Assembly: GCA_020721945.1 (NCBI GenBank)
Contig: DYLT01000013.1
Span: 1-33,008 of the forward strand
DNA length: 33,008 nucleotides
Source of the DNA: Blastopirellula marina
GTDB lineage: Bacteria > Planctomycetota > Planctomycetia > Pirellulales > Thermoguttaceae
Direction: 5' to 3'
The position numbers were made by a program, and so were the translations under genes. Shown piece after piece: positions 1 to 33,008 of this stretch (position 1 is its first letter; every line of letters begins with the position of its first letter). The notes beneath the pieces were generated by a model. The model searched no databases, was not told the DNA's origin, and worked only from the letters and a program-made list of their open reading frames with translations.

Positions 1-2426
1 TGCCCGGGCTGCACGTAAACGGCGCTCCGCATGGTCTGCACCGCGACCCCCTCGGCGTCGAGGGCCTGCACGAAGAACGCCACGCCCGAGGGCACGCGAA
101 AATACGCCGAGCCGTCGGCCTCGACCGGCACCGTGCCCAGCACGACCTTGCCCGGGTCGTCATGCGTGATGCCGATGGCCGGGTAGTTCATCGTGGGATG
201 GGTCTTGACCGGCACGCCCACGATCCGAAGCTCCTGGATCGTGCCCCGCGAGATCGGCTCCAGCCCCTCGTACACGTCGAGCACGAGCATCCGGCCTTCC
301 TGCTCGCCGTCCCATTCGACCTGGTGCGAGACGACCACGGGCGGGCGAGGCTGGGGCTTCCGCGGGAGCGGGCTCATGCTCGAGATCGCCGGGTCGCGGT
401 ACACCAGGTTCAGGTTGCCGAAGGCGTCGAACAGGTAGATGCCCGTGGCGTTGACCGGCTCGGGCGGTCCTGGCCAGCCGATCATCTCCTGGTCGCTCCA
501 GGCGACCAGGTAGTGGTTTTCCGAGAGGGGATAGGGGTTCATGAAGTACGTCCTGGGCCAGCCCTCGGTCTCGGGGAAGCAGACTTCGGGCGTCAGCCGG
601 GTCATGGGACCGTCGCCGTCGGCCCCCTGGTTCGGGTCCAACAGCACCAGCGACCCGCCGGTGTTCGCGTGGTGCCCCGACGCGGTGAAAATCAACTTGC
701 GCGACCCGGGAATCGCGCGGGCCTCGAACACGCAGTGCGGATTCTGGGTGTAGTTGCCGAAGACCGCCTGGGCGCCCGAGCCGTCGGGCAGCGTGGACCA
801 GAGGCTCATGAAGGGCATGTTCCAGCGGTCGACGTAGTCCCAGCGGGCGTAGAGCACGCGCCCGTCGTGGGCGACCGAGGGCGTCCACTCGAACATCTCG
901 AACGGCGAGATCTGCCGCAGATCGCCCCCCTGGGCGTTCATCACGTGCAGGGTGTAGACCGCCACGGGCCGTTCGGGGCCGCCGCCACAGCGCACGTAGC
1001 TGTCGGGCAGGGCGCCATCGACGCAGTTCTGGCCCGTGTGTTTCCCGCATTGAAAATACTGCCCCCGCCGCGTCGAAAGGAACACGATCTCGCCGTTGGG
1101 CAAGTAGCGGCCGTCGAAGTCGTCGTACTTCCCCCGCGTCAGACGGCGCAGACCGATGCCATCGACGTTGACCTCGTAGAGATGATAGAAGGCATCCTCG
1201 GGCACGTTGGCCTTGTCCAACTTGTTGGGATGCTCGCGCAGGCCGGAATAGTACTTGCAATGTGAAAAGAGGATCCGCTTGCCGTCGTACGAGAGGTCGG
1301 GGCTCAAGAAGCTCCCAAGGGGCAGGTCGGTCGCCAACATGCGCAACCGCGGCCGGTCGGTCTTCCATCCTTTGAGCACGCACAACCCACCGCCGGGCCG
1401 CGAGAACCACCCGTAGTTCTGGTCCGACATGTGCGTAAAGGTCCCAGGCGCCCGCTTGACGAACACCAGGTCGTCGAAATCCAAGAGTGGGTTCTTCAGG
1501 GCCATGCGGCGGACGGCCCAGCGGGCCTTGACGTACCACGCGCGCCGGGCCTCGGCCGAAGCGTCCTTGGGAAGCGCGGCGGCGGCCAACGCGATCTCGC
1601 GCAGAACGGCCGTCTCGCCCGACACGTCGGCGCCAAGCTGCCGAAGGTCCGCCGCTAGCTTGAGCCCCCGTTCCACCGCCACCGCGATCGGGTACGCGGG
1701 CTCGGTCTTGCGCGGGGCGGCCGGCTCGCCGGCCCCGGCCGACTTGCCGGCCGGGTCGGGGAGGTGCGCTTTGGACCAAGGGCTGACACTCGACTGGTCG
1801 GCCGGACGCTTCAGCGCCACGTTCTTCGCCGAGCCGACCCGATAAACCTCGACCTCGTCGAGGTGGAAGTACAGCCGGCCGGGCAACTGGAGTCGCACGA
1901 ATCGGGCCTTGGCCCCGCGCAGCGGCACGACCAGGGGCTTGCCGTCGACTTGGCCGCCAAAGACCGAACCGTCGTGCTGATAGGCCTCCCGCCACGACTT
2001 GCCGTCGTCGGAGAGGCGCAGTTGAATTTGGCTGGCCCGCTTCTCGACGCTCCCGTCGCCCCGATTGAAGACCACCACGCGGTCCAAGGCGAGCGACTGC
2101 CCGAGATCGACTTGCCACCAGGGATCTTGCTGATCGCCGACGTGGAAGCCGTAGGTGCCGTCCTTGACGCCATCGACGGCGCCTGCCGCGTCTTGCCGCG
2201 TGGTGACCGTGCTCTGGGCGTCGGGTCGGGTCCGCGGCGAAGGAGGCAACCAGCGGACCTCGTCCTGGCGGAGCCAATCGGCCTCGATCTGCTGCGGCGT
2301 GATGGCCGGCTCCACGGGAGCGGCCGCCAGGCCCTTGCCGCCGAGTCCCAGCAAGGCGCACAAGAAGAAGGATTCTGCGGATATCGCCAGTCCAGCTCCG
2401 GTTCGTCGCACGGCAAGTCTTCGCAT
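1..2426 (-). CDS. HzsA-related exported protein with discoidin-like domain (partial, C-terminus beyond the window)
   Basis: The frame stays open from a start at 2426 to the left edge, so about 808 residues are visible and the C-terminus is missing. A GGAAAGG ribosome site lies just before this ATG; an in-frame ATG at 2453 is a weaker alternative. Residues 10-35 form a signal-peptide-like hydrophobic stretch. Residues about 70-165 resemble an F5/8 type C (discoidin/CBM32) fold, with WWQVDLGQ, VVVFNRGD and RFVRLQLPG. From about residue 315 (DDLVFVKR) the protein follows the HzsA-like propeller pattern, with repeats such as HLYEVNVDGIGLRRLT and GRYLPNGEIVFLSTR. It parallels the gene at 19129-21525, which ends in CxxCH haem motifs, so a haem-bearing C-terminus is expected but not seen. 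It lies 58 bases downstream of the Fur gene. True hydrazine synthase activity is unlikely because no other anammox gene is visible; the substrate is unknown. Confidence 0.85.
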   Translation of the reverse strand, partial: MRRLAVRRTGAGLAISAESFFLCALLGLGGKGLAAAPVEPAITPQQIEADWLRQDEVRWLPPSPRTRPDAQSTVTTRQDAAGAVDGVKDGTYGFHVGDQQDPWWQVDLGQSLALDRVVVFNRGDGSVEKRASQIQLRLSDDGKSWREAYQHDGSVFGGQVDGKPLVVPLRGAKARFVRLQLPGRLYFHLDEVEVYRVGSAKNVALKRPADQSSVSPWSKAHLPDPAGKSAGAGEPAAPRKTEPAYPIAVAVERGLKLAADLRQLGADVSGETAVLREIALAAAALPKDASAEARRAWYVKARWAVRRMALKNPLLDFDDLVFVKRAPGTFTHMSDQNYGWFSRPGGGLCVLKGWKTDRPRLRMLATDLPLGSFLSPDLSYDGKRILFSHCKYYSGLREHPNKLDKANVPEDAFYHLYEVNVDGIGLRRLTRGKYDDFDGRYLPNGEIVFLSTRRGQYFQCGKHTGQNCVDGALPDSYVRCGGGPERPVAVYTLHVMNAQGGDLRQISPFEMFEWTPSVAHDGRVLYARWDYVDRWNMPFMSLWSTLPDGSGAQAVFGNYTQNPHCVFEARAIPGSRKLIFTASGHHANTGGSLVLLDPNQGADGDGPMTRLTPEVCFPETEGWPRTYFMNPYPLSENHYLVAWSDQEMIGWPGPPEPVNATGIYLFDAFGNLNLVYRDPAISSMSPLPRKPQPRPPVVVSHQVEWDGEQEGRMLVLDVYEGLEPISRGTIQELRIVGVPVKTHPTMNYPAIGITHDDPGKVVLGTVPVEADGSAYFRVPSGVAFFVQALDAEGVAVQTMRSAVYVQPG

Positions 2427-2484
2427 GAAAGCGCCCTTTCCGGAAGCGGCCATGCGCTGAGTATGCGGCAGGCGGGGCAATACG

Positions 2485-2979
2485 TCAATCGGAGGGGCGC
2501 GACGGTCTCTGACGCCGCCGGCACTTGGCGCAGATGCCCGTGACGAACAGCCGGTGACCGAGGACCTCGAAATCCTCCTCGCGTGCCACCTGGTCGCAAA
2601 GGCGTTCGAGAGCCTGGCTGTGAAACTCGATCAGGGCGTTGCAGACCTGGCAATAGAGATGGTCGTGCTGGGGGTACCCGTATTCGTGCTCGAACACGCT
2701 GCGGCCACCCAGGGTCATTTTGCGCAAGAGGCCTGCCTCGACCAGTTCGTTGAGGGTGCGGTAGATGGTTGGCCGGCTGAGGCGTCGGGCGGCCAGTTCG
2801 TCGCGCAAGTGCGCCATCAATTCGTCGGCATCGAAATGGTCGTGATGGCTGAAGACCTGTTCGACGATCTGACGACGTTGCTGGGTGACCCGCTTGCCAC
2901 GCGATTGAAGAAACTGGGCGAACCGATCCAACGGCGACAAGGTGACCTGAACGGAGCGAAGAGAGAAGTCGCCGGGCAT
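2485..2979 (-). CDS. Fur-family metal-dependent transcriptional repressor
   Basis: This 164-residue protein has the full Fur layout. An N-terminal winged helix carries KRVTQQRRQIVEQVF (29-43) and the recognition-helix region SRPTIYRTLNELVEAGLL (68-85). It is followed by the dimerisation and metal domain, with HHDHFDADEL (45-54), HDHLYC (105-110), and CxxC pairs at 110/113 and 150/153 that would hold a structural zinc. This family senses iron, zinc or peroxide; the sequence does not decide which. The start lies 11 bases after the stop of the FlgM-like gene with no clear ribosome site, which suggests translational coupling; a start a few codons inside is possible. A basic tail (RRRQRPSR) follows the second CxxC. 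The HzsA-related gene follows on the same strand. Confidence 0.93.
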   Translation of the reverse strand: MPGDFSLRSVQVTLSPLDRFAQFLQSRGKRVTQQRRQIVEQVFSHHDHFDADELMAHLRDELAARRLSRPTIYRTLNELVEAGLLRKMTLGGRSVFEHEYGYPQHDHLYCQVCNALIEFHSQALERLCDQVAREEDFEVLGHRLFVTGICAKCRRRQRPSRPSD

Positions 2980-2990
2980 GCGGCTTGCGG

Positions 2991-3269
2991 CTAGCCGATC
3001 TCGTCCAGCAGCCGCCCCAGGGCAATTTGGAGTTTCTCGTCGGTTTCGTACGTACCCGCGGCGATCTCGGCGCGAATGCGGGCTACCCGGTCCTCCCGGA
3101 TCTCGGGCAGGTCGCGAATCCGGTCGACCAGTTGCGCCTCGGACGAGAGCTGAAGTTCGTCCTGGACCGGCGCCCCGGCCGGCGGCTCGGCCGACTTCGC
3201 CGGGCGCGGCGCGTGCGGCGCGCCGATCGCTTGCGGACCGTGAAGATGGACTGGGCCGTAGACGTGCAT
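2991..3269 (-). CDS. flgM: FlgM-like anti-sigma-28 factor
   Basis: This 92-residue protein starts at 3269, where a GGAGG site lies about 8 bases upstream; an in-frame ATG at 3368 lacks this support. The N-terminus (HVYGPVHLHGPQAIGAPH) is the segment I associate with planctomycete FlgM proteins. It is followed by a proline/alanine linker (20-37). The C-terminal half (VDRIRDLPEIREDRVARIRAEI, then GTYETDEKLQIALGRLL) is the FlgM domain, which binds and inhibits the flagellar sigma factor FliA. No flagellar structural genes are in view. The gene is first in a minus-strand run with Fur 11 bases downstream. The family call is good; binding to sigma-28 is inferred from the family. Confidence 0.8.
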   Translation of the reverse strand: MHVYGPVHLHGPQAIGAPHAPRPAKSAEPPAGAPVQDELQLSSEAQLVDRIRDLPEIREDRVARIRAEIAAGTYETDEKLQIALGRLLDEIG

Positions 3270-3929
3270 CCTTCTTCCTCCGCGCTGGGTGCCGCGCGTC
3301 ACCGCGTGGCCTTCGCGTCTTAATTCTAGGTCACTCATCGACCGGCCGGCGACGGCGGATTCAAGCAATCCGCGCGGCGCCCGGTTGTCGCAAGGGCATG
3401 GCCCACGACAATCGGAAACGGCTTTGCCGACCCGTTGCCGCTTCGCGCTTCATGCGCGGTTTTCGGGCAACATCGACATGGTGACTTTTGGCCACTGTCC
3501 CAATTATCGCATTCCCACGATGCGAACGCCAGACCACACCGGCCGAACTTCCGCGGGAACCGTTACCTATACGGAGTTTCACAAGCCGCGGTTCGTCCGC
3601 CTTGCGTCGCGGATTGTACGGCGACATCCATGGTCCCACAAGAGCGCCCGACCAGGCGAAATATGGGGAACTTGGGTGTTCTGCAACGACTGCGTTCGGC
3701 CCGCCCTCGGCCAGGCGGCGCTTCCACGGAGATAGGCGAATTCAGGAAACTCAACACGCAGGGGCAACGATCATCGAGCAGACGGCTTCGACGAAGCCCC
3801 GTGTACGACATTGCCACGGCATCGCGAACCTGAACTGCCCGCTCGTGTCCATCGTAAAGGAGGGTGAGGGAGCGATTGGGCGCATCCGCCAACTCGGCTG
3901 GGTGCCATTCCTGGGGCGAAGGAGCCATC
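3270..3929. other. 660-base gene-free interval
   Basis: No open frame here has both a ribosome site and a protein-like composition. Frames on both strands have mixed, low-bias codon use, and the composition is less GC-rich than the flanking genes. It holds the probable FlgM promoter (minus strand), a short hairpin GGCTTC-GAC-GAAGCC at 3784-3798, and presumably the promoter of the small gene at 3930. I saw no tRNA cloverleaf or known small-RNA signature. Confidence 0.5.
3323..3328 (-). promoter_or_regulatory. possible -10 element upstream of flgM-like gene
   Basis: TAGAAT, in the context CCTAGAATTA, lies on the minus strand 54 bases upstream of the FlgM-like start. No convincing -35 element sits 16-18 bases further up, so this is only a weak candidate. 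Confidence 0.25.
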
Positions 3930-4139
3930 ATGAAAAGCAACGAACCTGGTCCGGTTGGCGGTAGCGGGTTGAGCTACGAGGATGGCGACACTCCTCTGGG
4001 GGTTAGGCCTCGGTCCTTCTACAAGTTCAGCCGTTCCATCGATCGACAGCTTGCCAAACTCGTTCGGAAATGGGCGCACCTGGCCGCGCCAAACGCCTTA
4101 CGCGGCATGGTGCCATGGAGGCGTCGAGAGAACCGATGA
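3930..4139 (+). CDS. small uncharacterised protein (69 aa), probably planctomycete-specific
   Basis: An ATG at 3930 follows an AAGGAG ribosome site by about 6 bases, and the frame closes with TGA at 4139, 43 bases before a strong terminator. The N-terminal half is glycine/proline/acidic. The C-terminal half, FYKFSRSIDRQLAKLVRKWAHLAAPN (about 31-56), looks like a basic amphipathic helix, and the tail is arginine-rich. The SIDRQL.KLV..W.HLAAPN pattern resembles short planctomycete hypothetical proteins I have seen, but no function is known to me. A GTG at 3864 in the same frame is a poor start because its GGAGG directly abuts the codon. With no membrane segment or signal, it is probably cytoplasmic. 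Confidence 0.65.
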   Translation: MKSNEPGPVGGSGLSYEDGDTPLGVRPRSFYKFSRSIDRQLAKLVRKWAHLAAPNALRGMVPWRRRENR

Positions 4140-4443
4140 CCTGAGTCCATGGGTCGATAGCACGTTCCACCCCCCCTAGCGATGCCGCCGGACGCCCGTT
4201 GCGCCGGCGGCATTTTGCATTTCGGACACCTTTCGACGGCCTATTGGGGAGGTGGTCGCCTGGATATCTCGGGGGGTAGAGCACCTGGCTACGGCTGGCG
4301 AACCGGCGAACCATCCGCTAGAATTCGTTATCCTCTTACTCCGGGATCGCCGGGTTGGAAAACCGCGACGCATCCGCGGATTCGCACAGTTGGTCCCTTG
4401 CGCAACCGGTCGGCCGAACCACCCGACCGCAGGAGTGAACTCG
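4140..4443. other. 304-base interval with terminator and aldolase promoter region
   Basis: Apart from the terminator at 4182-4216, this stretch holds the leader of the aldolase gene. TAGAAT at 4319-4324 is a possible -10, but the base set 17 upstream (TGGCGA) matches the -35 consensus at only three positions. The open frame continuing upstream of 4444 has no conserved protein sequence. Confidence 0.4.
4182..4216 (+). terminator. rho-independent terminator after the small gene
   Basis: A perfect 10-base inverted repeat (ATGCCGCCGG at 4182-4191 and CCGGCGGCAT at 4204-4213) encloses a 12-base loop and runs into TTTTG. It lies 43 bases past the stop at 4139, which supports that frame being expressed. 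Confidence 0.8.
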
Positions 4444-5430
4444 ATGATCGTCACCACGAAGGAGCTGTTCCGTCACGCTTACGGGCAATACGCCCTGGGC
4501 GCTTACAACATCAACAATCTGGAACAGACGGTGGGACTGTTCCGCGGGAATTTGGGCAAAGTGGCGAAGAACGACGAGTCTGTCAAGCCGGCTCTCGCCG
4601 CGCCCTTCATCATCCAGATTTCGCGGGGGGCGCGGAGCTATACCGACAAGCGGTTTCTGGAGGCGATGATCCGCACCGCCGAGCTGGTATTTTTCGAGGC
4701 CATTTTTGCCGTGCATCTCGACCACGGAACCGAGGAAGCGTGCTACGACTCGATCGACAGCGGCTTCTACAGCTCGGTGATGATCGATGCGTCGCACGAG
4801 CCGTTCGAGAAGAACGTCGAGATTACGCGCCGCGTCGTCGAACGGGCCCACGCCAAGGGGGTTGTGGTCGAGGCCGAGCTGGGGCAACTGGGCGGCGTCG
4901 AGGAGGACGTGGTGGGCAGCGTTTGCCTGACCGATCCGGCGCAGGCGGCCGAGTTCGTCGAGAAGACGGCCTGCGACTCGTTGGCCGTGGCCATCGGCAC
5001 GTCGCACGGGGCCTACAAGTTCGCCGGCAGCCAGTCCCTGCGTCTGGACCGGCTGGCTGAGATCCAGAACGCACTGCCCAAGGGTTACCCCCTGGTGATG
5101 CACGGCTCCAGCAGCGTCCCCAAGGAGTGGGTCGACCGGATCAACGCGGCGGGCGGGAAGATGAAGAACACCAGCGGCGTGCGCGAAGACCAGTATCTCC
5201 CGGCGGCCAAGCTGGGGATCTGCAAGATCAACATCGACACCGACGGCCGGCTGGTGTGGTGCGCGACCTACCGCGAGAGCTTCCGCGACAAGCCGGAAGA
5301 CTTCGACCCGCGCACGCCCGGCAAGCCCTTCATGGCCGAGTACGCAAAGTACATCGCCCATAAGAACCAGATGCTCGGCTCGGCGGGCCAGCTCGAGGCG
5401 GTGCGCAAGTCGCTTGGGTCGAAGCGCTAG
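4444..5430 (+). CDS. fba: class II fructose-bisphosphate aldolase
   Basis: This 328-residue protein starts at 4444 behind an AGGAG site; the open frame reaches further up but the family's N-terminus begins here. It is the zinc-dependent aldolase that splits or forms fructose 1,6-bisphosphate in glycolysis and gluconeogenesis. Visible motifs are YNINNLEQT (21-29), HLDHG (91-95, zinc ligand H94), EAELGQLGG (143-151), GTSHGAY (185-191, zinc ligand H188), VMHGSSSVP (218-226, zinc ligand H220) and INIDTDGRL (262-270, phosphate binding). Residues about 38-52 (GKVAKNDESVKPALA) look like an insertion relative to other members, between the NLEQT helix and the APFIIQIS strand. It appears to be a single-gene unit, converging with the cytochrome gene downstream. 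Confidence 0.96.
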   Translation: MIVTTKELFRHAYGQYALGAYNINNLEQTVGLFRGNLGKVAKNDESVKPALAAPFIIQISRGARSYTDKRFLEAMIRTAELVFFEAIFAVHLDHGTEEACYDSIDSGFYSSVMIDASHEPFEKNVEITRRVVERAHAKGVVVEAELGQLGGVEEDVVGSVCLTDPAQAAEFVEKTACDSLAVAIGTSHGAYKFAGSQSLRLDRLAEIQNALPKGYPLVMHGSSSVPKEWVDRINAAGGKMKNTSGVREDQYLPAAKLGICKINIDTDGRLVWCATYRESFRDKPEDFDPRTPGKPFMAEYAKYIAHKNQMLGSAGQLEAVRKSLGSKR

Positions 5431-5515
5431 GCCGCGGTTCGGCCGTTCCCCGAATCAACAGCGCCGTGGAACCCGAGGAAGCCCAGCGGCCTTGGGTTGT
5501 ACGGCGTTGGATTGC

Positions 5516-5533
5516 GCAGACCTTAAGGTTTGC
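5516..5533. repeat. near-palindrome between convergent genes
   Basis: GCAGACC-TTAA-GGTTTGC can form a 7-pair hairpin with one G-U pair. It lies between the ends of the aldolase and cytochrome genes. It lacks a T-tract on either side, so a terminator role is uncertain. Confidence 0.3.
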
Positions 5534-5579
5534 AGACGCTCGTTCGGGGCTTGGGCCGAGAACGTGGCTGGCGTAAAGG

Positions 5580-7493
5580 TCAGAGCGATAGCACGTACGC
5601 GACCAGGTCGTTGATCTCTTGTTCGGTGAGTTTTTCGACTTCGCCGAACTTGCGGCCGTGCTTGCCCTCCTTGATCACCTGTTTCATCGTGGTGTAGCGG
5701 CCGTCGTGGAGGTAGGGCGCAGTGCGCCAGCACTCGATCAAGGTGGGGGTATCGAAGTCGGCGCGCCGGTCGTATTGGCCCTTCGACTCGACATCGTGCA
5801 TTTGAAGATCGGTGAACAGCGGGGCCGGATGACACTTGGCGCAGCCCACTCGCTCGCTCATGAACAGCGCCTCGCCGCGCTTGGCCGCTTCGCTCAGTTG
5901 GCCGTTGACCAGATGGGGGCTGGGGACCGGCTTGAGCGATTTGAGATACTCGTCGATGGCTTGGGCGTCCTCGTCGGGGCGCACCGCGAACTGGATATGG
6001 GTGATGCCCGAGCGCACCGCCTGCTCGCCGGTGGCGCGCACGCCCTCGGACATGGCGGGCGGGGTCTTGTGGACCAGGAGCATGCTCTTGTTGTTCTTCG
6101 GATTGCCCATGCCGTCGTTCATCAGGTCCCAGTTCAGCCCGTCCACGCGAGCGTCGGGGTGACAGCTTGCGCAGCTTTGCCAGTGCTGGAAGCAGAGATC
6201 GGCGTCGTGGAAGAACATCTCGCCCCGCCGCACCTTGGTGAATTCGACCGGCGGGCCAAGAGGAACGATGGTGACGGCCTTTTCGGGTTTGGGCGACACA
6301 TCGACCACGGCGAGTTGGTCGGTAAAGTAGACGGCGACATAGGCTTTAGAGCCAACGATCGCCAGACCGCGCGGGCCGTTGACCATGGGACCTTCGGGGG
6401 CGGTGCCCCAGAGGTTCATCGGCTGGAGCCGCACCCGCTTGCGCAGCCCCACGAGGAAGGCCAGGTCGTTGGGCACGTCGGCCTGGGTGGTCGACGAGAA
6501 GCTGCCGCGGTCGTCATAGGGTTTGGGCGTCTCGCCCGGCTTGATCTCGGCCGGGATCTTCGCCAGTTTCTCGAACATCGCGGCGGCATCGATCACGCTG
6601 ACCTCGTGGGTGCTGGCATGGGCCACGCAGATGGTCTTTCCGTCGGCCGTCACGCCGATGCCCCAGGGAAGCGCGGCGCCCAGGTCGATATCGTCCAGCA
6701 ACACGGCATTGACCAACTTCTTGCCAGCCAGGTCGATGATCGACATCGCGTTGGTATTCATCCATCCCCGTTCGAGCTGCGTGGTGGGCATTTGATACCG
6801 GGCGAGGATGTGGGCGACGTAGGCGAACTTGCCGTCGGGCGAGATGCACACGTCGTGCATACCCGACGACCCGTTGAGCAACCGCACCGACGCTGCCTGG
6901 TTCGTCGCGGTGTCGATCAGCGTGATGACCGCGGCCACGTCGTACGAATCGGCCTTGTCGTTCGGCAGCAGGTTCGCGACGACCACGGTCTTGCCGTCGG
7001 GGGTGATGGCCGCGGCGATCGGCTCGCGCACGGCCGGTACGCGGGCGATCTCCTTCTTCGCGTCGAGGTCGATCACCGAGACATCGTTGTTGAAGCGGTT
7101 GGAGACGTACAGCCGCTTGCCGTCGGGCGTCACCACCGGCGCGGTGGCCGTGTGGCCCGCGGCGATCGTGGCCTGGGTTTGTCCCGAGGCCACGTCGATC
7201 ACCGACACCGTGCCTTGCGGCGCGGCACAGGTCACGTAGAGCTTGGTCCCATCGGGGCTCAGGCACAGGCCGGTGGGTTCGGCCGGCAAGGCGATCGACC
7301 GGGCCACCTTTCCCCCGGCCGCCTCGACCACCGCCACCTGCCTCGCGTCGACGCAAAGCACGAAGAGGGTGGCGCCGTCCTTGGAGGCGACCACGTCGCA
7401 CGGGCCAAGGTACTTGCCGGGCTCGGCCGTCGCTGTGGCCGCGATCAGGCCGCAAGCCAGTGCCATAGCGATTCGGAACACCATACGCGTCAT
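5580..7493 (-). CDS. exported YVTN beta-propeller / di-heme cytochrome c protein
   Basis: This 637-residue protein starts at 7493 behind AGGAG at about 8 bases. Residues 1-23 are a signal peptide (MALACGLIAATATA). Residues about 28-410 form a YVTN/lactonase-like propeller with repeated blades: LSPDGTKLYVT, VTPDGKRLYVS, ITPDGKTVVVA, ISPDGKFAYVA and VTADGKTICVA. The C-terminal part carries two c-type haem motifs, CASCH (441-445) and CAKCH (551-555), in an arrangement close to cytochrome c peroxidase/MauG-like domains (TAPYLHDGRYTTMKQVI near 591-607). It is likely a periplasmic redox enzyme or electron carrier; the partner is unknown. The gene is alone on its strand, with its own promoter at 7581-7609, and diverges from the Gfo/Idh gene. 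Confidence 0.9.
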   Translation of the reverse strand: MTRMVFRIAMALACGLIAATATAEPGKYLGPCDVVASKDGATLFVLCVDARQVAVVEAAGGKVARSIALPAEPTGLCLSPDGTKLYVTCAAPQGTVSVIDVASGQTQATIAAGHTATAPVVTPDGKRLYVSNRFNNDVSVIDLDAKKEIARVPAVREPIAAAITPDGKTVVVANLLPNDKADSYDVAAVITLIDTATNQAASVRLLNGSSGMHDVCISPDGKFAYVAHILARYQMPTTQLERGWMNTNAMSIIDLAGKKLVNAVLLDDIDLGAALPWGIGVTADGKTICVAHASTHEVSVIDAAAMFEKLAKIPAEIKPGETPKPYDDRGSFSSTTQADVPNDLAFLVGLRKRVRLQPMNLWGTAPEGPMVNGPRGLAIVGSKAYVAVYFTDQLAVVDVSPKPEKAVTIVPLGPPVEFTKVRRGEMFFHDADLCFQHWQSCASCHPDARVDGLNWDLMNDGMGNPKNNKSMLLVHKTPPAMSEGVRATGEQAVRSGITHIQFAVRPDEDAQAIDEYLKSLKPVPSPHLVNGQLSEAAKRGEALFMSERVGCAKCHPAPLFTDLQMHDVESKGQYDRRADFDTPTLIECWRTAPYLHDGRYTTMKQVIKEGKHGRKFGEVEKLTEQEINDLVAYVLSL

Positions 7494-7800
7494 GTTGCGT
7501 CTCCTGACGTCATCGAAAGACCTATGCGAAGCATTGCGCGAGGCGTGCCTCTGAGGAGGGGCTCTTCGGCGGGCGCGTCTAATATAGAAAAGACGCCAAG
7601 GCTTGTCGACGCGCTGGGCGCGAAAAAAACCGAACGGCACTGGAAGGTCCGGTCCCCCGCAGGAGAAGGGGGATAGTCCCACGGCGCGGCTTGCCCGGAC
7701 GCTCCGCGGCGTCCTCGCTTGCTTCCGCCCGGCCAAGCCGCTAGGCTTTCGGCCAGTACTCGATCGGCGTGCACGGGCCATCAGGTCGGAGGTCCTTGTC
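7494..7800. other. 307-base divergent regulatory interval
   Basis: This interval separates the cytochrome gene (minus) from the Gfo/Idh gene (plus). It holds the minus-strand promoter at 7581-7609 and a GGAGGT ribosome site at 7788-7793 for the GTG start at 7801. No convincing plus-strand promoter or small gene was found. Confidence 0.5.
7581..7609 (-). promoter_or_regulatory. sigma-70-type promoter for the cytochrome gene
   Basis: On the minus strand TCGACA (5 of 6 to TTGACA) is followed by 17 bases and TATATT (5 of 6 to TATAAT). A transcript would start near 7574, giving a leader of about 80 bases before the ATG at 7493. Confidence 0.55.
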
Positions 7801-8811
7801 GTGGGTGTCGCGAACACGGTGCGTTGGGGCGTCATCGGATTGGGTTGGTTCGGCGAGGTGCATGTCGACGCGCTGTCGGCCATGCCGGGAATCGAGCTGG
7901 CCGCGGTCTGCACGCGGCGTCCCGACCGGCTCAAGGAAATCGCGGACCGTTACGGCGTGCCGCGGCGTTACACCGACTACCGCGAGTTGCTCGACGATCC
8001 CGAGGTCGATGCCCTAAGCATCGTCACGCACATCGAGGACCACCGCCACATCGCGATCGACGCGCTTCGCGCCGGCAAGCACGTCCTCTTGGAAAAGCCC
8101 ATGGCGCCGGATGTGGCCCAGTGCGACGAGATCCTCGCGGCCGCGGGCGAGAGCCGCGGGCTGTTCATGGTGGGTCACATCTGCCGCTTCGATCCCCGCG
8201 TGGCCCTGGCCAAGCAGGCTATCGACGATGGCCGGATCGGCCGGATCATCTCAATGCATGCACGGCGTAATCTCTCGAAGACCATCGGCCGGCAAGTGCT
8301 CGACAAGATCTCGGCCCTCTTGGGCGATGGCATCCACGACGCCGATCTGATGCTCTGGTTCAGCGGCGCCCGGCCTGTGACCGTCTACGCCCAGGAGGTC
8401 CACCCAGGCACGAACAAGTACCCGGACGCGGGCTGGGCCATGTTCCGGCTGGAGAACGACGCGGTGGGCGTGGTCGAGTCGGTCTGGTGCCTGCCCGAGA
8501 CCACGCCGTACCAGATCGACGCGCGGATGGAGGTCCTCGGGACCGAGGGGGCACTGTACATCAACTGCGGGGAGGCCGGGCTGGCGATCCACGACCGGCA
8601 CGGCGCCCGACTGCCCGACACCCTCTATTGGCCCAAGCCGTTCGGCGAGCGGTTCGGGGTGCTGCGAGCGGAGTTGCGGTACTTCGCCAACTGCGTCGTG
8701 GAGGGCCGCCGGCCGGACCGCATCACGCCCGAGGAATCGCGCGCGGCCGTGGCGCTGATGGCGGCGGCGGGCCAGTCGGCGCGGACCGGCCAGGTCGTTT
8801 CGCTCGCGTGA
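7801..8811 (+). CDS. Gfo/Idh/MocA-family NAD(P)-dependent oxidoreductase
   Basis: The start is taken as GTG at 7801, 7 bases after GGAGGT, giving 336 residues; the open frame upstream has no conserved content. The Rossmann motif GLGWFG is at 13-18, and EKPM (98-101) carries the family's cofactor/active-site lysine. The C-terminal alpha/beta substrate domain includes [13 protein letters not shown], whose HDxD-like element suits a sugar or inositol dehydrogenase. Family members oxidise a ring hydroxyl of sugars or cyclitols; the exact substrate is not visible. There is no signal peptide, so it is cytoplasmic. It ends 5 bases before the zinc dehydrogenase gene, so the two are probably co-transcribed and may act in sequence on one substrate. 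Confidence 0.93.
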
Positions 8812-8816
8812 CCACC

Positions 8817-9917
8817 ATGCTCGACACGCCGCAACGCCAGACCGATCGCTCGACCTGCGACTCGACCATGCTTGCCGCGCGGTTGCACGGGCCGTGCGAC
8901 CTGCGAGTCGACCGCGTGCCTCACCCGGGGCCGCCGGGACCCGGACAGGCCCTGCTCCGCGTGACGGCCGTCGGAGTCTGCGGAAGCGACCTGCACACGT
9001 TCCGCCACGCCCGAATCGGCGACACCCGGCTCGAAGGCCCCTTGGTGCTCGGCCACGAGTTCGGCGCCGTGGTCGAGGCCGTGGGCCCGGGTGCGGAGGA
9101 CGGCGACTTCCGGCCCCTGGAGCCGGGCACGCGGGTCGCCGTGGATCCGGCGCAACCGTGCGGGCGATGCGCGCCGTGCACGCGGGGCCATCCGAACCTC
9201 TGCGAGAACCTCCGCTTCTGCGGCCTTTGGCCCGACCAGGGCGCCTTGTGCCAGTGGATCCACATGCCCGCGCGGTGCTGTTTCCCGCTCCGGCCGACGC
9301 TCGACGATGCCGCGGCCGTGATGCTCGAGCCCTTGGGCGTGGCGGTCCATACCGCGGACTTGGCGAAGATCCGGGTCGGACATCGCGTGGCGATCCTCGG
9401 AGCCGGCCCGATCGGGTTGTGTATCCTCCAACTCGTCCGCTTGGCCGGGGCCGACGCGATCTACATGACCGACAAATACCCTTGGCGTCTCGATCTGGCC
9501 GGGCAGCTCGGGGCGACGAGCGTCTGGCATTGTGACGAGATCGACCCCGTCGACGCCGTGCTTCGCGCGACCGCCGGACGCGGCGTCGATGTGGCGATCG
9601 AGGCCGCCTGGTGCGACGAGTCGCTCGCCCAGGCCGCCGAGATGCTGGCCATGGGCGGACGGCTGGTGGTCGTCGGCATCTCGGGCGACGACCGGATGAC
9701 GCTCAAACACTCCACCGCCCGCAGGAAGGGATTGTCGATCGTCATGGTCCGGCGCATGAAGCACGCGTATCCGCGGGCGATGCGTCTGGCCGAGCAAGGC
9801 CGGGTGGATCTCGCCTCGCTGGTCACGCACCGCTTCCCCCTCCAGCGGACAGCCGACGCGTTCCGTCTGGCCGCCGAGTATCGCGAGGGGGTGGTCAAGG
9901 CCGTGGTGGAGGTCTGA
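8817..9917 (+). CDS. zinc-dependent alcohol/polyol dehydrogenase (MDR family)
   Basis: This 366-residue protein has the medium-chain dehydrogenase layout. Catalytic zinc ligands are C55 (GVCGSD) and H80/E81 (GHEF). Structural zinc cysteines are at 115, 118, 121 and 129 ([15 protein letters not shown]). The NAD-binding motif GAGPIG is at 195-200. The glutamate in EPLGVAVH (171) is typical of sorbitol and threonine dehydrogenase relatives. The ATG at 8817 lacks a strong ribosome site; an in-frame ATG at 8868 (MLAARLHG) matches the usual family N-terminus and may be the true start. It sits 5 bases after the Gfo/Idh gene and before two symporters, suggesting a shared sugar- or polyol-use pathway. 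The substrate is unknown. Confidence 0.92.
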
Positions 9918-10004
9918 GATGCCCTCCCCATGCAGGATCGGGCATCGGAAGGTGGCCCTCGGCCCGGGCGACGCGGCCCGCTCGCGGGACCGCGATTCGG
10001 GGAC

Positions 10005-10033
10005 TGGCCACCGCGGGTGCCGCAAGTTACGAT
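10005..10033 (+). promoter_or_regulatory. weak candidate promoter before the symporter pair
   Basis: TGGCCA (4 of 6 to TTGACA), 17 bases, then TACGAT (4 of 6 to TATAAT), about 45 bases before the ATG at 10077 in the 159-base gap after the dehydrogenase. The match is modest. Confidence 0.25.
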
Positions 10034-10076
10034 AGAAGCCTTGTTGTCTGGTGGGTGCGCCCCAGAGGGGACCTCC

Positions 10077-11978
10077 ATGGAAACGTTCATCGCCTTCGAC
10101 GCGCTCGTCTTCGTCGGGTTCATCGTCGCCGTGGTGGCCGTGGGCATCCTGATGAGCCGGCACGAGCGCGACAGCGAAGGCTACTTTCTCGCCGGACGCG
10201 GCCTGAGCTGGTGGCTCATCGGGTTTTCGCTCATCGCCGCGAACATCTCGACCGAGCAGTTCGTGGGCCAGTCGGGCCAGTCGGCCGGCGACGTGGGCCT
10301 GGCCATTGCCAGCTACGAGTGGCTCGCCTCGATCACCCTGGTGATCGTCGCCTTCTTCGTACTACCCGCCTTCCTTCGCGCGGGCATCTATACGATCCCC
10401 GAGTTCCTCGAGTACCGCTTCCATCACCATGCACGCACGCTGATGTCGTTCCTGATGATGCTCACGTACATCGGCGTGACGGTGCCGGGGGTGATCTACT
10501 CGGGGGCCACGACCGCCGACGTGCTCTTCAAGGGCAAGGAAATCCTCGGTTTGCCGATCAACGTGACCTCGGTGTCGTGGATCATCGGGATCATCGCCGC
10601 CGTCTATGTGGTCGCCGGTGGATTGAAGGCGTGCGCGTGGGCCGACCTGTTGCAGGGGTCGGCCTTGATCCTCGGCGGGGCCATCATCCTGGTGTTGGCG
10701 ATGATCGCCTTGGGCGAAGCGCCGCCCGAGACCGTCGGCCTCGGCTCGCAGCACGCCGGCGCGGGGGCCGTCGAGCGGTTCACCACGCTCAACCGCGACA
10801 AGCTGCACATGGTGTTGCCGGCCGACAACAAGTTCGTGCCGTGGACGGCTTTGGTGCTCGGCTTGTGGATCCCCAACCTCTACTATTGGGGTCTGAACCA
10901 ATACGTCATGCAGCGCGCGCTGGGCTCGCGCTCGGTGGCCCAGGGGCAGAAAGGCGTCGTCTTCGCGGCGGCCCTGAAGTTGCTTATCCCGTTCATCATC
11001 ATCTTTCCGGGCATGATCGCTTTCAACCTGTACCAGGCCGACATGCAGCGCGAGGCCGAGGGCACGACGAACAAGGCGTCGTTGGCGCGGTACGACGCGT
11101 TGAAGGGGAGCCCGGAACGGGCCAAGACCGTCTTTCCGTTCGACCGAGATTTCGCCCGGTTGTACCCCCAGAAGGCGGAAGACATCCTCGCGTTCAACCG
11201 CCGTGCCGCCGGTGTGCCCGCGCCGCAGAAGCAACCGGCGGTCGAAGCGAACGAAGCACTGCTGGAAGCGGTCGCGACGAAGAACGCCGCCCTGCCCCGG
11301 AGCGACCGGATCACGATCGAGAAGCCGCTGGTCGGCTACAAACACGACGCAGCCTTCGGGCTGTTGCTCAAGAAGCTGTCGAAGCCGGGGCTGACGGGGT
11401 TCCTCCTCGCGGCCATCCTGGGCGCTGTGGTCAGCTCGCTGGCCGCGATGCTCAACGCCGCCTCGACGATCTTCACGATGGACATCTACCGGCCATACCT
11501 GCACCCCAAGGCGTCGCAAGGCAGCCTGGTGCTGACCGGTCGCCTCACCGTGGCCCTGTTCGTGGTCGTCGGATGCCTCATCGCGCCGTGGCTCGATGAT
11601 CCCCGGTTGGGGGGCATCTTCACCTACATCCAGGAGTTCCAGGGCTACATCTCGCCGGGCATCTTGGGCGTGTTCGTCTTTGGGCTCTTCGTGAAGCGGG
11701 CCCCGCGCGGCTGTGGCGTCGTGGGGCTTGTGCTCAGTCCGGCGGTGTACGGGCTTTTGGCCTGGTTCGCGCCGAGTCTGGCGTTCTTGAACCGCATGGC
11801 GGCGGCGTTTTTCGCCGTGCTCGTGGTGCTCGGCCTGATGACCTGGTTCCGGCCGCTGGCCGAGCCGATCACCCTCCCGTCCCAGGCGAAGATCGACCTG
11901 ACCCCTTCGGCCGGCGCGAAGGTGGCCGGCGTCGCCGTGGTTCTCGTGACCTTGGCCCTTTATGCGCTCTTCTGGTAG
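10077..11978 (+). CDS. sodium:solute symporter (SSS/SGLT family)
   Basis: This 633-residue membrane protein starts at 10077 behind GAGGGG. It has about 13-14 hydrophobic segments. Family landmarks include DSEGYFLAGRGLSWWLIG (33-50), the sodium-site region SLIAANISTEQFVG (51-64) and VVAGGLKACAWADLLQG (178-194). Such proteins import sugars, polyols, nucleosides or anions with sodium across the inner membrane. A hydrophilic stretch at about 321-430 is far longer than the usual loop before the NP-less GLTGFLLAAILGAVVSSLAAMLNAAST helix (438-464). It lies 22 bases before a second symporter gene of the same family and after two dehydrogenases, so the substrate is probably a sugar or cyclitol. Confidence 0.93.
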   Translation: METFIAFDALVFVGFIVAVVAVGILMSRHERDSEGYFLAGRGLSWWLIGFSLIAANISTEQFVGQSGQSAGDVGLAIASYEWLASITLVIVAFFVLPAFLRAGIYTIPEFLEYRFHHHARTLMSFLMMLTYIGVTVPGVIYSGATTADVLFKGKEILGLPINVTSVSWIIGIIAAVYVVAGGLKACAWADLLQGSALILGGAIILVLAMIALGEAPPETVGLGSQHAGAGAVERFTTLNRDKLHMVLPADNKFVPWTALVLGLWIPNLYYWGLNQYVMQRALGSRSVAQGQKGVVFAAALKLLIPFIIIFPGMIAFNLYQADMQREAEGTTNKASLARYDALKGSPERAKTVFPFDRDFARLYPQKAEDILAFNRRAAGVPAPQKQPAVEANEALLEAVATKNAALPRSDRITIEKPLVGYKHDAAFGLLLKKLSKPGLTGFLLAAILGAVVSSLAAMLNAASTIFTMDIYRPYLHPKASQGSLVLTGRLTVALFVVVGCLIAPWLDDPRLGGIFTYIQEFQGYISPGILGVFVFGLFVKRAPRGCGVVGLVLSPAVYGLLAWFAPSLAFLNRMAAAFFAVLVVLGLMTWFRPLAEPITLPSQAKIDLTPSAGAKVAGVAVVLVTLALYALFW

Positions 11979-12000
11979 ACCGCCACTCGGAGACTCCACC

Positions 12001-13989
12001 ATGTGGCCGCGGTTGGCTCGGTTCGTTCTTGTTGGGCTGTTCCTTGTCGCGGCGCTTGGCGAGCCGAAGGTCGCGTTGGCCGGCGCACCCGGTGGCGCCG
12101 CGGCAGTTCCCTCGGACGCCTCGGCGCTCGAGGGCGTCGATTGGGGCGTCATCGCCTTCTACTTCCTCGCCATTGCCGCGCTGGCCGCCTGGTCGTTCAA
12201 GAAGAGCAAGGACACGGCGGCCGACTATTTTCTGGCAGGACGCAACTTGGGTTGGTTCATCATCGCGGCCTCGATCTTCTCGTCGAACATCGGTTCCGAG
12301 CACCTGGTGGGTCTGGCTGGCTCGGGCTGCACCAGCGGCGTGGCCATGGCGCACTACGAACTCCACGCCTGGTGCCTGTTGGTGCTGGCCTGGGTGTTCA
12401 TCCCCTTCTACGCCCGGTCGATGGTCTTCACCATGCCGGAGTTCCTCGAGAAGCGCTATTCGCCGAACGCCCGGTGGGTGCTCTCGGTCATCTCGCTGGT
12501 GGCCTACGTGGTGACGAAGATCGCCGTGGGGATTTTCGCCGGAGGAATCGTCTTTTCGACTCTGTTGCCCGAGCTGAAAGTGAACGTCGCCGGCCTGGAG
12601 CTCGACAGCTTCTGGCTCGGCTCGGTCGCGGTGATTATTCTGACGGGCCTGTATACCGTGGTCGGCGGGTTGCGGGCCGTGGCCTATACCGACACGCTTC
12701 AGACGGTGATCTTCATCATCGGCTCGGCCCTGGTCACGGTTTTCGGATTGATGAAGCTGGGCGGCTGGGGAGAACTCTACCGTCAGTGCGGCTCCGACAT
12801 GTTCAACCTCTGGAAACCCCTGGTGCCCGAAGGAATGACCGGCACCTGGGAGCCGGTCAAGGAATCGACGCGCATCGCCTGGTACTTCAACGACCGTTTC
12901 CCATGGCTGGGGATGCTCTTTTGCGCCCCGATCGTGGGGCTTTGGTACTGGTGCACGGACCAGTACATCGTGCAGCGGGCGTTGGGCGCGCCGAACGAGC
13001 GGGTGGCCCGCCGGGGCGTGATCGGGGCCGCGATGATGAAGCTCTTGCCCGTGTTCATCTTCATCATCCCCGGCATGATCTGTTTCGCCTTGGCCCAAAG
13101 CGGCAAGGTCGACGCGCTGCGCCGCGAGTTGATCGAGAAGCCCAACGCGGCCGCGGAAGAGGCGGTTCGGGCCCTCGGGGCCGGCCAGGCCGCGCCCTCG
13201 CTCGAAGAACTCGTGCGCAAGAAGGAAGAGGTGCGCAAGCGCCAGTTCGAGAGCCGCGCCCAGCACGCCTTCCCCCTGATCGTCGCCCACATCTTGCCGC
13301 CGGGCGTGCGCGGCCTGGTGGTCGCCGGGTTGCTTTCGGCGCTGATGAGTTCGCTGGCCGGCGTGTTCAACGCATGCTCGACCCTGTTCACCATGGACTT
13401 CTACCGGAAGTTCCGCCCCGGCGCCACGCAGCACGAACTGGTGTGGACCGGCCGGATCGCCACGACGACCATGGTGCTGATCGGCCTGGCGTGGATTCCG
13501 GTCATCCGAGGCCAAGAGGGTCTGTACTACTACCTCCAGGCCGTCCAGGGCTATCTCGCGCCGCCGATCTTCATCGTGTTTTTCCTCGGCGTGTTCATCA
13601 AGCGGCTCAACAGCAAGGGGTGCCTGGCGGCGTTGCTGGTGGGGTTCGCCCTGGGCATCTTTCGGCTGGCGGTCGATACGCCGGTGCTGCTGGCCTCGCC
13701 CGAAACGCGCGATCAGGTGTATGCGGCCGGGTCGTTCTTGTGGATCGTCAACAACATCTACTTCCAATACTACAGCGTGTTCATCGCGGTGGTCTGTGCG
13801 GCCGTGATGCTTCTGGTCAGCTACATGACCCAAGCCCCATCGTTTGCCCAGATCGAAGGGCTGACCTTCGGCACCGTCACCGAGGAACAGCGGCGGGCCT
13901 CGCGCGCAAGCTGGAACTGGGTCGACCTCGGCGTGACCTTGCTGGTGCTGGCAGGCATCGCGGCCGCCTACCTGTATTTCCGAGGGTAG
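12001..13989 (+). CDS. second sodium:solute symporter (SSS/SGLT family) with N-terminal leader
   Basis: This 662-residue protein starts at 12001 behind GGAG at 8 bases. Unlike its neighbour it begins with an extra hydrophobic leader (residues 1-28, ending VALAGAP) followed by an Ala/Pro/Ser linker. The transporter core starts near residue 45 ([21 protein letters not shown]). Core motifs include [32 protein letters not shown] (75-106) in two adjoining helices and a [26 protein letters not shown] segment. A charged insertion of about 54 residues (from about 367) is rich in E/K/R and A. The leader could be a cleaved signal or an added membrane span. It is probably co-transcribed with the first symporter and, 19 bases on, with queC. 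The substrate is not predictable. Confidence 0.93.
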
Positions 13990-14008
13990 CGGCCTTGGGA
14001 GGGCGGCG

Positions 14009-14758
14009 ATGATGCCTCGAGCCGTCGTGCTGCTTAGCGGCGGGCTGGACTCGACCACCACGTTGGCGATCGCCCGGGCCGAGGGCTTCGAGTGCTACGC
14101 CTTGACGGTGCGGTACGGGCAGCGCCACGCGGTCGAGATCGAGGCGGCGTGCCGTGTCGCCCAACGCCTCGGCGCGGCCGAACACGTCGTGGTCGATTTC
14201 GACCTGCGGCGATTCGGCGGCTCGGCCCTGACGAGCGACCTGGCCGTGCCCAAGGACCGTCCCGCCGAGGCGATGGCCCAAAAGATCCCAATTACCTATG
14301 TCCCAGCGCGGAACACGATCTTCCTGTCGTTTGCCCTGGCCTGGGCCGAGGTGCTCGGCTCGAGCGACATCTTCCTGGGCGTTAGCGCGATCGACTACAG
14401 CGGCTACCCCGACTGCCGGCCCGAGTACATCGAGGCCTTCGAGCGCATGGCGAACCTGGCGACCAAGGCTGGCGTCGAGGGCCGCCAACCCCTGCGCATC
14501 CACACGCCGCTGATTCAACTCACCAAGGCCGAGATCATCCGCAAGGGGCTTGCCCTGGGCGTGGACTATGCCATCACCCGCAGTTGCTACGATCCCTCGC
14601 CCGCGGGCCAGGCGTGCGGCCACTGCGACGCATGTCTGTTGCGGCTGCGAGGTTTCGCCGAGGCCGGCCTGCGCGACCCGGCGCCGTATGTGGAGGGATA
14701 CGACGGCCGTGCCGGATGCCAGGGGCGGTTTGACTCCGACGAGGGGGAACCTGCGTAG
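14009..14758 (+). CDS. queC: 7-cyano-7-deazaguanine synthase
   Basis: This 249-residue enzyme makes preQ0 from 7-carboxy-7-deazaguanine, ammonia and ATP, a step toward queuosine in tRNA. The PP-loop SGGLDST is at 10-16. The middle carries [14 protein letters not shown] (98-110) and [16 protein letters not shown] (129-144), both typical of the family. The zinc cysteines are C193, C203, C206 and C209 (CGHCDAC). Two tandem ATG codons (14009 and 14012) follow GGGAGGG by about 5-8 bases, and either may be used. No other queuosine gene (queD, queE, queF) is in the window. It probably shares a transcript with the symporters 19 bases upstream, although the function is unrelated. Confidence 0.97.
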
Positions 14759-14784
14759 ACGAACCGCCGCACTTGTCCTAGAAT
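14756..14784 (+). promoter_or_regulatory. candidate promoter for ispA-dxs
   Basis: TAGACG (4 of 6 to TTGACA) overlaps the queC stop codon and is followed by 17 bases and TAGAAT (5 of 6 to TATAAT). A transcript would start near 14791, about 68 bases before the ispA start. Confidence 0.4.
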
Positions 14785-14858
14785 GAAGAAATGGGCCTTT
14801 CGCTCCCCTAACCGTTGGGGTATGGCAGCCCGGTCCGTGGTGGCGTTTTCCCGAGCCT

Positions 14859-15755
14859 GTGGTGACCGCCGATCTCGCTTGGTTCGATCAGCGTGCCTCG
14901 AAGTTGCGAGCCTGCGTCGATGCGGCGCTGACCACGTATGCGACGTTTGCTTCAGGCTGTCCGGCGCATCTGGCCGAGGCGATCCGCTATAGTCTGTTGG
15001 CGCCAGGGAAGCGGTTGCGGCCGATGTTGGTGTTGCTTGGGGCCGAGGCCTGCGGGGGGACGTTCGAGGCGGCCTTGCCGGCGGCCTGCGCGGTCGAGAT
15101 GGTTCACGCCTACTCGCTGATCCACGACGATCTGCCCGCGATGGACGACGACGATCTTCGCCGGGGCCTGCCCACGTGCCACAAGCAATTCGGCGAGGCC
15201 ACGGCGATCCTCGCGGGCGATGCCCTGTTGGCGCTGGCCTTCGAGGTGCTCGCCAAGGGGGTGCGCCCCGCGGAAACCGCGGCGGCGTGTTGTGCCGCGC
15301 TGGCCGAAGCGGCCGGCGCTTGCCAGCTCGTCGGCGGCCAGGCCGACGACCTGGTGGCCGGGCGCGACGGGGGAGGGCTCGACCTGCTCGAATCGATCCA
15401 CCGCCGCAAGACCGGGGCGATGCTGCTCGTCTCGCTGCGCCTTGGGGCCATGACCGCCGCGGCCGACGCGGCGCGCACCGTCGCCTTGGAGCGGTACGGC
15501 CATGCCTTGGGATTGGCCTTCCAGATCACCGACGACTTGTTGGATGTCCGGGGAAATGCCTCGGAGGTGGGCAAACGCCTCGGCAAGGACCAGCGCCAGG
15601 GCAAGCTCACCTTCCCCGGCCTCTTGGGGGTCGACGAGAGCGTGCGCCGGGCGGCGGCACTCGTCGAGGAGGCGCGCGACGCCCTGAAACCTCTCGGGGC
15701 ACAAGCCGCCTCGCTGGCCGCGCTGGCCCGGTACGTCCTCCAGAGGAACCGGTGA
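14859..15755 (+). CDS. ispA: polyprenyl (farnesyl/geranylgeranyl) diphosphate synthase
   Basis: This 298-residue trans-prenyltransferase condenses isopentenyl diphosphate with allylic diphosphates. The first aspartate-rich motif is DDLPAMD (90-96) followed by RRG (101-103). The second is DDLLD (225-229). GKRLRP (50-55) binds the diphosphate of isopentenyl diphosphate. The length and spacing fit IspA-type short-chain synthases; whether C15 or C20 is made is not settled. The start is GTG at 14859 or the next GTG at 14862; no clear ribosome site is present. The stop overlaps the dxs start by one base (TGATG), so translation is coupled, and both act in isoprenoid precursor supply. Confidence 0.94.
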   Translation: MVTADLAWFDQRASKLRACVDAALTTYATFASGCPAHLAEAIRYSLLAPGKRLRPMLVLLGAEACGGTFEAALPAACAVEMVHAYSLIHDDLPAMDDDDLRRGLPTCHKQFGEATAILAGDALLALAFEVLAKGVRPAETAAACCAALAEAAGACQLVGGQADDLVAGRDGGGLDLLESIHRRKTGAMLLVSLRLGAMTAAADAARTVALERYGHALGLAFQITDDLLDVRGNASEVGKRLGKDQRQGKLTFPGLLGVDESVRRAAALVEEARDALKPLGAQAASLAALARYVLQRNR

Positions 15756-17689
15756 TGGACAAACTCCTCGCGACGATCCGATCGCCGGACGACCTCAAAC
15801 GGCTCTCGCCCAAGGATCTCGAGCGCCTGGCGGACGAGATGCGCGAGGCCTTGTGTCGGCTGGCCGGCACGCGCACCGCCCACTTCGCCTCGAACCTCGG
15901 CGTCGTCGAACTCGCCCTGGCCCTCCACACGACGTTCGACTTCGCCCGCGATCGACTCATCTGGGACACCGGGCATCAGATCTACCCGCACAAGATGATC
16001 ACCGGGCGGTACGACGAGTTCCCGACGATCCGCACGCGGGGGGGGCTGATGGGCTATCCCAATCCGGCCGAAAGCGAGTACGACCTGTTTCTGACCGGCC
16101 ATGCCGGATGCAGCGTCTCGACCGCGCTGGGCTTGAAGTGCGGCGACGACCTGCTCCGACCCGGCGAGGGACGGCACGTCGTGGCGGTCATTGGCGACGG
16201 CGCGTTCACCTCGGGCATCGTGTTCGAGGCGATGAATCATGCCGCGGGCCTGAAGAAGAAACTGATCGTCGTGTTGAACGACAACAAGATGGCGATCTGC
16301 CCGCGTGTCGGCGGCCTGGCCGAGTACCTCGATCGGCTGCGCATGGCGCCGTTCTACACCGGGCTGAAGCTCGATGTGCAGAAGTTCCTCACCAGTGTGC
16401 CGTTGATCGGCGACTCGATGGAGCGGTTCCTCTCGCAGGTCAAGGATGCGATCAAGGCGGGCATGCTCGGGGGAATGCTCTTCGAGGAGATGGGCTTCCA
16501 TTACGTGGGACCGGTCGAGGGCCATAGCCTGCGCCAGCTTCAGCGGTACCTGGAGCGGGTCCGGACGTTTCACGGGCCGGTGCTCTTGCACGTGGTCACC
16601 GAGAAGGGCCACGGGTTCCAGCCCGCCGCCGACGACCCCGTGACCTTCCACTCCCCGGCACCCTTTACGCGCGAGAACGGCACGGTGGTTCCCGTGGCGA
16701 GGCGGTCGGCGACGTCGTACACCCAGACGGCCCGCGACGCGATCCTCGCCCAGATGCGCCGCAACCCCAAGGTCGCCGTGATCACCGCGGCGATGTGCCA
16801 GGGGAACATGCTCGAGCCGGTGCGCGACGAGTTTCCCTCGCGGTTTTTTGACGTGGGGATTTGCGAGTCGCATGCCGTGGCGTTCGCGGCGGGACTGGCC
16901 AAGGCCGGCATGCGTCCGATCGTCGACATCTACAGCACGTTTCTCCAGCGCAGTCACGATCAGATCTTTCAGGAGGTGGCGCTTCAGAACCTGCCCGTCG
17001 TCTTGATGCTCGACCGCGCCGGCGTGGTGGGTCCCGACGGCCCGACGCACCACGGGGCGTTCGACCTGGCCTACCTTCGGCCATTCCCCAACCTGGTCGT
17101 GATGGCCCCGGGCGACGCGGCCGACCTGGAGGCGATGCTCGATTTCGCGCTGGCGTGCGACGCACCGTGCGCGATCCGCTACCCCAAGGCCGCCGCGGTA
17201 ACGCTCGACCGGGACGCGGCCCCGATCGAACGGGGACGCGCCGAGGTCCTTCGCCGAGGCGCCGACGCGACGATCGTGGCCTGCGGGGCGGTCGTGCCGG
17301 CCGCCTTGGCCGCCGTGGAGCGGCTCTGCGGCGAGGGGCTCGAGGTGGGCGTCATCAACGCACGCTTCGTCAAGCCGCTCGATGCCGACACCATCCTTCG
17401 CGCGGTGCGTCTGTGCCCGGTCGTCCTCACGGTCGAAGAGGGTTGCCTGATGGGCGGCTTCGGGAGCGCGGTGCTCGAGGCGGCCTGCGAGGCGGGCGTG
17501 GATACCAGCCGGATCCGCCGTCTGGGATTGCCCGACCGCTTCATCGAGCACGGCGAGCGGGGCGAACTCCTCGCGGACCTCGGGCTGGATGCCGAGGGGA
17601 TCTGCCGCGCGGTGCGCGCCGCCCGCGCCCAGCACGGTACCCTTCCGGTCAGCTCGACAAGTATCCGCGCCGCTGCAACGCGGCCTTGA
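15755..17689 (+). CDS. dxs: 1-deoxy-D-xylulose-5-phosphate synthase
   Basis: This 644-residue thiamine-diphosphate enzyme makes DXP from pyruvate and glyceraldehyde 3-phosphate, the first step of the MEP isoprenoid pathway. Visible elements are HFASNLGVVEL (43-53, catalytic histidine H43), DTGHQIYPHK (71-80), the ThDP motif GDGA...NDN (147-177), LFEEMGFHYVGPVEGH, ICESHAVAFAAGLAKAG (the activating glutamate; many family members have EQH here) and DRAGVVGPDGPTHHGAFDLAYLR spread over two strands. The C-terminal transketolase domain ends with LPDRFIEHGERGELL. The ATG at 15755 shares its first base with the ispA stop. The last 41 bases overlap the end of the opposing FGGY kinase gene. The middle linker (about 180-235) diverges from textbook Dxs. 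Confidence 0.95.
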   Translation: MDKLLATIRSPDDLKRLSPKDLERLADEMREALCRLAGTRTAHFASNLGVVELALALHTTFDFARDRLIWDTGHQIYPHKMITGRYDEFPTIRTRGGLMGYPNPAESEYDLFLTGHAGCSVSTALGLKCGDDLLRPGEGRHVVAVIGDGAFTSGIVFEAMNHAAGLKKKLIVVLNDNKMAICPRVGGLAEYLDRLRMAPFYTGLKLDVQKFLTSVPLIGDSMERFLSQVKDAIKAGMLGGMLFEEMGFHYVGPVEGHSLRQLQRYLERVRTFHGPVLLHVVTEKGHGFQPAADDPVTFHSPAPFTRENGTVVPVARRSATSYTQTARDAILAQMRRNPKVAVITAAMCQGNMLEPVRDEFPSRFFDVGICESHAVAFAAGLAKAGMRPIVDIYSTFLQRSHDQIFQEVALQNLPVVLMLDRAGVVGPDGPTHHGAFDLAYLRPFPNLVVMAPGDAADLEAMLDFALACDAPCAIRYPKAAAVTLDRDAAPIERGRAEVLRRGADATIVACGAVVPAALAAVERLCGEGLEVGVINARFVKPLDADTILRAVRLCPVVLTVEEGCLMGGFGSAVLEAACEAGVDTSRIRRLGLPDRFIEHGERGELLADLGLDAEGICRAVRAARAQHGTLPVSSTSIRAAATRP

Positions 17690-19106
17690 AGTGCAGAAAG
17701 CCGTCGTCGTACACCTCGGCAAGCTGCAGGTCGGGCTCGACGCGCTGGCCCATGCGAACCAACCTCCGTGCCGCGTGCGTGACGCCGCCAACGTATGCGG
17801 CCGCGGCAAGGACCGCCGCACCGACCGCGCACTCGGGCTGTTCGGGCGCGGCGTACGCGCGCCGTGTCACCGCGGCACGGATCCGAAGCCATGTCCGGCC
17901 CGAGGCCCCGCCGCCGGTCGCGTACACGGTGGGCCCCGCGGGCAGCCCCAGCGACGCGAGCCGCTCGATCGCCAGGCGCTCGACATACGCCGTGCCCTCC
18001 ATGCCCGCGGCGAACCGCTCGGCAAGCGAGGCGATTTCGTCGAACCCGAAGCCCCGGGCGGTCGGCGAGGCAAAAGGGAACCGCTCGCCCGTCTGCGTCA
18101 ATGGGTAAACGATGCGCCGGGTCGGCAGCAGCCTTGCCGCCTCGGCCCCGAGTGGGTCCAGGTCGCCCTTGCCGACCAGGTCGCTGACCCACGCGCCGCC
18201 GGTGTTCGACGCCGCGCCGGGCAGGTACCCGCCGGCCGGGTGGCGATGGTTATACACGGCGCCCGTGGGATCGACCAGTGGGGTGGTCGAGACGGCCTTG
18301 AACACCATGGTGCTGCCCAGCGTGACGTTCAGGTCGCCGGGGACCGAAGCCCCCGAGGCCAGAAAGCCCGCGGTTCCATCGGTGCATCCGGCCACGACCG
18401 GCGTGCCCGCGGGCAGTCCGGTTGCCTCGGCCGCGGCCCGGCTCACCTCGCCGATCCGCGTGCCCGGCAAGACCACGTCGGGCAACCACGCGCGCGCCAA
18501 GCCCAGATCGCGTTCGATCTCCACGGGCCAGGCGAGTGTGGCCGGATCGACTCCCGTCTTCAGCGCGGTCGAGACGTCCGTGACGTCGTATCGGCCGGAG
18601 AGCATGCCGACCACGTCATCGGTCTGGTGCAAGACGCGCCGGCAGCGGGCAAACACGCCGGGCTGCGTGGCGGCCAGGTGCAGGATCTTGGGTAGCGCGA
18701 AGGCGGGCGCGATCTCGATGCCGAAGGGGCCCAGCCGGCGGCGCAAGGCGGCGGCGGCCCGTTCGGCTTGGGCAACCGCCCGAAGATCGTTGTACATGAT
18801 GCCCGCCGTCAGCGGCCGGTTCTCGGCGTCGGCCAGCAGGAAGGTGCCCGACGTGGCGTCGACGGCGATTCCCACGATCTGGCAGCCGGCGGGCAGGGCT
18901 GCGGTCATGCGCGACAGGGCGGCCTCGGCGGCGGTGGTCCAGGCACGGGGATCCTGCTCGGCAAGAACTCCGTCGGTGTGCTTGGATTCGGGCGGAAACT
19001 CGGCGCGGCCGGCGGCCACGACACGGCCCGACAGGTCCAGCGCCAACGCGCGCACCCCGCCTGTTCCCACATCCAGCCCGACGGCCACGAGGTTCGCCGA
19101 ATCCAC
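17649..19106 (-). CDS. FGGY-family carbohydrate kinase (D-ribulokinase-like)
   Basis: This 485-residue kinase starts with GTG at 19106 after a GGAGG site. The N-terminal ATP-phosphate motif is LDVGTGGVRALALD (11-24). The likely catalytic aspartate is D243 in GCTDGTAGF. The adenosine motif is ATGGGASGRTWLRIRAA, followed by GAAVLAAAAYVGG. The pattern VDATSGTFLL (82-91) followed by MYNDLRA (104-110) resembles the D-ribulokinase/XK-1 branch rather than glycerol or xylulose kinases, but the sugar is uncertain. It is the last gene of a minus-strand run, 22 bases downstream of the HzsA-related gene. Its 3' end overlaps that of dxs by 41 bases. Confidence 0.9.
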   Translation of the reverse strand: MDSANLVAVGLDVGTGGVRALALDLSGRVVAAGRAEFPPESKHTDGVLAEQDPRAWTTAAEAALSRMTAALPAGCQIVGIAVDATSGTFLLADAENRPLTAGIMYNDLRAVAQAERAAAALRRRLGPFGIEIAPAFALPKILHLAATQPGVFARCRRVLHQTDDVVGMLSGRYDVTDVSTALKTGVDPATLAWPVEIERDLGLARAWLPDVVLPGTRIGEVSRAAAEATGLPAGTPVVAGCTDGTAGFLASGASVPGDLNVTLGSTMVFKAVSTTPLVDPTGAVYNHRHPAGGYLPGAASNTGGAWVSDLVGKGDLDPLGAEAARLLPTRRIVYPLTQTGERFPFASPTARGFGFDEIASLAERFAAGMEGTAYVERLAIERLASLGLPAGPTVYATGGGASGRTWLRIRAAVTRRAYAAPEQPECAVGAAVLAAAAYVGGVTHAARRLVRMGQRVEPDLQLAEVYDDGFLHFKAALQRRGYLSS

Positions 19107-19128
19107 GATCCGCGCCTCCGTGCGCCGC

Positions 19129-21525
19129 TTACCGGTGCCAGGCCGGCGCGGCGAAGCTTGTCGCCTCGTCGAAGGTGGCCTTACGCCGGAAGTCGGCCGG
19201 GTTGTACGCGGCCACGTTGGGGTCGGGGTGGAGCCATTGCGGGTGGTGGCGCCCGAAGTAGCTGCCGTAGAACTGGTAGTTGCGGTCGACCCAGCGGCTG
19301 AGGACCATCAGCTCCATCGGGGTGAGCATCTTCGCGTGATCGTCCTGGGCGTTTTTCGGATGCGACGAGTCGGTCAGGATCGCCATCATCGGACTCGCGT
19401 AGCAACCGAGGCGCCGCGGCGGAAGGTACGCGCCGTGGTAATTGCCCCGATCGCCATGGAGAAACGACGTGAACTCGGGGATGATGGGGCCGGCCAACTC
19501 CTTGCGCGCGAGTTCCTCGTACGAGGTGTTGTAGAAGAGGGTCACCTCGCCGGTCAGGCGCAGCCCACCCGCCGGGTCCTTGGCGCCGTGGCACTGGACA
19601 CACTTGGCCTCGAAGATCGGCTGGATGTCGGTGGGATAATGGATGACCTGGCCGGCGCGGCCGTCTCCCCCGTTTTCCACCAGGTCGCACGGCTGCGGCT
19701 GGGGGACACTGGGCGGCCGGCGCAAGGCCAAAGGCGTGGGCGCGGCCAGAAAGGTCGGGGTGCGGTTCGCCTGCCCGTGGCAACCCGTGCACGAGCGGAC
19801 CTCTCCGGGCGCGTAATGGACGTAGGTCCTTTCGCGCTGGATCTCGCGGAAGTTCTCGTCGAGCGCCTGGAAGAAGACGCTGCGGTTGGCCGGCACGATG
19901 AAGTGCGCCGAGCCGTCCTTCTCGACAGGCACCACCCCCCACTGCACGCGCGGCCACAAAGCGGCCTTCCAGCTCGAGCTGCTCAGCGATGGCGCCCAAC
20001 GCCTGCCCGTCGACCAGTACCGCGGCAGGGCCTCGTTGACGCGCAGCCACTTGACCTCGCCCGGTTTGACCCCCTCCATGCCCTGGTAAATGTTCGTCAC
20101 CATGGCCACGGCCTGATGGCTCGCCAGATACTGGGGATCGCGGGCCGGCTGCACCACCGGCGGCACAGGCCGCGCCAGCAAGGCCGTCGGATGCCAGCAC
20201 GAGAGTTTCGGATCGGCGTGGACCGGTACGCGCCGCCCCTGGGTGTCGATCAGGTACAGCGCGTAGGCGTTCGGCACTTCCTTGTAATGGGCCGCAGGAT
20301 CGACCTTGAACGAAACCAGAAACTCATGGTCGCTGACCGGATAGGGATGCGTGTAGAGGTGCCCCTTCTGTCCGTTCATGTCGTGGACGTACCGGCCATC
20401 GGCTGTCCGGAAGTGCCACCCCGGCTCCGTGCGGCGCTGGACGAACACCTCGGGCGTGATGTTGACCACGGGATAGCGGCTGTCGTTCTGGAGGTAGTCG
20501 GGCTGATCGGGATCGGGCCCGCGCACCCGCACCCCCTTGCCGTAATCGACCAAGAGGATCGCCCCAAGGCAGCCGCCTTGCGGAAAGTGGCATGTTCCCA
20601 CGCATACGAACCGGTGCCGGCTTCCCGGGATGGGTTGGGGGTACATGCAGATCGTCGTGTCGTCGTCGGCCAGCCCGAACAGCTCCTGGGCCCTCGTCCC
20701 GTCGGGGTTCATCGACCAGACGGTCTTGGCCACCCGGGCTCCTTTGTCGATGTACTCCCAGCGGTGATACATTACCCGGCCGTCGTCGAGCACCAGCGGG
20801 CAGAACTCGCTCACCGGGCTGCGCGTAAGCTGCACGACCTGGGTGCCGTCGGCACGCATGCGATGCAAGTTCGGGGCCACCAGACCGCTTGATCCGCCGC
20901 AAAGCACCGTGTGCTCGCAGCGCGTCGACGAGAAGAGGATGTCGCCATCAGGCAGATAACAGGGATGGATGTCGTCGGTATGCCAGCCCGGACGCCATCG
21001 GGCCGCCTTCTCGGCCTCGTCCTTTGGCGAAAACGAGATCTGCCGCAAGCCCGTGCCATCGAGGTTCACCTCCCAAATGCGGAAGCCCGAACCAGGGTCT
21101 TGCCGGAAATCGAAAACCGCCCTCTTGGCGTCGAACGAGAGGCTGAACTTGCCGATGAACCCCTTGCCGCCGGGCATCTGGGCGGCCGTCACGACCGGCC
21201 TCTCAGACCGCGTGCGCAGGTTGTACACGTAAATGCCGTTCTCGGGGAGGAACCGGTCAGGGCTCGTCCCGTTGTCGATGTCGGTGTAGTAATGGTCCGA
21301 CGAGTAGGGCTTGCGCTTGACGAAGACGATCTCCTCGAAGCCCCACGACGTGACATCGAGAGGGGGTTGGCTCGCGCGGGCATCCGCGGCCGACGCGGGA
21401 CTCGCCTCGGCCGCCGGCGCGAGCGCCGCGCCGGCACCGACCAGCACCATGGCCCATGGCCCGCACCACCACCGAACCCAAACGCTGCCGAAGACTCTTG
21501 CCACAGTGCGCACGACGTGCTCCAT
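19129..21525 (-). CDS. HzsA-related exported propeller / di-heme cytochrome protein
   Basis: This 798-residue protein has a membrane-targeting N-terminus (about 18-45, MVLVGAGAALAPAAEA). A large HzsA-like region starts at FEEIVFVKRKPY, with propeller repeats such as RIWEVNLDGTGLRQISF, CYLPDGDILFSSTR and NLHRMRADGTQVVQLT. Two c-type haem sites follow, CTGCH (579-583) and CVQCH (642-646), and the C-terminal residues form a cytochrome-like helical cap (LTPMELMVLSRWVDRNYQFYGSYFGR). The family is named for the alpha subunit of anammox hydrazine synthase, but relatives are common in planctomycetes that do not perform anammox, so only a periplasmic redox role is inferred. It resembles the partial gene at 1-2426 without the discoidin-like domain. 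It sits between the sulfatase and the kinase in one run. Confidence 0.88.
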   Translation of the reverse strand: MEHVVRTVARVFGSVWVRWWCGPWAMVLVGAGAALAPAAEASPASAADARASQPPLDVTSWGFEEIVFVKRKPYSSDHYYTDIDNGTSPDRFLPENGIYVYNLRTRSERPVVTAAQMPGGKGFIGKFSLSFDAKRAVFDFRQDPGSGFRIWEVNLDGTGLRQISFSPKDEAEKAARWRPGWHTDDIHPCYLPDGDILFSSTRCEHTVLCGGSSGLVAPNLHRMRADGTQVVQLTRSPVSEFCPLVLDDGRVMYHRWEYIDKGARVAKTVWSMNPDGTRAQELFGLADDDTTICMYPQPIPGSRHRFVCVGTCHFPQGGCLGAILLVDYGKGVRVRGPDPDQPDYLQNDSRYPVVNITPEVFVQRRTEPGWHFRTADGRYVHDMNGQKGHLYTHPYPVSDHEFLVSFKVDPAAHYKEVPNAYALYLIDTQGRRVPVHADPKLSCWHPTALLARPVPPVVQPARDPQYLASHQAVAMVTNIYQGMEGVKPGEVKWLRVNEALPRYWSTGRRWAPSLSSSSWKAALWPRVQWGVVPVEKDGSAHFIVPANRSVFFQALDENFREIQRERTYVHYAPGEVRSCTGCHGQANRTPTFLAAPTPLALRRPPSVPQPQPCDLVENGGDGRAGQVIHYPTDIQPIFEAKCVQCHGAKDPAGGLRLTGEVTLFYNTSYEELARKELAGPIIPEFTSFLHGDRGNYHGAYLPPRRLGCYASPMMAILTDSSHPKNAQDDHAKMLTPMELMVLSRWVDRNYQFYGSYFGRHHPQWLHPDPNVAAYNPADFRRKATFDEATSFAAPAWHR

Positions 21526-21581
21526 CCTGCAAGCGAGACCGGGTGGCCGAACCGGAACGGACCGCCATCTCGCCCGGCCGA

Positions 21582-21608
21582 CCGATCCGAGTCTATCAAG
21601 CGGATCGG
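21582..21608. repeat. inverted repeat upstream of the HzsA-related gene
   Basis: CCGATCCG (21582-21589) and CGGATCGG (21601-21608) are perfect complements around an 11-base loop, 57 bases upstream of the start at 21525. There is no T-tract, so it could be a leader hairpin, an operator, or chance in GC-rich DNA. Confidence 0.3.
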
Positions 21609-21696
21609 CCCGCGGTCAAGAAATCGACCCAAGGCGGCCACCAGGCCGTGGCACCACGGTGGCCTGAGGACCAAGCGCCGGGCGGCAGCGAGCAGC

Positions 21697-23208
21697 TCAC
21701 TTCGGTTTTCGGTGGGCCCCCGACGCCTTCGGCGGAAGCCGGTTCGCCGCGCGGCCGCTGGGTTTCGATGGATCCCAGCGCGGGTTCGGTGCCGGGCGCT
21801 TCGCGCCGACCTCTTCTTGCCACGCGTGAAGTTCGGCGGCCAGTTGCTTGACGCGCCCGGGTTCCCGAGCCGCCAGATCGTTCTTCTCGCCAAGGTCCTC
21901 GGCGAGGTGGTACAGCTCGACACGGCCGTCCTCGAACCACTCGATCAGCTTCCAATCGCCACGGCGGATGGCCGCGCCCGGCGCGCCTCCCTGGTTGCCG
22001 TAATGGGGGTAGTGCCAGAACAAGGCGCGTTCGGGCGGCGGGCCTTGGCCCTTGAGGACCGGCAGCAGGCTGACGCCATCGAGGACCTGGCCGGGCTTGC
22101 GGCGAGCCCCAGCGGCCTCGAGCAAGGTGGGGAAGAAATCGGGGCTCGAGACCGGGGTACCGATCACCGAGCCGGGCTTCACCACGCCCGGCCAACGCAC
22201 CACGAGCGGCTCGCGGATTCCGCCCTCGTAAAGCCATCCCTTGCCGGCGCGCAGGGGCAGGTTCGACGTGGGCCAGCCCTCGCTGGTCGACAGGCCGCCG
22301 TTATCCGAGGTGAAGAGGACCAGCGTGTTCTGGCTCAGGCCCAGCTCGTCGAGCTTCGCCAGGACCTTGCCCACGGCAAGGTCCAAGGCCTCGACCATGC
22401 CAGCGTAAACGGCGTGTTCTTGCACAAGGCGCACCTCGCGCGGGCCTTCGCGCCCCCACCGGGCTTCCAGGCCGAGCCGGCGGCGCTTCTCTTCGTATTT
22501 CGCCTGGAGGTCTTCGCGGGCCATCAGCGGCGTGTGGACCGAGTAGAACGCGAAATACGCGAAGAACGGCCGATGGCGATTCGCCTCGATGAACCGGGCG
22601 GTCTCGGTCGCCAGGCGGTCGGGCAGGTGTTCGCCCGGCGGGCCGTCGGAAAGACGCGGGTTGCCATAGGGCGAGAAGTACCGCTTGCCGCCATACGGGC
22701 CGCCCCGGTCGATGCCCCCCTTGTTGATCTCGAACCCCTGGTTCTCGGGCCAGAACCCCTCGGGGCCGAGGTGCCACTTGCCGGCGAAGAAGGTCGCATA
22801 GCCAGCCTCCCGAAGGGCCTCGGCCAAGGTGATCTCGTCCAACGCCATGCGGTCCTGGTAGGGCGCGGGAAGCAGTCGCGTATTGCGCGACCATTGCTCG
22901 GGCAAGGCCGCGCCGAGGTAGTCGGTCACCCCGGTCCGCTGAGGCCACTTGCCCGCCATGATGCTGGCCCGCGTCGGCGAGCAGACCGGGCACGCCGCGT
23001 AGGCGTCGGTGAATCGCGCGCCCTGGCGAGCCAGGCGGTCGAGGTTGGGTGTCTCGTAGAACGTGCTGCCGTAACAGCCCAAATCGCGTTGACCCAGGTC
23101 GTCGGCCAGGAAGAAGACGATATTGGGCTTCGTCTCGGCGGCCCGAGCCGGTCCGCACCATGGGCCCAGGACCCCCAGAACCCAGACGATCGCGCCGAAA
23201 CGTCGCAT
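21697..23208 (-). CDS. exported arylsulfatase-type sulfatase
   Basis: This 503-residue enzyme starts at 23208 behind GAGGAGG. It has a signal peptide (residues 1-23, ending ARAAE). The sulfatase signature CSPTRAS is at 76-82, and C76 would be converted to formylglycine by a maturation enzyme. Metal ligands begin with the aspartate pair in FFLADDLGQ (D36, D37), and FTSDNGG supplies the later pair. The C-terminal part (FWHYPHYGNQGGAPGAAIRRGDWKLIEWFEDG) is typical of the S1 sulfatases abundant in planctomycetes. It removes sulfate esters from a carbohydrate substrate in the periplasm or outside the cell; the substrate is unknown. Its ribosome site immediately follows the stop of the broken DUF1080 gene, so it depends on the same transcript. 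Confidence 0.94.
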   Translation of the reverse strand: MRRFGAIVWVLGVLGPWCGPARAAETKPNIVFFLADDLGQRDLGCYGSTFYETPNLDRLARQGARFTDAYAACPVCSPTRASIMAGKWPQRTGVTDYLGAALPEQWSRNTRLLPAPYQDRMALDEITLAEALREAGYATFFAGKWHLGPEGFWPENQGFEINKGGIDRGGPYGGKRYFSPYGNPRLSDGPPGEHLPDRLATETARFIEANRHRPFFAYFAFYSVHTPLMAREDLQAKYEEKRRRLGLEARWGREGPREVRLVQEHAVYAGMVEALDLAVGKVLAKLDELGLSQNTLVLFTSDNGGLSTSEGWPTSNLPLRAGKGWLYEGGIREPLVVRWPGVVKPGSVIGTPVSSPDFFPTLLEAAGARRKPGQVLDGVSLLPVLKGQGPPPERALFWHYPHYGNQGGAPGAAIRRGDWKLIEWFEDGRVELYHLAEDLGEKNDLAAREPGRVKQLAAELHAWQEEVGAKRPAPNPRWDPSKPSGRAANRLPPKASGAHRKPK

Positions 23209-23220
23209 GGCATGACCTCC

Positions 23221-23454
23221 TCATCGCATCAAGGATGCCACCGAGCCGGGGCACGCTGGCCCATCATATTGGCCACCAGCGCCCCCTGCTCCACGGTCCC
23301 AGGCCTTGGCGGCGAACTCCTTGTCCTTGGGCAGGCAGTGGATCGTCCAGCCGGCGAGCGTCTTGCCGTCGAACAGCGGCGTGAAGCCTTCGTCCACGGC
23401 TGGCGCGGCAGCGGCCGTCAGGAAAAACGCGGCACCAAACATGGCACGTGACAT
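23221..23454 (-). pseudogene. truncated, frameshifted DUF1080 (3-keto-disaccharide hydrolase-like) remnant
   Basis: A GGAGG ribosome site precedes the ATG at 23454. The product begins with a signal peptide (FFLTAAAAPA) and the opening of a DUF1080 domain, FTPLFDGKTLAGWTIHC, then PKDKEFAAKAW. There the frame departs from the family. Dropping one base of the CCC run at 23298-23300 restores TVEQGALVANMMG, the normal continuation. Even so a stop follows at 23229-23231, so most of the usual domain of roughly 180-200 residues is missing. It therefore carries both a frameshift and a deletion. It lies between the Gfo/Idh and sulfatase genes, where planctomycetes often keep an intact DUF1080 gene. Confidence 0.8.
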
Positions 23455-23477
23455 GGTAACCTCCTCGTTGGGGTCCG

Positions 23478-24857
23478 TCATCCGGGCAATTCCCAACCCT
23501 TGCGATGCTCGGGTCGCAGCGCCCGATCGGCCTCGGGATCGTCGAGGATCTTGAACTGGCCAGGATCGAACAGGACAGGCCGGCCCACCAAGGTGGCGAT
23601 GTTGCCTGCCAGGACGAACTCGATCGCGGGCCCCGAGTGGTCGAAGTTCGACAGCGCCGGCGGCCCGCCCTGGCACGCCTGCATCCACTCGCGTTCGTGG
23701 CTGCGCACGCTGGGGAATCGCTGGGGCTTGCCGCCGGCCTTGGGAAAGTCCTTCTCGGGTAGCAAGGCGCAGAGCGAATTGTGGGCATTCGTGTGGACCA
23801 CTCCCTTGCTGCCGACCAGAAGCGATCCCGACTGGGGGGTCCAGCCCTCTTTCCAATCCAAGGGGCGGCCCGCGATCTTCTCCAGACGCTGCCAGATCCC
23901 GCGCCGGCGCAATTCGCCTTCCGTGGCGTTGTACCAGTGGACGACGGCAGGCGGCATCGGCCCGCGCGCGGGCACATGGAACTTGAGGATTTCGACGCGT
24001 GGGAAGTTCTCAGGGCAACGTTCGGTGGAGTCGGGCTCGACGCGGATGGCCCCGTTCGCCCGACCCTCCCACCATGCCACCAGGTCCAACGCCTTGAACG
24101 TCATGTTGATCGAATGCGATCCTCCCCCGCCCAGACAGCCCGTGCCGTACTCGCGCCACGCCCACCACGCGTTCATGTACGTCGGATGGTACGGCCGCCA
24201 CGGAGCCGGCCCGAGCCACAGGTCCCAGTCGACGTATTCGGGCGCGGGCGGGGTGTCGGCGGGCCGGGGGATGGGTCCTGAGCCGCCGAACACGTACCAC
24301 ACGTGCGCCTCGCGGATCTCGCCCACCGCACCGTCCTGAATCCGTTCCAGGGTGCGGCGGAACGCGTCGGTCGCCATGCCCTGATTGCCCATCTGCGTGG
24401 CCACCTTGCGCTTTCGGGCGAGCTGGCGCAGGTGGCGGGCTTCGCCCACATCGTGGGCGATGGGCTTTTCGCAATACACGTGCTTGCCTCGCGTCATGGC
24501 CGACGCGGCGATCACGGCGTGGGTGTGGTCGGGGGTCGCCACGATCACCCCGTCGAGCCGGCGCTCGAGCTCGTCGAGCATCTTGCGGAAGTCCTGGAAG
24601 GCGGGCGTCTGGGGGTGCTTCTTCAACGCCGCGGCGATCCGCGTGCGGTTGGCGTCGCAAACGGCGGCCAACGTCTGGCCCACGCGCGGCACCATGTCGA
24701 CGTGGTAGGATCCGCGGGCGCCCAGTCCCACCACGGCGAGGTGCAGCTTTTCGTTGGCCTGATAGCTCCAGGCCGATCGCGCCTCGCGAAGCACCAGCCA
24801 TCCGGTTCCGCCCAGGATTGCCCGACCGAGAAACGTGCGCCGGTTCTCTCCCGCCAT
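23478..24857 (-). CDS. Tat-exported Gfo/Idh/MocA-family oxidoreductase
   Basis: This 459-residue protein starts at 24857 with GGAGCC just upstream. The N-terminus has a Tat signal (NRRTFLGRAILGG, 5-17). The Rossmann motif GLGARG is at 44-49, and the family lysine lies in EKPIAHD (130-136). The C-terminal domain follows the planctomycete exported subfamily, with WDLWLGPAPWRPYHPTYM and TGCLGGGGSHSINMTFKALD in successive stretches. Tat export means it folds with NAD(P) before crossing the membrane. Such proteins are thought to act on sugar derivatives outside the cytoplasm. It is first in a run with the DUF1080 remnant, the sulfatase, the HzsA-related protein and the kinase. The substrate is unknown. 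Confidence 0.93.
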   Translation of the reverse strand: MAGENRRTFLGRAILGGTGWLVLREARSAWSYQANEKLHLAVVGLGARGSYHVDMVPRVGQTLAAVCDANRTRIAAALKKHPQTPAFQDFRKMLDELERRLDGVIVATPDHTHAVIAASAMTRGKHVYCEKPIAHDVGEARHLRQLARKRKVATQMGNQGMATDAFRRTLERIQDGAVGEIREAHVWYVFGGSGPIPRPADTPPAPEYVDWDLWLGPAPWRPYHPTYMNAWWAWREYGTGCLGGGGSHSINMTFKALDLVAWWEGRANGAIRVEPDSTERCPENFPRVEILKFHVPARGPMPPAVVHWYNATEGELRRRGIWQRLEKIAGRPLDWKEGWTPQSGSLLVGSKGVVHTNAHNSLCALLPEKDFPKAGGKPQRFPSVRSHEREWMQACQGGPPALSNFDHSGPAIEFVLAGNIATLVGRPVLFDPGQFKILDDPEADRALRPEHRKGWELPG

Positions 24858-24960
24858 GACAGGCTCCTTTCGTTCGTGCCGAGGTCGGACCTACCGGACC
24901 TACTGGCCGAATGATGAGCGATTCGCCCGATAAGTGCAAGAGGGCGCGGCGCCTGCCGGG

Positions 24961-25875
24961 CTACCACCTTTTCCAGCGCCAGACGAATCCCACCAAGAGC
25001 ACCGACACCGCCGCCAGGGCCAGGATGAACCAGAACATGTGGCCGTGCGTCCGGCCCGGAAACTCGACGTTCATCGAGAAGATGCTGGTCACCAAGGTCG
25101 GCAGCATGATGGCGATGGTAATGATGTTCAAGGTCTTCATCAGCCAGTTCAGATTGTTGCTGACGATCGAGACCCGGGCGTCCATCATGCTGGCGAGAAT
25201 GTTCGAGTAGGTCTCGGCCTGTTCGTAGCACTGGTTGTTCTCGATGATCATGTCGTCGAGAAACTCCAGGCTCTCGGGGCCCAGGCCGAGCTTACCGGCG
25301 CTGAGCTTCAGACGCTCGATGAGCTTGCCGTTCGAGTTGATGCCGTTGAGGTAGTAGACGAGGCTCTTCTCGAGCGTGAAGAGGTTCAAGAGGTACTTGT
25401 TCTCCATCGAGCGGCTGATCTGATGCTCCAGCTCGTCGGAAATCACCGTGATCGCCTTGAGGTGCTCGATGAAGTGGTAGATCGAGCGGTAGATCAACCG
25501 CAACGCGAGGTCCTCGAGCGACGACACCTTGGCGAACGGCCGGCCCTGAAAGATCGGCGCGTCGTCGGCCATCACCACGATCAGCTTGTCGGCGAAGAGG
25601 AACAACCCCGTCGACACCACCTTGAACAGGAACTTGTCCTCGCTGGAGTAGTTCTTGGGCCGCTTGAAGATGATCGCCACGTGCTCGGGCTCGAACTCCA
25701 GACGCGCCAGTTCGTCCGGGTCGAGGGCCGAGTTCAGCGTGTGCTCGTCGATCGTGAGGGTCTCGACCAGGTACTTGCGCTCGGCCTCCCCGGGATTGAC
25801 ATACACCAGGACGTTCCCGGCCATCCCCTCGTGACCGTTGAGGCGGCCGTCGCGAAGTTCCAACTGCTGAATCAT
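24961..25875 (-). CDS. CorA-like divalent cation transporter with SMN in place of GMN
   Basis: This 304-residue protein has the CorA plan. An N-terminal alpha/beta cytoplasmic domain (about 1-130) is followed by long helices (about 130-248) and two transmembrane segments (about 249-266 and 280-298) near the C-terminus. The ion-selectivity motif between them is SMN (S267-M268-N269, in SIFSMNVEF) rather than the GMN that is nearly invariant in magnesium transporters. The codon is TCG in a clean frame, so it is not a read ambiguity I can see. CorA proteins move Mg2+, Co2+ or Ni2+ as pentamers; the altered filter makes the cargo uncertain. The C-terminal KRW tail is basic, as expected on the cytoplasmic side. 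It appears to have its own promoter region (25876-26039). Confidence 0.88.
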   Translation of the reverse strand: MIQQLELRDGRLNGHEGMAGNVLVYVNPGEAERKYLVETLTIDEHTLNSALDPDELARLEFEPEHVAIIFKRPKNYSSEDKFLFKVVSTGLFLFADKLIVVMADDAPIFQGRPFAKVSSLEDLALRLIYRSIYHFIEHLKAITVISDELEHQISRSMENKYLLNLFTLEKSLVYYLNGINSNGKLIERLKLSAGKLGLGPESLEFLDDMIIENNQCYEQAETYSNILASMMDARVSIVSNNLNWLMKTLNIITIAIMLPTLVTSIFSMNVEFPGRTHGHMFWFILALAAVSVLLVGFVWRWKRW

Positions 25876-25922
25876 GTGCCGCCTCGTCCCGCCCGCCCAA
25901 CGTCCCGACGCACAACCCGGTA

Positions 25923-25951
25923 ATCCTATCGTAGGCCCGCAGGCGTGGGAA
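25923..25951 (-). promoter_or_regulatory. candidate promoter for the CorA-like gene
   Basis: On the minus strand TTCCCA (4 of 6 to TTGACA), 17 bases, then TAGGAT (4 of 6 to TATAAT), about 48 bases before the start at 25875. Confidence 0.3.
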
Positions 25952-26039
25952 CGGCCGAGCGGATGGTGCGATTCCCTCGTTGCGGGGTGGATGGGTTCCC
26001 CCCGGGCATGTGCAACCGACGGTACGCAGAATCGCTTGT

Positions 26040-27245
26040 CTAGGATGTGCGGCGGGTTTCGGGCCCGTCCGCGGAGGATCGCTCCCAGACCACGTCGCCG
26101 CCCACGATGGTCCGCAGCACGTCAAGCCTCGCCGGTTGACCCTCAGGGCCCACCTCGCGGATCCGAAACTGAATCACGTCGGCCGGAGCGCCGGGCTCGA
26201 GCGGAACGGAGGGAATTCCCAGCAGCGCGGCCGGGTGGTCCGTCGCCATGCGCACCGCGGTCGGCAGATCGACGCCCGCGTAACGCATGACGTTGGCCAC
26301 GCCCACGTTCAGGGGGCGCGAAGCCCCTGCCATGATTTCGCGCTGGTCAGCAACCACGAGGTTCCCGTCCGGGAGGATCTCCACATCGCAGAACGGACTG
26401 GTGTATCGACCAGGCGCCTGGCCGGCCTGGCCCGACAGGTCGCTCACCAGAATACACCTCGATGGCGTCTTCGCGCGGACGAAGACCTTGACCACTTCGG
26501 GCGGAAGGTGGTGGCCATCGACGATGAGGCTTGCGGCCAGGCGGTCGTCGGCCAGTTGCGCCCAAAGGTAGTTGCGCAGCCGGTGGAGCATCGGGTGCGA
26601 GCCGTTGCCCAGGTGGGTGCTCAGCCGGGCGCCGGCATCGACTGCGGCCCGAACCCGTTCGGGCGCTGCGGTCATGTGGCCGATCGCCACGACCAACCCG
26701 CGGTCGGCCGCGCGCCGGATGAACTCGAGCGATCCGTCGTATTCGGGCGAGAGCGTGACGAGGCGGATGCGGCCTTCGGCCGCGTCTTGCAGGCGGCAGA
26801 ACTCATGCCAGTCCGGCGGTCGGCAGTGCTGCTTGGGATGGGCGCCGCGCGCCCCGTCTTCCCGCGTGATGTAGGGGCCTTCCAGGTGGAAACCCGGCAC
26901 GCGGCGCGCGATCTCCGGCTGCGTCGCACAGAGCGCGGCCAGCGTCGATAGGGCGTGGCGCAGCACCTCGAACGACTCGCTGGTGAAGGTCGGGCAAAGG
27001 CGAGTGACACCGTAGCGGTCGAAGGCCCGAATCGCCGCCGCCGCCCGCTCGACCGTCAAGCCGCCCGAGCTGAACTCCTGGCCGCCATACCCGTTGACCT
27101 GGAGATCGAAGAGCCCCGGGGCCAGCCAAGGCCAGTCTTTTTCCCCCTGGCCCGCCTGGGCCGCGGTCACGCGGGCGATCTTGCCGTCGTGAATCTCGAC
27201 ACGCACCGGTTCGCCGGTGTCGTAGCGTCGTCCGTACACGTCCAT
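26040..27245 (-). CDS. N-acetylglucosamine-6-phosphate deacetylase-like amidohydrolase
   Basis: This 401-residue enzyme has the NagA layout. PGLFDLQVNGYGG (43-55) has Q and N where other amidohydrolases have the HxH pair, as in NagA. Metal ligands correspond to E122 (GFHLEGPY), H190 (IGHMTA) and H211 (THLGNGSHPM). DGHHLPP (243-249) and D269 (VSDLSG, the catalytic acid/base) complete the site. NagA removes acetate from N-acetylglucosamine 6-phosphate, feeding amino sugars into glycolysis. No nagB or phosphotransferase gene is nearby, and short members of the family act on other N-acyl sugars, so the symbol is withheld. It has no signal peptide and is cytoplasmic. It stands alone between CorA and a small secreted protein. 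Confidence 0.87.
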   Translation of the reverse strand: MDVYGRRYDTGEPVRVEIHDGKIARVTAAQAGQGEKDWPWLAPGLFDLQVNGYGGQEFSSGGLTVERAAAAIRAFDRYGVTRLCPTFTSESFEVLRHALSTLAALCATQPEIARRVPGFHLEGPYITREDGARGAHPKQHCRPPDWHEFCRLQDAAEGRIRLVTLSPEYDGSLEFIRRAADRGLVVAIGHMTAAPERVRAAVDAGARLSTHLGNGSHPMLHRLRNYLWAQLADDRLAASLIVDGHHLPPEVVKVFVRAKTPSRCILVSDLSGQAGQAPGRYTSPFCDVEILPDGNLVVADQREIMAGASRPLNVGVANVMRYAGVDLPTAVRMATDHPAALLGIPSVPLEPGAPADVIQFRIREVGPEGQPARLDVLRTIVGGDVVWERSSADGPETRRTS

Positions 27246-27394
27246 CGCATGCCTCCGCCCCCACTGTAGCCCATTCCGGCTCGTTCAGAAAGGGACGCGA
27301 CGCCGCGTTGTTTCAGAGACACGCAAGGAGTGTACCGAACCGCCTCGAACGGCGGCCAAGAGCCCTCTCCGGCACGGCGGAGGGCAACGCCGCG

Positions 27395-27805
27395 TTAGCG
27401 GCTGGCACGGGACGCAGATGGAGCCACGACGATCGTCGCACCGGTGGATCCGCTCCAGTGCATCGGGTGATTGGCATTCCCCGAACGCCACGCCGGGCCG
27501 TAGTCACCATGAACCGGATCGACCCCGGCTACGGGGCGGGCGTTGCTCAACCCGTGCCACCGCAGTGCCGTCAGCCGGCGCAGTCGCTCCGATGCCCGAA
27601 ATTCGGCCTTCTGCCGAACCCCAGTCTGGGGGTCCTTGTATTGCCGCATGTACTGCTCGTAAAACCACATCTCGGGTGTGGCAGCCAATTCGCCGGGCGA
27701 GATCGAGACCGTGGCCTTACTCTCGGCCGGGGGGTTTGGCGACTTGCCAAGCGCCGGCACAGACAGAAGCAACGAAGCGCAAAGCGCGAATGGCACCCGC
27801 TTCAT
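27395..27805 (-). CDS. small secreted conserved hypothetical protein (136 aa)
   Basis: The start at 27805 is chosen because AGGAG lies 8 bases upstream; two ATG codons slightly further up (27811, 27829) are badly spaced. Residues 1-20 are a signal peptide (MKRVPFALCASLLLSVPALG). The mature part carries TPEMWFYEQYMRQYKDP and VRQKAEFRASERLRRLTALRWHG in succession, then SNARP and YGPAW. This tryptophan/arginine pattern resembles short exported planctomycete proteins of unknown function that I have seen before; I cannot name a domain. It lies 213 bases downstream of the anti-sigma gene on the same strand, so a functional link to the ECF pair is possible but unproven, and no copy of the ECF-type promoter element precedes it. 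Confidence 0.72.
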   Translation of the reverse strand: MKRVPFALCASLLLSVPALGKSPNPPAESKATVSISPGELAATPEMWFYEQYMRQYKDPQTGVRQKAEFRASERLRRLTALRWHGLSNARPVAGVDPVHGDYGPAWRSGNANHPMHWSGSTGATIVVAPSASRASR

Positions 27806-28018
27806 GGGCATGTCTCCTATATCGGCCATGAGCCTTCTCGTGGATCTTCGCGCTGGTGCGCGGCAAGGTCGCCCCCAGACGAAATCAGCGCGAACTCGTA
27901 ATCTCCCTTTCGGCCCGCCGACTGCCGAGACATTAGGAGGAGTGCGCGAAATTTTCCGAATCGACCCGAAAGTCGGAAAGGTGGGAGAATGCCGGCAAAC
28001 ACGCAGACTGCGCGGTCT

Positions 28019-28834
28019 TCAGGCCACGGGGCCCACGCTCACCGCAAGGAACTGCTGATAGCCGCGATTGCCTGCTTCCACGGCCAAGGCGTAGACCAAC
28101 CCCCCTTCCTGCCACATGACCAGCGAACGGTTTCCCGTCGTGACCGTGGGTTGATAGTAGTCCGGGGCATCGGGAAGCATGGCCGTCGCGCGGATCACGT
28201 AGAGCGTCGCGCGAACGCCGCTGGGGTCCGTCAGATCGTACGCGACCCCCTGACATCCCAGAAAATCGCGCACCGTGCGCCATGTGGTCCCGGGGTAGAT
28301 CACCACGGCTGGGCTGACCGGGTGACTCGCTGGCGCCGTCTCGATCGATTGCCCGAGTCCGTGAAGCCCCCCTTCCAGGTCACCACGAAACTGCTCAAAG
28401 GCGAGGTTCCAGTCGATCGAGCCGCCGAGATCTCGCGGCGTGCGTCCGAACCAGATGCACACGAACAATACCGCGGCCGAGGCCGCAACCACACCCCACA
28501 ACAGCCGCAACCGCCAAGGCCGTGGCCTGACCATCGCCGACGACCCCGTCGTATCTACAGGGGGAGTCACATCAACCGAACTGTGGGTTCTCGCAGCGTC
28601 CAACCGGGCGAGGATTCGTTCCTGAAGTCCTTTGGGCACGGAAACGTCGCTAAAGGCGGCGGTCAGCGACGCATCCAGCCGGCGGAGCCGTTCGTAAAAG
28701 TCGTCCAGTTCAGGCGATGCGGCTAATTCGGCCAGAAGCCGTTCTTCCAGGGGGTCGGACGATTCGGCGTCGCCCAGCCGGCATGCCTCGAGCAGTTCCA
28801 GGAGACGAGGATCGCGGATCGGGCCTTCGTGCAT
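28019..28834 (-). CDS. membrane-anchored anti-sigma factor (partner of the ECF sigma factor)
   Basis: This 271-residue protein begins 4 bases after the sigma gene's stop, with GAGGA from the sigma gene's last codons serving as its ribosome site. The N-terminal cytoplasmic part (1-105) is helical and acidic, ending in VPKGLQERILARLDAA (66-81). A single transmembrane helix spans about 111-129 (LLWGVVAASAAVLFVCIWF). The outer domain (about 130-271) includes TTWRTVRDFLGCQGVAYDL and VMWQEGGLVYALAVEAG. The classic HxxxCxxC zinc motif of ZAS anti-sigma factors is not present. By position and shape it should hold the sigma factor at the membrane until an envelope signal arrives; that signal is unknown. 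Confidence 0.82.
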   Translation of the reverse strand: MHEGPIRDPRLLELLEACRLGDAESSDPLEERLLAELAASPELDDFYERLRRLDASLTAAFSDVSVPKGLQERILARLDAARTHSSVDVTPPVDTTGSSAMVRPRPWRLRLLWGVVAASAAVLFVCIWFGRTPRDLGGSIDWNLAFEQFRGDLEGGLHGLGQSIETAPASHPVSPAVVIYPGTTWRTVRDFLGCQGVAYDLTDPSGVRATLYVIRATAMLPDAPDYYQPTVTTGNRSLVMWQEGGLVYALAVEAGNRGYQQFLAVSVGPVA

Positions 28835-28838
28835 CGAC

Positions 28839-29366
28839 TTATCCTCGCTTGTCGGTTGGGCGATGGCGTCCCAATTGCGGCTCGAACAGATAGCTTCGCA
28901 AGAGCGCCTTGGCCCTGGCGAGCCGACTCATCACCGTGCCGATAGGTAACCCCAATGTCTCAGCGATCTTGCGATACGGAAGCTCCTCGTAATAGAACAT
29001 CGCCACGACCAAGCGGTAATGCTCGGGCAGGTCATCGAGGGCACGCTGGAGCTGCTCCCGATCGATGGCCTCCGCCGAGGGGATCTCCGCAGGGATGGTG
29101 TCGACGTTCAACTCGATATCGCCCGCAGAAATGGGCTTCCGACGCCGACGTCCCTTAAGGAACACATGCCGGAGGATGGCGAACAACCAGCTCCGGGCAT
29201 TGGCGGCATCGCGCAACTGCGGCCACTTCTGTTGGGCGATGAGGTACACTTGCTGGGTCAAGTCTTCCGCCTCGGCCACCGAGCCCGTAAGCCGGTAGGC
29301 ATAGCGGTAGACGGCTTGATGATGTTCGGCGACGAGCCGGCGAATGTCGAGCGAGTCGTCGACCAT
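28839..29366 (-). CDS. ECF-type RNA polymerase sigma factor
   Basis: This is a sigma-70-family ECF factor of 175 residues counted from 29366. Region 2 includes AVYRYAYRLTGSVAEAEDLTQQVYL and the DNA-melting/-10 helix WLFAILRHVFLKGRRRR. Region 4 is DLPEHYRLVVAMFYYEELP and YRKIAETLGLPIGTVMSRLARAKALL, a helix-turn-helix that reads the -35 element. An upstream ATG at 29390 lies inside the spacer of the promoter at 29380-29410, upstream of its -10, so 29366 is the likelier start; the leader would then be only about 10 bases and would still carry AAGGG. The anti-sigma gene follows 4 bases later. The promoter matches those of two lipoprotein genes, pointing to self-regulation. Confidence 0.9.
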   Translation of the reverse strand: MVDDSLDIRRLVAEHHQAVYRYAYRLTGSVAEAEDLTQQVYLIAQQKWPQLRDAANARSWLFAILRHVFLKGRRRRKPISAGDIELNVDTIPAEIPSAEAIDREQLQRALDDLPEHYRLVVAMFYYEELPYRKIAETLGLPIGTVMSRLARAKALLRSYLFEPQLGRHRPTDKRG

Positions 29367-29379
29367 GGCAAGCCCTTGG

Positions 29380-29410
29380 GCAAGAGACACCGGCGAGCGA
29401 ATTTATTCCC
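29380..29410 (-). promoter_or_regulatory. ECF-type promoter of the sigma gene (copy 1 of 3)
   Basis: On the minus strand GGGAATAAA (29410-29402), 16 bases, then TCTTGC (29385-29380). Spacing and both boxes are shared with the elements at 29468-29498 and 30064-30094. It implies that the sigma factor transcribes its own operon. Confidence 0.72.
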
Positions 29411-29467
29411 GGATTAGACCCGGGCATCCGTCGTTCGCTTCGCCGCAGCCAGAATTGTAAACCCGGC

Positions 29468-29498
29468 GGGAATAAAATCCCAGCCGGCGGCATCTTCC
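29468..29498 (+). promoter_or_regulatory. ECF-type promoter of lipoprotein gene 1 (copy 2 of 3)
   Basis: GGGAATAAA (29468-29476), 16 bases, then TCTTCC (29493-29498). The leader to the ATG at 29563 would be about 58 bases. It is divergent from the sigma gene's element, with 57 bases between the two -35 boxes. Confidence 0.7.
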
Positions 29499-29562
29499 CA
29501 AGATGAGCCGGGCGGGAATGGTTCCTGCTCGCAAGAATCACCCCCTGACTGAGGGAACAGAC

Positions 29563-29847
29563 ATGAAGAAACTGCTCTCCCTGTTGCTGGTCGTCGGACT
29601 GGCTGTTGTGATCGGTTGCACGAAAGAGACGCCGAAGTCCAAGGCGAAGGTCGGCGCCCCGCCCGCCCCGCCCTCGGCGGCTGCCCCTGAGAAGGCCGCG
29701 CCGGCCGCTCCGCCCGCGGCTGGCGAAGCGAAGAAGGAGGCCCCCGCGGCTGGTGAGAAGAAGGAAGCCCCTGCGGCTGGCGAAGCGAAGAAGGACGCGC
29801 CGCCACCGGCTCCGCCTGCTGGCGAGAAGAAGGAAGAGAAGAAATAG
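29563..29847 (+). CDS. small Lys/Ala/Pro/Glu-rich lipoprotein 1
   Basis: This 94-residue product starts at 29563 behind GAGGGAA. Residues 1-18 form a lipoprotein signal peptide with lipobox VIGC, so C19 would be lipidated. The mature part is low complexity: imperfect repeats of AAGE(A)KKEAP (about 57-80), a PPPAPPA spacer and a lysine/glutamate tail. Such a chain would be unstructured and could reach from the membrane toward the cell wall or outer membrane. The signal peptide is closely similar to that of the 45-residue lipoprotein at 30160. Both are preceded by the ECF-type promoter, so they look like paralogous targets of the neighbouring sigma factor. The function is unknown. Confidence 0.8.
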   Translation: MKKLLSLLLVVGLAVVIGCTKETPKSKAKVGAPPAPPSAAAPEKAAPAAPPAAGEAKKEAPAAGEKKEAPAAGEAKKDAPPPAPPAGEKKEEKK

Positions 29848-29905
29848 CCTCCTTGGCCGGGGTGCCGGTGCCTAGGGGTGTCGCCCCCGGCTGAGCGAGC
29901 CCCCC

Positions 29906-29926
29906 GGCGAGGCTTGCCGCCTCGCC
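29906..29926 (+). repeat. short hairpin after lipoprotein gene 1
   Basis: GGCGAGGC and GCCTCGCC form an 8-pair stem around TTGCC, shortly before the large terminator hairpin. There is no T-tract; it may protect the transcript's end or be incidental. Confidence 0.4.
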
Positions 29927-29932
29927 GACCCC

Positions 29933-29995
29933 AAGACCGCGGGTCTCTGGCCAGACCCATCCCCGCGTGCCAGAGACCTCGCGGTCTTTCGTTTT
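29933..29995 (+). terminator. strong terminator after lipoprotein gene 1
   Basis: AAGACCGCG + GGTCTCTGGC (29933-29951) pairs with GCCAGAGACC + CGCGGTCTT (29969-29988). The stem is 19 pairs with one bulged T at 29979, and TCGTTTT follows. It separates the two lipoprotein transcription units, in agreement with each having its own promoter. Confidence 0.88.
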
Positions 29996-30063
29996 CGCAA
30001 GGCCGTCGCCAGCGAAGGCCGCGTGCGTCAAGGTGCAAGTTCCCGAAAATGCCTCTTGTTGCC

Positions 30064-30094
30064 GGGAATAAACCGCCTGCCGATCGCCTCTTGC
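30064..30094 (+). promoter_or_regulatory. ECF-type promoter of lipoprotein gene 2 (copy 3 of 3)
   Basis: GGGAATAAA (30064-30072), 16 bases, then TCTTGC (30089-30094), followed by a leader of about 60 bases to the ATG at 30160. It matches the sigma gene's own element in both boxes and spacing; the base before TCTTGC is also C in both. Confidence 0.72.
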
Positions 30095-30159
30095 TTCTGA
30101 GAGACGGGCAGGAGGGGTTTCTGCCCACAAGGGGCTTTCAAACGAGAGGGAATCCGACC

Positions 30160-30297
30160 ATGAAGAAGTTGCTCTGCCTGGTGTTGGCCGTCGGACTGGC
30201 CATCGTGCTCGGTTGCTCGAAGAGCGAGCCGCCCAAGAAGGCCCCGGACACCAAATCGGCGCCCGCCGCGGGCGACACGGCAAAGCCCAAGACCTAA
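30160..30297 (+). CDS. very small lipoprotein 2 (45 aa)
   Basis: The ATG at 30160 follows GAGAGGG at 9 bases. The first 19 residues, MKKLLCLVLAVGLAIVLGC, are a lipoprotein signal closely matching that of lipoprotein 1, with lipobox VLGC and lipidated C19. The 26-residue mature part is rich in K, P, A, S and D (SKSEPPKKAP then DTKSAPAAGDTAKPKT). It is shorter than lipoprotein 1 and lacks the AAGEKKEAP repeats. It has its own ECF-type promoter and ends in its own terminator at 30340-30394. It resembles the small lysis- or entericidin-like lipoproteins only in size; no function can be given. Confidence 0.75.
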   Translation: MKKLLCLVLAVGLAIVLGCSKSEPPKKAPDTKSAPAAGDTAKPKT

Positions 30298-30339
30298 GCG
30301 GCCGACATCGCCACCGCTGTTGCGCAAGCAGTTGCCACC

Positions 30340-30394
30340 ACCGGCCGCGGGCCCTTTACGGCGATTCCCGCCGGAAGCCCGCGGCCGGTTTTTT
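30340..30394 (+). terminator. strong terminator after lipoprotein gene 2
   Basis: ACCGGCCGCGGGC (30340-30352) and GCCCGCGGCCGGT (30377-30389) are perfect 13-base complements, followed by TTTTTT. The right arm and T-tract lie inside the last codons of the opposing gene that ends at 30356. Confidence 0.88.
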
Positions 30395-31366
30395 GTCGGC
30401 GCGGTCACCAGCCCGCAGCCCCGCTTGTGAGAAAGGCCCGTGGGCGAGGATCTGGCGTGCCAGCGCGACGTTCTCGGCCACCTGGTCCTTGTGCTTTTGC
30501 CACATGCCGACGAGTACCATGTCGGTGGGTTTGATGTGCTCGTAGGCGTATCGTAAGGCGGCCTCGATGGTCGCCCGCGATCCGCAATGCCGGCCCGCGG
30601 CCAGAACCTTGAAGGCGATACACGGCTTCGAGACCTGACCGATGGTGCGGGTCATCGACGTGCGAGCTTCTTCTTCGTAGGTTTCTTTGCCGGCCTTGGC
30701 CGGGTCGAGGCTGAACACCGATCGGTAGAAGCAGCACTGGTAGAAGTCGACGTCCCAGCCCTTGGTCTCGGCGTAGTCGATGACCTCGTGGTTGTGCGAC
30801 CCAAGCCCCACGAGCACGCCCGCATCGCGGATTCTCTTCAAGCTTTCCAGGGCCAGATCGAGTTTGCCTTGTTTCATGAGCCAATCGCTGGTGTTGCCCA
30901 CCTGCTGGATGCCCAACGGTGGCGGGTCCATGCGGACCAGCCGGGCAATCTCCCTCTGGACGGCATCGGCGTCTTGCGGCAGGGAATACAGCGTGGCGAT
31001 CCAACGCATCCGGTTGCCCCGCGCGAAGAACGTGCGGAGCATCTCCTCGATGGCCCCCTCGTTCGGGCGAAAGCCGATTTGGCAGGCGTTGATGCCCAGC
31101 GATTGGCAGTGTTCGAGCAGCGCGACCCCGCGCGACCGGTCGGCGGCGAAGTACTCGCGCATCTCGAGGTCCAGGGCACGCGACTGGTGAGAAACCCCCT
31201 TGATCGGATTGTGGCCCACCAGGAGCCGGCTGAGGTCGTGCTGGCCCAGGCGAACGGTCGGCAAGGGCGGCACGCCGCGGTCGTCGCTCGCCAAGAGGGT
31301 CGGGGCGGCGACCGCGGGCGCGGCAAGTGCCAGTGCGGCGAATTGCCGCCGCGAGACCAGACGCAT
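30356..31366 (-). CDS. Tat-exported aldo/keto-reductase-like TIM-barrel protein
   Basis: This 336-residue protein starts at 31366 behind GGAG. The N-terminus is a Tat signal (SRRQFAALALAAPAVAAP, 5-22). The remainder looks like a barrel: VRLGQHDLSRLLVGHNPIKG (38-57), GVALLEHCQSLGINACQIGF, then IAALYSLP-like and GVLVGLGSHNHEVIDYAE segments, ending with KPTDMVLVGMWQKHKDQVAENVALAR in two helices. The fold is that of aldo/keto reductases, but the DxxxxYG part of the catalytic tetrad is not visible, so oxidoreductase activity is doubtful. Its C-terminal codons overlap the opposing lipoprotein terminator. The porin-like gene lies 103 bases upstream on the same strand. Confidence 0.78.
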   Translation of the reverse strand: MRLVSRRQFAALALAAPAVAAPTLLASDDRGVPPLPTVRLGQHDLSRLLVGHNPIKGVSHQSRALDLEMREYFAADRSRGVALLEHCQSLGINACQIGFRPNEGAIEEMLRTFFARGNRMRWIATLYSLPQDADAVQREIARLVRMDPPPLGIQQVGNTSDWLMKQGKLDLALESLKRIRDAGVLVGLGSHNHEVIDYAETKGWDVDFYQCCFYRSVFSLDPAKAGKETYEEEARTSMTRTIGQVSKPCIAFKVLAAGRHCGSRATIEAALRYAYEHIKPTDMVLVGMWQKHKDQVAENVALARQILAHGPFSQAGLRAGDRADKKPAAGFRRESP

Positions 31367-31469
31367 GGCTGAACTCCGAAGACTGCGCCGGCGGCGCGCC
31401 GAGGTTCTCCACCACGGTGCGGCCGAAGGAACCGCCCGTGCGTGTCCTTCCGCCGCGCCGGTGCTTTGG

Positions 31470-32948
31470 TTAGAAATTGTACTTCGCCACGAAGTCGCAG
31501 TGAACCGAGTCGCCGTCGGGCTGGTTCTTCCAGAGGGTCTTCCACGAGCTGATCTCGACGCCGACCAGGAATTTCTGCGTCAGGTCGTACGAGAGGTTCG
31601 CGAAGAGGAAGGCGTTATAGGTGCGGCCCACGGTGATGTCCTCGTCGATCGGGTCGTCGATCGAGTAGCCGACATGGCTATGCAGCGTGGGCGTCCAATC
31701 GTACCACACGTCGAACCAGCCCCCTCGCGAGCGGATGGGCTCGCCGGTGCCTGGCACGCTGGCCGAGCCCACGTCGACGCCTTGCAGAATGCCGCCGAAG
31801 AACGTGGCCAGGTTTTCGCCAGCGAAGAGTTCTCCTTGCACACCGAATCGCGGGCCGAGGGGCATGCGCGCGTCGACGTTGAGCGACCAGGTGCGGCGGG
31901 GCGCACCGATCTGGGGCGGCATCGGCGCCCGGAAGTCGAAGACCTGCTCTCCGACATGGCTCGACACGCCGAACTCGATCGGATAATAGCCCTCGCCGCG
32001 CGGCCCGAGTTTCGTGGCGATGCGTCCCATGATCACGGGCCAGCCGGCATGATCGCCGCTGAAGCTGGCCGAAGAACCGCCCACCTCGGAGATTCCCACA
32101 AGGTCGGTGTTCAACGAGCCTTGGAGGGTCACCAGGCTGACGTCCGACAGCGCCAGGTAGCGCTCGCCGCGGAACTGCGCCCGGCGATAACCGATATTGC
32201 CGCCCGACCAACCGACCGAGTACATCAAGGTGCCGGGGAACAAGGGCGAGATGAGGTCCCACGTCTGACCGGCCAGCAAGCGGAACTCGTCGTTCTTCAC
32301 CTCGACGTAGGCATGGCGGAGCAAGACGCCTGCTCGGTTTTCGGTGTCGAAGTTCCGCTGGAAGTCGATCTCGACTTTTCCACCGCTAGGGGCACACGCC
32401 AGCGCGGACACTTGGGGACCGGTGATGTCGATGCCCAAGCGTGTCGAGCGCCCGTCGAGATGGAACTGTTCGTTGGCCCGCGCCCGCTCCGGCCATACGT
32501 ACAAGACGTAATCGCCGACGTTGGTGCGTTGGGTCTCGTAGACCATGTTTCCCCAGAGGATCCCGTAGGGCACGATCTTGAAATCGCCCTTGGTCCAAAC
32601 GAGCTTCTTCATCTCGCTCTTGAGTTCGTCCAGGGTGTAGTATTCGTCCTGGTGATTTGGCGCTGCGGCAGACGCCGGTTTTGGAGCGGGTGAGGATGGC
32701 CCCGCCGGTAGAGGGGAGCCCAGCGCGGGTCCGGGGGCGTCGAGCATGGTGCCGGCGGGCACGACCGGAATCGACGGACGCGCGGCCTGATCCGGGGGCC
32801 ACACGAGTTCTTCCTGGGCTAGTCCGGAGATGGTCGGCACCGATCCTTGGTAATCCCAGACGCCGGCATCGGTCCTGGGGTCGCCGGCGTCGAGGGAGCC
32901 CGCGCAAAACATCGCCGCAATCATGCTCAGTGGGAGCCACGTCTTCAT
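31470..32948 (-). CDS. outer-membrane porin-like protein (DcaP-like)
   Basis: This 492-residue protein starts at 32948 with AAGG upstream. Residues 1-21 are a signal peptide (MIAAMFCAGSLDA). A proline/alanine-rich region (about 50-95) leads to a short helix YYTLDELKSEMKKLVW (about 103-118). From about residue 120 the sequence alternates as a beta-barrel, with strands such as FKIVPYGILWGNMVYET, GKVEIDFQRNF, FRLLAGQTWDLISPLFPGT and LFANLSYDLTQKFLVGVEIS. The last residue is phenylalanine (VAKYNF), as in outer-membrane proteins recognised by the BAM machinery. It resembles planctomycete porins of the DcaP type, which let small anions or sugars cross the outer membrane. The cargo is unknown. Confidence 0.82.
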   Translation of the reverse strand: MKTWLPLSMIAAMFCAGSLDAGDPRTDAGVWDYQGSVPTISGLAQEELVWPPDQAARPSIPVVPAGTMLDAPGPALGSPLPAGPSSPAPKPASAAAPNHQDEYYTLDELKSEMKKLVWTKGDFKIVPYGILWGNMVYETQRTNVGDYVLYVWPERARANEQFHLDGRSTRLGIDITGPQVSALACAPSGGKVEIDFQRNFDTENRAGVLLRHAYVEVKNDEFRLLAGQTWDLISPLFPGTLMYSVGWSGGNIGYRRAQFRGERYLALSDVSLVTLQGSLNTDLVGISEVGGSSASFSGDHAGWPVIMGRIATKLGPRGEGYYPIEFGVSSHVGEQVFDFRAPMPPQIGAPRRTWSLNVDARMPLGPRFGVQGELFAGENLATFFGGILQGVDVGSASVPGTGEPIRSRGGWFDVWYDWTPTLHSHVGYSIDDPIDEDITVGRTYNAFLFANLSYDLTQKFLVGVEISSWKTLWKNQPDGDSVHCDFVAKYNF

Positions 32949-33008
32949 GGCAGTTGACCTTGCTAGGGCGGGAAAGGGGAAGTCTGGGTCGCTCGAGGCC
33001 GGGGCCGC
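32949..33008. other. right edge, upstream of the porin-like gene
   Basis: Only 60 bases remain. They contain the ribosome-binding region of the porin-like gene and no recognisable promoter or gene. Confidence 0.4.

Follow-up and report, generated by a model that had tools for sequence, protein, structure and literature searches.

A predicted autoregulated ECF sigma factor and membrane anti-sigma factor with divergent small lipoproteins in Blastopirellula marina and other Pirellulales

Introduction

In the E. coli sigma-E/RseA/RseB and Pseudomonas AlgU/MucA/MucB systems, an ECF sigma factor is encoded next to a single-pass anti-sigma factor. The sigma-E promoter combines a −35 box GGAACTTTT with a −10 box GTCAAA (PMC1804206), while the C-terminal domain of RseB/MucB contacts RseA/MucA and the two-domain RseB/MucB protein responds to lipid signals (PMC7400510). 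Autoregulation is widespread, with about 55% of the ECFs that have predicted regulons being autoregulated (PMC8103513). At the RNA level, 5′ stem-loops stabilize bacterial mRNAs, for example those of recA and vacA (PMC7509114). For planctomycetes, ECF regulons with a predicted promoter are few, and those that have been tested are fewer still.

Here we describe a locus in a 33,008-nucleotide stretch of Blastopirellula marina DNA (contig DYLT01000013.1 of assembly GCA_020721945.1; the whole stretch is hereafter called the window), which likely encodes an autoregulated envelope-stress ECF sigma/membrane anti-sigma system with small lipoproteins as its main output. As in the sigma-E and AlgU systems, the ECF sigma gene is adjacent to the gene of a single-pass anti-sigma factor. 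The locus further resembles sigma-E in its predicted autoregulation via a GGAA-type −35 and a TC-type −10 box, and perhaps in a periplasmic domain, the predicted structure of which matches the RseB/MucB C-terminal domain best. It differs from sigma-E in that the −35 reads GGAATAA rather than GGAACTT, from RseA/RseB in that the RseB-C-like domain sits within the anti-sigma factor itself, and from the broad sigma-E regulon in that the regulon of this genome is tiny and made up of small lipoproteins. With autoregulated ECF/anti-sigma pairs in general it shares a sigma factor built of sigma2 and sigma4 only, the adjacent anti-sigma gene and an element before the sigma factor's own gene; unlike the canonical ECF promoter, AAT replaces AAC in the −35, and unlike these pairs it includes a divergent small lipoprotein gene with its own 5′ stem-loop.

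The general kind of circuit is already known; the regulon itself is apparently undescribed. Our search of the open literature turned up no paper on ECF promoters of the GGGAATAA type and none that connects DUF4349 or DUF3379 with sigma factors; the promoter, the order-wide association with a small lipoprotein, the stem-loop in the leader and the RseB-C-like anti-sigma domain all appear to be undescribed there. The arrangement recurs in dozens of related genera. Order-wide conservation links the promoter, its cognate sigma factor, the anti-sigma factor and the main target to one another, and the system is predicted to sense envelope stress in bacteria whose membranes are unusual.

Results and discussion

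Three copies of one promoter element surround an ECF sigma gene

The sigma gene (28839..29366, minus strand) encodes a protein of 175 aa with sigma2 and sigma4 domains only, matching Pfam Sigma70_r2 and Sigma70_r4_2 above cut-off and scoring 84.9 bits against TIGR02937 (sigma70-ECF; cut-off 42.9). The solved structures nearest to it are those of the ECF factors SigE/SigH/SigL. Its start codon, ATG 29366, lies 44 nt from the first base of the −35 box, a distance that is mostly 38–47 nt in orthologs. The mechanical ORF call had instead chosen GTG 29390, which falls inside or beside the element described below; this start was rejected, since the spacing of ATG 29366 fits that of the orthologs. 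The resulting leader is only about 10 nt long and is devoid of a stem-loop.

The element occurs before the sigma gene (29380..29410, minus strand; GGGAATAAA-N16-TCTTGC), before lipoprotein gene 1 (29468..29498, plus strand; GGGAATAAA-N16-TCTTCC) and before lipoprotein gene 2 (30064..30094, plus strand; GGGAATAAA-N16-TCTTGC). The sigma and lipoprotein 1 promoters are divergent, with 57 nt separating their two −35 boxes. Each copy spans 31 bases around a 16-base spacer with 0 mismatches, and the spacers are mutually unrelated. The first-pass annotation had reported these three copies with their coordinates, length and spacing, all of which proved exact, and had seen no fourth copy in the window; none was found with up to three mismatches allowed. 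Shuffled windows searched at three mismatches gave 0.55 matches on average, with at least 3 matches in 4 of 100 shuffles.

On the scale of the genome, GGGAATAAA-N15..17-TCTT has exactly 3 matches in 5,319,350 bp, all within the window, against 0 for the reversed control, in an assembly that is 91% complete and divided into 576 contigs, so that unlinked regulon members might escape detection. The motif, whose possible frequency at random positions had been raised as a concern, is therefore rare. Allowing two mismatches gave 21 matches in the genome versus 12 in the control, the extra ones being isolated, scattered sites. The three window sites were also recovered by a sequence-only promoter model derived from a gapless alignment of 35 sites from other genera only (E 0.008, 0.025 and 0.033), with no other site in the genome up to E 10. 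A second model, covering the element plus the lipoprotein leader, had only two matches in this genome, the leaders of lipoprotein genes 1 and 2 (E 1e-15 and 1e-12, respectively).

Aligned sites yield the family-wide consensus GGGAATAW-N16-TCTWA, relative to which the terminal −10 bases (G/C-C) are peculiar to this genome. All three sites of the window have GGAAT, as do the 40 tallied sites of relatives, which had been gathered with a GGGAAT pattern. The departure of the −35 from the usual ECF GGAAC, already pointed out in the first-pass annotation, thus amounts to a change of C to T.

Some candidate sites elsewhere were set aside. Matches to the exact pattern in five other genomes (G004, G037, G079, G081 and G082) have no sigma or small lipoprotein gene downstream; those of G079, G081 and G082 represent a single stretch in three copies and resemble chance occurrences within genes. 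The loose pattern GGGAATAW-N17-TCTW, which the reversed control gauges poorly, was matched in 103 of 119 genomes and is too lax to serve alone as a criterion of regulon membership; many of its unlinked matches fall inside long open frames.

The element is conserved before orthologous sigma genes

Relatives of the anti-sigma factor were found in 37 of 119 genomes of Thermoguttaceae (Pirellulales), and the sigma gene precedes the anti-sigma gene at every one of the 36 loci from other genomes. Using a relaxed pattern and a search range of at most 220 nt upstream of the conserved sigma core, we recovered the element before 34 of the 36 orthologous sigma genes, versus 10 of 6021 background windows taken from the same loci (0.17%). 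The sigma genes at L084 (G088) and L092 (G006) have no recognizable element upstream. The sigma gene hence appears to be autoregulated through the element at its own promoter, a reading that is suggested by this conservation.

The same conservation bears on how the three copies came about. A chance repeat or a duplicated upstream region might be considered, given that all copies lie within about 700 bp and that the two lipoproteins are probable paralogs; this origin is refuted by the unrelated spacers, the opposite strand of the sigma copy and the conservation before orthologs across genera and families, and we regard it as extremely improbable.

We also considered that the element might be bound by a conventional repressor or activator instead of serving as a promoter. 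In favor of this reading, its flanks are partly conserved as well in lipoprotein leaders, with a CCAGGGG spacer and a hairpin core GGA..TCC. However, the element consists of two blocks at a fixed 16-base spacing, separated by a spacer that is unconserved in sigma promoters, and it stands at a fixed distance from the sigma start codon. It contains no dyad, its −10 is close to the GTCAAA of sigma-E, its −35 is one base off GGAAC, and besides the sigma pair no regulator was seen conserved at the locus. A regulator site is consequently a very unlikely reading, and we treat the element as a promoter.

In relatives, the divergent gene encodes a small lipoprotein that reads MKKxxALxLxxxSxxxFxxGC and then continues as a short tail enriched in A, P, E, D, K or T. 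The element usually lies about 91–108 nt ahead of the start of this gene. The proposal of the first-pass annotation that the lipoproteins are targets is therefore in keeping with orthologous loci, and its broader claim that the sigma factor drives itself and both lipoproteins gains support from the conservation of the element, direct reading by the sigma factor being the probable link. The divergent lipoprotein with the same promoter is present at most Thermoguttaceae loci and in several other families of Pirellulales. The element-plus-leader model identified further leaders outside its training set, beside the sigma genes of many other Thermoguttaceae. Among the 13 leader loci that we read in other Pirellulales families, eight (G119, G150, G134, G147, G138, G180, G386 and G170) have a sigma/anti-sigma pair encoded on the other strand, in most cases less than 200 nt away, and the remaining five show no pair within the stretch read. 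In a genome of the same genus (G026), lipoprotein 2, its stem-loop and its element are kept, with about 85% DNA identity over the stretch; the contig ends within lipoprotein 1, and a gap in the assembly probably accounts for the missing sigma gene.

The presumed anti-sigma factor has a predicted periplasmic domain with a moderate resemblance to the C-terminal domain of RseB/MucB

The gene that begins 4 nt downstream of the sigma gene (28019..28834, minus strand) encodes a protein of 271 aa that we presume to be the anti-sigma factor. The membrane anti-sigma factor postulated by the first-pass annotation agrees with this spacing, with the invariant pairing noted above and with the predicted architecture: the AF2 model comprises helices at residues 9–85, a single TM helix at 107–129 and a periplasmic alpha/beta domain at 142–265. 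Residues 30–102 match DUF3379 (PF11859) weakly and below the Pfam cut-off, as they do in 21 of 25 orthologs, a likeness that is limited to the N-terminal third. The motif HxxxCxxC of zinc-binding (ZAS) anti-sigma factors is absent from the anti-sigma factor of the window and is not among the conserved columns of its orthologs.

Modeled alone, the periplasmic domain reached a pLDDT of 91. In a fold search with this domain, the RseB/MucB C-terminal domain accounted for six of the seven best matches (Z 5.8–6.2, the next group being at 4.6), superimposing at 3.4–3.9 Å over about 90 residues, which correspond to RseB/MucB residues of about 211–311. Foldseek assigned probabilities of up to 1.00 to the same comparison, but with E about 0.01. 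No sequence match between the domain and RseB/MucB was found, the resemblance being structural only. A fold search with the whole-protein model likewise had the RseB/MucB C-terminal domain as its best match; the periplasmic domain fills the rows of this search, and no solved anti-sigma domain appeared among them for the helical N-terminal part. We consider the resemblance to RseB moderate, as a Z near 6 could reflect a common arrangement; the coherence of the top matches with the genomic context is nonetheless notable. The models thus give a hint that an RseB-like sensor part may be built into the anti-sigma factor.

Downstream of the anti-sigma gene, a gene at 27395..27829 (minus strand) encodes a conserved secreted protein with the family core SPGEL-x-TPEMWFYEQ. 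The protein has no Pfam match. Homologs occur at about 19 further loci and, in every comparison made, share the strand of the anti-sigma gene; this is likely the third gene of the locus.

The small lipoprotein genes have leaders with a conserved stem-loop

Lipoprotein 1 (94 aa; 29563..29847, plus strand) has a signal peptide with the lipobox VIGC and a tail rich in A, P, K and E, and lipoprotein 2 (45 aa; 30160..30297, plus strand) has the lipobox VLGC and a near-identical ortholog in G026. The lipobox-bearing signal peptides, MKKLLSLLLVVGLAVVIGC and MKKLLCLVLAVGLAIVLGC, end in Cys, a pattern that is kept in orthologs. A, P and K abound in both mature proteins, which are probably paralogous. 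A probable intrinsic terminator lies between the genes (29933..29995, plus strand), where a long, nearly perfect stem leads into a T-rich stretch, and another follows lipoprotein gene 2 (30340..30395, plus strand), with a stem and then TTTTTT. Since each gene has its own element and its own probable terminator, the two are probably separate transcription units.

Both leaders contain a stem-loop, at 29509..29531 for lipoprotein 1 (plus strand; 10 bp, loop TGG) and at 30106..30126 for lipoprotein 2 (plus strand; 8–9 bp). Across lipoprotein leaders the loop lies mostly 46–55 nt from the start of the −35, which, assuming that transcription begins directly after the −10, would place the stem-loop near the 5′ end of the mRNA. 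Stem-loops are borne by the orthologous leaders of loci L060–L095, L160 and L225–L241. Averaged over 14 leaders, the stem-loop region had a z of −1.79, versus −0.01 for the rest of the leader. Shuffling each sequence individually gave a combined p of about 4e-11 for the model-building set of leaders and 5e-11 for 24 others, values that are optimistic because the second set was partly found with a stem-containing model and neighboring genomes are related. Individually, 12 of these 24 reached p < 0.05, and several have no clear stem. A count of pairs on a MAFFT alignment of the leaders, in which the hairpins are misaligned, gave 4 pairs, equaled by shuffles, and was superseded by the per-sequence shuffles. 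The stems vary in sequence among genera around a recurring core GGA-nnGG-TTCC, and a search of Rfam returned no family at threshold. Support for the predicted stem-loop consequently comes from conserved position and stem strength rather than from a formal test of covariation.

Stabilizing 5′ stem-loops are also known from ompA mRNA. Like those of recA and vacA, the stem-loop described here lies near the predicted 5′ end, in this case on the mRNA of an envelope protein; unlike them, it has a partly conserved core, and a stabilizing role is suggested by analogy. The simplest role would be that of an mRNA-stabilizing 5′ element. A protein or RNA partner is possible too, in view of the partly conserved GGA..TCC core. 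As a conserved feature in the leader of a very small lipoprotein's mRNA, the stem-loop is separately testable.

Proposed mechanism

The sequence shows the element, its restriction to this one locus of the genome, its conserved position ahead of orthologous genes, the gene order and the stem-loop; from these we infer the reading of the element by the sigma factor, the signal, the release by the anti-sigma factor, and the roles of the lipoprotein and the stem-loop. The single-pass anti-sigma factor would hold the sigma factor as long as the cell is at rest. Release would follow when the RseB-C-terminal-domain-like periplasmic part of the anti-sigma factor senses an envelope signal, and the free sigma factor would direct RNA polymerase to GGGAATAW-N16-TCTWA promoters. 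Activation of its own operon would provide positive feedback, yielding more sigma and more anti-sigma factor, while the divergent small lipoprotein gene or genes would be activated by the same sigma factor. The stem-loop at the 5′ end of the lipoprotein transcript would stabilize the mRNA and make the tiny lipoprotein abundant.

A speculative extension, which we hold to be unlikely, is that the lipoprotein is also a gauge whose export or placement is monitored by the RseB-C-like domain of the anti-sigma factor. Sigma factor, anti-sigma factor and lipoprotein would then make up a self-sufficient homeostat that, in planctomycetes, governs lipoprotein traffic or the state of the outer membrane, and the stem-loop would add control at the RNA level.

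Lipoprotein leaders without the sigma pair and regulon members beyond the locus

Four genomes (G020–G023) amount to natural deletions of the regulators. G020–G022 have lost both the sigma and the anti-sigma gene at the locus, leaving debris and the third gene opposite the lipoprotein; in G023, debris follows the element and the two genes are likewise absent from the locus. All four keep the lipoprotein and its leader (L238–L241; E 1e-8 to 8e-10), and their best sigma matches elsewhere in the genome are only 31–34% identical. Retention of the leader implies that another sigma factor probably reads the promoter there, or that the promoter outlived its reader, and it weakens the case for exclusive dependence on the linked sigma factor. 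Another ECF factor may therefore read the lipoprotein promoter, at least in these lineages.

Taken further, the element could be the promoter of another ECF sigma factor, or of several with overlapping specificity, the linked factor being one reader among others. The B. marina genome offers candidates, with at least 10 further ECF-like genes. Yet the element precedes the linked sigma gene itself in 34 of 36 genomes, which is the usual sign of a cognate sigma factor, and it occurs nowhere else in this genome, so that none of the other ECF genes has it upstream. We accordingly judge this reading to be quite improbable, and favor the linked sigma factor as the cognate one.

The first-pass annotation had described the regulon as compact. 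This is true of the present genome but not of relatives, in which at least one unlinked gene, encoding a DUF4349 lipoprotein and present in several sigma-bearing genomes, joins the regulon. Among the nine such genes checked, the element was found upstream of eight (L177, L178 and L180–L185), a count that accepts −10 forms such as TCATAC and TCCAAC; it was not found upstream of the gene at L179. One of the eight element-bearing cases (L177) comes from a genome, G084, with no recognized anti-sigma factor. In G094, G095 and G098, which are without the sigma system, the element was not seen upstream of the DUF4349 genes. No DUF4349 gene was found in the B. marina genome, in line with its small regulon.

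Two further observations concern other genes preceded by the element. At L141 (G010:C1133) it stands before the gene of a larger lipoprotein (MTRLWILVLVLAVAVLGCSDSK...), possibly another regulon member. At L136 (G007:C271) and L150 (G028:C198), in two genera, it precedes genes for small membrane proteins that we take to be DUF2784-like.
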